Assembly: GCA_030537465.1 (NCBI GenBank)
Contig: JAUNMP010000014.1
Span: 1-44,943, forward strand
Length of the DNA: 44,943 bases
Direction of reading: 5' to 3'
Source: a bacterium
Lineage (GTDB): Bacteria; Verrucomicrobiota; Kiritimatiellia; RFP12; UBA1067
Below the pieces are notes generated by a model. It worked only from the letters and a program-made list of their open reading frames with translations. It ran no database searches and was not told the DNA's origin. The position numbers and the translations under genes are program-made. Positions 1 through 44,943 of the stretch are shown here, one piece after another. Positions within the stretch are counted from its first letter, which is position 1; each line of letters opens with the position of its first letter.

Positions 1-43
1 ATGGAAGCCCCCATTCGCGTCCGTGCTTTTTCTCCATTTGACA

Positions 44-94
44 CTGCGCCACAGTGGGCTACAGCGACATCGAATCTGCCAACATCGTCGGCTA
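44..94 (+). repeat. outer inverted repeat, left arm (partner 2827-2877)
   Basis: These 51 bp match the reverse complement of 2827-2877 at 46 positions. The differences are mostly in third codon positions, so the match reflects conserved coding (CATVGYSDIESAN). Upstream of the arm the two copies share nothing. This is the exact boundary at which both genes lose their 5' ends. Confidence 0.65.
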
Positions 95-812
95 CACTCA
101 GAAGGATGCTGCGCAGGGCAAGTTCCTGATCATCGGCGCGGGCTTCGAGGCTGTCCAGGGCGGAACGGCCATCAATGACATCGTTTCTGGTGTCCAGGGC
201 GTTGACTACGGTGACGGCATTGAATTCGTCAACCTCGCTGCGCAGATTCAGATCCCCAGTGCTTTGGGATATAACACCTACTACTTCCTGAATGATGGTT
301 GGTTTGACGATGGCTCTGAAGAGGGCGATGTGAAGGCTGGTTGGTGCGACAGTGTTGGTAACATTGTCGATGCGGAAATTGTTCCTGGGGTCGCCGCCTG
401 GTTCAAGAGCGTACCTTCAGATGGCTTTGCGACGGTTGCTGGCGAGGTCCCTGCGGATGTGTCCAAGTCAGTTGCTTGTCCAGAAGGGTTTGCTCTCCGT
501 GCCAATGCCTTCCCTGCCGAGATCCCTCTTAACGGTGATAAGATGACATCTGCCGACATCGTCGGTGTTGACTATGGCGATGGTATTGACTTCGTGAATA
601 CTGCTGCTCAGATTCAGGTCCCTAGTGCGCTTGGTTACAACACCTACTACTATCTTAATGATGGCTGGTATGACGATGGATCAGAAGAGGGCGCTACGAA
701 GGCCGGTTGGTGTGACAGCGTTGGAAATCTTGTTGATGCTGTGATTCCGGCCGGGCAGGGGTTCTGGACGAAAGGTACATCGGGTGCGTTCACTCTGACG
801 TTCACTAAGTAA
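54..812 (+). CDS. secreted SANIVGY-domain protein, 5' end missing
   Basis: The protein contains SANIVGY near the start, followed by two ~90-residue repeats. Each repeat has a QIQ(I/V)PSALGYNTYY block, a DDGSEEG block and an AGWCDSVGN block. It resembles the SAN(I/V)VGY secreted-protein type of PVC bacteria, whose function I do not know. The minus-strand gene at 2061-2837 is a paralogue. The only available start is a GTG at 54; an in-frame stop at 39-41 lies just upstream, yet the codons from 45 on (CATVGYSDIES) are conserved with the paralogue. The gene therefore once extended further 5' and has lost its start and signal peptide, so it may be silent. It is followed 51 bp later by a PEP-CTERM protein gene in the same direction. 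Confidence 0.6.
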   Translation: MGYSDIESANIVGYTQKDAAQGKFLIIGAGFEAVQGGTAINDIVSGVQGVDYGDGIEFVNLAAQIQIPSALGYNTYYFLNDGWFDDGSEEGDVKAGWCDSVGNIVDAEIVPGVAAWFKSVPSDGFATVAGEVPADVSKSVACPEGFALRANAFPAEIPLNGDKMTSADIVGVDYGDGIDFVNTAAQIQVPSALGYNTYYYLNDGWYDDGSEEGATKAGWCDSVGNLVDAVIPAGQGFWTKGTSGAFTLTFTK

Positions 813-863
813 ATAATTTCCACTCTACATTCAGCAGAGTGGGATAAAAAAGGAAAAAGGAAA

Positions 864-1385
864 ATGAAGAAATTAGTTATGATGTTGGTGTTAGTCGCGG
901 CGGTTGTCTCCGCCAAGGCTGCGTCTGTTGACTGGACGGTGGGTGCTACTGCCGCTCAGGATGGTTACACGGTTTATCTGCTCGCTGCTGAGCCTGGAGA
1001 ATTCGCCTCAGTGGCAGATCTTGCCAGTGCCGCTGTTGGTTCGGCAACTGTTGCTAAGTCTGGACGTTCATATACGACTGGACCTGTGACATCTGCTGGC
1101 GATGGTGTAACGAAGACGGCAGATTATTACTTTGCAATTGTTTCGTCTTCCGATGCTACATCCTTCAACTATGTGGCTGCTACTGGTCTCGGTGCTAAGG
1201 TGTACGACCCCGCCGCTCAAGAATCCTCTGCTGGCAATTTCAATACGATGTCTGCGGCGCAGATTGCTGCCGGTACATCGAAGTCCTTTGGCGGTGGCGG
1301 CGACGACCCCATTCCGGAGCCGACCTCTGGTCTGTTGCTTCTCGTCGGTGGTGCCATGCTGGCCCTCCGTCGCCGTCACGCCTAA
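864..1385 (+). CDS. PEP-CTERM sorting-signal surface protein
   Basis: This 173-residue protein starts with a clear signal peptide (MKKLVMMLVLVAAVVSAKA). It ends in a PEP-CTERM tail: a Gly-rich linker, Pro-Glu-Pro at residues 151-153, a Leu/Gly-rich membrane segment and a terminal RRR. Such tails are recognised by exosortases in other bacteria; none is encoded in this window. The middle is an Ala/Ser/Thr-rich domain I do not recognise. A purine-rich ribosome site (AAAAAGGAAA) precedes the ATG. The gene follows the SANIVGY gene and is paired with it as 1491-2018 is with 2061-2837. Its last 65-bp block is almost identical, in inverted orientation, to the end of the gene at 1491-2018. Confidence 0.85.
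   Translation: MKKLVMMLVLVAAVVSAKAASVDWTVGATAAQDGYTVYLLAAEPGEFASVADLASAAVGSATVAKSGRSYTTGPVTSAGDGVTKTADYYFAIVSSSDATSFNYVAATGLGAKVYDPAAQESSAGNFNTMSAAQIAAGTSKSFGGGGDDPIPEPTSGLLLLVGGAMLALRRRHA
1287..1351 (+). repeat. inner inverted repeat, left arm (partner 1525-1589)
   Basis: 65 bp encoding the PEP-CTERM tail match the reverse complement of 1525-1589 at 64 of 65 positions, while the rest of the two genes has diverged strongly. The arms are 173 bp apart around the terminator. Confidence 0.85.
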
Positions 1386-1430
1386 TGGCGGATGGAAGAC
1401 TCGGTTCGTCTGAGTCAGAGAAAACAGAAA

Positions 1431-1456
1431 CACCGCAGTCCTTCTGGACTGCGGTG
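1431..1456. terminator. bidirectional intrinsic terminator
   Basis: A perfect 11-bp stem (CACCGCAGTCC / GGACTGCGGTG) with a TTCT loop sits midway between two convergent genes. It has A-rich sequence on the left and T-rich sequence on the right, so it can terminate both. Confidence 0.85.
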
Positions 1457-1490
1457 TTTCCACTTTTAGGATTCTAGATCCTATGCCATC

Positions 1491-2018
1491 TTACTTCTGT
1501 TTGCGGCGAAGCGCGAGCATCGCGCCACCGACGAGAAGCAACAGACCAGAGGTCGGTTCCGGAATGGGGTCGTCGCCGCCACCGCCAAACGAGTTGCCCG
1601 ACGAAGTGATGCTGGCGGAACTGAGGGAGGTATTCTGTCCAGGGGAGCTTTCCTGTGCTCCCGGATCATAGACCGACCCAGTCATATTCGCCACGGATGT
1701 GACGTCATACGTCGAGCCATCGGCAGACACGATCACATAATAAATGCTCGTCCCATCTTTAGAGTAAGAGCTGGACTCCGCAGAACCCGTAGCAGTATAC
1801 TTCGTTCCAGACTTCTTCACGACACCAGAGTCGGTTGCGGCAGCACTAACTGCATCAACCGATTCCCATGTCGTCTGGGCGGTTTCGCCAACGAGGACGT
1901 AGATTGTCTTACCGACATCATCCTTCGTAGCACCGTATTTCCAGTCAAGCGCGGCAGCCTGGCTGAAGAGCGCAGCCATAGCAACGGCTGCCAAAACAAC
2001 TATTTTCTTCATTTTCAT
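1491..2018 (-). CDS. PEP-CTERM sorting-signal surface protein, inverted paralogue
   Basis: This 175-residue protein starts MKMKKIVVLAAVAMAALFSQAAA, a signal peptide. It ends in the same Gly-rich, Pro-Glu-Pro (153-155), membrane-segment and RRK tail as the gene at 864-1385. The start follows an AAGGAAA ribosome site. The central domain (LDWKYGATKDDVGKTIYVLV) aligns in pattern with DWTVGATAAQDGYTVYLL of its partner, so the two are homologous but divergent except for the C-terminal tail. It is the downstream member of the minus-strand cassette with 2061-2837. Export and exosortase processing are inferred from the family. Confidence 0.85.
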   Translation of the reverse strand: MKMKKIVVLAAVAMAALFSQAAALDWKYGATKDDVGKTIYVLVGETAQTTWESVDAVSAAATDSGVVKKSGTKYTATGSAESSSYSKDGTSIYYVIVSADGSTYDVTSVANMTGSVYDPGAQESSPGQNTSLSSASITSSGNSFGGGGDDPIPEPTSGLLLLVGGAMLALRRKQK

Positions 2019-2060
2019 TTTCCTTGTTTGTTTCTACAGACCAACAGCGATCTGCAAATC

Positions 2061-2837
2061 TTACTTCTTGAAGGTAATGGTGAACGCAGCACCAACGCCC
2101 TTCGTCCAAAAGCCCTGACCGGCGGGGACATCACCCGTCAAGTCCGATTCGGCATCACCGGCAATAACACCGTTGGAATCGCACCAACCAGCCTTGTAAC
2201 CACCATCCTCGGTACCATTGTCATACCATCCATTGGACAGATAGTAGTAGACATCGTATGTACCCTTCGCATTCGGAACCTGGATCTGCGAAGCCGTGTT
2301 GACGAAGTTGTCGTCATCAATGTCCCCAGCCGTAAGACCAGAATACGAGACCTTATCGGCATCGTTCAGATTAAACGCAATCGGATACACATTGGCACGC
2401 AACGCAAATTTAGCAGGAGCTTGGACTTCAACGCTGTCATCCGAAGGAACCTGACCCGCCTGGACGAAGGTTTCTGCCGCGCCAACGTCTTTGACCCAAG
2501 CAGAAAGACCAGCCGTCAGCTGTCCATCAAGGTCGGCATCATCCTCACCAGCAATAACACCATTGGAATCACACCAACCAGGTTTGAAGTCGCCATCTTC
2601 CGTCCCGTTGTCAAACCAACCATTTGTCAAATAATAATAAATATCATAGGTTCCCTTGGCGTTCGGAACCTGCATCTGGGCGGCAGTCTTCGTGAACAAA
2701 CCGTCTTCATCGGCTTCAACGCCCGTCAGTCCACTGACGAGCTGGTTGATGTCCATCGTGCCGTCCATGCCCTCGAACTGGACGCCGAGGATGTAGAACT
2801 TGCCCTTGTCCAGGGACTTGTTCTGATAGCCGACCAC
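2061..2837 (-). CDS. secreted SANVVGY-domain protein, 5' end missing
   Basis: The protein has two ~90-residue repeats with QIQVPNAKGTYDVYYYL, DNGTEDG and AGWCDSNGVIAG blocks, paralogous to 54-812. The listed start is an internal GTG. The conserved frame (LCATVGYSDIESAN) continues upstream to about 2879 and then runs open without a plausible ATG or signal peptide. The true N-terminus has therefore been lost or replaced next to the divergent recombinase gene. The break is at the same codon as in the plus-strand copy. Possibly a silent copy; alternatively translation could start in an unrelated upstream leader. Confidence 0.6.
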   Translation of the reverse strand: MVGYQNKSLDKGKFYILGVQFEGMDGTMDINQLVSGLTGVEADEDGLFTKTAAQMQVPNAKGTYDIYYYLTNGWFDNGTEDGDFKPGWCDSNGVIAGEDDADLDGQLTAGLSAWVKDVGAAETFVQAGQVPSDDSVEVQAPAKFALRANVYPIAFNLNDADKVSYSGLTAGDIDDDNFVNTASQIQVPNAKGTYDVYYYLSNGWYDNGTEDGGYKAGWCDSNGVIAGDAESDLTGDVPAGQGFWTKGVGAAFTITFKK

Positions 2838-2877
2838 GTTGGCAGATTCAATGTCGCTGTAACCGACTGTGGCGCAG
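2827..2877 (-). repeat. outer inverted repeat, right arm (partner 44-94)
   Basis: Reverse complement of 44-94 with five differences. It lies 83 bp from the start of the recombinase gene, so the two arms bracket the whole 2.8-kb surface-protein block. Confidence 0.65.
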
Positions 2878-2960
2878 AGGGGATGAGAAGTAGGGGTACG
2901 AGGTTCGGTAGAATGTCTTTTCTCAAATGGTAGAACAACCGCTGATTGGAAAGGATGAAA

Positions 2961-3857
2961 ATGAAACCAACGATCGAACAGGTGATGAAGTGCTACCGGG
3001 TGGTGGCGATGACGGAACGGGCGAAGACGGGACGGCCGGGCGAAGAGACGGTCATGAACTGTTTGCGAGGAACACGGTGCGTGTGCGAGGCGGCGGGGCT
3101 GGCGTTGTCGTCGTCCGTGGATGAAGTGACACGCCAGCGGATTGATGCAGCTTTGGCAGATTTTATGGCGCGGGGTATCTCACGGCTCTCGGCCTGGAGC
3201 TATGTCTGTCAGCTACGTGGGATTTTCGCCCGATGGTGTCTGCCATACTATCGGGATGCCGGTTGGGAGATCCCCAAGCTGGAACTTCCGGCTTTCCGCG
3301 CCCAGCCTCCCCGCTATGTGCGCCCGTGTCCCGAAGTTCTGTCGCGAGTGAAAGGATGGTATCAAAGCCTGTGCCGTCAGGTGAAGAAGGGGACTGCGGT
3401 GAGTGGAGAACTGTGGCTGGCCGCGACGATGATGCTCGAGTTCGCCATGCGCAACGGAGATGTCCTGCGTCTCACAGATGACAACTTCGTACTTCGGGAA
3501 GAGCAGCATTTTCTCTCCTACATCCCCCACAAGACGGAACTCACATCCGGGCGTCGGGTGTTTTGGCCGATCCATCCGGACATCTGGTCGATTATCGACG
3601 ACTTCGGTGGCATGCGGTGCTTCGACCTGACGGACGAGGTGTTTGTCGAAATGAACCGGCAACTGCGTGCTCTCGGAATGCACGGTTCCAAGGCCTCCTA
3701 TGAACTTCGCAAGATCTGCGTCGACCACGTCTACCAGAAGTTCGGTGCCGAAATGGCTGTCTCAATTTCCGGTGACGATATTCGTACCATCTCCCGCTAC
3801 TATGCCGATCCCGCTCAGCCGAATATTGGATCTGTGCGGATCGTGGATTTGTTGTAG
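2961..3857 (+). CDS. tyrosine recombinase/integrase with atypical active site
   Basis: This is a 298-residue member of the phage-integrase fold. An N-terminal helical core-binding-like part (1-110) precedes the catalytic part. Visible elements are Arg164 in FAMRNGDVL, Lys191 in HKTEL, the box II region YELRK (Arg250) and a terminal SRYYADP with Tyr280/281. The usual His of HxxR is Tyr247, and the usual GH motif appears as SGDD, so two histidine positions are replaced. ATG 2961 is chosen because GGAAAGG lies six bases upstream; ATG 2955 and TTG 2946 are alternatives. It is divergent from the truncated surface gene and heads the cassette island. Its last codons (VRIVDLL) and downstream sequence recur at 4829, which suggests an attachment or recombination site overlapping its 3' end. 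Confidence 0.8.
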   Translation: MKPTIEQVMKCYRVVAMTERAKTGRPGEETVMNCLRGTRCVCEAAGLALSSSVDEVTRQRIDAALADFMARGISRLSAWSYVCQLRGIFARWCLPYYRDAGWEIPKLELPAFRAQPPRYVRPCPEVLSRVKGWYQSLCRQVKKGTAVSGELWLAATMMLEFAMRNGDVLRLTDDNFVLREEQHFLSYIPHKTELTSGRRVFWPIHPDIWSIIDDFGGMRCFDLTDEVFVEMNRQLRALGMHGSKASYELRKICVDHVYQKFGAEMAVSISGDDIRTISRYYADPAQPNIGSVRIVDLL

Positions 3858-4122
3858 CCGGTTCTTTCCTGGCGGACTGTCCCCACGTGGGCACATTCGA
3901 CGCCCGTCGATTCGGCTCCGCTTTGGCTCGGCGAGGGAAACTCTTTGCCGGTCACGGAGTGACCGGCCCCCGGTGAGGAGTCTTCGTGCGTGCTCGCTGT
4001 TGCGTAGGTGGGATTACGCCTCGGAGCGTTCCGCAGCGAAATCCCACGTGCGGGTAGGCGGGGGAGCGCCCCCAAATCGCTTGATGCGACGGAGGTACTT
4101 CCAGACCCAACTTGTGGACCGA
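3833..4122. repeat. composite separator repeat R1
   Basis: This non-coding stretch follows the recombinase. In order it holds the VRIVDLL-stop block shared with 4829, an imperfect GGACTGTCCCC palindrome, CCCACGTGGG, a TCGATTCGGCTCCGC block, the hairpin GCCGGTCAC-GGA-GTGACCGGC (3947-3967), and one copy of the 36-bp quasi-palindrome (4010-4045). All parts recur elsewhere in the island. Confidence 0.8.
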
Positions 4123-4157
4123 TGCTTATGCCTGAAGCGCCTGGATTATGATATACT
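4123..4157 (+). promoter_or_regulatory. cassette promoter, extended -10 TGATATACT
   Basis: TGA-TATACT lies at 4149-4157. The 35 bp around and before it are almost identical to 7212-7245, so two different DUF4160 modules carry the same promoter block. Confidence 0.7.
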
Positions 4158-4196
4158 GACCGCGCTTGCAAAGTCCACTTGAATGAGGGAACCGCA

Positions 4197-4478
4197 ATGC
4201 CCAGCATTTCACATTTTTACGGATTAATCATTTGGCTCTACTGGGATGAGAGCCGGAGTAAACATCATTGTCCGCATATTCATGCCGAATATTCGGGTAA
4301 ATGGGCCGTTGTCTCCATCCCGGAAGGAGAACTCCTCGAGCAGGACGACGAATTCCCGGCAAAGAAACTTCGTATGGTTCAAACATGGATCGACATTCAT
4401 GCCGAGGAGTTGATGGCGGATTGGTCGCTTGCCATCAACCATAATGAAGTGTTCAAGATTCGTGGTCTTGATGCGTGA
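4197..4478 (+). CDS. DUF4160 family protein
   Basis: This 93-residue protein starts MPSISHFYGLIIWLYWDES and continues with HCPHIHAEYSGK and a C-terminal EELMADWSLA block. These features fit the DUF4160 family, small proteins often found next to DUF2442 and frequently listed as putative toxin-antitoxin components without a proven activity. Start ATG 4197 is preceded six bases upstream by AGGGA; the earlier ATG at 4182 lacks a site. The stop overlaps the extended reading frame of the next gene, so the two are translationally close. It sits in a module flanked by the composite repeats R1 and R2. Confidence 0.8.
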   Translation: MPSISHFYGLIIWLYWDESRSKHHCPHIHAEYSGKWAVVSIPEGELLEQDDEFPAKKLRMVQTWIDIHAEELMADWSLAINHNEVFKIRGLDA

Positions 4479-4489
4479 GGGGGGGGAAG

Positions 4490-4747
4490 ATGTTGTCTTA
4501 TCGGAAAACAGTCTCTGCGAAGCATCTTGATGGCATGAATATCTCCGTGACATTCGACAATGGCACGTGCGGGGTCTTTGACTTCACGCCGTACGTTGAC
4601 TATCCGTGTTACCGTAAGCTTCGCGACCCCGAGTTCTTCGCTCTCGTACGTGCAGAGCATGGTACTCTCATGTGGCCGGGAGAGATTGACATTTCCCCTG
4701 AAACCGTGTGGGAACAGGCACGATCAAAGTCTTCTCCCCAGAGATGA
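4490..4747 (+). CDS. DUF2442 family protein
   Basis: This 85-residue protein has ISVTFDNGTCGVFDFTPYVDYPCYRKL, FFALVRAEHGTLMWPG and EIDISPETVWEQA segments, the pattern of DUF2442. Start ATG 4490 has a strong GGGGGGAAG ribosome site immediately upstream and lies 11 bp after the DUF4160 stop, so the pair forms one transcript from the promoter at 4149. DUF2442 partners of DUF4160 are suspected to be antitoxins; that role is inference here. Confidence 0.8.
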   Translation: MLSYRKTVSAKHLDGMNISVTFDNGTCGVFDFTPYVDYPCYRKLRDPEFFALVRAEHGTLMWPGEIDISPETVWEQARSKSSPQR

Positions 4748-5016
4748 AGTACGAATATGCCTATCAAACGCCAGACGGCATGTGACACGTGGAGGAAATG
4801 GAAGCTCCTTCGCGTGAGATGGTAGGAACAGTGCGGATTGTGGATTTGTTGTAGCCGGTTCTTCTCTGGGGACTGTCCCCACGTGGGCACATTCGACGCC
4901 TGTCGATTCCCGTCGACTCCCGTCGATTCGGCTCCGCAGCACCCTGACGCGACGAGCCGTCGCGTCTACGAGCGGGGCCTTGTGTGCGGGCTTCATGCGT
5001 GCTCACAGTCGCGTAG

Positions 5017-5052
5017 GTGGGATTACGCTTCGGAGCGCTCCGAAGCGTAATC
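5017..5052. repeat. perfect 36-bp palindrome
   Basis: Each 18-base half (GGGATTACGCTTCGGAGC) is followed by its exact reverse complement. Degenerate copies lie at 4010-4045, 5613-5648, 7113-7148 and 9989-10024, always in the same orientation relative to a preceding GTAGGT-like or CGCAGGT flank. Confidence 0.9.
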
Positions 5053-5184
5053 CCGCGTGCGGATGTCCCCGCGCAGACACACTCGATTCCTGCCGATTCC
5101 CGTCGAATCCTGCCGATTCAACCCTGTGTTGACCTATAATGCGCACCGGAATCGCCTGGCGGTCTCTACCTGGAGGTTGGGGAG

Positions 5185-5316
5185 TCGGGCCTGCCCGTCG
5201 TGAGATTTGGGCCTGCCCGGCGATGCTTTCGGGCCTGCCCGACAACGCGTTCGGGCCTGCCCGAAAGGTCCGTCGGGCGGGCCCGCGAGAGTGTTTGGGC
5301 AGGCCCAAATGAGCGG
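5185..5316. repeat. array of six 22-bp palindromic units
   Basis: A GGGCNNGCCC-type core starts at 5187, 5209, 5231, 5253, 5275 and 5297, exactly 22 bp apart. Each core is followed by about 10 bp that vary between units. Flanking bases change in compensating fashion (CGGGC/GCCCG against TTTGGGC/GCCCAAA). Related separators hold two units (9776-9807) or one degenerate unit (about 11537-11548). Confidence 0.85.
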
Positions 5317-5702
5317 ACGCGCCGGCCTAGGCGAATCGACGGGAGTCGGCTGGTGCTGTCGTAAGGGCATTCAAGTCGTCCCAGAGCCGAGTCGACGGGA
5401 ATCGACGGGAGTCGAGTTGTCCGTACGGAGAGGAGTTCCAATTAATAATTGCCCATTGGCGTGCAAACTGCGTGCGAAGCACCGCTCATTGCAACTCGAT
5501 TCCCGTCGACTCCTGTCGACTCCCGTCGACTCGGCTCCGCTCGGGGCTCGGCGCGGGCTTCACTTTGCCGGTCACGGAGTGACCGGCCCCCGTATTGGTG
5601 GCTGCCGCAGGTGGGATTACGCTTCGGAACGTTCCGCGGCGAAATCCCGCGTGCGGGCTGGGCTGGGGACAGTCCCCTCTGCGTTCGACACGAATAGGGA
5701 CA

Positions 5703-6917
5703 TTAACCCATGGCCGAGAAGGGGATGGCATAGAATCCCTCGCCAAAGGAAAGAACGTCTTTACCCGAATGAACGACGATCCCGGTGAAAGGGGATTTTG
5801 CGATATTCGCGGCAAACCACTTGAGATGCTTGAAGTCCTCTGCCGAGACCTTGCCCGCTTTGACTTCGACTCCCAGCAGTGCACCGTCGGACCGCTCGAC
5901 AATGAAATCTATCTCTCGTTTGCGGTTGTCGCGATAGTGCGTGATTTCATATTCGCCTGTGAGGTCTGCAAGAACGGCGAGTTGATGGTAGACCCAGGTC
6001 TCGATGAGTTTCCCGCTGCGTTGCGCGTCAAGGTAGACGTCCTGTTCGTTCCAGTTGAGAACGTTGGCCATGAGGGATGTGTCGGTGGCGACCCATTTCG
6101 GACGTTTCCCGATCATGTCATAGTCGCTTTTCGCATAGGCTTCGACTTTGTCGAAGAGATAAAGGGCCCGAAGTGCCTCCAAATAGTTCGCGGCGGTTTC
6201 CTTGACGAGACCTGTTCTTGCCGCGAGTTCGTCAACGGAGAAGAGCTGCGACGAGTGGGCGAGAAGCCAGGTCGCCGCCGTCTTCAAGACGGCAACCTTT
6301 CGAATCTCGGTTACATCCCGAATGTCTTTCGTCAACAGATCGCCGAGATAGGTTTTAAACCATTCCCTTCTCTCGCGGACATTGAATTCGCGAGGTTCGG
6401 GATATCCTCCCTTGAACGCCAGGTGAAGTGCCTCGCGCTTGTCGATTTCAGCGTATTGTCGTTTGAACGAACGGTTAAAGGCCTTTTCGAGAAAGTCTGG
6501 CGACGATTCGTTGATCTCCCCAAGTGCAAGCGTTCTCAGGCGCAGCCAGCCGAGACGGCCTGCCAGTGAATCGCGGACGGATTTCGCGAATCTAAGGTTG
6601 GAGCTTCCTGTCAGTAGATACTGCCCTCTTGCGTTGTCTCCATCAAGGACTATTTTGATTGCGTCAAGCAATTCGGGTACCTTTTGTATCTCGTCTATGA
6701 CGAGAGTCTCGCCCGAACCATGTTTGACAAACCCTCTGGGATCGTCTGCGGCGGCACGCATGATTTCAGAGTCGTCCAGCGTATAGCGTGTCGAAGACGG
6801 CAAAGGAATCAATCCCGCCAACGTTGTCTTTCCAACTTGGCGAGCTCCCGTGAGGTTGACACCTCTGCGTACGGTCATAAGCTCATTCAGCCTTGTTTCA
6901 CTCCACCGTCTGATCAT
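5703..6917 (-). CDS. AAA ATPase with DUF4143 C-terminus (ATPase 1)
   Basis: This 404-residue protein belongs to the AAA_14/DUF4143 family. It has Walker A GARQVGKTT (24-32), Walker B TLVIDEIQ (Asp75-Glu76), a YLLTGSSNL sensor-like strand and an AGR arginine region. A winged-helix-like middle follows, and the C-terminus carries REIDFIVE...GVEVK (Asp337, Glu351, Lys353), a pattern like PD-(D/E)xK nucleases. The cellular role of the family is unproven. The start follows a GGAGGA ribosome site. It is the only cassette gene on the minus strand, and the separators on its two sides (5521-5673 and 7020-7172) are close direct copies of each other. The promoter is TTGACC-17-TATACT. Confidence 0.85.
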   Translation of the reverse strand: MIRRWSETRLNELMTVRRGVNLTGARQVGKTTLAGLIPLPSSTRYTLDDSEIMRAAADDPRGFVKHGSGETLVIDEIQKVPELLDAIKIVLDGDNARGQYLLTGSSNLRFAKSVRDSLAGRLGWLRLRTLALGEINESSPDFLEKAFNRSFKRQYAEIDKREALHLAFKGGYPEPREFNVRERREWFKTYLGDLLTKDIRDVTEIRKVAVLKTAATWLLAHSSQLFSVDELAARTGLVKETAANYLEALRALYLFDKVEAYAKSDYDMIGKRPKWVATDTSLMANVLNWNEQDVYLDAQRSGKLIETWVYHQLAVLADLTGEYEITHYRDNRKREIDFIVERSDGALLGVEVKAGKVSAEDFKHLKWFAANIAKSPFTGIVVHSGKDVLSFGEGFYAIPFSAMG

Positions 6918-6931
6918 ATCTCATCCTCCGA

Positions 6932-6988
6932 GTGGAAAAGAGTATACTTGAATGGTGTAAAAAGGTCAATTTGGAATATGTGGAAAAG
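6932..6988 (-). promoter_or_regulatory. ATPase 1 promoter with GTGGAAAAG direct repeats
   Basis: On the minus strand, TTGACC (6964-6969), a 17-bp spacer and TATACT (6941-6946). GTGGAAAAG occurs on the plus strand at 6932-6940 and 6980-6988, bracketing the promoter as candidate operator half-sites. Confidence 0.7.
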
Positions 6989-6992
6989 TGTA

Positions 6993-7207
6993 GTTGAAGC
7001 CCCGTCCGGATATCGCCTTTCCCGTCGACTCGGCTCCGCTCGGGGCTCGGCGCGGGCTTCCCTTCGCCGGTCACGGAGTGACCGGCCCCCGTATTGACGG
7101 TTTACCGCGGGTGGGATTACGCTTCGGAGCGCTCCGCAGTGAAATCCCACGTGCAGGTAGGCTGGGGACAGTCCCCGGAGATTCGCTTGATGCAACGGAC
7201 TTTTAGA
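6993..7207. repeat. composite separator repeat R3
   Basis: Contains the CCCGTCGACTCGGCTCCGC block, the GCCGGTCAC-GGA-GTGACCGGC hairpin (7066-7086), a 36-bp quasi-palindrome (7113-7148) and GGGGACAGTCCCC (7164-7176). It is a direct copy of 5521-5677. Confidence 0.8.
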
Positions 7208-7236
7208 CCACACTTATGCCTGAAGCACCTGGATTA

Positions 7237-7245
7237 TGATATACT
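7237..7245 (+). promoter_or_regulatory. extended -10 promoter next to the start codon
   Basis: TGA-TATACT ends only seven bases before the ATG at 7253, so the transcript should begin at or beside the start codon. No ribosome site is present. Confidence 0.7.
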
Positions 7246-7252
7246 ACGCGAT

Positions 7253-7522
7253 ATGCTTTATCCGTTTATAACGCTCGACGACGATACGCAGATCGTGCAT
7301 TCGGAACTGCTTTCGGATGGACAGGTTCGTGTGTGCATTGAACAGCCGATCCATCGTGGTTTCAATTCGGCGACTTGCATGTTGCCGAGCTACACCTGGT
7401 CGGAAGTCGAAGGGTTCTCGCCGGAAGACATTAGGCGTTTTCAGCAGATCATCGAGGATGGCGCGCATTTGATCTTTCGTTATGCTGAGACGGGAGGCTT
7501 TCTAAATGCCGAAGGTTTTTGA
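7253..7522 (+). CDS. small protein partnered with DUF4160, putative antitoxin
   Basis: This 89-residue protein starts MLYPFITLDDDTQIVHSELL, with VCIEQPIHRGFNSATCMLPS in the middle and a C-terminal HLIFRYAETGGFLNAEGF. It matches a type of small hypothetical protein I associate with DUF4160 partners, but I cannot name a family. ATG 7253 is the first start after the promoter; the transcript is predicted leaderless. Its 3' end overlaps the next gene by 17 bp, implying coupled translation. An antitoxin role is inferred only from the overlapping pair arrangement. Confidence 0.7.
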   Translation: MLYPFITLDDDTQIVHSELLSDGQVRVCIEQPIHRGFNSATCMLPSYTWSEVEGFSPEDIRRFQQIIEDGAHLIFRYAETGGFLNAEGF

Positions 7523-7784
7523 CGCTGGACCATTCTCGGTTTACTTCTGGGTTGGCGAGGGCGATCCGCTTGAGCCTGTTTATGTCCACGTTACGACTGG
7601 TGTGCCAGCACCGGATGATACGAAGTTCTGGATGACGAAATCAGGTGGGGTTGTCCTTTGCCATAACAAAGGGCACATCCCCCGGTCACAACTTCGCGAA
7701 ATTGAGGATATGATTGCCTCTCAGCACCGTTTGATCGTTTCAAAATGGTTGGCTCGATTTGGTCAGGTCTCGTACTATTGCTGA
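7506..7784 (+). CDS. DUF4160 family protein, second copy
   Basis: This 92-residue protein starts MPKVFDAGPFSVYFWVGEGD, has PVYVHVTTGVPAPDDTKFWM, and ends with IVSKWLARFGQVSYYC. It follows the DUF4160 pattern (N-terminal strand, FW, H-V motif, KFW) but is a distinct branch from the copy at 4197-4478. GGGAGG at 7492-7497 lies eight bases before the ATG, inside the upstream gene. A toxin-like role is suggested only by context. Confidence 0.75.
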   Translation: MPKVFDAGPFSVYFWVGEGDPLEPVYVHVTTGVPAPDDTKFWMTKSGGVVLCHNKGHIPRSQLREIEDMIASQHRLIVSKWLARFGQVSYYC

Positions 7785-8274
7785 GATGTATTTTGACTCC
7801 GCCGCAGGCGGCTTCTGGGGCGTGTCGCTCCTGGGAGGCGGCTGCCTGGTGGTTGAGGAGTCGCGCTGGCCTGGGCGAATCGACGTGAGTCGGTTGGTGC
7901 AGGCGTGAGGGCATCCAAGTCGTCCCAGAGCCGAGTCGACGGGAATCGACAGGAGTCGACGGGAGTCGGGTTGTCCGTACGGAAAGGAATTGGCAACTGC
8001 CCATTGGCGTGCAAACTGCGTGCGAAGCACCACTCGTTGCAATTCGATTCCTGCCGGCTCCTGTCGATTCGGCTTACGCGGGGCGTGACGCGACGAGTCG
8101 TCGCGTCTACGAGCGGGGGCACATGCGCTCGGGGCTCGGCACGGGCTTCGTTTTGCTGGTCACGGAGTGACCGGCCCCCGTGTACAACCGCCAAATGGTG
8201 GGTAGGAGAGTTGTGTTCAGATTGTGCGAGGCGGGCCTTTCATGAGCCTCTTTCCATGCCGATTCAATCATGTT
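7785..8274. repeat. composite separator repeat R4
   Basis: Holds a GAATCGACGTGAGTCGG block, the GGCATCCAAGTCGTCCCAGA block, a CCATTGGCGTGCAAACTGCG block shared with 5455, the GACGCGAC hairpin variant (8087-8107) and a GCTGGTCAC hairpin variant (8155-8175). No 36-bp palindrome and no 22-bp units are present. No gene is visible. Confidence 0.75.
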
Positions 8275-8370
8275 GAGAAAAATCACCGATTTTTTTAGGG
8301 AGAAACCACCGAATGAAAATGAGAAAAATCACCGAACCAAATTGACAGGTGATAGGTAATCTGTTAAAAT
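8275..8370 (+). promoter_or_regulatory. ATPase 2 operator repeats and promoter
   Basis: GAGAAAAATCACCGA occurs at 8275-8289 and 8321-8335, with a shorter GAGAAACCACCGA at 8300-8312. These are followed by TTGACA (8342-8347), a 17-bp spacer and TGT-TAAAAT (8365-8370). The ATG is only nine bases beyond the -10. Confidence 0.8.
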
Positions 8371-8379
8371 TCAAGCGTT

Positions 8380-9657
8380 ATGGCTAATTATCTCAAACGC
8401 ATCGCAGATGATATTCTGGCGTTCAAACTCTCGGCAATGGGGGCCGTGTTGGTGGAAGGAGCGAAATGGTGCGGAAAGACCACGACATGCGAGCAGCAGG
8501 CCAAGAGCATTCTTTACATGGCCGACCCGCAGACCCGAGCTCAGAATTTGAAGCGTGCTGAACTGGACGTTTATTCGCTGCTGTCGGGCGCAAAGCCACG
8601 ACTCATCGACGAGTGGCAGGATGCTCCGCAGCTTTGGGATGCGATTCGCTTTGTGGTTGATCATTCGGATGAAGATGTAGGTCAATACATTCTGACGGGG
8701 AGTTCCGTCCCGCCGCAAGCCGATACGATTTCTCATACGGGAACTGGTCGATTTGCACGTATCAAAATGCGACCGATGAGTCTTTGGGAGTCAGGTGAAT
8801 CGTCTGGGGCGATTTCGCTCTCCGAATTGTTCGCGGGGACTTCTGCCCGTTCTGCGCAGGGTATGGATCATTCGCTTGCAGATTTGGCCTTTATGACTTG
8901 TCGAGGCGGATGGCCTCAAGCAATTGGTCGCAAGGGCGAACGGGCGCTGATCACGGCAAAGGAGTATCTGGAGGGGGTTGTTGAAAGCGATCTTTCGCGA
9001 GTGGATGGCGTTGTTCGCAACCCTGACCGTGTGAGACGGCTTATGCGTTCCTGTGCGCGGCTTCAGGGAACACAGTCCAACTTAAGTGCCATTCGCAAGG
9101 ATATTCAGGCGAACGATCTCAAGAGCCTCGATGAGGATACGATTCAATCTTACGTTGCAGCGCTCAAACGAATCTTTGTCATTGAAGATCTACCGGCTTG
9201 GACTCCTGAGTTGCGGACGAAGGGATCGATTCGCACGACCGACACGCGATATTTTGTCGATCCGTCGATTGCCGCTGCGGCAATGGGGGTTGGCCCCGGC
9301 GATCTGGGCAATGACATACGTACCTTTGGCTTCTTTTTTGAGGCAATGGCGATACGGGATCTGAGGGTCTATATGGATGCCCTGCGGGGCCACGTCGAGC
9401 GTTATCACGACAAGACAGGGCTGGAGTGTGATGCCGTTCTTCATTTGGACGATGGCAGGTATGCGCTTGTGGAGATCAAGCTTGGCGGTGAGACGTTGAT
9501 TGGAGAAGGCATCGGCACATTGAATAAGCTAGACGGGCTTATCAGATCAAAGGGAATGAGACCGCCGGAGTTTAAGATGGTCTTGACGGGCATAGGCTCC
9601 TTTGCCTACGAGGAGGATGGCATCATGATTTGTCCGCTTTCGGCACTAAAACAGTAG
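8380..9657 (+). CDS. AAA ATPase with DUF4143-like C-terminus (ATPase 2)
   Basis: A 425-residue protein with Walker A GAKWCGKTT (27-35) and Walker B RLIDEWQD (Asp77-Glu78). An ILTGSS sensor-like strand and GRFARI follow. At the C-terminus the pattern Asp351...Glu365-Ile-Lys367 resembles a PD-(D/E)xK core. The nearest relative in the window is ATPase 3: both share the KWCGKT and LIDEWQ variants and have the D/E/K residues at identical positions. Start ATG 8380 lacks a ribosome site and lies right behind a consensus promoter, so the message is probably leaderless. Three direct repeats abut the -35 box, suggesting autoregulation. The function of the family is not established. Confidence 0.85.
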   Translation: MANYLKRIADDILAFKLSAMGAVLVEGAKWCGKTTTCEQQAKSILYMADPQTRAQNLKRAELDVYSLLSGAKPRLIDEWQDAPQLWDAIRFVVDHSDEDVGQYILTGSSVPPQADTISHTGTGRFARIKMRPMSLWESGESSGAISLSELFAGTSARSAQGMDHSLADLAFMTCRGGWPQAIGRKGERALITAKEYLEGVVESDLSRVDGVVRNPDRVRRLMRSCARLQGTQSNLSAIRKDIQANDLKSLDEDTIQSYVAALKRIFVIEDLPAWTPELRTKGSIRTTDTRYFVDPSIAAAAMGVGPGDLGNDIRTFGFFFEAMAIRDLRVYMDALRGHVERYHDKTGLECDAVLHLDDGRYALVEIKLGGETLIGEGIGTLNKLDGLIRSKGMRPPEFKMVLTGIGSFAYEEDGIMICPLSALKQ

Positions 9658-10090
9658 TGTACACCTCTCCGCTCGGCACACTCGATTCCTGCCGACTCCT
9701 GCCGATTCAACCCTGTGTTGACCAATAATGCGCACTGGAATCGCCTGGCGGCCTCTACCTGGTGGTTGGGGAGTTGGGTCTGCCCGAAAGGTTCATCGGG
9801 CGGGCCCGAATGAGCGGACACGCCGGCCTGGACGAATCGACGGGAGTCGGTTGGTGCAGGCGTGAGGGCATCCAAGTCGTCCCAGAGCCGAGTCGACTCC
9901 TGTCGACTCGGCTTGCACGGGGCGTGACGCGACGAGCCGTCGCGTCTACGAGCGGGGGCACATGCGCGAGGGGCTTTGTCGTGTAGGTGGGATTACGCTT
10001 CGGAACGTTCCGCAGTGAAATCCCGCGTGCGGATGTCCCCGCGCAGACACACTCGACTCCCGTCGATTCCTGTAGGGAATCAAATCATAG
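9658..10090. repeat. composite separator repeat R5
   Basis: Includes an AACCCTGTGTTGACC block shared with 5120, two 22-bp units (9776-9807), and a 150-bp segment (9826-9975) identical to 11567-11716 that contains the GACGCGAC hairpin (9926-9946). A 36-bp quasi-palindrome (9989-10024) and a GTCCCCGCGCAGACACACTC block shared with 5065 follow. Confidence 0.85.
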
Positions 10091-10179
10091 AAAATCTATC
10101 AGTGAAAAACCAAAATCTCTATCAGTTGAAATCTGAAAAATCTATCACTATTGCTCGTTCCTGATAAATGTGCTACAAT
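10091..10179 (+). promoter_or_regulatory. ATPase 3 operator repeats and promoter
   Basis: Three direct repeats (AAAATCTATCAGTGAA at 10091, AAAATCTCTATCAGTTGAA at 10112, AAAAATCTATCACTAT at 10136) run into TTGCTC (10151-10156), a 17-bp spacer and TGC-TACAAT (10174-10179). The layout matches that of ATPase 2 although the repeat sequence differs. Confidence 0.75.
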
Positions 10180-10201
10180 TGCCATTGCTTTTGGAGGTTT
10201 T

Positions 10202-11470
10202 ATGAAATGTAGAGGTTATCGCAAGAGATTGATCGATAGGAATGTGGACTTTTACCTTTCTACATTCGGTGCCGTTTGTCTGGAAGGACCGAAGTGGTGC
10301 GGGAAGACATGGACGAGTCTCGCTCATGCCAAAAGCGCGTATATGATTGCGGATCCTGCGGATAACTTTGCAAATCGTCAGTTGGCGCGCTTGGATGTAA
10401 ATAAGGCGCTGGACGGCGAGTGTCCCCACCTGATCGACGAGTGGCAGGAGATACCTGCGCTTTGGGATGCAGTACGTTTTCGCGTCGATCAAGATGGGCA
10501 GACGGGGAGGTTTATTCTGACGGGTTCGTCAACGCCACAAACGAAAGGTGTCGTTCATTCGAGGACGGGACGAATCGCACGCCTCCCGATGCATCCAATG
10601 TCTCTTTTTGAGAGCGGTGACTCTTCGGGCGGCGTGTCTTTGGAAGCCATTTGTTGTGGAGAGCCGATCGGAGTCGTCAGTACAGAATGTCCGACCATTG
10701 AACGTCTGATGTCGCTTGTGGTGCGCGGCGGCTGGCCAGGCGCACTCGGCAAGTCGGATGAACAGGCCATTCTGATTCCGCGGGAGTACATTGAGAACGT
10801 CATCAACATCGATATTCACAAGCTGGACGATATTGTGCGAGACTCCGCGAAGGTTCGTAGGTGTCTTAGATCGCTTGCTCGCAATGAGTCAACTTCTGCA
10901 ACAACGGCAACTATTCGTAACGACATCGCCGAGGTTGATGATTCTTCCCTTAGCATCAATACGGTCGTCAGTTATCTAGATGCGTTCAAGCGGCTCTTCC
11001 TGACCCATGACACGGAACCGTTTTCAACGTTTCTGCGTTCGCCTTCCCGTATCAAGCAACAGGCCAAGCGGCGTTTCTGTGATCCTTCTATTGCGGCTGC
11101 ACTACTTGGTGCGACGCCCGCGATGCTCATGCGGGATCTGCGCACGTTCGGTCTGTTGTTTGAGTCCTTGGCCGTGCGAGATCTCGAAATTTACGGAGAG
11201 TCACTTGGAGCGAAACTCTATCATTATCAGGATTATGACAACGACGAGTTTGATGCCGTTCTGCAATTCCCTGATGCCTCGTGGTGTGCGTTTGAAGTCA
11301 AGTTCAATCCTGACGATATCGAATCGGCTGCGCAGAATCTTGTGAAGACAGCGCGAAAATTCACGCACAATCCGCCGAAGGCGCTCGGTGTCATTGTCGG
11401 GAAGCATGGAATCGCCCATCGCCGCGAAGATGGCGTGTATGTTCTGCCTTTGACGATGCTCCGTCCATAA
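10202..11470 (+). CDS. AAA ATPase with DUF4143-like C-terminus (ATPase 3)
   Basis: A 422-residue protein with Walker A EGPKWCGKT (Lys35-Thr36), Walker B HLIDEWQE (Asp79-Glu80), FILTGSS and GRIARLPMHPMSLFE. The C-terminal Asp351...Glu365-Val-Lys367 is PD-(D/E)xK-like. It is paralogous to ATPase 2 over its whole length. ATG 10202 is chosen because TTGGAGGTTTT provides a ribosome site; the frame is open further upstream but lies before the promoter. The gene is flanked by identical 150-bp direct repeats spaced 1,741 bp apart, so it forms a discrete unit. Biochemical role unknown. Confidence 0.85.
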   Translation: MKCRGYRKRLIDRNVDFYLSTFGAVCLEGPKWCGKTWTSLAHAKSAYMIADPADNFANRQLARLDVNKALDGECPHLIDEWQEIPALWDAVRFRVDQDGQTGRFILTGSSTPQTKGVVHSRTGRIARLPMHPMSLFESGDSSGGVSLEAICCGEPIGVVSTECPTIERLMSLVVRGGWPGALGKSDEQAILIPREYIENVINIDIHKLDDIVRDSAKVRRCLRSLARNESTSATTATIRNDIAEVDDSSLSINTVVSYLDAFKRLFLTHDTEPFSTFLRSPSRIKQQAKRRFCDPSIAAALLGATPAMLMRDLRTFGLLFESLAVRDLEIYGESLGAKLYHYQDYDNDEFDAVLQFPDASWCAFEVKFNPDDIESAAQNLVKTARKFTHNPPKALGVIVGKHGIAHRREDGVYVLPLTMLRP

Positions 11471-11489
11471 TCTAGAACTCCATGGCCTA

Positions 11490-11535
11490 GGAGGTGCTGC
11501 CGGGTGGTGGCGAGCTGTGGCTGGCGGCAACAGGG
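11490..11535 (+). pseudogene. short chimeric remnant of the recombinase gene
   Basis: The first ~22 bases resemble the recombinase region coding KCYRVVA (2988-3010). They join directly to ~21 bases coding GELWLAAT, as in the recombinase at 3403-3426. The intervening ~400 bp are absent. The match is short, so chance is not excluded, but two adjacent matches in the correct order favour a decayed recombinase copy. Confidence 0.45.
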
Positions 11536-11730
11536 TTTTGGCAGGCCCAAATGAGCGGACGCGTCGGCCTGGACGAATCGACGGGAGTCGGTTGGTGCAG
11601 GCGTGAGGGCATCCAAGTCGTCCCAGAGCCGAGTCGACTCCTGTCGACTCGGCTTGCACGGGGCGTGACGCGACGAGCCGTCGCGTCTACGAGCGGGGGC
11701 ACATGCGCGAGGGGCTCGCGCGGCGCGGGC
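11536..11730. repeat. composite separator repeat R6
   Basis: One degenerate 22-bp unit, then the 150-bp segment 11567-11716, identical to 9826-9975, with the GACGCGAC hairpin at 11667-11687. No gene is visible. Confidence 0.85.
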
Positions 11731-11743
11731 TTCTATTTGCCGC

Positions 11744-11772
11744 TTTACGAGTGGTACGCGATGTGGTACACT
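11744..11772 (+). promoter_or_regulatory. toxin-antitoxin promoter
   Basis: TTTACG (11744-11749), 17-bp spacer, extended -10 TGG-TACACT (11767-11772). Confidence 0.65.
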
Positions 11773-11797
11773 GTCGGCGCTTGAAATGGAGGAGAAG

Positions 11798-12040
11798 ATG
11801 CCGACGGTTACAGTAACGGAAGCTCGCAGGAAACTTTTTGGTCTCGTCGATGAAGTTGCCGACGGACATTTGGGTTATTGCATTGTCGGGAAACGGAATC
11901 AAGCCGTTCTGATTTCGATGGAGGATTGGAAAGCGCTTCAGGAATCGCTCTATTTGAACTCTTTCCCCGGGCTGGCGGATTCCATCGTGGAAGGCATGAA
12001 CACGCCCGTCTCCGAATGTTCCACGGAGCTGGCGTGGTGA
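11798..12040 (+). CDS. Phd/YefM-type antitoxin
   Basis: An 80-residue protein starting MPTVTVTEARRKLFGLVDEV, then a strand-rich IVGKRNQAVLISMEDWKALQESLYL, which is the Phd/YefM DNA-binding fold followed by the ETxYL-like helix. The acidic C-terminus would wrap the toxin. ATG 11798 follows GGAGG by five bases; ATG 11786 is a possible in-frame alternative. The stop overlaps the toxin start as GTGA. By analogy with YefM-YoeB, it would neutralise the toxin and repress the promoter at 11744-11772. Confidence 0.85.
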   Translation: MPTVTVTEARRKLFGLVDEVADGHLGYCIVGKRNQAVLISMEDWKALQESLYLNSFPGLADSIVEGMNTPVSECSTELAW

Positions 12041-12300
12041 ACTGGGCTCTCGTCTACACTAAACAGGCCCAGAAGGATGCAAAGAAGCTGTCTGCATCGG
12101 GATTGCGCGCAAATGCGGAACGGCTTCTGTCCGTCCTCACCGTCAATCCCCTTCAGAATCCTCCACCCTATGAGGTTCTGGTGGGGAACTTGAAGGGGGC
12201 GTTGTCCCGTCGGATCAACATCCAGCACCGCCTTGTCTATCAGATTCTGCAGGATGAGCATATTGTCAAGATCCTGCGTATGTGGACGCATTACGAATGA
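12037..12300 (+). CDS. Txe/YoeB-type mRNA interferase toxin
   Basis: An 87-residue RelE-superfamily protein. It has KQAQKDAKKL near the start, a PLQNPPPYEVLVGNLKGALSR-like loop, then RRINIQHRLVYQI and a C-terminal LRMWTHYE. These correspond to the YoeB hallmarks (SRRI..HRLVY and a terminal His). Members cleave mRNA at the ribosome. The GTG start at 12037 overlaps the antitoxin stop by four bases (GTGA); GTG 12034 is possible. The aromatic residue usually before SRR is Leu here, a mild divergence; activity is expected but untested. Confidence 0.85.
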   Translation: MNWALVYTKQAQKDAKKLSASGLRANAERLLSVLTVNPLQNPPPYEVLVGNLKGALSRRINIQHRLVYQILQDEHIVKILRMWTHYE

Positions 12301-12400
12301 GCCTAAGAGCGGCAGTTTAAATTTTGTTTAGCCGTACTCTCCAAGAATTTCAACTGCCGAATTTAGGTTCAGCCGCAAGTGGCATCTGTTCGAACCTATG

Positions 12401-12448
12401 GACGGATTTCAAGTCCGACTTGAAATCTGTCCGGCCGTATGATATGAT
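12401..12448 (+). promoter_or_regulatory. ATPase 4 promoter overlapped by a 14-bp hairpin
   Basis: An inverted repeat (GACGGATTTCAAGT, loop CCG, partner 12418-12431, one mismatch) covers TTGAAA (12420-12425). A 17-bp spacer and TGA-TATGAT (12443-12448) follow. A repressor bound at the palindrome would block the -35 element. Further short inverted repeats lie upstream (12310-12317/12352-12359 and 12365-12370/12392-12397). Confidence 0.6.
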
Positions 12449-12471
12449 TCTGCGCCGTAGAGGAAATTGAC

Positions 12472-13626
12472 ATGATTCCCAGAAAGATAATGAAGCGCGT
12501 GTGTGAATTGGCACGCACCTTCCCCGTTGTCACAATCGAGGGTCCTCGCCAAAGTGGGAAAACGACATTGGCGAAGATGGCGTTCCCCGAATATACTTAT
12601 GCGAATCTCGAAGACACGGCAACCCGCAAACTTGCGGAGACGGATCCACGAGGTTTTCTGGCCAAGTTCCGCGCACCGGCGATCATTGACGAGATTCAGA
12701 GGGTTCCATCGCTCTTGAGCGATATTCAGGTCGAGGTCGACAAGAAAGGCGGTTCAGGGCTCTATGTTCTGACGGGATCCCATCAACCACGTCTTAAGGC
12801 GGGCGTTTCACAGACGCTTGCCGGGAGGACGGCTCTTGTGACCCTGCTTCCACTTTCAATTGAAGAATTGAACGGCGTGGGCATAGAACTCTCTCGTGAC
12901 GAATATATTCTCCGCGGCTTTCTGCCGGCGATCTATGATCGCGGACAGAACCCCGTTGACGCCTATGAGGCCTACTATCGCACATACGTCGAGCGAGATG
13001 TGCGTCAACTCGTGAACATCACGCATCAGGGCGAATTCGAACTCTTTCTACGGCTCCTCGCGGGACGTGTGGGGCAGGTCGTCAATCTTGAGGCGATGTC
13101 GGGTGACGTTGGTGTGAGCTCGACGACATTGAAAGAGTGGCTTTCTGTTCTTGAGGCGAGCTTCGTCGTCTTTCGCGTCGCCCCCTATTACAACAATTTT
13201 GGCAAGCGTTTCGTCAAGTCGCCCAAGGTTTATTTCACGGACGTCGGACTTGCCGCGCATCTGCTCGATCTCTCCTCTGCCGAGCAGGTTTCGCGCGATC
13301 CACTGCTGGGCGGGCTTTTTGAGAACATGGTGATGGCCGAGGCCCTGAAGGCGCGGTACAATGCGGGGCGGGACGGCCGGATCTACTATATGCGCGACAA
13401 GGTGGGCTGCGAGATCGATCTCGTCGTCGAGAATCAAAGACGGCTGACATTCATTGAGATCAAGAGCGCGCAGACTCCAAATGACGGCATGGCAGCCAAC
13501 ATCCGTGTACTCCGTAAGTCGACGGGAGCGGGCGAAAAGGCCTACGTCGTCTACTCGGGTGAGTCCTGGCCGCTTAGGGATGGCGATGGATTCGTCAACT
13601 TCCGGGAAACGGCAACACTCGTCTGA
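12472..13626 (+). CDS. AAA ATPase with DUF4143 domain (ATPase 4)
   Basis: A 384-residue, textbook member of the AAA_14 + DUF4143 architecture. It has Walker A GPRQSGKTT (24-32), Walker B AIIDEIQRVP (Asp73-Glu74), YVLTGSHQ and LAGRTA. A middle YVERDVRQL helix is typical of DUF4143 proteins, and a C-terminal EIDLVVE...FIEIK (Asp316, Glu329, Lys331) resembles PD-(D/E)xK nucleases. The ATG has GAGG eight bases upstream. No composite separator stands between it and the YoeB gene, so TA pair and ATPase may travel as one module. It is closer to ATPase 1 than to ATPases 2 and 3. Confidence 0.9.
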   Translation: MIPRKIMKRVCELARTFPVVTIEGPRQSGKTTLAKMAFPEYTYANLEDTATRKLAETDPRGFLAKFRAPAIIDEIQRVPSLLSDIQVEVDKKGGSGLYVLTGSHQPRLKAGVSQTLAGRTALVTLLPLSIEELNGVGIELSRDEYILRGFLPAIYDRGQNPVDAYEAYYRTYVERDVRQLVNITHQGEFELFLRLLAGRVGQVVNLEAMSGDVGVSSTTLKEWLSVLEASFVVFRVAPYYNNFGKRFVKSPKVYFTDVGLAAHLLDLSSAEQVSRDPLLGGLFENMVMAEALKARYNAGRDGRIYYMRDKVGCEIDLVVENQRRLTFIEIKSAQTPNDGMAANIRVLRKSTGAGEKAYVVYSGESWPLRDGDGFVNFRETATLV

Positions 13627-13858
13627 CGTCCCACAGATGTCGATTATTGCGGCTTGATCTGCAGTAGAATAGACTGAGGACGGCCCTCGCGCGGGCGCAC
13701 TCGACTCCTGTCGATTCGGCTCCGCAGCACCCTGACGCGACGAGCCGTCGCGTCTACGAGCGAGGGGCGTGTGGGGCCGGGGTGGGGCCGTGACGCGACG
13801 AGCCGTCGCGTCCACGAGTGGGGCCGCGTGAGCGAGAGGGCGCTGTGTGTTCTGAAGT
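13627..13858. repeat. composite separator repeat R7, island end
   Basis: A terminal, shortened separator with a TCGACTCCTGTCGATTCGG block and two copies of the GACGCGAC-GAGCC-GTCGCGTC hairpin (13734-13754 and 13792-13812). It marks the right boundary of the island; ordinary chromosomal genes follow. Confidence 0.75.
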
Positions 13859-13889
13859 GTGCTCGGCGTGAGCCTCCGCCGAAAGATTG

Positions 13890-13898
13890 TGGTATACT
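13890..13898 (+). promoter_or_regulatory. proB promoter, extended -10 TGGTATACT
   Basis: The -10 ends eight bases before ATG 13907. No recognisable -35 or ribosome site is seen, so a leaderless message is predicted. Confidence 0.65.
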
Positions 13899-13906
13899 AT
13901 CCGCTG

Positions 13907-14719
13907 ATGAAAGAAATTGCCAATTTGCTGAAGGAACGCGCGGTGCTGCAGGATGCCCGTCGCGTGGTGGTGAAGGTGGGCACCCATTCGATCGCCAAGA
14001 AGAGCGGTCGACCCGACTACACGGCCCTCAAGCGTGTGGTGGATGGCGTGTGCTCGCTGCGCAAGGCCGGGCTCGAGGTGCTCTTCGTGAGCTCGGGCGC
14101 GGTCGCCGCCGGCGTTGAATCGCTGGGACTCAAGTCGCGTCCCACCGAGGTCTCCGACATTCAGATGTGCGCCGCCGTCGGCCAGGCACGCTTCATCTCC
14201 GAGTACGAGAAGCTCTTCGCCGCGCGCGAGGTGAAGATCGGCCAGGTGCTGCTCACGCACTCCGACTTCGCGGACCGTCGCCGCGTCGCGAATCTCCGTC
14301 GTTCCCTCGACCATCTCGTGCGTGCGGGCATCGTGCCCGTGATCAACGAGAACGACATCGTCGCTGACGAGGAGGTCAAGGGCCTCACGTTCGGCGACAA
14401 CGACTGGCTTTCGTCCCTCATCGTCAAGCTCGTCCACGCGGACGCCCTTGTGCTGCTCACCACGGTGGACGGTCTTCTCGACGCCGAGGGCAAGCGCGTG
14501 CCCGCGATCGGCAAGGTGCGCGACGCACTCAAGCTCGTCAAGCCGGCCGAGAAGGGCACGCTCTCGAAGGGCGGCATGGACTCCAAGCTGAAGGCCGTGC
14601 AGAACGCCGCCAAGAGCGGCGCGAACGTGGTCATCGCGGACGCCTCGCAGCCGCACGTGCTCGACCGCATCTTCGCGGGCCGCGACGTGGGCACGTTCGT
14701 GCCCGGCAGCGCGCTTTGA
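13907..14719 (+). CDS. proB: glutamate 5-kinase, short form without PUA domain
   Basis: Phosphorylates glutamate to glutamyl-5-phosphate, the first step of proline synthesis. This 270-residue protein shows the amino-acid-kinase fold: RVVVKVGTHS (phosphate loop), SSGAVAAG, INENDIVADEEV and FGDNDWLSS. VLLTTVDGLLD and the C-terminal KGGMDSKLKAV helix follow. The C-terminal PUA domain of longer ProB enzymes is absent, as in some bacteria. ATG 13907 is taken as start because it directly follows the TATACT -10; the longer frame from 13859 would begin upstream of the promoter. It forms an operon with the next two genes. Confidence 0.9.
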   Translation: MKEIANLLKERAVLQDARRVVVKVGTHSIAKKSGRPDYTALKRVVDGVCSLRKAGLEVLFVSSGAVAAGVESLGLKSRPTEVSDIQMCAAVGQARFISEYEKLFAAREVKIGQVLLTHSDFADRRRVANLRRSLDHLVRAGIVPVINENDIVADEEVKGLTFGDNDWLSSLIVKLVHADALVLLTTVDGLLDAEGKRVPAIGKVRDALKLVKPAEKGTLSKGGMDSKLKAVQNAAKSGANVVIADASQPHVLDRIFAGRDVGTFVPGSAL

Positions 14720-14731
14720 CGGAGGCGCGCC

Positions 14732-16105
14732 GTGCGCTACGCGATCATCTCCGACATCCACGCGAACGAGTCCGCCCTGCGGGCCGTGTTGGCGGATGCC
14801 GCCGACATGCGTGCGGAGAAGATCGTCTGCCTCGGCGATGTGCTCGGGTATGGTCCAGATCCCGTCTCGGCCCTCGAACTCGTCTACCGCAAGGCCCACG
14901 TGTGCCTCGCGGGAAACCATGACGACGCGGTGTCGGGTCGTTTCCCGGTCGAGGATTTCACGTCCTTCGCGGCCGCCGCGGTCGCGCGGCACCGCGCGGC
15001 GCTCGCGCCGTCCGCGCTCGACTGGCTGAGTCACCTTCCGCACGAGTGTTCTTTCCCTGGTTCGGATGGTTCCGCCACCGGCGCCTTCGCCTGCGTTCAC
15101 GGTGACTTCTCCGCGCCGCAGGGTTTCAACTACGTGCTTGAGCCGCAGGACGCGATGCCTTCCTGGGAGGCACGGTCCGAGCAGCTGCTCTTCGTCGGCC
15201 ACACGCACAAGCCCGGCATCTTCGTGCTGGGGGCGAGCGGCGAACCGCACCTCCTCGATCCCGAGGACTTCGTGCTTGAGGACGGCAAGCGCTATCTCGT
15301 GAACGTGGGCAGCGTGGGTTATCCCCGCAGCGGCACGTGCCGTAGTTCATATTGTGTCTACGACGATGCGGAGCGTGCAGTCTACTTCCGCACGGTGCCG
15401 TTCGATCTCGAGGGCTATCAGGCGAAGATGAACGGACAGTGCCTCGACGAAGCGCCGTGGATCAAGGCACGGGCCGAGGAGCGGCAGCGTCCCGAGGTGC
15501 GTGGAGCCGAGGAATTTGGAAAAAAGAAGCCGCCGTCGAAGCAGCGGAAGGTCGTGGCGGTGAAAGAGATGGCGAAGACGCCCATGGGCAAGGACGCCCA
15601 TGTGCGGAGCAGGCCCCACACGCCTTTCGGGGCGGGATTCGTCGTGGGAGCGCTGCTGCTGGCCTTGGCGGGCGTGTGGTGCACGGTGAAGTTGGTGCAG
15701 GCGCTGCCGGAGAGGCAGGACCTCTCGGACGTGAAGATCGAGCAGGTCGAGGAGGAGGCGCCGCCGGTGGCGAGCGATGCGGCGCCGACGGAACTGGGTC
15801 CGGTGGTCGAACAGCGGCGCTGCACGGTGCCGGCCGGCGGACGCAGGTTGAGCTTCCAGGTGAAGCTGAAGCGCGGCTCCACACCGGCGTGGGTGCATCT
15901 GCGATTTGAAAATGGAAACGGTGAGCCTGCGGGCGACGGCCTCTGGTACCAGAATGTGAAGCAGTCGAAGAAGTCCCCGAAGGCGGGGCTCGTCGCGCCC
16001 GAGGGCGCCACGGCGGCGTTCATCGAGGTCGTGAAGGCGCACGAGGGCGATGCCTGCGAAGTGACGGAGTTGACATTGGAGCCTTTGAAGGAGAAGAAGA
16101 AATGA
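14732..16105 (+). CDS. metallophosphoesterase with membrane anchor and extra C-terminal domain
   Basis: The N-terminal ~240 residues are a calcineurin-like phosphoesterase: SDIH (Asp8, His10), GDVLGYG (Asp36), GNHDD (Asn62, His63), VHGDF and GHTH metal ligands. Next come a charged linker (Lys/Arg-rich, ~260-295), one membrane helix (~299-322, FVVGALLLALAGVWCTVKLV) and a C-terminal ~110-residue beta-rich part (VPAGGRRLSFQVKLKRG...). Bacterial YfcE-like enzymes normally stop after the catalytic domain, so this is an unusual architecture. The start is a GTG with GGAGG upstream. It lies 12 bp after proB and overlaps proA by four bases, so it is cotranscribed with proline synthesis; the substrate is unknown. 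Confidence 0.8.
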   Translation: MRYAIISDIHANESALRAVLADAADMRAEKIVCLGDVLGYGPDPVSALELVYRKAHVCLAGNHDDAVSGRFPVEDFTSFAAAAVARHRAALAPSALDWLSHLPHECSFPGSDGSATGAFACVHGDFSAPQGFNYVLEPQDAMPSWEARSEQLLFVGHTHKPGIFVLGASGEPHLLDPEDFVLEDGKRYLVNVGSVGYPRSGTCRSSYCVYDDAERAVYFRTVPFDLEGYQAKMNGQCLDEAPWIKARAEERQRPEVRGAEEFGKKKPPSKQRKVVAVKEMAKTPMGKDAHVRSRPHTPFGAGFVVGALLLALAGVWCTVKLVQALPERQDLSDVKIEQVEEEAPPVASDAAPTELGPVVEQRRCTVPAGGRRLSFQVKLKRGSTPAWVHLRFENGNGEPAGDGLWYQNVKQSKKSPKAGLVAPEGATAAFIEVVKAHEGDACEVTELTLEPLKEKKK

Positions 16106-17334
16106 CGGTGGCGGAAGAGATTCAGTCCCTGGGGAAGAAGGCGCGGGCCGCGGCGCGGGCGCTGCGCACGCTTGAGACGCGTGAGAAGAACGCCGCGTTG
16201 CTGGCGATTGCCGAGGCGCTTGAGGCGGCGAAGCCCGAGATCGACGCGGCGAACGCGGAGGACGTGGCGGCGGCGAAGGCGAACGGCCTTGCGCCGTCGA
16301 TGGTGGACCGTCTCACGCTCACACCCGCGCGCTTCAAGGCGATGGTGGACGGCGTGCGGTACGTGGCGGAGCTGCCCGATCCCGTGGGCGAGACGCTGAT
16401 GGAGCGCGACCGCCCGAGCGGCATCCACATCACGAAGATCCGCGAACCGCTCGGCGTGGTGGCCGTGGTGTTCGAGTCGCGTCCGAACGTGTTCGTCGAC
16501 ACGGCCGCGCTCTGCTTCAAGACGTCGAACGCGATCATCCTGCGCGGCGGGAAGGAGGCGCTGCGCTCGAACAAGGCGCTCGCGGAGGCCGTGCAGAAGG
16601 GCATGGCCCGCTGGTGCGGCGCGGAGCGTCCGCTCGCGCTCCTGGACGCGATCCAGCTGGTGAAGACGACGGACCATGAGGGCGTGCGCGAGCTTGTGCG
16701 GATGCCCGAGTACGTGGACGTGGCGATTCCCCGCGGTGGCGAGCGTCTCATCCGCGCGATGTGCGAAGCGGCGCTGGTGCCCGTGCTGAAGCACTACAAG
16801 GGCGTGTGCCATGTCTATGTGGACGAGGGCGCCGACCTCGAGATGGCGCTCAAGATCCTCGACAACGCGAAGACGCAGCGTCCCGGCACGTGCAATGCCG
16901 CGGAGTGCCTGCTCGTCAACGCGAAGGAGGCCGCGAAGTTCATGCCAATGGTCGAGGCGTGGTCCAAGGAGAAGGGCGTGACGCTGCACGAGACGGACGT
17001 CGACTGGGGAATGGAGTTCCTCTCGCTCGACATCAACGTGGGCATCGTGATGGACGTCGAAGAGGCGATCGAGCACATCAACAACTACGGCTCGCACCAC
17101 TCGGACGCGATCGTCACGAAGAACGCGGACCATGCGGCGCGCTTCCTGCGCCTTGTCGACTCGGCGGCCGTGTACCACAATGCCTCAACCCGCTTCACCG
17201 ACGGTGGCGAATTCGGCATGGGTGCCGAGATCGGCATCTCCACCGACAAGCTCCACGCGCGCGGGCCGATGGGCCTCGAGGAGCTGACTACCTACAAGTA
17301 CGTGGTGACGGGTAATGGCACGGTGCGTGGCTAG
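16102..17334 (+). CDS. proA: gamma-glutamyl phosphate reductase
   Basis: Reduces glutamyl-5-phosphate to glutamate semialdehyde with NADPH, the second step of proline synthesis. The protein has 410 residues, usual for ProA. Visible features are KIREPLGVVAVVFESRPNV, the LRGGKEALRSNKAL cofactor region, the catalytic Cys264 in RPGTCNAAECLLV, and STRFTDGGEFGMGAEIGIST near the end. Its start overlaps the phosphoesterase stop (ATGA). The stop codon is the first unit of a 9-bp CTAG repeat array. Confidence 0.95.
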   Translation: MTVAEEIQSLGKKARAAARALRTLETREKNAALLAIAEALEAAKPEIDAANAEDVAAAKANGLAPSMVDRLTLTPARFKAMVDGVRYVAELPDPVGETLMERDRPSGIHITKIREPLGVVAVVFESRPNVFVDTAALCFKTSNAIILRGGKEALRSNKALAEAVQKGMARWCGAERPLALLDAIQLVKTTDHEGVRELVRMPEYVDVAIPRGGERLIRAMCEAALVPVLKHYKGVCHVYVDEGADLEMALKILDNAKTQRPGTCNAAECLLVNAKEAAKFMPMVEAWSKEKGVTLHETDVDWGMEFLSLDINVGIVMDVEEAIEHINNYGSHHSDAIVTKNADHAARFLRLVDSAAVYHNASTRFTDGGEFGMGAEIGISTDKLHARGPMGLEELTTYKYVVTGNGTVRG

Positions 17335-17393
17335 ATGATCTAGATAATCTAGAAATTCTAGAACCTCTAGAAAATCTAGAGCCTCTAGAGCAA
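17331..17393 (+). repeat. tandem array of seven 9-bp CTAG units
   Basis: CTAG starts at 17331, 17340, 17349, 17358, 17367, 17376 and 17385, exactly nine bases apart, with an A after nearly every CTAG and four variable bases. The array begins in the proA stop codon and ends seven bases before the metY ribosome site region. Confidence 0.95.
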
Positions 17394-17412
17394 TTTTAAA
17401 AGGAGCGAAACA

Positions 17413-18687
17413 ATGACAGTTGATACACTTTGCGTTCAGGGTGGATGGCAGCCGAAGAAGGGCGAGCCGCGGCAGGTGCCGATCTACGCCACGACCACTT
17501 TCAAGTACGAGACGTCCGAGCAGATGGCGGACCTCTTCGACCTGAAGGAGAGTGGCTACTTCTACACGCGCCTTGCGAACCCGACGAACGACCAGGTCGC
17601 GAAGAAGATCTGCGCGCTCGAGGGCGGCGTGGCCGCGATCCTCACGAGTTCGGGCCAGGCGGCCTCGACGTACGCGATTCTCAACCTCTGCAACGCGGGC
17701 GACCACGTCGTCTGTTCGGCGCAGATCTACGGCGGCACCTTCAACCTCTTCGCGGTCTCGCTGAAGAAGCTGGGCATCGACTTCACGTTCGTGAGCCCGG
17801 ACGCGACGCCTGCGGAGATCGCGAAGGCGTTCCGCCCGAACACCAAGTGCGTGTTCGGTGAGACGGTCGCGAATCCGTCCGGCGTGGTGCTCGACATTGC
17901 GAAGTTCGCGAAGGCGGCGCACAAGTTCGGCGTGCCGCTGATCATGGACAACACGTTCCCGACCCCGGTGCTGTGCCGTCCGTTCGACTTCGGCTGCGAC
18001 ATCGTGACGCACGCGACGACGAAGTACATGGACGGCCACTCGGCGCAGGTCGGCGGCTGCATCGTCGACAGCGGCAACTTCGACTGGTCGAAGTATCCCG
18101 AGCGCTTCGCGGGTCTCGTCGCCCCGGACGAGTCCTACCATGGCCTCTCCTACGTGAAGCAGTTCGGCAAGCAGGCCTACATCGTGAAATGCACGGCGCA
18201 CCTCATGCGTGACTTCGGTTCGATCCCGTCCCCGTTCAACGCGTTCCTGCTGAACCTCGGCCTCGAGAGCCTGCATGTGCGCATCCGCCGCCATGCGGAG
18301 AGCGCGCTCACGATCGCCAAGTGGCTGAAGACGCAGAAGAAGGTGGCGTGGGTCAACTTCGCGGGCCTCCCCGATTCGCCCTACAACAAGCTCGTCAAGA
18401 AGCAGTTCTCGGGTAAGAGTCCGTGCGGCGTGATGACGTTCGGCATCAAGGGTGGGCGCGAGAAGTCCATCAAGTTCATGGACAACCTCAAGCTCATCGG
18501 CATTGTCACGCACGTTGCCGACGCCTGGAGCTGCGTCCTGCATCCGGCCTCGCACACGCACCGTCAGCTCACCGACGAGCAGCTCAAGGCGGCGGGCATT
18601 CCGCCGGATCTCATCCGACTCTCCGTGGGCCTCGAGGATCCGCAGGATCTCATCGCCGACCTCAAGCAGGCGCTGGCGAAGATCTGA
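17413..18687 (+). CDS. metY: O-acetylhomoserine sulfhydrylase (Cys/Met PLP enzyme)
   Basis: Makes homocysteine from O-acetylhomoserine and sulfide using pyridoxal phosphate. The 424-residue length fits MetY rather than shorter MetB/MetC. Visible are QVPIYATTTFKYET, YTRLANPTNDQVAKKICALEGG, SSGQAAS, the Asp of DNTFPTP, the PLP lysine Lys204 in HATTKYMDGHS, and LIRLSVGLEDPQDLIADL near the end. AGGAGCG provides the ribosome site. No SAM riboswitch-like structure is visible in the 78-bp upstream gap. Distinguishing MetY from methionine gamma-lyase rests on overall resemblance and length. Confidence 0.9.
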   Translation: MTVDTLCVQGGWQPKKGEPRQVPIYATTTFKYETSEQMADLFDLKESGYFYTRLANPTNDQVAKKICALEGGVAAILTSSGQAASTYAILNLCNAGDHVVCSAQIYGGTFNLFAVSLKKLGIDFTFVSPDATPAEIAKAFRPNTKCVFGETVANPSGVVLDIAKFAKAAHKFGVPLIMDNTFPTPVLCRPFDFGCDIVTHATTKYMDGHSAQVGGCIVDSGNFDWSKYPERFAGLVAPDESYHGLSYVKQFGKQAYIVKCTAHLMRDFGSIPSPFNAFLLNLGLESLHVRIRRHAESALTIAKWLKTQKKVAWVNFAGLPDSPYNKLVKKQFSGKSPCGVMTFGIKGGREKSIKFMDNLKLIGIVTHVADAWSCVLHPASHTHRQLTDEQLKAAGIPPDLIRLSVGLEDPQDLIADLKQALAKI

Positions 18688-18688
18688 G

Positions 18689-18737
18689 AAGTTCCAGGTT
18701 CCGGGTTCAAAGTTCCAGGTTCCGGGTTCAAAGTTCA
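18689..18737 (+). repeat. tandem array of seven 7-bp GTTC units
   Basis: Units AAGTTCC, AGGTTCC, GGGTTCA, AAGTTCC, AGGTTCC, GGGTTCA, AAGTTCA run without interruption directly behind the metY stop; the order shows a 21-bp triplet duplicated. Confidence 0.95.
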
Positions 18738-18761
18738 AGGCTGAAAAGTGGGAGAAGGGAC

Positions 18762-19754
18762 GTGAAGACTGACGGACTCATGATGTTGCTGGCCGTGGGC
18801 CTCGCCGTTGGCGGCGTGGCCGCGGCTCCGTTGCCCGCACCCGCCCAGCGTCTCAACCTGGCGGCACGTGCGAACCATTTGGACCAGATGCCGGGCAACA
18901 TCCTCGCGCTGCAGATCTGCCTCGACCGCCGTGGCTTCTCGTGCAATACGCTCGACGGGGCCTGCGGGCGGAAGACCCAGGTGGCGCTGGCGACCTGGTG
19001 CGCCGTGAACGGGAAGACCTATCCGACGGGTCTTGAGGACAAGGCCTGGGAGACGTTCTTCCCGAACGAAACGAATCTCTTCCACGAGGAGACCGTGACG
19101 GCGGCGGAACTCGCCTCCATCGCGAACATCCCCGCGGAGCCTGCCGAGAAGGCGAAGCTGAAGAGCATGTGCTACCAGACGATCCGCGAGATGTACGCCG
19201 AGCGCGGACATCTTTCGGAGCGCATGCTCGTGAAGCTGAATCCCAACGTCGCCTGGCCGAATCCGCCTGCGGGAACGGTGATCACTCTGCCGGACGTCAA
19301 TCCGCGCGTTCCTGGGGCGAAACCGAAGCGTCCCGACGGCGTCGCGGATGTTCTGCGCGTCTCACTCTCGCGCATGGAGATCACGGCATTCGACGAGAAG
19401 GGGCGGATGATCGGACTCTTCCCGTGCTCGATCGCGGCGAACAAGAGCAAACTGCCGCCCGCCGGCGAGATTCAGGTGAAGGCGATCGTGCCGGCGCCGA
19501 ACTACACCTATACGCCGGACTTCGTCAAGCCCGGCCAGCGCGCCGAGCGACACATCTATCCGCCAGGACCGAACAATCCCGTGGGAGCCTCCTGGATTGG
19601 GCTCACGCTGCCCACCTATGGCATCCACGGCACGCCGTATCCCGAGCAAATCGGGCGCGCGGAGTCGCATGGCTGCTTCCGCCTCGCGAACTGGAACGCC
19701 ATCCGCCTCCGCCGTATGTGCGACGTTGGTACCAGTGTTGTGATTGAAGAATGA
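18762..19754 (+). CDS. L,D-transpeptidase (YkuD) with peptidoglycan-binding-like N-terminus
   Basis: A 330-residue exported protein. The signal peptide is MMLLAVGLAVGGVAAAPLPA. A peptidoglycan-binding-1-like segment follows (ILALQICLDRRGFSCNTLDGACGRKTQVAL), then a region suggesting LysM (LVKLNPNVAWPNPPAGTVITLP). The YkuD catalytic domain has HGTPYPEQIGRAESHGCFRL, with His303 and nucleophile Cys305. It would form or anchor 3-3 cross-links in the periplasmic wall. GTG 18762 has GGAG seven bases upstream; ATG 18780 is an alternative. The gene ends by overlapping the longer reading frame before grpE. Confidence 0.9.
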   Translation: MKTDGLMMLLAVGLAVGGVAAAPLPAPAQRLNLAARANHLDQMPGNILALQICLDRRGFSCNTLDGACGRKTQVALATWCAVNGKTYPTGLEDKAWETFFPNETNLFHEETVTAAELASIANIPAEPAEKAKLKSMCYQTIREMYAERGHLSERMLVKLNPNVAWPNPPAGTVITLPDVNPRVPGAKPKRPDGVADVLRVSLSRMEITAFDEKGRMIGLFPCSIAANKSKLPPAGEIQVKAIVPAPNYTYTPDFVKPGQRAERHIYPPGPNNPVGASWIGLTLPTYGIHGTPYPEQIGRAESHGCFRLANWNAIRLRRMCDVGTSVVIEE

Positions 19755-19783
19755 AGATTGAAAACTGGAAATGGTTTACCCGA

Positions 19784-19812
19784 TTGACGAAAAGGGGGAG
19801 GTGTGGTTTAAT
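19784..19812 (+). promoter_or_regulatory. grpE-dnaJ promoter
   Basis: TTGACG (19784-19789), 17-bp spacer, extended -10 TGG-TTTAAT (19807-19812). It looks like a housekeeping sigma promoter; no CIRCE element is visible. Confidence 0.7.
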
Positions 19813-19840
19813 ACACCCTTCCAAGACGAAGGATTCAGAA

Positions 19841-20476
19841 ATGGAAGAAAATAAGATGGAAAACGAACAGAAAAATACGGAAGAGGTCGCCGACGAGAAG
19901 AAGGTGGCCGCCGAGCAGACGCCTGCGGAAAATGCCGCAGAGCAGACGCCCGAAGAACCCAAGGTCGAGAAGGACGCGGAGACCGCCGCGGAACAGCCGG
20001 CGGAGGAGCCCAAGGCCGAGGAGAAACCCGCCGAAGAAAAGCCCGCGGAGCCGAACTGGAAGGAAAACTGCGCGCGGTTGATGGCTGATTTCGACAACTA
20101 CCGCAAGCGTATGGCGCGTGACCGCGAGGACCTCGTGAAGTCCGCCGCGAAAGATGTCGTTCAGGACATCCTTGCAACGGTCGACAACCTCGCCCGCGCG
20201 CTGGATGGCGCGAAGGACAAGGCGGAGGATCCGTTCGTGCAGGGCGTCAAGCTCGTCTACGACGGACTGCTGAAGACGCTTGAGAAGCATGGCGCCACGC
20301 CAATCGATTCCGTGGGCGAGCCGTTCAATGCGGATTACCACGAGGCGGTCGCCCAGCTTCCGTCCCAGGACGTCGAAGAGGGCGTCATCACGAACGAGGT
20401 GCTGCGTGGCTGGCTGCTCCACGGTAAGCTGCTCCGTGCCGCGAAGGTCGTGGTGAGTGCCGGCAAGGGGGCGTAA
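19841..20476 (+). CDS. grpE: nucleotide exchange factor GrpE
   Basis: GrpE releases ADP from DnaK. This 211-residue protein has a long charged Glu/Lys/Pro/Ala N-terminal tail (1-65) with repeated AEEKPAEE-like segments. The GrpE core follows: [26 protein letters not shown], a coiled coil, and a beta domain ending [24 protein letters not shown] 19841 follows AAGGA and the promoter; a longer frame from 19751 begins before the promoter. DnaK is not in this window. The stop is one base from the dnaJ start. Confidence 0.93.
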
Positions 20477-20477
20477 G

Positions 20478-21671
20478 ATGGCCGAGAAGAGAGATTACTA
20501 CGAGGTCCTTGGCGTGGCCAAGGACGCGAGCGCGGACCAGATCAAGAGCGCGTACCGCAAGCTTGCGATGAAGTATCATCCGGACCGCAATCCGGACAAT
20601 CCCGAGGCGAAGGAGAAGTTCCAGGAGGCCTCTGAGGCGTATGAGGTGCTGTCGAATCCTGAGAAGCGCCAGCGCTACGATCAGTTCGGCCACCAGGGCG
20701 TGAACTTTGGCCAGGGCGGCTTCGACTTCAACAACGCGACGGCCGACTTCGGCGACATCTTCTCGCAGATCTTCGGTGGACGCGGTGGTTCCTTCGGTGG
20801 CGGTTTCGAGGATATGTTCGGCGGAATGTTTGGAGGCGGCCGCCGTCGTCGAGCCGACCCCAATGGTCCGCAGCGCGGCGACGACATGTCAATGGAGCTG
20901 GAGATCGACTTCGACGAGGCGCTCTTCGGCAGCGAGCGCACGCTGAACCTCACGATTCCGGACCAGTGCCCGTCCTGCCACGGCACCGGCGCGGCGAGCG
21001 GCGCGAAGCGCGTGACGTGCCCGACGTGCCATGGCCACGGCCAGGTCGCCCAGGGAGCGGGATTCTTCCAGATTCGTCAGACGTGTCCGCGGTGCGGTGG
21101 CTCCGGCTCGGTGATCGAGAAGCCCTGCACTTCGTGCCGCGGCTCGGGACAGGTTCGTGTGCCGCGTGAGGTCCAGCTGCGTATTCCGCGCGGCGTCGAC
21201 ACGGGGTCGCGTCTTCGTCTTGGCGGCAAGGGGGCTGGTGGCCTGCGTGGCGGCGAGCCGGGCGATCTCTACGTTGTCCTGAACGTGCGTCCGAGCGACA
21301 TCTTCACCCGTGAGGATCTGGATCTCTATATCGACGTGCCCGTTTCGCCGATCCTCGCGGCGTTGGGCGGCGAAGTGGAGATTCCGACGCCTGAGGGCAT
21401 TGCGACGGTGAAGCTCACTGCTGGCACGCCGAATGGTAAGCTCATGCGTCTGCGCGGCAAGGGCGTGCCCGATCTGCGTGGCGGCAGCCCGGGCGATCTG
21501 GTCGCCCGCATCGTCTTCGAGGTGCCGACGCGCCTCACGGCGAAGCAGCGTGGCCTGTTGGAAGACCTTGCGAAGACGCTGGATCCCTCCAACTTCCCGA
21601 CGGCGCAGAGCTTTGGTTCGAAGATGAAGGTCTTCTACCAGCATCGGGACAAGCTTCAGCAGAAGAAGTAG
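20478..21671 (+). CDS. dnaJ: co-chaperone DnaJ
   Basis: A 397-residue type I J-protein. The J domain has His34-Pro-Asp36 and the usual [10 protein letters not shown] start; a Gly/Phe-rich linker follows (85-130). The four zinc-binding repeats are [24 protein letters not shown] and CTSCRGSG, then a substrate-binding C-terminal region ([23 protein letters not shown]). It stimulates DnaK ATPase and binds unfolded proteins. ATG 20478 is one base after the grpE stop, so it is cotranscribed. Confidence 0.95.
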
Positions 21672-21679
21672 ACTTTCCT

Positions 21680-22435
21680 ATGCATCGTCTCCTCGTCGAT
21701 TCCGCGCTGCTCGAACAGGATGCGGTCGTTCTGCCGAAGGACGCCGCGCATCACCTGAAGGTGCTGCGACCGAAACCGCACGAGGAGATCGAGCTTTTCG
21801 ACGGACGCGGTCGTACGCGCCGCTATTGCTGGAATGCCTCCAACGGTTCGCTTGATACGCCTCAGCCTCTCAGCGTCTCGACGGCGTCACGTCTGGGCTT
21901 GACGCTGTTCGCCTGCGTGACCAAGGGTTCGCGCTGGGACTGGACGATCGAGAAGGCGGTGGAGCTGGGCGTGTCGCGCATCGTGCCCGTGATCTCCGAC
22001 CGCTGCATCGTGCGCCTCGCCGCGGACGAACGCGAGGCGAAGGCGGAACGCTGGCGCCGGATTGCCGAGGACGCCGCACGGCAGAGCGATGCCGTGTGGC
22101 TGCCCGAGGTGCTCGCCGCCGTCGACTTCCCGCAGGCGCTGGAACTCGTGAAGACGTGCGGTCGCGTGTTCGTGGGGGCGCTGACGAATCCGCCACCGCC
22201 CTCGCTGCTGGAGGCGGTCTCCCACTCTTTGGGTTCCCTAGAATCAAACAATCAGACAATCAGGCAATCAGGCAGTTCGCTTGGATTGTTCGTGGGGCCC
22301 GAGGGCGACTTCACCCCGGCGGAGCTGGAGGCTCTGCTCGCGATTGCGGTTCCGACCTCGTTCGGGCCGACCATTCTCCGTGCCGAGACGGCCGCGATCT
22401 TCGGTCTCTCGGTGCTTGCCGCGACGCAGCATTGA
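21680..22435 (+). CDS. rsmE: 16S rRNA (uracil1498-N3)-methyltransferase
   Basis: A SPOUT-fold enzyme of 251 residues. The N-terminal PUA-like part is HHLKVLRPKPHEEIELFDGRG; KGSRWDWTIEKAVELGVSRIVPV and the C-terminal knot GLFVGPEGDFTPAELEAL...LGPTILRAETAA-like sequence (here FGPTILRAETAAIFGLS) follow. It methylates U1498 of 16S rRNA. An in-frame, low-complexity SLESNNQTIRQSGSS segment before the knot is encoded by four 8-bp tandem units (22242-22273) and looks like a tolerated insertion. It lies eight bases behind dnaJ. Confidence 0.9.
   Translation: MHRLLVDSALLEQDAVVLPKDAAHHLKVLRPKPHEEIELFDGRGRTRRYCWNASNGSLDTPQPLSVSTASRLGLTLFACVTKGSRWDWTIEKAVELGVSRIVPVISDRCIVRLAADEREAKAERWRRIAEDAARQSDAVWLPEVLAAVDFPQALELVKTCGRVFVGALTNPPPPSLLEAVSHSLGSLESNNQTIRQSGSSLGLFVGPEGDFTPAELEALLAIAVPTSFGPTILRAETAAIFGLSVLAATQH
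22242..22275 (+). repeat. four 8-bp tandem units inside rsmE
   Basis: AATCAAAC, AATCAGAC, AATCAGGC, AATCAGGC. Located in the loop before the SAM-binding knot; the copy number is not a multiple of three bases per unit, so slippage by one unit would shift the frame. Confidence 0.85.
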
Positions 22436-22553
22436 AGGAGCCTGTCGGTCATCCGTGCGGCTCTCCCTATTGCGGCCGCATCCGTTTTTTTATATAATTT
22501 TATCGCTTGGAAGTGTGGCTGCTTCGGGTCTGTTCCGAATCGGCCGCAGGTTG

Positions 22554-22562
22554 TGGTATTCT
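22554..22562 (+). promoter_or_regulatory. extended -10 promoter TGGTATTCT
   Basis: Located 24 bases before the ATG of the DUF1549-type gene. No clear -35. Confidence 0.55.
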
Positions 22563-22586
22563 GATTCACTGGAAAGGAATTCGGAC

Positions 22587-23909
22587 ATGCAAGTCTCGCG
22601 TAGAGCGTTTCTTGGAAGCGCAGCGGCAATGGCGCTGCTCCAGGAAGGCCTAGCTGCACCCAGCGGCGACATGAAGCTCTTTGCTCCGAACGGGGGGCAG
22701 GCGGCTGACTTCCTCATCTGTCGTCGTCTCTACCTTGATATCTGCGGACGCATCCCCACCCCCGAGGAGGTGACGGAGTACACGACGAAGCGCGACGTGA
22801 AGAAGCGCGAGAAGCTGATCGACCAGCTGCTCGATTCGGACGATTTCGCGGACTACTGGAGCATGCGCTACTGCGATTTCCTGCGCGTGAAGTCCGAATT
22901 CCCGATCAACCTCTGGCCGAACGCGGTCTACGTCTACCACCGTCGCATCCGCGAGTCGATCCTGCACGACGAACCGTGGAACGACTTCGCCCGCGCGATG
23001 CTCTTTGCCCGCGGCAGCAACTTCCGCGTGCCGGAGGTGAACTTCCTGCGCGCGACGGCGGAGAAGACGCCGGAGGGCATCTCCGAGGCCGTGTCGTCTG
23101 CGCTTCTGCTGGAACCGACGAGCAAGTATGCGCGCTACTTCTCGCGCGTGGGGTTCAAGTCGACCCGCGAGTGGAAGGAAGTGGTCGTCTACCTGAAGCC
23201 GGGTCCGGAGGATGCGACGCCGAATGCGTTCATGTCCGAGCTCGAAGGGCCGCTCGCCCAGAAGTTCTTCTCGACGCCGGTTCAGCGTGTCCACTACTGG
23301 ATCTACGGCACGTACGCGCGGGGTGGCGAGCTCGACCGTTGGGTCTCCGCGTTCCGGAGCGGCGGCTGGCGTCTGAAGCCGCTGCTGCGCCATGTCTTCA
23401 ATCACTCCGACTACCGTCGTGGCCCCGGCAAGGGCGGCTTCCCGGCCCGCCGTCTTGACGCGGAGGTGCTCGACGACGCGATCTGCTCGCTCACGGGCGC
23501 GATCCGCTCGTTCGGCTCCACGGCCCCGGAACCGTACTCGTTCCTGCCGCCGGCGCGCAAGTCCATCCTCGTGGAGGACGGCTCCATCGCGAGCTCGTTC
23601 CTGCTGCTCTTCGGGCGTCCCTCGCGCGACACGGGCCTCATGGAGGAGCGCAACAACACGATCACCGCGAAGCAGCGGCTCTACCTCTACAACTCGAGCC
23701 GCCTGTGGCGCAATCTGGGCAACATGGTCGAGCGGCCCGAGTTCAAGGGGCTCTCCCACAAGGACCAGATTGACGAGCTCTACATGCGCTTCCTTTCGCG
23801 TCCGCCGGTGAAGGACGAGATCTTCTATCTCGACCAGAAGAACAACATCAACCCCCGCGATGTCGCGTGGTACATCCTCAACTCCCGTGAATTTCTCTAC
23901 CGCATATGA
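22587..23909 (+). CDS. DUF1549/DUF1553-type exported protein with Tat signal
   Basis: A 440-residue protein. It starts with a twin-arginine signal (VSRRAFLGSAAAMALL). Next is the DUF1549 signature ICRRLYLDICGRIPTPEEV and LIDQLLDSDDFADYWSMRYCDFLR. It ends in a DUF1553-like region (LLLFGRPSRDTG...TAKQRLYLYNSSRLW...MRFLSRPP). In Planctomycetes such proteins are large and often carry a cytochrome domain; here the protein is compact and lacks it. GGAAAGGA precedes the ATG. It heads a four-gene operon, overlapping the next gene by four bases (ATGA). The biochemical function of the family is not known. Confidence 0.85.
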   Translation: MQVSRRAFLGSAAAMALLQEGLAAPSGDMKLFAPNGGQAADFLICRRLYLDICGRIPTPEEVTEYTTKRDVKKREKLIDQLLDSDDFADYWSMRYCDFLRVKSEFPINLWPNAVYVYHRRIRESILHDEPWNDFARAMLFARGSNFRVPEVNFLRATAEKTPEGISEAVSSALLLEPTSKYARYFSRVGFKSTREWKEVVVYLKPGPEDATPNAFMSELEGPLAQKFFSTPVQRVHYWIYGTYARGGELDRWVSAFRSGGWRLKPLLRHVFNHSDYRRGPGKGGFPARRLDAEVLDDAICSLTGAIRSFGSTAPEPYSFLPPARKSILVEDGSIASSFLLLFGRPSRDTGLMEERNNTITAKQRLYLYNSSRLWRNLGNMVERPEFKGLSHKDQIDELYMRFLSRPPVKDEIFYLDQKNNINPRDVAWYILNSREFLYRI

Positions 23910-25210
23910 GCACGAACGACAAACCCAAGGCCGGCACCAAGAAGCGGCAGTTCGCCAAGAGCGTCATCGAGATCTGGCTGGGGGGCGGCCCCTCGCAGCT
24001 GGAGACGTTCGATCCGAAGCCGGATGCGCCGCATGACTACAACAACAGTCTGAAGACGGTCAAGACCAACACCGGCATCGAGCTCCACGAATGGATGACC
24101 GAGCTGGCGAAGTGCGCGGACCTCTATTCGATCATCCGCTCGATGACTCATCCGTTCTTCGGACACGAGACGGCGGCGTATCTGATGCAGACGGGACGCA
24201 ATCCAGGCGGCGGCGTGACGTTCCCCGCGCTGGGCGCGCTGATCTCCTCCTCCCGCACGAAGGGGCCGGGACGGAAGAACTCCGTGCAGTCCGACCTCCT
24301 CTACGAAGGCGAGCTGCCGCCGTTCGTGATTCTCACGCAGGGCAAGGGACGCTTCTCGGAAGTCGGCTTCCTGGGCGAGGAATACGCGCCGCTCGTGACG
24401 GGCGGAAGCGCGTCCGCGAAGCAGTTCGAAGTGGACGGCATCGTGCCGCCGAGCGGCATGTATCCGAGCGGGCTTCGTCCGCTGCAGCTCAAGCAGAAGA
24501 TCCAGGAGCGCTTCTCGCGCTGCGGGTCGCTGGACCGTCTGCCGCCGGACGCGGAGTTCGAGGCGGCCGGCGCGGCCGCGCGCAACATCATCCTCGGCAA
24601 GGCGGCGTCGACCTTCGACCTCTCCCTTGAGAAGGACACGCTCCGCAAGAAATACGGCACCACGCAGGGCGGTGGTCTCACGGAAATCGGCCAGCGTCTG
24701 CTGGCGGCCCGTCGTCTGGTGGAGTATGGAGTGCCGTACGTCTCCATCAACCACGGTATGTGGGACTCGCACAAGCGCCACTTCGAGACGATGAAGCGTC
24801 CGACGCAGGAGTTGGACATGGCCATCGCGGCGCTGCTCCAGGACCTCAAGGACCACGACCTGCTCGATTCGACGATCGTGTGGGTGTCGGGTGAATTCGG
24901 CCGTGTGCCGAAGGTGGACCGTCAGGCGCCGTGGAACGGCGGACGCAACCACTTCCCGCGCTGCTTCTCCGCGCTTGTGGCGGGCGGTGGCTTCAAGGGA
25001 GGCTGTGTGGTGGGCAAGAGCGACGAGACGACGGACCACGTCAAGGAGCGTCCGGTCACGCCGCAGGACTTCCTGGGCTCGATCATGGAGCTCGCGGGCG
25101 TCGATCCCGACGATCGTCTGCCCAATCCCAAGTGGCTGAAGGAGTACGGCCCGGTGATGAACCCGGCCACCAAGTCCGAGTGTGGACGTCTGAAGGAAAT
25201 CTATGTCTAA
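23906..25210 (+). CDS. DUF1501 family protein (alkaline-phosphatase superfamily)
   Basis: A 434-residue protein with IEIWLGGGPSQLETFDPKPDAP near the start, SMTHPFFGHETAAYLMQTGR, INHGMWDSHKRHFETMKRPTQELD, and VSGEFGRVPKVDRQAPWNGGRNHFPRCFSALVAGGGFKGG-type sequence (metal and substrate segments of DUF1501). DUF1501 proteins usually have their own Tat signal; this one starts with a short polar stretch and none. Since the upstream partner has SRRAFLG, joint export as a complex is a reasonable inference. The start overlaps the previous stop, and its end overlaps the next gene by eight bases. Confidence 0.87.
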   Translation: MSTNDKPKAGTKKRQFAKSVIEIWLGGGPSQLETFDPKPDAPHDYNNSLKTVKTNTGIELHEWMTELAKCADLYSIIRSMTHPFFGHETAAYLMQTGRNPGGGVTFPALGALISSSRTKGPGRKNSVQSDLLYEGELPPFVILTQGKGRFSEVGFLGEEYAPLVTGGSASAKQFEVDGIVPPSGMYPSGLRPLQLKQKIQERFSRCGSLDRLPPDAEFEAAGAAARNIILGKAASTFDLSLEKDTLRKKYGTTQGGGLTEIGQRLLAARRLVEYGVPYVSINHGMWDSHKRHFETMKRPTQELDMAIAALLQDLKDHDLLDSTIVWVSGEFGRVPKVDRQAPWNGGRNHFPRCFSALVAGGGFKGGCVVGKSDETTDHVKERPVTPQDFLGSIMELAGVDPDDRLPNPKWLKEYGPVMNPATKSECGRLKEIYV

Positions 25211-27230
25211 TATCCGCAGTGCAGTTGTCGCGGTCGCGGGGCTTTTCGCCGCCACCGCTCTCGCCGTCCCCAAGCCCGGCTACTACCATCCGTCGAGCGT
25301 GCAGGTGGGCACCAAGACCCGCGTCATCATGGGCGGCGACCTCGTCGGCGGCGTGAAGGGCGCCTGGATTACCGGCGAGGGCGTGAAGATTTCGCGCGTC
25401 GTCCCCGTGCCGGGCTTCCCCCGTGCCGCGGGCAAGACGGAGCGTCCGTTCGTGCGCAACTGGCTGTACGACATCCTCGAGGGCAAGGTGAAGCCCACGG
25501 AGCACCGCAAGCTCCCGCCCGAGGCGACCCTCAAGGAGACCGACTGGCAGGAGTGCGCCTGGTGGTTCTACCTGGATGCCCTGGACAACCTCGAGCTCCA
25601 GATTGTCGCCCGCGACCTCTACACGCCCGAGCGCTATCCGCAGGATACGCCCGCGCTCAACCACCTGCTCATCCTCGACGTAGAGGTGGATGCGAACGCG
25701 AAGCCCGGTCGCCGCGACATCTTCCTGTACGATGGCAACAGCGCAAGTGCGCCCCATCCGTTCTACGTCACGAAGGAGCCGCACGTCTACGAACCGTTCT
25801 TCGTGTTCCCGCCTCGTGACAAGCACATCCCGCTGCCGCGCGTGCTGCACCTGCCGCCGGACATCAAGCCGCAGCCGCTCCCGATCCACCTGGACGGACA
25901 GATCTGGCCGGGCGAGACGGATTCCTACGTACTCCGCCTCGAGGAAGGCCAGCAGCTGGTCTGCTCCACGATCGCGCGCGAGCTCTTCCCGTACCTGGGC
26001 GACGCGGTGCCGGGCTTCTTCAATCCCGTGCTGCGCCTCTATGATTCACGTGGCAAGGAAGTGGCGTTTGCGGACGACTTCTACTATCTGCCCGATCCGG
26101 TTCTTACGTACAAGGTGCCCGAGGACGGCTTCTACACGCTGAAGATCCACGACAACCTCTTCCGCGGTGGACCGAACTTCGAGTACACGATCTTCTGCCG
26201 CGACGCGAAGACGGATCGTCCGCTCTACTCGCCGAAGGACCGTGCATTCGAGTGCTATCCGCAGCCGGCATCGTTCATCCCGCCGAAGGCCTCGCCGAAC
26301 ATGGTCGTCCGCAAGGGCTCCATCGACATGCCAGGACGTGTGGATCGCCACTATTTCACGATTAAGGAACCGGGAACGTGGCACTTTGAGCTCTACGCCC
26401 GCCGTGAGGGCTCCCCGCTTGACGGCGTGCTGCAGCTCTACGGTCCGATGGGCGACCTGCCGCTTTCCGTCGCGCCGTTGCTGGAGACCTGGGACGACAA
26501 TCCCGGTCGTCTCTACACGGAGAAGAATGTGGGCAGCGACGACCTGCCGATCATCAAGAAGTTCATGCTGTACGAGGGCTGCATCCCGCAGGCAGAGTGC
26601 GATCCGTCGGGTATCTACACCTTCAAGCAGCCCGGCAAGTACTGCGTGACGGTGGCGGACCAGCCTGGTCTCGGCGGCGAGCACTACGACTACACGCTGT
26701 GCATCTCGCCGGCGGAGCCCTCGTTCGAGGTGTTCGCGCTGCAGTCCACCTGTCTGGTGCGCGGCGGCCGCACATCCTTCCGTGCCTGCGTACTGCGCAA
26801 GGACGGCTTCACGGGTGATGTCACGTTCAACAGCACCGATGCCTACGAAGTCAATGGCGGCTTCAGCGGCGAGGAGTTGGAGACTGATGTGTCGATCAGC
26901 TTCAAGAACAACTGGGAAGGCGTGAAGCGTTTTGACCTCACGGCTTCCGGCGAGCTGCCGAACGGCAAGACGCTCACGGTGCGCGTGACGCCGACAGATC
27001 CTGCGGAACAGGCCTTCGCCTATTCGCACCTTCTCCCGGCGCACGGTTTCTACTTCGGTGTCGCCGGTGAGAGCACGCGCGAGAACTTCAAGTACCCTGG
27101 TCCGCACCTCTCCGGCGAGAAGGTGAAGCACAGCGGTGGAAAGAGCTGCACCTCCTGCCACGACAAGAAGGCCAGCAAGCAGCACAACAAGGGCAAGTCC
27201 TGCAATGAGTGCCATAAGGATAAAGAGTAA
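25203..27230 (+). CDS. exported PPC-domain protein with two C-terminal CxxCH motifs
   Basis: A 675-residue protein with a signal peptide (AVVAVAGLFAATALAVPK). The body is like planctomycete pre-peptidase C-terminal (PPC) domain proteins: HLDGQIWPGETDSYVLRLEE, GQQLVCSTIARELF, FADDFYYLPDPVLTYKVPEDG, and a second similar segment around 390-500. The last 30 residues carry C649-T-S-C652-H and C667-N-E-C670-H, classic haem c attachment motifs separated by a Lys/His-rich linker. It is thus a candidate dihaem tail on an otherwise binding-type protein. It is the third gene of the DUF1549-DUF1501 operon, where a cytochrome is expected as a partner in related systems. Confidence 0.83.
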   Translation: MSNIRSAVVAVAGLFAATALAVPKPGYYHPSSVQVGTKTRVIMGGDLVGGVKGAWITGEGVKISRVVPVPGFPRAAGKTERPFVRNWLYDILEGKVKPTEHRKLPPEATLKETDWQECAWWFYLDALDNLELQIVARDLYTPERYPQDTPALNHLLILDVEVDANAKPGRRDIFLYDGNSASAPHPFYVTKEPHVYEPFFVFPPRDKHIPLPRVLHLPPDIKPQPLPIHLDGQIWPGETDSYVLRLEEGQQLVCSTIARELFPYLGDAVPGFFNPVLRLYDSRGKEVAFADDFYYLPDPVLTYKVPEDGFYTLKIHDNLFRGGPNFEYTIFCRDAKTDRPLYSPKDRAFECYPQPASFIPPKASPNMVVRKGSIDMPGRVDRHYFTIKEPGTWHFELYARREGSPLDGVLQLYGPMGDLPLSVAPLLETWDDNPGRLYTEKNVGSDDLPIIKKFMLYEGCIPQAECDPSGIYTFKQPGKYCVTVADQPGLGGEHYDYTLCISPAEPSFEVFALQSTCLVRGGRTSFRACVLRKDGFTGDVTFNSTDAYEVNGGFSGEELETDVSISFKNNWEGVKRFDLTASGELPNGKTLTVRVTPTDPAEQAFAYSHLLPAHGFYFGVAGESTRENFKYPGPHLSGEKVKHSGGKSCTSCHDKKASKQHNKGKSCNECHKDKE

Positions 27231-27237
27231 CGCCGGC

Positions 27238-28683
27238 ATGGCGCGCGGCGCCGTGCCCAGGGCGCCGATGGGTGCGCCGCTCTCCAATAAGCCTCCCAAG
27301 CGCAAGGGATCGGTCGTCCCCGTGATTCTGGTTCTGGCGATCGTCGGTGTCGCCGGCTTCTTCGGATGGAAGGAATTCGACAAGCGACAGAAGGCCAAGC
27401 GGGCCCGCGAGGCGGAGTACTACCGTCTCCTGGCCGAGAAGGAGGCCCGCGAGAGAGCCGAGGCCGAGGCTGCGAACAAGAAGCCCGAGGAGAAGAAGCC
27501 CGAGGTCGTGGCGGTTGTCGAGGAGAAGAAGCCCGAGCCAGTGAAGAAGAAGTCCGCCATGGAGATCTGGCAGGAGCGCGAGGCCATTCGCAAGGACGTT
27601 CTGGTGAAGATCGCCGAAGCGCGGAAGAATCCTGATGCCAGGCCGCTCAACGGTTTTGCCGGCATTCGCTTCAATGAGCCGTTGAAGGATGGTTCGGCCG
27701 TCCGCTGGGGAACAGTGCTGGACAACGATGCAGGCGACTCCGTCGCGAAGCGCGGCGCCTCGTTTGCCGTGTATGGGCCTACGCTCAAGAAGCCGTTCAT
27801 GACGCTGGGGGCGAATCCGCTCGTATGGGTGACGCCGAAGACGCGCCGGCCCTATCGCATCGAGTTCACACGTCCGCTGGCGCTTAAGCCAGGCGTGCTG
27901 CACGAAGCGGAGACGACCAACGTGGTGGCGTTTCTTTCGGCGCGTTTCAAGAGCGAGCCCTTCGTCACTCTTCCCTTGGATCCCGAGGTGAAGGGGTGCG
28001 AATACATCTATCCGATGGGGCCTGCCACGGTCCGCGTCGCGGAGGACGGCGACATGCTGACCTTCTCCGTGGAGCGCGAGGACGTCCGGGCAGAGGCGCT
28101 GGCGGAGTCCGAGGAGCTGCGCACGGCGGGGAAAGGTGTTGCCGAGGAGGATGGCAAGGCGCTTGATTCGAAGCGTTATCCGCATCGTCCGGTCGACACG
28201 CGCAAGTATCCGGGCGTGAAGTTCAAGGAGGAGACGCCGCGTTCGTTCTGCGGCATCGTCTTCGCGAGCCCGCCGCCGGAAAGCGCGACGGTTGTCGTTC
28301 CGCAGCAGGGGCCGAAGGGCTTCTTCCTTGACTACGAGTGGGCCAAGTGCCGTCCGTTCCGCGGCTTCTCCCGTGGACGCGCCGACATTGATTCCTGGCG
28401 AGGTGGCGTCTATGGTGTGACGCTCTTCAGCGAGGGCGGGTACGGCGGTCTGGACGACAAGGAATACTATGAGTCCGTGAAGGCCGCGCTTTCGGGACAC
28501 TACAAAGTCGAACCCACGGAGAAGAAGGGTGAGGGCGAATTCCCGCAGCTCACCTACAAGATTGGTGAACTGACGGTCACGTTCGGTCCTGATTCGCGTG
28601 GTGGATTCCTGATGCGTGCCGAAAACGACATCCTCGCCGAGTTGGCGAAGCAGGAGCCCGTGGCCAGGAAGAATCGTCGTTAA
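27238..28683 (+). CDS. membrane-anchored protein of unknown function, fourth operon gene
   Basis: A 481-residue protein with a short basic cytoplasmic start, one membrane helix (SVVPVILVLAIVGVAGFFGWKEF, ~25-46) and a long charged Lys/Glu/Ala/Arg coiled-coil or extended segment (47-110). A soluble C-terminal region of no family I recognise follows (GFAGIRFNEPL...YPGVKFKEETPRSFCGIVFASPPP...). The ATG at 27238 has GAG nine bases before it; ATG 27205, overlapping the previous gene, is an alternative. Its stop codon overlaps the stop of the opposite-strand gene by three bases (TTAA). It is presumed to anchor or support the exported DUF1549/DUF1501/PPC complex. Confidence 0.7.
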   Translation: MARGAVPRAPMGAPLSNKPPKRKGSVVPVILVLAIVGVAGFFGWKEFDKRQKAKRAREAEYYRLLAEKEARERAEAEAANKKPEEKKPEVVAVVEEKKPEPVKKKSAMEIWQEREAIRKDVLVKIAEARKNPDARPLNGFAGIRFNEPLKDGSAVRWGTVLDNDAGDSVAKRGASFAVYGPTLKKPFMTLGANPLVWVTPKTRRPYRIEFTRPLALKPGVLHEAETTNVVAFLSARFKSEPFVTLPLDPEVKGCEYIYPMGPATVRVAEDGDMLTFSVEREDVRAEALAESEELRTAGKGVAEEDGKALDSKRYPHRPVDTRKYPGVKFKEETPRSFCGIVFASPPPESATVVVPQQGPKGFFLDYEWAKCRPFRGFSRGRADIDSWRGGVYGVTLFSEGGYGGLDDKEYYESVKAALSGHYKVEPTEKKGEGEFPQLTYKIGELTVTFGPDSRGGFLMRAENDILAELAKQEPVARKNRR

Positions 28684-29537
28684 CGTCCGAGAAGGGGAAG
28701 GATTGAATCCCTGAGCGCCTGCTGGCGTTTGCGGAGTTCAAGCACGGCGGGGTCTTTTTCCGGATCGGGGAGTTCGGCGGCGTGCTGCTCTTTCCACTCC
28801 TTGTGGCGGAGGTTCAGTTCCTGGACCTTGAGCTTGAGACTTGAGATCTCGTAGAAGGCCGTGCGGCGCTCGTCGTCGGTGTTGAAGGTCCTCGGCTGGG
28901 CGGTCTTTTGGAGATGGCGCAGCTTCTTGAGGGCTTCTGCCGCCTCTTTGGCATAGGGGCTGCGCTCTGCCGTCTCCCGCATATATTTATTGAAGATCTT
29001 GGCAATCTCGCCTTCGAGTTCGAAGTAGGGGCGCAGATTGGCGCGCTGATTGTCTGTGAGATCGTCGGGGGAACCAGTGAAGCAGAAAACGGCATCCTCG
29101 GGCACATAGACGACTTCGTCCATGGCGTGCGGAGTGAAGTTGCCGACGAAGACAGACTCGCCGTCGATGCCGGTGCGGCGTGCGATCAGGAAGAAGCGTC
29201 CGCCCATGACGGTGCCGAGCGTTCTGCGTCCCTCGAGAGCCTTGACGGTGGTCACGCGTCGGAGAACGCCCCAGGCCGCAGAGGAGGGGGTACAGGGTTC
29301 GACAGTGACCGTGGGTTGGAGATCGGTCGTGTCAGGTGTCTGCGAAACGACGGCGGACGACGGTGTCTCCGTCGTCCGCCGGAGGTTTCGGTTCGCCGAG
29401 TCGCGGATGGACTCGATGGCGGACTGGGGAATCCAGGAATAGACGATTGGCGCGAGTTTCCAGATCCCTGCGGTGAGCGCCGCGAGGACGATAATGAAAA
29501 TCGGCCAGAAGTATGACTTCTGCTCCTGGTTCCCCAT
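28680..29537 (-). CDS. single-pass membrane protein of unknown function
   Basis: A 285-residue protein starting MGNQEQKSYFWPIFIIVLAALTAGIWKLAP, an N-terminal membrane anchor. A Ser/Thr/Pro-rich linker and a small beta-rich domain follow (RRTLGTVMGGRFFLIARRTG...DAVFCFTGSPDDL). The C-terminus is a long helical, probably coiled-coil segment (LKLKVQELNLRHKEWKEQH...LRKRQQALRDSI). No family recognised. It lies 18 bp after serS in the same direction and probably shares its transcript. It ends tail to tail with 27238-28683. Confidence 0.7.
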   Translation of the reverse strand: MGNQEQKSYFWPIFIIVLAALTAGIWKLAPIVYSWIPQSAIESIRDSANRNLRRTTETPSSAVVSQTPDTTDLQPTVTVEPCTPSSAAWGVLRRVTTVKALEGRRTLGTVMGGRFFLIARRTGIDGESVFVGNFTPHAMDEVVYVPEDAVFCFTGSPDDLTDNQRANLRPYFELEGEIAKIFNKYMRETAERSPYAKEAAEALKKLRHLQKTAQPRTFNTDDERRTAFYEISSLKLKVQELNLRHKEWKEQHAAELPDPEKDPAVLELRKRQQALRDSILPLLGR

Positions 29538-29555
29538 TTTGGATTCGTCCCGAGA

Positions 29556-30854
29556 TTACTTGACGGGAACGAGGCGGTCCGTGCCCATGTAGGGGCGGAG
29601 GGCCTCGGGGATCAACACCGAGCCGTCTTCCTGGAGGTGCTGTTCGAGGAGCGCGACCACGAGACGCGGCAGGGCGACGCCCGAGCCGTTGAGCGTGTGG
29701 ACGAGCTTCGTCTTGCCGTCCGCGTCCTTGAAGCGGCAGTTCAGGCGGCGGGCCTGGTAGTCGGTGAAGCAGCTGCAGGAGCTGACTTCGAGCCACTGCT
29801 GCTCGCCCGGCGCCCAGAGCTCGATGTCGTAGCACTTGGAGGCGCTGAAGCCCATGTCGCCGGAGCTCAGCATGATCACGCGGAAGGCGAGGCCGAGGCC
29901 GATGAGGACCTCTTCTGCTTCCTTCACGAGGATCTCGAGCTGCTGGAAGGAGGTGGAGGGATGGACGAAGTTCACCATCTCGACCTTGTCGAACTGGTGG
30001 ACGCGGAGCATGCCGCGCGTCATCTTGCCGGCCGAACCCGCCTCGCGGCGGAAGCAGGGCGTGTACGCAGTGAGCTTGACGGGGTTCTCCGGCGTGATCT
30101 TCGGGAGCTTGACGCCGTCGAAGATGTCGTCACGGTAGAAGTTCGTGACGGGAACCTCGGCCGTGGGAATCATCCAGAAGTCGTCGGCGTTCGAGTGATA
30201 GAGATCCTCGGCGAACTTCGGCAGCTGGCCGGTGCCCGTCATCGAGGCGGTGTTCACCATGAAGGGCGGCAGCATCTCGGTGTAGCCCTGCTTCTGGCAG
30301 TGCAGGTCGAGCATATACTGGATGAGAGCGCGCTGGAGCTTGGCCCCCTGGCCGAGGATGACCGGGAATCCTGTGCCCGTGAGCTTGACGCCGCGGGGGA
30401 AGTCGAAGATACCGAGCTTTTCGCCGATCTGCATGTGGTCGGGAATCGGGTAGGCGGGATCCTTCCATTCGCCGACGTGGCGGATGACCTTGTTTGTGCT
30501 GGAGTCGGGTCCGGTGGGAATCTCGGGAGCCGGCAGGTTCGGGATCATGAGCAGAGTTTCACGAAGATCTGTCTCGATCTGGGCGAGTTCCTTGTCGATT
30601 TCGGCGATGCGGTCACCGATCGCGCGCATTTCGGCCTTGGCCGCGGAGATGTCGCCGCCAGCCTTGGCGAGGGCTCCGATCTCCTTGGAGGCGGCATTGC
30701 GCTTCGCCTTGAGCGTTTCTGTTTCGGCGAGGAGGGCGCGGCGCTTCGCGTCGAGGTCGCGGGCCTTGGCGACCTTCTCCTGCTCGACGCCACGACGCGC
30801 CAGCTGCGCGGCCGTATTGTCGAAGTCTTCGCGGATCTTCTTGATGTCGATCAT
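29556..30854 (-). CDS. serS: seryl-tRNA synthetase
   Basis: Charges tRNA-Ser. A 432-residue class II synthetase. The N-terminal antiparallel coiled-coil tRNA arm (~25-105, AKRRALLAETETLKAKRN...) is followed by motif 2 (CFRREAGSAGKMTRGMLRVHQFDKVE region) and EVSSCSCFTDYQARR. Motif 3 is LNGSGVALPRLVVALLEQ. AAAGGAAAG lies upstream of the ATG, with the extended -10 TGATATAAT (minus strand, 30888-30896) before it. Confidence 0.95.
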   Translation of the reverse strand: MIDIKKIREDFDNTAAQLARRGVEQEKVAKARDLDAKRRALLAETETLKAKRNAASKEIGALAKAGGDISAAKAEMRAIGDRIAEIDKELAQIETDLRETLLMIPNLPAPEIPTGPDSSTNKVIRHVGEWKDPAYPIPDHMQIGEKLGIFDFPRGVKLTGTGFPVILGQGAKLQRALIQYMLDLHCQKQGYTEMLPPFMVNTASMTGTGQLPKFAEDLYHSNADDFWMIPTAEVPVTNFYRDDIFDGVKLPKITPENPVKLTAYTPCFRREAGSAGKMTRGMLRVHQFDKVEMVNFVHPSTSFQQLEILVKEAEEVLIGLGLAFRVIMLSSGDMGFSASKCYDIELWAPGEQQWLEVSSCSCFTDYQARRLNCRFKDADGKTKLVHTLNGSGVALPRLVVALLEQHLQEDGSVLIPEALRPYMGTDRLVPVK

Positions 30855-30887
30855 TGTCTTACTTCTTTCCTTTGGGAAAACATGTGT

Positions 30888-30896
30888 ATTATATCA
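30888..30896 (-). promoter_or_regulatory. serS promoter, extended -10 TGATATAAT
   Basis: Minus-strand TGA followed by a consensus TATAAT, 34 bases before the serS ATG and within the short gap after the LysM gene. No clear -35. Confidence 0.65.
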
Positions 30897-30902
30897 AATG
30901 GT

Positions 30903-31904
30903 TCACTGGTCGGCGACGATGATGCGGGCGCCGGGGGCGAGGAACATCTCGATTTCAGCGCGTTTCTGCGCATTGATGCCAAGTTCGCGGAAGCGAGCCC
31001 AGACGGATCCGCTGGTTTCGGACGAGATGGGGTAGGTGCCGTTCTGGGCGGTCTTCTTCACGGCGATGTCGTAGCGGTTGAAGAACACTCCGCCCTTGAG
31101 GGAGAGGTCGGCATAGCCGCGTTGCCGGTAGATGACGAGCGTGGGGCTGGGAACGAACAACACGCGCACTGCGTCGCCGGGCTTGAGCTTCTCCCACTTG
31201 AACTTGGGATTGAGCTTGACGATGGCCGCGGCGGTGGTGCGGTTCTCCCGGGCGATGCGGTCACGGCTATCGCCGCGCTTGGCGATGACGGTGGTCACCA
31301 GGGGATTGTTCTGGCCCGAGAAGAGGAGCTGTAGGTTGAGTTCTCCGAGACGCCTGAGCAGGGGGTCCTGGAGGTCGGCCATTGTCGCACGGCCATAGAG
31401 TTTCTTGATCGCGTCGGCAGCCAAGGTCGGAATCCCCTTGATCTCCGCCTCCAGAAGTCGTTCAAGGCGAACACAATCTTCGGAAGGGCGTCCCTCCGAG
31501 GATCTCAACCATGCGCGAACGCGGTCGGCGTTGGGATTGGGCGGTGGCGGAGGGGGGAGCGCCGGAGAGGGAGACTGTTGTCGAGGTCTTGGCTGAACGA
31601 CGGGAGGGACCTGCTTCTCCTGTGGCTTCTGCGCCGGAGGGGTGGGGATGCTCTTGACATCGGGAGTCTGCTTGGCGACCGTCGGAGCCGATGGAACCTT
31701 CTTCCCGTCTTCGGTTGTCGGGCGGTCAACCTTCGAGTGCTCGTCGCCAGACGACGTATTCGAGTCGCGGGTGAACCGATAGTAGGTGAATGCGCCGGAG
31801 ACGAGGAGGACCACCACCACCACGAACCAGAGGAGCGGGTGCCCCTCCGATTGCTGGCGGTGGGGTTGATACTCCACCCCGAATCTCCCGCGCGCGTACC
31901 CCAT
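30903..31904 (-). CDS. membrane-anchored LysM-domain protein
   Basis: A 333-residue protein with a membrane helix at ~25-45 (LLWFVVVVVLLVSGAFTYY), a Pro/Gln/Lys-rich periplasmic spacer (70-130, PPPPPPNPN) and a helical segment. A LysM-like repeat follows (VIAKRGDSRDRIARENRTTAAAIVKLNPKFKWEKLKPGDAVRV, ~205-250). The C-terminal ~80 residues (RQRGYADLSLKGGVFF...SSETSGSVWARFRELG) resemble the fixed-ligand strand arrangement of YkuD leaders, but the catalytic HxxG..SHGC motif is absent. Probably binds the cell wall. It lies 12 bp after yajC in the tgt-yajC direction. Confidence 0.75.
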   Translation of the reverse strand: MGYARGRFGVEYQPHRQQSEGHPLLWFVVVVVLLVSGAFTYYRFTRDSNTSSGDEHSKVDRPTTEDGKKVPSAPTVAKQTPDVKSIPTPPAQKPQEKQVPPVVQPRPRQQSPSPALPPPPPPNPNADRVRAWLRSSEGRPSEDCVRLERLLEAEIKGIPTLAADAIKKLYGRATMADLQDPLLRRLGELNLQLLFSGQNNPLVTTVIAKRGDSRDRIARENRTTAAAIVKLNPKFKWEKLKPGDAVRVLFVPSPTLVIYRQRGYADLSLKGGVFFNRYDIAVKKTAQNGTYPISSETSGSVWARFRELGINAQKRAEIEMFLAPGARIIVADQ

Positions 31905-31916
31905 GTTGAGTCTGCC

Positions 31917-32300
31917 TTACTGGGCGGCTTCCTCTTCGATGACGGTCTGCACGGCGGCGCGCGCGACTTCGATCACGACGTCACCGGCGATCTCGATCTT
32001 GAAGGTCTTCTCCTTCGCCTCGACGATCTTGCCCATCAGGCCGCCCGCAAAGACGACCTTCTTGCCCGCGCGGAGCTCGTTGATCATCTTCTGGCGCTCC
32101 TTCTCCTTGCGCTGCTGGGGACGGATCATCATCACGTAGAAGAGCGCGATCAGGAGGAGCATCATCACGGGCATCATGAAGCCACCGCCCTGCTGCTGGG
32201 GCTGTCCGGCTGCACCGACGTCGGCGGGAGCGGCGGGCTGGACTTCGGTTGCCGTCGCGGCGGGGGCTGCAGCCTGGGCGAAGATAAACGGATTGTTCAT
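31917..32300 (-). CDS. yajC: preprotein translocase subunit YajC
   Basis: Accessory subunit of the SecDF-YajC complex. 127 residues; the extra N-terminal Ala/Pro/Gln-rich segment (1-38) precedes one membrane helix (FMMPVMMLLLIALFYVMMI). The family signature RPQQRKEKERQKMINEL and a small GKKVVFAGGLMGKIVEAKEKTFKIEIA domain follow. Placement directly downstream of tgt is the common tgt-yajC order. AAAGG lies upstream of the ATG. Confidence 0.92.
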   Translation of the reverse strand: MNNPFIFAQAAAPAATATEVQPAAPADVGAAGQPQQQGGGFMMPVMMLLLIALFYVMMIRPQQRKEKERQKMINELRAGKKVVFAGGLMGKIVEAKEKTFKIEIAGDVVIEVARAAVQTVIEEEAAQ

Positions 32301-32357
32301 TGTTTTGTTGCCTTTCTTGTTTTCTAAATCACTTAGTTTCGATAGTCTGCCGAAGCC

Positions 32358-33536
<1,179 letters not shown>

Positions 33537-33559
33537 CTAAAATCATAGGCCGCTTCTGT

Positions 33560-33643
33560 GGGCGCGTGGTGAAATGGCAGACACGCTGGATTTAGGTTCC
33601 AGTTCCGAAAGGAGTGTGGGTTCAAGTCCCACCGCGCCCACCA
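33560..33643 (+). tRNA. tRNA-Leu (UAG anticodon), CCA encoded
   Basis: Acceptor GGGCGCG pairs with CGCGCCC; anticodon stem CTGGA/TCCAG with loop TTTAGGT (anticodon TAG). The long variable arm TTCC-GAAA-GGAGT marks a class II tRNA; T arm GTGGG-TTCAAGT-CCCAC; discriminator A; CCA present. The last 14 bases of the gene before the final A (33629-33642) are duplicated at 34156-34169. Confidence 0.95.
33629..33642 (+). repeat. tRNA 3'-end direct repeat, left (partner 34156-34169)
   Basis: CCACCGCGCCCACC, identical to 34156-34169, 527 bp away. It resembles an attachment-site duplication at a tRNA gene. Confidence 0.8.
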
Positions 33644-33649
33644 TTCTGC

Positions 33650-33697
33650 AATTGATTAACTGTTTAACTGTCTAATTGATTAACTGTTTAACTGCCC
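33650..33697 (+). repeat. six 8-bp tandem units
   Basis: AATTGATT, AACTGTTT, AACTGTCT repeated as a 24-bp triplet, the last unit being AACTGCCC. Followed by looser CAAGTT-rich repeats up to about 33770. Confidence 0.9.
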
Positions 33698-33785
33698 AGC
33701 CACTTGATTTTCGGTGAAGTCCAAGTTCTCAAGTTGATCAGTGCATACAGTTACAAGTTGCCAAGTTCTTGGCTGAGACGGCGTT

Positions 33786-34145
33786 ATGACCAATTCTGAA
33801 TTTAAAGTTCAGCTTGAAAGGCGCACGGTGGCATTCTCGGTTGCAGTCATCAAGTCTCTTCGCAATATTCCTGCTGGGCTAGAATCCAAAAATATTCGTG
33901 AACAGGTGATGCGTTCGGCAACGGCGATTGGCGCGAACTACCGTGAAGCGAATCGTGCCGAATCGGCGTCGGATTTTGTGCACAAGATTGCAATCGTTGC
34001 AAAGGAATCTGCTGAGACTGAATACTGGTTGCTGCTCTTGAATGAACTCTATCCCGGAGTTGAAGGTATTGCTGGTGTTCTTTCGGAAGCAGGAGAACTC
34101 ACGCGGATCTTCGATAAAGTCCGTCGTACAATCGCGGCGAAGTAA
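33786..34145 (+). CDS. four-helix-bundle protein (S23/TIGR02436 type)
   Basis: A 119-residue, almost all-helical protein. Family features are the N-terminal LERRTVAFSVAVIKSLRNIP, SKNIREQVMRSATAIGANYREANRA, a helix FVHKIAIVAKESAETEYWLLLL and a final helix. This is the four-helix-bundle family first seen in 23S rRNA intervening sequences and related to Avd of diversity-generating retroelements; no reverse transcriptase or rRNA is nearby. The gene lies between the tRNA-Leu and a copy of its 3' end, behind 8-bp tandem repeats, so it appears to ride on a small inserted unit. No ribosome site is obvious. Confidence 0.85.
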   Translation: MTNSEFKVQLERRTVAFSVAVIKSLRNIPAGLESKNIREQVMRSATAIGANYREANRAESASDFVHKIAIVAKESAETEYWLLLLNELYPGVEGIAGVLSEAGELTRIFDKVRRTIAAK

Positions 34146-34155
34146 ATCCGGCACT

Positions 34156-34169
34156 CCACCGCGCCCACC
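34156..34169 (+). repeat. tRNA 3'-end direct repeat, right (partner 33629-33642)
   Basis: Exact 14-bp copy of the tRNA-Leu 3' end, placed 11 bases after the four-helix-bundle stop. Confidence 0.8.
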
Positions 34170-34176
34170 CGCTTTT

Positions 34177-34185
34177 TGCTATACT
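34177..34185 (+). promoter_or_regulatory. heparinase-type gene promoter, extended -10 TGCTATACT
   Basis: The -10 ends only six bases before ATG 34192; no ribosome site, so a leaderless message is predicted. Confidence 0.7.
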
Positions 34186-34191
34186 AGCGGC

Positions 34192-36069
34192 ATGAAGAAA
34201 ACTCTCCTTGTGCTGCTGGTTCTGCCTCTCGCGCTGTGGGGCAAGAAGAAAAGGAACTCCGACCTGATGCCAGAGACGGTGCGCCCGGAAGTCGCGTCCG
34301 CCGTCGCGAAGGCCGCCGAGAAGCCGCATCCACGCCTGTTCGCGACCGCGGGGGAGTTCGAGTCGCTCAAGGCGCGGGCCGCGTCCGACGAATACGTCAA
34401 GATGGGCGCGGAACACGTGCGTGAGCTGGCCGACGGGCTGCTGGACGCGAAGCCCGTGGCGCGCGTCATGGAAGGTCGCCGTCTGCTGGCCGTCAGCCGC
34501 AAGGCGCTCTACCGCATCAACACGCTCGCGATGGCCTATCGTCTCTACGGCAGGAAGGAGCACTTTGACCGCGCCATCGCGGAGTTGCGTGCCGTGTGCG
34601 CGTTCGAGAACTGGAATCCCTCGCATTTCCTCGACGTGGCCGAGATGTCCCTCGCCGTCGCGACGGGCTATGACTGGCTTTATGCCGAGATGGACGAAGC
34701 GACGCGCAGGGAGATCGCATCCGGGCTCCGTCGTCACGGACTCGAGGCGAGCGTGAAGCATCAGGGATGGGGACGCGCCCGCAACAACTGGGGACAGGTC
34801 TGCCACGCCGGCATCCTCTCCGCGGCACTGGCGCTGGCGGAGGAGAACCCCGAGGAGACGGGCCGTTTCGCCCAACGCTGCGTTGACCACATCACCCACT
34901 CGATGAAGGCACTCGCGCCGAACGGGAGCTATCCCGAGGGACCGGGCTACTGGAACTACGGCGTGGAGTTCAACTTCGTCGCAATCGCATTGCTCGAGGG
35001 GACGCTCGGGAGCGATTTCGGATTGACCTCCGAGCCGGGCTTCAAGGAGACGTGCGCCTATCCGGACCTCGTGACGGGTCCGAGCGGTATGACGTTCAAC
35101 TACGCGGACGGCGGGAGCGGCCGCGGGACCTGTCCGGTGGCGTGGTGGTTCGCAAAGCGCTTCAACCGCCCCGAGATCCTGCCCTACTTCGAGCAGGCGG
35201 CCTATCGCCAGTACTGCACGGAGCGGCGCACGCGCAAGGGAAAGAGCGAACCCCTGCACGCCAACAACCGCATGTTCGCGTACGGACTCTTCTACGTCCA
35301 GACGCCGGCGGCGGGTCAGAAGGTGACGCTGCCCCTCGTGTGGAATGCGGGTGGTCCGGTACCGATCACGGTCCAGCGTTCGAGCTGGGACAATGCGACG
35401 GCGATGTTCGTGGGATTGAAGGGTGGATCTCCCTCCGCGAACCATGGGCATATGGACGCGGGATCGTTCATTCTCGAGGCTCAGGGCGTTCGCTGGGCGA
35501 TCGATCTCGGGGCGGAGAGCTACCACAAGATCGAATCGCTGGGGATGAATCTCTGGAGCATGTCGCAGGAGTCCGACCGGTGGAAGATCTACCGCCTCGG
35601 CACCTCCTCGCACAACGAGTTGATGCTTGATGGGTGTCAGCAACTGGTGAAGGGCTTCGGCAAGGTGCTGGAGGTGAAGGAGGAGGCGCCGAGCGCCGTG
35701 ACGCTGGACCTCTCATCCCTCTACACGAACGCGACGCAGGTGGTGCGCCGGGGCGTGATGGCGGCGGACGGTCGTAGCTATGAGCTGAAGGACGCCGTCG
35801 TGGGACTGCGTGCGGGGGCGCCGATTCGCTGGGCGATGACGACGCGCGCGGCCGTCGAGGTGAAGGGCGACGAGGTGGTGCTCCGCCAGGACGGAAAGAC
35901 TTTGCGCATGACGATGTGTGGCGCCCTGACGGCGCCCTGGGAGGTGAAGCCTGCACAGGGACCGAACTCCTATGACAGCGCCAACAAGGGCTGTTCGCAG
36001 ATCACCTTCACGGTACCGATGCCGGCGGAAGGTCACGCCCGCCTCGGCGTGAAGTTCATGGTGGACTGA
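34192..36069 (+). CDS. heparinase II/III family polysaccharide lyase-like protein
   Basis: A 625-residue exported protein with a signal peptide (MKKTLLVLLVLPLALWG). A helical alpha/alpha toroid domain (~45-370) contains HPRLFATAGEFESLKARA, NNWGQVCHAGILSAALALAEE and SYPEGPGYWNYGVEF (candidate Tyr general base). A beta-sandwich domain begins with the family hallmark ANHGHMDAGSFILEAQGVRW. Related enzymes cleave uronic-acid polysaccharides such as heparin or alginate; the substrate cannot be read from sequence. A thiamine kinase and a glycoside hydrolase follow in the same direction. The start is fixed by the adjacent promoter. Confidence 0.87.
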   Translation: MKKTLLVLLVLPLALWGKKKRNSDLMPETVRPEVASAVAKAAEKPHPRLFATAGEFESLKARAASDEYVKMGAEHVRELADGLLDAKPVARVMEGRRLLAVSRKALYRINTLAMAYRLYGRKEHFDRAIAELRAVCAFENWNPSHFLDVAEMSLAVATGYDWLYAEMDEATRREIASGLRRHGLEASVKHQGWGRARNNWGQVCHAGILSAALALAEENPEETGRFAQRCVDHITHSMKALAPNGSYPEGPGYWNYGVEFNFVAIALLEGTLGSDFGLTSEPGFKETCAYPDLVTGPSGMTFNYADGGSGRGTCPVAWWFAKRFNRPEILPYFEQAAYRQYCTERRTRKGKSEPLHANNRMFAYGLFYVQTPAAGQKVTLPLVWNAGGPVPITVQRSSWDNATAMFVGLKGGSPSANHGHMDAGSFILEAQGVRWAIDLGAESYHKIESLGMNLWSMSQESDRWKIYRLGTSSHNELMLDGCQQLVKGFGKVLEVKEEAPSAVTLDLSSLYTNATQVVRRGVMAADGRSYELKDAVVGLRAGAPIRWAMTTRAAVEVKGDEVVLRQDGKTLRMTMCGALTAPWEVKPAQGPNSYDSANKGCSQITFTVPMPAEGHARLGVKFMVD

Positions 36070-36071
36070 CG

Positions 36072-36698
36072 ATGGATGCCCGGACGGCGATTCTCGCGAA
36101 CGGCGCGCCGCCGTCGCATCCAGCGGCAGTGGCGGCATTTCGTGCCGCCCGGTGGCTCGTCTGCTGCGACGGTGCCTATCCGAAAGCGCTTGCCCTGGGA
36201 CGCGAGCCCGACCTCGTGGTGGGGGACGGCGACTCGTTGACGGCGGAGCAGAAGGCCGAGCTCGGGGAGCGCTTTATCCACATCGCCGAGCAGGACACCA
36301 ATGACCTTGACAAGGCCTTCCGTACGGTGTCCGCACGTTTTCGTGTGGAAGACGGCATCGTCATCCTCGGCGCGGGTGGTCTGCGCGAGGATCATTTCCT
36401 GGGCAACGTGTTCCGGCTCCCGGGCTTCGCGCAAGTGGCCCCGAACGTCGAGATGGTGACGGACGCCGGTGTGTTCTCGGTGGTGATGGGGGAGCGCGTC
36501 TACGCGTGCCGTCCGGGCGAGGCCGTCTCGGTCTTCGCGCCCGAACCGGGAACCCACGTGCGGTCGTTGGGGCTGGAGTGGCCGTTGGACGGCGTGTCGC
36601 TCGCGGCGCTTTGGCAGGGAACGCTGAACCGCACGACGGGAGAATCCTTCACGCTGTGGAGTGACCGTCCGCTGATCGTGTACCGTCCTCATTCGTGA
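36072..36698 (+). CDS. thiamine pyrophosphokinase
   Basis: Transfers pyrophosphate from ATP to thiamine. 208 residues with the family motifs CCDGAYPKAL (Asp33), PDLVVGDGDS (Asp52, Asp54), QDTNDLDKA (73-81), ILGAGGLREDH and a C-terminal beta domain ending in the VSLAALWQGTLNR stretch (normally GTSN.). It begins two bases after the lyase stop, so cotranscription is likely although the functions look unrelated. Confidence 0.88.
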   Translation: MDARTAILANGAPPSHPAAVAAFRAARWLVCCDGAYPKALALGREPDLVVGDGDSLTAEQKAELGERFIHIAEQDTNDLDKAFRTVSARFRVEDGIVILGAGGLREDHFLGNVFRLPGFAQVAPNVEMVTDAGVFSVVMGERVYACRPGEAVSVFAPEPGTHVRSLGLEWPLDGVSLAALWQGTLNRTTGESFTLWSDRPLIVYRPHS

Positions 36699-36723
36699 AG
36701 ACTCCAGCTTTGGGAGGTGGAAG

Positions 36724-39219
36724 ATGAAGATATTCCCCGCACTTCTTTGCGCGGCACTGTTTTTCAACGGCGTTGCGGCCGCTGAACCGAGAGGCTTTGA
36801 TTTCGCGGCGGAGGCGGCGCGGGGAAATGTACGCCTCGTGGGTGGCGTCTACACCAATATCGCGGCGCGGGCGGGTCAGATCGAGACGGCAGAGGATGGC
36901 TGGCGACTCCACTTCGACCGGTCGCAGATGGAGGCGCGTCCGAACTGGTGCACGGTCAGCGTGGGCGGAGATCTCCAGATTGGCGACTGGCTCGGACGCG
37001 ACGTGCGCCTGGTGATGCGTCGCACGCCCTTCCGCAACGTGACGAAGCAGATGGCGGTGAACTTCACGGACCGTGACGGCGAGACGTTCCAGTATCTGCC
37101 GCGCGAGATCCGAGTGGACGAAATCGCCAATGAAATCGTCTGCACGTTCCGGGTGAGCGCCGCTCACAGTGGTTGCTGGGGTGGTGGCGAGAAGGCGAAC
37201 AAGCAGCTGGACCTGCCGCTGCGGTTCACGTCCCTCAACGGACATTTCGCCGCGCAGCGCGGGAGGGGCGAGATGACACTCGTGCGGTTCGAGGTTGCGG
37301 AGCCGGTGTCGGAGGCTGCGCGGACGATTCGCCACCACATGCCGATTTCGGTAGATACGACCTATCCGGGAGCGGAGCCTTTCCCCGCCGCGGACGAACT
37401 CGTGTTCAGGGTGGAGCCGACGTGCACCGGAAAGGCGACCTTGACGCTCTCCGCCAATTCGACGGGGTCCTCTCGTCAAGGTGAGATGCTGCATTTCACT
37501 GGATCCGTGAAGGATGGTGAGTTGCGTTTCAGGACGGATCTGCCGTATGGGGGCTGGTATGAGTTCTGCGAACTGAAGTTCGCGTCGTGCTCGGAGGCAT
37601 CGCCGCGCATCGTCTCCGCCGAGGGCGCCTTTCGTCAGACTGCCGCGGAGGTGATGCGTCTCGACGTCGAGACGGGGAACCAGCTGCACATCGTCCGTGC
37701 GGAGAAGCCGGACGAGCGTGCCGTGGTGACGATCCACAATCCGGCGCAGAAGGCGCTGCGGTGGAAGACGGAGCTGGTCTTCTCGGACGTCTTCGGAAGG
37801 AGGCTTGTGGTACCGTTCGACCGAGAGGTGGCGGCGGGAGAGACGGTGCGCGTGCCGGCGCCGCGGATGCCAGCGAAGGGGCTTTGGTTCGTCGACGCGG
37901 AGGTGAAGGGCGAGGATGGTTCGATGGCGCGGAAGTCCACGCGGTTCGCGTACATCGACCTGCATGAACGCACGCCGTTCACGGAGAAGCCGAAGTTCCG
38001 CTGCGGCATCCACTACCACGGTACGTACTATCTGCCGGACCTTGTGGACCCGACCATCGAGGCGCTGGTGGCGGCGGGCGCGAAGTTCACGCGCACGGAC
38101 TACAGCTTCATGTTCTCGGACATCATGTCCACGCCCGAGGCGATGGGCAATCCCGCGGCGCGGCAGTGGGCGAAGGCGGACGACCTGCTGAAGCGGATGC
38201 GGGCGGCGGGACTTTCGCTTGAGATCATCATCGGCGGCACGCCGGAATGGGCGGTCGACGCGGCAAGGCGGGAGGCGACGCGGGGTCTGCGCCGCCAGGG
38301 ATGCCTGCCGTCGCGGCCGGGACTCTTCAAGGCTTTCTGCCGGGCGATCGCCGAACGCTACGGCACCGCGATCGACTACTACGAGATCGGCAACGAATGG
38401 GACATCACGCCGCCTGGGATCCTGACGGGCGAGGAGGCGCTTCGGATGCAGCGGGAGGCGTACGAAGGCGTGCACGAGGGGTGCCCGAAAGCCTGCGTGA
38501 CGCCGAATGGCTGGGCGTACGCCTCGTCACGCAGACTCTCGGCGGAGAAGCACCATCCCGGAATGATCGAGAACTTCGCGGAGCATCCGGAGCTCTACGA
38601 CGCGTGGACGCTCCATTGCCACGGGGCGTTCGAGAAATATGTCTCGCAGATTCAGGATGAATTCCTGCCGCTGCGGGCGAAGACGGGACTGGCGACGCGT
38701 CCCTGGCTCTCGGGCGAGACGGCGCAGACGAGCTTCGGCGGCGACGAGATCCTGGTGGCACGCACGGTGTGGGCGAAGATGCTCTATGCCTGGGCGTGGG
38801 GGGCACGGGACTACATCTGGTACAACCTGCGGGCGACGGGGTGGCTGGAGGGAAGCGAACCAGGATACGGACTCATCACCGCGTCCCTCCATCCGCGGGC
38901 GGGCTATGCGAGCTTCGCGGCCTTCACGACGATTTTCCAGGGGCTGGACTTCGAGGCGCGCCTGATATCTGATGAAAATCTCCATCTCTTCCGTTTTAGA
39001 GGCGAAAAGGCCGGTTTTCGGGGATTGGTGCTGGCTGGTTTTGATTGGGAGGCGGAGGCACCGCGGCGGATGCGCCTCCGCACGGACGCGAAGCGGGCCG
39101 AGGTCTCCGACTACATGGGGAACCGCACGGAGGTCCCCGTCGTCGACGGTGAAGTCGAGTTTGTCCTCGACGCCAACCCGAAGGCGCTTCTCCTCTTCGG
39201 CGCGACCCGCGCCGAATGA
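36724..39219 (+). CDS. large exported glycoside hydrolase-like protein (clan A type)
   Basis: An 831-residue protein with a signal peptide (MKIFPALLCAALFFNGVAAAEP). An N-terminal ~400 residues of beta-sandwich/carbohydrate-binding character precede a (beta/alpha)8-like domain (~420-740). The latter has YYEIGNEWD, with candidate acid/base Glu558, and WLSGETAQTS, with candidate nucleophile Glu665. This Asn-Glu plus late Glu pattern fits GH-A families such as GH39 or GH5; I cannot fix the family. GGAGG lies six bases before the ATG. Together with the upstream lyase it suggests polysaccharide degradation. Confidence 0.8.
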   Translation: MKIFPALLCAALFFNGVAAAEPRGFDFAAEAARGNVRLVGGVYTNIAARAGQIETAEDGWRLHFDRSQMEARPNWCTVSVGGDLQIGDWLGRDVRLVMRRTPFRNVTKQMAVNFTDRDGETFQYLPREIRVDEIANEIVCTFRVSAAHSGCWGGGEKANKQLDLPLRFTSLNGHFAAQRGRGEMTLVRFEVAEPVSEAARTIRHHMPISVDTTYPGAEPFPAADELVFRVEPTCTGKATLTLSANSTGSSRQGEMLHFTGSVKDGELRFRTDLPYGGWYEFCELKFASCSEASPRIVSAEGAFRQTAAEVMRLDVETGNQLHIVRAEKPDERAVVTIHNPAQKALRWKTELVFSDVFGRRLVVPFDREVAAGETVRVPAPRMPAKGLWFVDAEVKGEDGSMARKSTRFAYIDLHERTPFTEKPKFRCGIHYHGTYYLPDLVDPTIEALVAAGAKFTRTDYSFMFSDIMSTPEAMGNPAARQWAKADDLLKRMRAAGLSLEIIIGGTPEWAVDAARREATRGLRRQGCLPSRPGLFKAFCRAIAERYGTAIDYYEIGNEWDITPPGILTGEEALRMQREAYEGVHEGCPKACVTPNGWAYASSRRLSAEKHHPGMIENFAEHPELYDAWTLHCHGAFEKYVSQIQDEFLPLRAKTGLATRPWLSGETAQTSFGGDEILVARTVWAKMLYAWAWGARDYIWYNLRATGWLEGSEPGYGLITASLHPRAGYASFAAFTTIFQGLDFEARLISDENLHLFRFRGEKAGFRGLVLAGFDWEAEAPRRMRLRTDAKRAEVSDYMGNRTEVPVVDGEVEFVLDANPKALLLFGATRAE

Positions 39220-39252
39220 GGCAGGGAATCATGGGTCAGAAAAGGGGAAATG

Positions 39253-39261
39253 TGGTAAAAT
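39253..39261 (+). promoter_or_regulatory. hsd operon promoter, extended -10 TGGTAAAAT
   Basis: Located 28 bases before the hsdR ATG; no clear -35. Confidence 0.6.
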
Positions 39262-39289
39262 AAGCAAACACTTTGGGGAGAGTGTAGTC

Positions 39290-42055
39290 ATGTCCAATCA
39301 GAATCCAGAGCAGATCGCCCGCGACAAGATCGACGCCATGCTGATGGCCGCCGGCTGGATCGTTCAGGATCACAACTCGCCCGACCTGAATGCGGGACTC
39401 GGCATCGCCCTTCGCGAATATCCGACGGATACGGGGCCGATGGACTATCTGCTGATCGTCGGGAAGAAGCCCTGCGGACTCATCGAAGCGAAGAAGTTCG
39501 CCCTCGGATACAATCTCGCTGATGTCGAGAAACAATCCGAGGACTACGCAAATGCAGACCTTTCGATTTACCACAAGAAGTATTTTCTCCGGTTCGTCTA
39601 CGAATCAACCGGCATTGTCACGCGTTTCCGTGACCGACTTGATCCCAAGCCCCGCTCACGCGAAGTCTTCTCGTTTCTCCGGCCTGAAACTATCCAGGCG
39701 CTTCTTGACGAGACCAAGACCCTGCGCGGACGACTTCTGGAAGACATCCCCCCTCTCCAACAAGGCAACCTCCGCGATTGCCAGTTCAATGCGATCGCCA
39801 ATCTCGAGAAGTCCTTTGCCAATGCGAATCCACGCGCCCTTGTCCAGATGGCGACTGGCGCAGGGAAGACATTTACGGCGATCACGTCCGTCTACCGCTT
39901 GCTCAAGTACGGCAACGCCAAGCGCGTCCTGATGCTCGTCGACACGAAGCAGCTTGGCGTCCAGGCCCTGGAGGAATTCGAGAACTATCAGCCCGTCGGC
40001 GAACAGTTCAAGTTCACCCAGCTCTATTCCGTCCAGCGGCTCACTTCCTCCAAGATCGATTCAAACGCCCGCGTCTGCATTTCGACCATCCAGCGGATGT
40101 ACTCGATCCTCAAGGGGAAGGAACTCGACGAAGAGAGCGAAGAGGACGCCGCGAAGTGGCAGTCGGGACGTACCGCCGTTGTCGAATACAATCCCGCCAT
40201 TCCGCCGGAGTTCTTCGACTTCCTCATCATCGACGAGTGCCACCGTTCCATCTACAACCTCTGGCAGCAGGTACTGGACTACTTCGACGCGTTTCTCACG
40301 GGGCTCACCGCCACGCCCGACAACCGCACCTTCGGCTTCTTCAAGCAGAACGTCGTCAGCGAGTACACCCACGAACAGGCCGTCCTCGACGGCGTCAACG
40401 TCGGCGGCGACATCTATCTCATCGACACCAAGATCACCAAGAACGGTGCGACAATCTCGTGCGAGCAGCAGGTGCGTACCCGCGACAAGCTGACGCGGGC
40501 GGAGAAATGGGAGACGCTCACCGACGACCTGCCCTACGACGGCAAGGATCTCGACAGGAAAGTCGTCAACAAGAGCCAGATCCGCACGGTTGTCACCGAG
40601 TTCAAGAACGTCCTCTTCACCAAGCTCTTCCCGAAACGCTCGGGCCAGCATGTCCCCAAGACCCTGATCTTCGCCAAGGATGATTCCCATGCGAATGACA
40701 TCGTGGACATCGTGCGCGAGGTCTTCGGCGAAGGCAACGACTTCTGCAAGAAGGTCACCTATCAGACGACCGAGGACCCGAAAAGCATTTTGACGCAGTT
40801 CCGCAACAACTACTATCCTCGCGTTGCCGTTACGGTCGACATGATTGCGACCGGCACTGACGTGAAGCCGCTTGAGTGCCTTCTCTTCATGCGCGACGTC
40901 AGGAGCGCCAACTACTTCGAGCAGATGAAGGGGCGCGGCACGCGCACCATCGACATCGAGGCGCTCAAGAAAGTGACGCCCGACGCGCTTGAAGGCAAGG
41001 AACATTACATCCTTGTTGACGCCATCGGCGTCACCTCGTCGATGAAGACGATTTCGGGCAACTTCGAGAAGAACCCCGGCGTCTCCCTGAAGGAGCTCCT
41101 GCAGAAAGCCGCGCTCGCCCAGCTGACCGCCGACGAAGCCTCGTCGCTTGCCGGGCGACTGGTCAAGCTCGAGAAGGTTCTAACCTCAGACGAGAAGACT
41201 GCGATCCTCGCAATGACAGGAGGCGTCGACCTTCTGGTCCTCGCCTCAACCCTTTACAACGCATTTGACCCCGACCGGATCAAGGCGGCGGCAGCCGATG
41301 AAAAAGCGGCGAATTCCTCGCTCGCAGACGAAGCCGCACGAGAAAAGGCTGAACAGAGGCTTCAGGACGAAGCGGTCAAACCCTTCAACGGCACACTCAA
41401 TCAGTATCTCGTCAACGCGCGCAAGGCACACGACCAATACGTCGCCGAGAATCTTGACGTTGTCACGCGCAGCGAGTGGGCTGTCTGCGACCAGAAAGCC
41501 TGCGAAATCCTCGTTCGCGATTTCGCGAGCTACCTCCATCGCAACAAGGACGAGGTCGAAGCCCTTCAGATCTACTTCGAGCAGCCACAACGCCGTCGCG
41601 AAGTGACGCTCGACATGATCTCCGAGTTCCTGAAGAAGATGCAGGCCGACAACGCACCGTTTGACGTCGGGATGGTCTGGGCGTCCTACCACCACCTCGG
41701 GATCGCCGAGACACGAACTTTCGACGGCTCGCGTGAAGTCGCCATGCTCTCGCTCATCCGCTATGTGGCCGGCATCGACACCAAGGTTGTCCCGTTCGCG
41801 ACCGTCGTCGACGCGAACTACAAGGCTTGGGTCTTCAAGTGGAACAACGCGCACCCCGGCAGAAAGCTCACCGAGGAAGACGCCGAGTTCATGCGTCACG
41901 TCCGAGACCACTACAAGACGAGCCTGCATATCGCAAAGGAAGACTTCGGCCTCATCCCCTTCAACGAATACGGCGGCTATTTTCGCCTCAAGCAGATCTT
42001 CGGGGCCGAGACGAAGGCCGTCATCGAAGAACTCAATGAAGCCCTCGCCGCATAA
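39290..42055 (+). CDS. hsdR: type I restriction enzyme, R (HsdR) subunit
   Basis: A 921-residue motor and nuclease subunit. The nuclease core is near the N-terminus: PMDYLLIVGKKPCGLIEAKK (Asp52, Glu66, Lys68). The helicase has Walker A ATGAGKTF (Lys193), DECH (Asp315), LTATP and MKGRGTRT (motif VI-like). A C-terminal helical domain contacts HsdM/HsdS. Length and layout resemble EcoEI-type HsdR. ATG 39290 has GGGGAG nine bases upstream; the frame upstream of it is a shadow of the previous gene. Translocates DNA and cleaves unmethylated targets together with HsdM and HsdS. Confidence 0.93.
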   Translation: MSNQNPEQIARDKIDAMLMAAGWIVQDHNSPDLNAGLGIALREYPTDTGPMDYLLIVGKKPCGLIEAKKFALGYNLADVEKQSEDYANADLSIYHKKYFLRFVYESTGIVTRFRDRLDPKPRSREVFSFLRPETIQALLDETKTLRGRLLEDIPPLQQGNLRDCQFNAIANLEKSFANANPRALVQMATGAGKTFTAITSVYRLLKYGNAKRVLMLVDTKQLGVQALEEFENYQPVGEQFKFTQLYSVQRLTSSKIDSNARVCISTIQRMYSILKGKELDEESEEDAAKWQSGRTAVVEYNPAIPPEFFDFLIIDECHRSIYNLWQQVLDYFDAFLTGLTATPDNRTFGFFKQNVVSEYTHEQAVLDGVNVGGDIYLIDTKITKNGATISCEQQVRTRDKLTRAEKWETLTDDLPYDGKDLDRKVVNKSQIRTVVTEFKNVLFTKLFPKRSGQHVPKTLIFAKDDSHANDIVDIVREVFGEGNDFCKKVTYQTTEDPKSILTQFRNNYYPRVAVTVDMIATGTDVKPLECLLFMRDVRSANYFEQMKGRGTRTIDIEALKKVTPDALEGKEHYILVDAIGVTSSMKTISGNFEKNPGVSLKELLQKAALAQLTADEASSLAGRLVKLEKVLTSDEKTAILAMTGGVDLLVLASTLYNAFDPDRIKAAAADEKAANSSLADEAAREKAEQRLQDEAVKPFNGTLNQYLVNARKAHDQYVAENLDVVTRSEWAVCDQKACEILVRDFASYLHRNKDEVEALQIYFEQPQRRREVTLDMISEFLKKMQADNAPFDVGMVWASYHHLGIAETRTFDGSREVAMLSLIRYVAGIDTKVVPFATVVDANYKAWVFKWNNAHPGRKLTEEDAEFMRHVRDHYKTSLHIAKEDFGLIPFNEYGGYFRLKQIFGAETKAVIEELNEALAA

Positions 42056-42070
42056 GGAAACCTCCAGAAC

Positions 42071-43567
42071 ATGTCCACTGCCAAGAACAACGCCAACATC
42101 GATCAGTCCTCAGCGCTCGTCAAGCGCGTGTGGAGCTTCTGCAACGTTCTGCGTGACGAAGGCGTCGGCGCGAGCGACTACCTCGAGCAGATCACCTTTC
42201 TCCTCTTCCTCAAGATGGCCGACGAACTTGACCGCGACATGCCCGCCGAATGGAACTGGAAGATTCTCGCGTCCAAGTCCGGCTCCGACCTGAAGGACTA
42301 CTACGAGAAGCTTCTCTCCGCACTCGGTAAGGAGCCGGGCATGCTCGGGCAGATGTTCCTCCAGGCAAAGAACCACATCAACACGCCCGCCCGACTCTCA
42401 GGTCTCATCGACATGATCGGGCGCGAAACCTGGAGCGGACTCAACACCGACCTCAAGGGCAACATCTACGAGGAGCTTCTCGCGAAGACCGCCGAGGACA
42501 AGAAGAGCGGCGCGGGACAATACTTCACGGCGCGGGCGCTCATCTCGGTCATCATGAGCTGTGTCCGTCCACAGCCCGGTGAGACGATCTGCGATCCCGC
42601 TTGCGGTACCGGCGGATTCTTCCTCAAGGCCTACGAGTATATCCTCGAAAACTACGCCGACAAGATGAACGTCAAGCAGAAGCGTTTCCTCAAAAACGAA
42701 ACCTTCTCGGGAAACGAGATCGTCGCGACGACGCGCCGCCTCTGTCTCATGAACATGTATCTCCACAACATGGGCGAATTGGACGGCAACGTTCCCGTCG
42801 AGCTCAAGGACGCGCTCGTCTCATCCCCGGCCAAGCTTGTGAAGATCGTGACCACCAATCCGCCGTTCGGCAAGAAGACCGCCCAGACGGTCATCAACGA
42901 CGACGGCGAAGAGTCCAAGGAAAAGCAGCTCTACAACCGTCAGGACTTCTGGTGCGAGACCTCGAACAAGCAGCTCAATTTTATCCAGCACATCCGCACG
43001 CTTCTGCGTACCGATGGTCGCGCGGCGGTTGTCCTGCCTGACAACGTGCTGTTCGAGAAAGGCGCGGGTGAGACGATTCGCCGCAAGCTCATGGAAACGA
43101 TGGACCTTCACACAATCCTTCGCCTTCCGACCGGCATCTTCTATGCACAGGGTGTCCGCGCGAACGTCCTCTTCTTCGACGCGCGTCCCGCGTCAAAGGA
43201 CGTCCAGACCAAGGAGGTCTGGGTCTACGACTACCGCACGAATGTCCATCATACGCTCAAGTCGAATCCACTCAAGGAGTCGGACCTTGCGGACTTCGTG
43301 AAGTGCTACAATCCCGAGAACCGCCACAAGCGCACCGAAACGTGGAGCGAGGCAACCCCCGAAGGCCGCTGGCGCAAGTTCACCTACGCCGAAATCATCG
43401 AACGCGAAGGTACGAACCTGGACTTCAAGTGGCTGAAGGAAGAGACGGACTCCGTCGAGGATGTCTCGCTCGACGATCTGATGTCTGAGTTGAACGGCTA
43501 CTCCAAAGATCTGGCGCAGGCAGTCGCCAACCTCAACACGATCACCGGCGACATCCCCCGAGACTAA
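42071..43567 (+). CDS. hsdM: type I restriction-modification N6-adenine methyltransferase (HsdM)
   Basis: A 498-residue protein with the N-terminal HsdM helical domain (VWSFCNVLRDEGVGASDYLEQITFLLFLKMADE) and QYFTARALISVIMSCVRP. SAM motif I is DPACGTGGF from Asp175; the catalytic NPPF starts at Asn263. VLPDNVLFEKGAGETIRRKLM and the usual C-terminal region follow. It methylates adenine in the site chosen by HsdS. It begins 15 bp after hsdR with AAGGAA upstream. Confidence 0.95.
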   Translation: MSTAKNNANIDQSSALVKRVWSFCNVLRDEGVGASDYLEQITFLLFLKMADELDRDMPAEWNWKILASKSGSDLKDYYEKLLSALGKEPGMLGQMFLQAKNHINTPARLSGLIDMIGRETWSGLNTDLKGNIYEELLAKTAEDKKSGAGQYFTARALISVIMSCVRPQPGETICDPACGTGGFFLKAYEYILENYADKMNVKQKRFLKNETFSGNEIVATTRRLCLMNMYLHNMGELDGNVPVELKDALVSSPAKLVKIVTTNPPFGKKTAQTVINDDGEESKEKQLYNRQDFWCETSNKQLNFIQHIRTLLRTDGRAAVVLPDNVLFEKGAGETIRRKLMETMDLHTILRLPTGIFYAQGVRANVLFFDARPASKDVQTKEVWVYDYRTNVHHTLKSNPLKESDLADFVKCYNPENRHKRTETWSEATPEGRWRKFTYAEIIEREGTNLDFKWLKEETDSVEDVSLDDLMSELNGYSKDLAQAVANLNTITGDIPRD

Positions 43568-43583
43568 GGAAGAATCTCCGATC

Positions 43584-44696
43584 ATGATGCCCAACACTAC
43601 AATTATTGACCCAAGATACAACGAATGGATCGCCGAGCTGAAGCGCCGCTACAAGGCCACCCAGATCAAGGCAGCAGTCTCTGTCAATTCGGCGATGATC
43701 GAATTCTACTGGAATCTCGGCAAGGACATCAGCGAAAAATACGCTCAACTTGCGAAGACTGAGATCTACGGCAAGCAATTCTTTCAAAAGCTCAGCGCCG
43801 ACCTCAAATTCAACATACCTGAAGCAACGGGGTTCTCTCCGCAAAACATAAGATACTGCCAGCATTTTTACAATCTCTACGCTTCAACAGACAATCGTCC
43901 ACAACTTGTGGACTCAGCAAAAATCGGCGATGATCAAACCAAACCGCAAACTATAACCACGCAAATGATTTTCCCACAACTTGTGGGAAAATTGTCGCTC
44001 GTCCCCTGGGGCCATCATCGATTCATCATCGACAAGTGCAAAGGCGATTGCGCCAAGGCGCTCTTCTACATTCGTCGTACCATTGAGCATGGCTGGAGCC
44101 GCAACATGCTGCTCAACATGCTTTCGACCGATCTCTACGAGCGCGAGGGCAGTGCCCAGACGAACTTTGCGATTACCCTTCCCAAACCCGAAAGCGACCT
44201 TGCCCGCCAGCTAGTGAAAGACCCGCAGGTATTTGAGGTATTGAAACTCGAAGACGAGTACCAGGAAGCCGATCTCAAAAAAGCTCTTGTCGCCTCCATT
44301 GAAAAGACCCTTCTCTCCTTCGGACGCGGTGTCGCCTTCCTAGGATCGGAGTACCCCATCGAGGTCGGCGGCGAGGAGAAGCAGATCGACCTTCTCTTCT
44401 ATGTTGTGCCGCTTCACCGCTACCTGATCGTCGAGGTCAAGACAGGAAAGTTTGAGCCCGCCGACCTCGGCCAGCTTCTCGGCTACAAGGTCATGGTAAA
44501 GCGTGCCCTGAATACACCCGAGGATCACGAGCCCATCGGTCTACTCATCTGCCGGGATCACAACCGCATTCTCGCTCAGTACATGATCGACGAACTCAAG
44601 ACGCCGCTTGGCATCACCGACTACGAGATCAACCGCATCCTCCCTCCCGTCGAAAAGTTGGAATCCGCCCTTTCGGAGAAGGGAGAACACGAATGA
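43584..44696 (+). CDS. DUF1016 (YhcG-type) PD-(D/E)xK nuclease-domain protein
   Basis: A 370-residue protein. The N-terminal DUF1016 helical domain (YNEWIAELKRRYKATQIKAAVSVN, FYWNLGKDI) is followed by a linker with two PQLV segments, then LSLVPWGHHRFIIDKCK. The C-terminal nuclease-like domain has QIDLLFY (Asp269) and LIVEVKTGKFEP (Glu284, Lys286). Such genes are common passengers in type I restriction loci; their role is unproven. It starts 16 bp after hsdM and overlaps hsdS by four bases (ATGA), so it is embedded in the operon. Two strong palindromes lie in the linker-coding region (43897-43913 and 43969-43991). Confidence 0.88.
   Translation: MMPNTTIIDPRYNEWIAELKRRYKATQIKAAVSVNSAMIEFYWNLGKDISEKYAQLAKTEIYGKQFFQKLSADLKFNIPEATGFSPQNIRYCQHFYNLYASTDNRPQLVDSAKIGDDQTKPQTITTQMIFPQLVGKLSLVPWGHHRFIIDKCKGDCAKALFYIRRTIEHGWSRNMLLNMLSTDLYEREGSAQTNFAITLPKPESDLARQLVKDPQVFEVLKLEDEYQEADLKKALVASIEKTLLSFGRGVAFLGSEYPIEVGGEEKQIDLLFYVVPLHRYLIVEVKTGKFEPADLGQLLGYKVMVKRALNTPEDHEPIGLLICRDHNRILAQYMIDELKTPLGITDYEINRILPPVEKLESALSEKGEHE
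43897..43913. repeat. 17-bp palindrome in the DUF1016 gene
   Basis: GTCCACAA-C-TTGTGGAC, perfect 8-bp arms, encoding part of RPQLVDS. Confidence 0.85.
43969..43991. repeat. 23-bp palindrome in the DUF1016 gene
   Basis: Perfect 11-bp arms (TTTTCCCACAA and its complement) around a single C, encoding FPQLVGK. It shares the 13-bp core CCACAACTTGTGG with the palindrome 72 bp upstream. Confidence 0.85.
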
Positions 44697-44943
44697 GCAC
44701 GATTACCCAGCGTCTCAAGCAGAAGATCCTCGATCTCGCCATTCGCGGCAAACTCGTACCCCAGGACCCGAACGATGAACCCGCTTCGGAACTCCTGAAG
44801 CGTATCCGCGCCGAGAAGGATGAACTCATCAGAGCAAAGAAAATCAAGAAGGACAAGAACCCCTCCGAAATCGTCATCGGTTCCGATGGGAGGCCCTATG
44901 AGAAGTTCGCAGATGGCAGATCCGTCTGCATCGAGGACGAAAT
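44693..44943 (+). CDS. hsdS: type I restriction specificity subunit (HsdS), N-terminal part
   Basis: Open to the window edge; 83 codons are visible. The start STITQRLKQKILDLAIRGKL, followed by VPQDPNDEPASELLKRIRAE, is the usual N-terminal opening of HsdS proteins before the first target-recognition domain. The ATG overlaps the DUF1016 stop. The recognition domains lie outside the window, so the target cannot be inferred. Confidence 0.85.
   Translation, partial: MSTITQRLKQKILDLAIRGKLVPQDPNDEPASELLKRIRAEKDELIRAKKIKKDKNPSEIVIGSDGRPYEKFADGRSVCIEDE

Follow-up and report, generated by a model that had tools for sequence, protein, structure and literature searches.

Headless surface-protein cassettes beside a tyrosine recombinase in a Kiritimatiellae genome: probable silent units of an expression-site switch

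The window, i.e., the whole stretch of 44,943 nucleotides that was analysed, is contig C330 of a metagenome assembly with 438 contigs (genome G000). The two cassettes at its left end are very probably silent units of an expression-site switch that acts site-specifically and is driven by the adjoining recombinase (probability of about 0.83). Kiritimatiellae are ruminant gut bacteria, known here from metagenome assemblies alone. In the proposed switch, the promoter, a long 5' UTR, the ribosome-binding site and some 14 codons of the signal peptide (MKKLMIAAAAALCA..) would come from one expression site per genome. A short site, approximately CTSTGYGCSRCAGT, would be recombined by the tyrosine recombinase beside the cassettes; in the leader this site would fall within the signal-peptide codons, and in each silent cassette at the 5' edge. 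The exchange would set a new SANxVGY gene and its downstream PEP-CTERM gene in frame after the leader. A single cassette would then be expressed, secreted and presumably anchored, and the surface would vary.

Cassettes in the window and the leader elsewhere in the genome

Two convergent cassettes, each with a SANxVGY gene and a PEP-CTERM gene, had been described in an earlier note as bracketed by inverted arms, and this layout was confirmed. The features of the window are as follows.

44–94, forward strand: left arm and start of cassette A; candidate crossover site CTGCGCCACAGT at 44–55, signal-peptide codons C-A-T-V
48–812, forward strand: cassette A gene 1, headless SANxVGY protein with two internal repeats, intact up to the stop
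864–1385, forward strand: cassette A gene 2, intact PEP-CTERM protein with its own signal peptide
1281–1373, forward strand, with 1503–1595: 93-nt inverted repeat (90%), 3' ends common to both PEP-CTERM genes
1429–1461, no strand: perfect hairpin AACACCGCAGTCC..GGACTGCGGTGTT in the gap separating the two cassettes, seen in the sequence
1491–2018, reverse strand: cassette B gene 2, intact PEP-CTERM protein with its own signal peptide
2061–2873, reverse strand: cassette B gene 1, SANxVGY protein, also headless and with 54% identity to its counterpart in A
2827–2877, reverse strand: right arm and start of cassette B; candidate crossover site CTCTGCGCCACAGT at 2879–2866
2961–3857, forward strand: divergent tyrosine recombinase of a conserved family, 298 aa (frame of 303 codons), modelled with AF2

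Both SANxVGY genes start at the identical point within the signal-peptide region. The loss of start codon and signal peptide at the same codon, which the earlier note had claimed for the cassettes, was found for the two SANxVGY genes and did not hold for the PEP-CTERM genes, which are intact with their own ATG and signal peptide. The TIGR02595 C-terminal sorting domain was present above the cut-off in the PEP-CTERM genes of both cassettes. The frame of cassette A gene 1 opens at 42 with an in-frame TGA immediately upstream and has no start codon; that of cassette B gene 1 is open to 3179, and ATG, GTG and TTG are absent before the mature region. The predicted structure of the SANxVGY protein was all-beta with two repeats (pLDDT of 83), and no structural match was obtained when the model was compared with the PDB. 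The hairpin at 1429–1461 is likely a bidirectional terminator; it was not among the predictions of the terminator scan, which was uninformative on GC-rich sequence. Homologous recombination could also occur at the 93-nt inverted repeat.

The two arms were 51 nt each, 90% complementary and spaced by 2732 nt. The 26-nt core of the arm occurred in two copies only in the window, against 0.00 expected from shuffles. Most of the arm length is coding sequence common to both cassettes, and the leader shares just 12–14 nt of it. When the starts of A and B were compared, the similarity began at CTGCGCC, with 49 of 60 nt identical downstream and 12 of 38 nt, the chance level, upstream. Inversion between the window arms alone would merely swap two silent cassettes; expression would require an exchange with the leader site.

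The left flank was limited to 43 nt because window position 1 is the end of the contig, and a second copy of this end, sought across the own genome, was not found. Leaders were searched for by a pattern, namely a signal-peptide start followed by the crossover site. The leader of the own genome (G000:C406:1–47) had a promoter-like site and a long 5' UTR, then MKKLMIAAAAALCATV, and read ATGAAGAAACTTATGATTGCCGCCGCGGCCGCGCTCTGCGCCACAGT directly before the contig end. The contig terminated at the exact base where A (G) and B (C) part. The stretch common to leader and cassette was 12 nt long for A and 14 nt for B, and a common word of 14 nt is below the k-mer size normally used by assemblers. An overlap of this size should not mislead an assembler, so that the leader probably runs on into at least two sequences; the position of the break suggests that reads from the C406 leader enter at least two continuations. 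In silico, the leader was joined in frame into A (267 aa) and B (283 aa) with no internal stops, and the joined protein began with MKKLMIAAAAALCATVGYSDIESAN... in both cases. The exact 12-nt word CTGCGCCACAGT had five copies in 5.2 Mb, i.e., the leader, A, B and two unrelated places, one of them inside a recombinase-like gene.

The earlier proposal of silent cassettes that are switched onto an expressed leader located beyond the window gained support, since the leader on C406 ends at the common site and relatives hold leader-bearing cassettes at the same site. Leader and cassettes were on separate contigs in the own genome. This genome was searched by protein, site pattern and PEP-CTERM domain for a third cassette, and A and B were the only ones found. 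A third, unassembled cassette may hence exist, since the one now behind the leader was not found. With a switch of this type, metagenome assemblies would break at the switch sites, and the expressed surface gene would easily be missing from bins.

A promoter-like sequence was located about 95–230 nt upstream of the leader ATG; judged by eye, it was close to the consensus in several genomes but less so in the own genome. The promoter scan of C406, uninformative on GC-rich sequence, did not report this site. The leader 5' UTRs were long and had a conserved hairpin, GCGRT-CYGGGW-AYCGC (L115:48–262, reverse strand; L116, L117, L119, L121, L123 and L184), in which G-U, G-C and A-U pair types were found at one position. 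The hairpin may be a regulatory RNA belonging to the expression site. The search of the leader UTRs against Rfam gave no match to the hairpin, only two unrelated tRNAs.

Recurrence of the leader, the site and the cassettes in relatives

Full-length versions at the same place were sought in other genomes, and the opposite was found: relatives hold headless cassettes beside the same recombinase. Headless SANxVGY genes beside this recombinase family were present in 12 genomes (G000, G014, G046, G047, G058, G069, G073, G084, G085, G095, G109 and the record L148), and in seven of the 12 the headless start was 67–396 nt from the recombinase gene. The layout of the window, with two convergent headless cassettes and the recombinase at one end, was repeated in G014, G046 and G047. 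A further headless candidate (L152 in G059) was excluded from the count, as it was 5 kb from the recombinase and had no recognisable site. The contig of L148, with recombinase and headless cassette, is labelled Bacteroidaceae and is probably mis-binned. Some relatives, including genomes of the same genus, have full-length SANxVGY genes instead, which, like the many recombinase loci in relatives without a headless cassette on their contig, weighs against the proposed switch. In G001 (L069, L071), such full-length genes had near-identical leaders MKKMMFAFAAAAAIGAFAIESAN, with two of three at contig ends; they point to another kind of variation within the genus, perhaps driven by repeats.

Leaders matching MKK....LCA(A/T)V were found at the same point in 13 genomes, i.e., the own genome (L115) and 12 others. 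In the five genomes with both forms, the leader and silent copies were near-identical downstream of CTC|TGYGCSRCAGT and at the chance level upstream. Six of the 13 leader contigs terminated no more than 60 nt past the site, against 0.07 expected if contig ends were random. Another contig end, in G014 (C15:1–39), fell exactly at the A/B divergence point of that genome. The leader contig of G047 terminated in AAGCGGACGT, and the cassette contig opened with the identical 10 nt. The coding start of the leader was identical in L116 (G014:C233) and L117 (G088:C41), from genomes of different genera, which suggests horizontal transfer of the switch or mis-binning. G085, G095 and G059, which have near-identical recombinases, were compared for swapped cassettes, but the cassettes were too divergent to reveal exchange.

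The leader and a silent cassette were assembled on one contig in two relatives. In G058:C16, the leader, followed by its SANxVGY and PEP-CTERM genes, and a headless cassette whose genes match these face each other; the two sites were in inverted orientation at a distance of 8.2 kb, with 88% agreement over 59 nt, and the same contig also held the recombinase. In G111:C157, the leader and headless cassettes were inverted and 11.5 kb apart, and the recombinases of that genome were on other contigs. Since the sites are inverted in these two fully assembled relatives, the exchange would invert the intervening DNA. Two to three more homologous genes came after the PEP-CTERM gene, in the expressed as well as the silent copy (L059/L120 in G058:C16; L184 in G111:C157), so the exchanged unit could reach several kilobases. 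In G046, the leader was 565 nt past the silent B site and directed away from it; a small invertible leader segment is a possible alternative topology there.

The contig breaks and alternative joins may also be viewed as metagenome strains with permanent, different leader–cassette fusions, in which case switching would be rare or only evolutionary. All the genomes are metagenome assemblies, and mixed strains break assembly graphs too. However, the start-less silent cassettes retain open frames and a conserved site, which suggests ongoing use, and entire switches with inverted sites occurred on single contigs, one of them including the recombinase. This explanation was considered unlikely.

The recombinase as the candidate switch enzyme

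The recombinase gene starts with ATG at 2961, 84 bp past the right arm, as the earlier note had placed it. The AF2 model (pLDDT of 91.2) had the two-domain tyrosine recombinase fold according to Foldseek, which matched it to XerH (E of 3.8e-5), Cre, lambda Int, XerA, IntI and Tn1549 Int with a probability of 1.00. These relatives found by structure are general tyrosine recombinases. The comparison of folds was used because the recombinase profile gave only chance matches to PDB sequences. The window recombinase had no match to Pfam Phage_integrase, and the matches were weak in five of 24 homologues (9.3e-4 at best). R164, K191, R250 and Y280/Y281 were invariant in 24 and in 36 homologues and correspond to the catalytic Arg I, Lys, Arg II and Tyr, as assigned from motif spacing rather than superposition. 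The usual His II and His/Trp III positions were invariantly Y247 and D272 in the same two sets, and this replacement of two catalytic histidines weighs against the proposed switch. The family was present in 39 of the 115 genomes searched in the taxonomic family and, across 388 genomes sampled evenly from the phylum, was confined to this order. The relatives were mostly Kiritimatiellae from ruminant gut samples; others were labelled as uncultured bacterium or Verrucomicrobia/Lentisphaerae, and one record as Bacteroidaceae. The enzyme encoded at 2961–3857 is likely the switch enzyme.

Real exchange could also proceed by general homologous recombination, i.e., RecA gene conversion or inversion at the 51-nt and 93-nt repeats, with the recombinase as a bystander. 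These inverted repeats do exist with 90% identity, and headless cassettes were absent from the contigs of many recombinase loci in relatives. By contrast, the leader and cassettes of G000 have just 12–14 nt in common before they diverge, and identity of this length is far under the usual requirement of homologous recombination. Moreover, several genomes show a sharp edge at one and the same site, and the same recombinase family lies 67–396 nt from headless starts in many genomes. Exchange of this kind was hence judged improbable. It is most improbable of all that the headless genes are decayed duplicates lying tail to tail beside a mobile-element remnant: convergent gene duplicates often yield inverted repeats, but the truncation point is identical in A, B and many genomes despite unrelated upstream DNA, the frames are intact and the leader ends at that point.

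Comparison with known switches and neighbouring sequence

Site-specific inversion connects alternative surface genes to a single expressed 5' end in the multiple inversion model of Dichelobacter nodosus Omp1 and in Moraxella bovis pilin; the enzymes and genes differ from those described here. At the level of mechanism, the Vsa system (HvsR) of Mycoplasma pulmonis was the closest, in which silent 3' ends receive the promoter, the RBS and the first 714 nt (PMC2268961). As there, one expression site would give the promoter, RBS and 5' gene part here, the silent genes are without 5' ends, and a tyrosine recombinase gene is nearby. The Vsa-type features found here were an expression site (with its promoter assigned by sequence likeness), headless genes sharing a site and an adjoining recombinase. 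The phylum, genes and site are different, and the constant part comprises 714 coding nt in Vsa against about 45 nt of signal peptide here. Because the constant part is so short, the whole mature protein would change, and the downstream PEP-CTERM gene would be exchanged as well. In region EE of Bacteroides fragilis, the ragA/susC shufflon has inverted repeats that overlap gene starts and two-gene outer-membrane cassettes behind one promoter (PMC5729914). Repeats overlapping the gene starts and the exchange of gene pairs are common to that SusC/D shufflon and the switch proposed here, whereas the genes, host phylum and site differ and the promoter itself is also invertible there. In Akkermansia muciniphila, which also belongs to Verrucomicrobiota, DNA invertons near PEP-CTERM genes are short and promoter-type (PMC11892184), in contrast to the proposed exchange of headless coding cassettes.

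We consider it rather probable that a shufflon of whole secreted-protein operons is driven by a Kiritimatiellae-centred recombinase family whose active site is altered (Arg, Lys, Tyr, Arg, Asp, Tyr), through a site of about 14 bp that encodes part of the signal peptide, and that this is a dedicated antigenic-variation system new to the group. The literature search found no paper linking Kiritimatiellae to phase variation or PEP-CTERM proteins. The headless cassettes, the leader, the common site, the continuous frame, the recurrence beside one recombinase family, the modelled fold and the contig breaks at the site were observed, whereas recombination activity and the expression of one cassette at a time are inferred. 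Anchoring at the surface and a function in the evasion of phages or the host are suggested by the PEP-CTERM domain and by comparable systems. If true, the switch would account for surface variation against phages, host immunity or changing substrates. With the crossover inside the signal peptide, every mature residue could vary while secretion remained constant, and the enzyme would combine unusual active-site residues with a short asymmetric site.

Other sequences were observed next to the recombinase. A small pair of genes, DUF4160 then DUF2442, adjoins it at 4179–4747 of the window. Interspersed repeats were found downstream of it at 3878–5540, comprising a GTCGA-rich family of 56 nt, families of 52 and 48 nt, and CGGGCCTGCCCG units spaced by 22 nt. 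Some of these repeats recur on C406.
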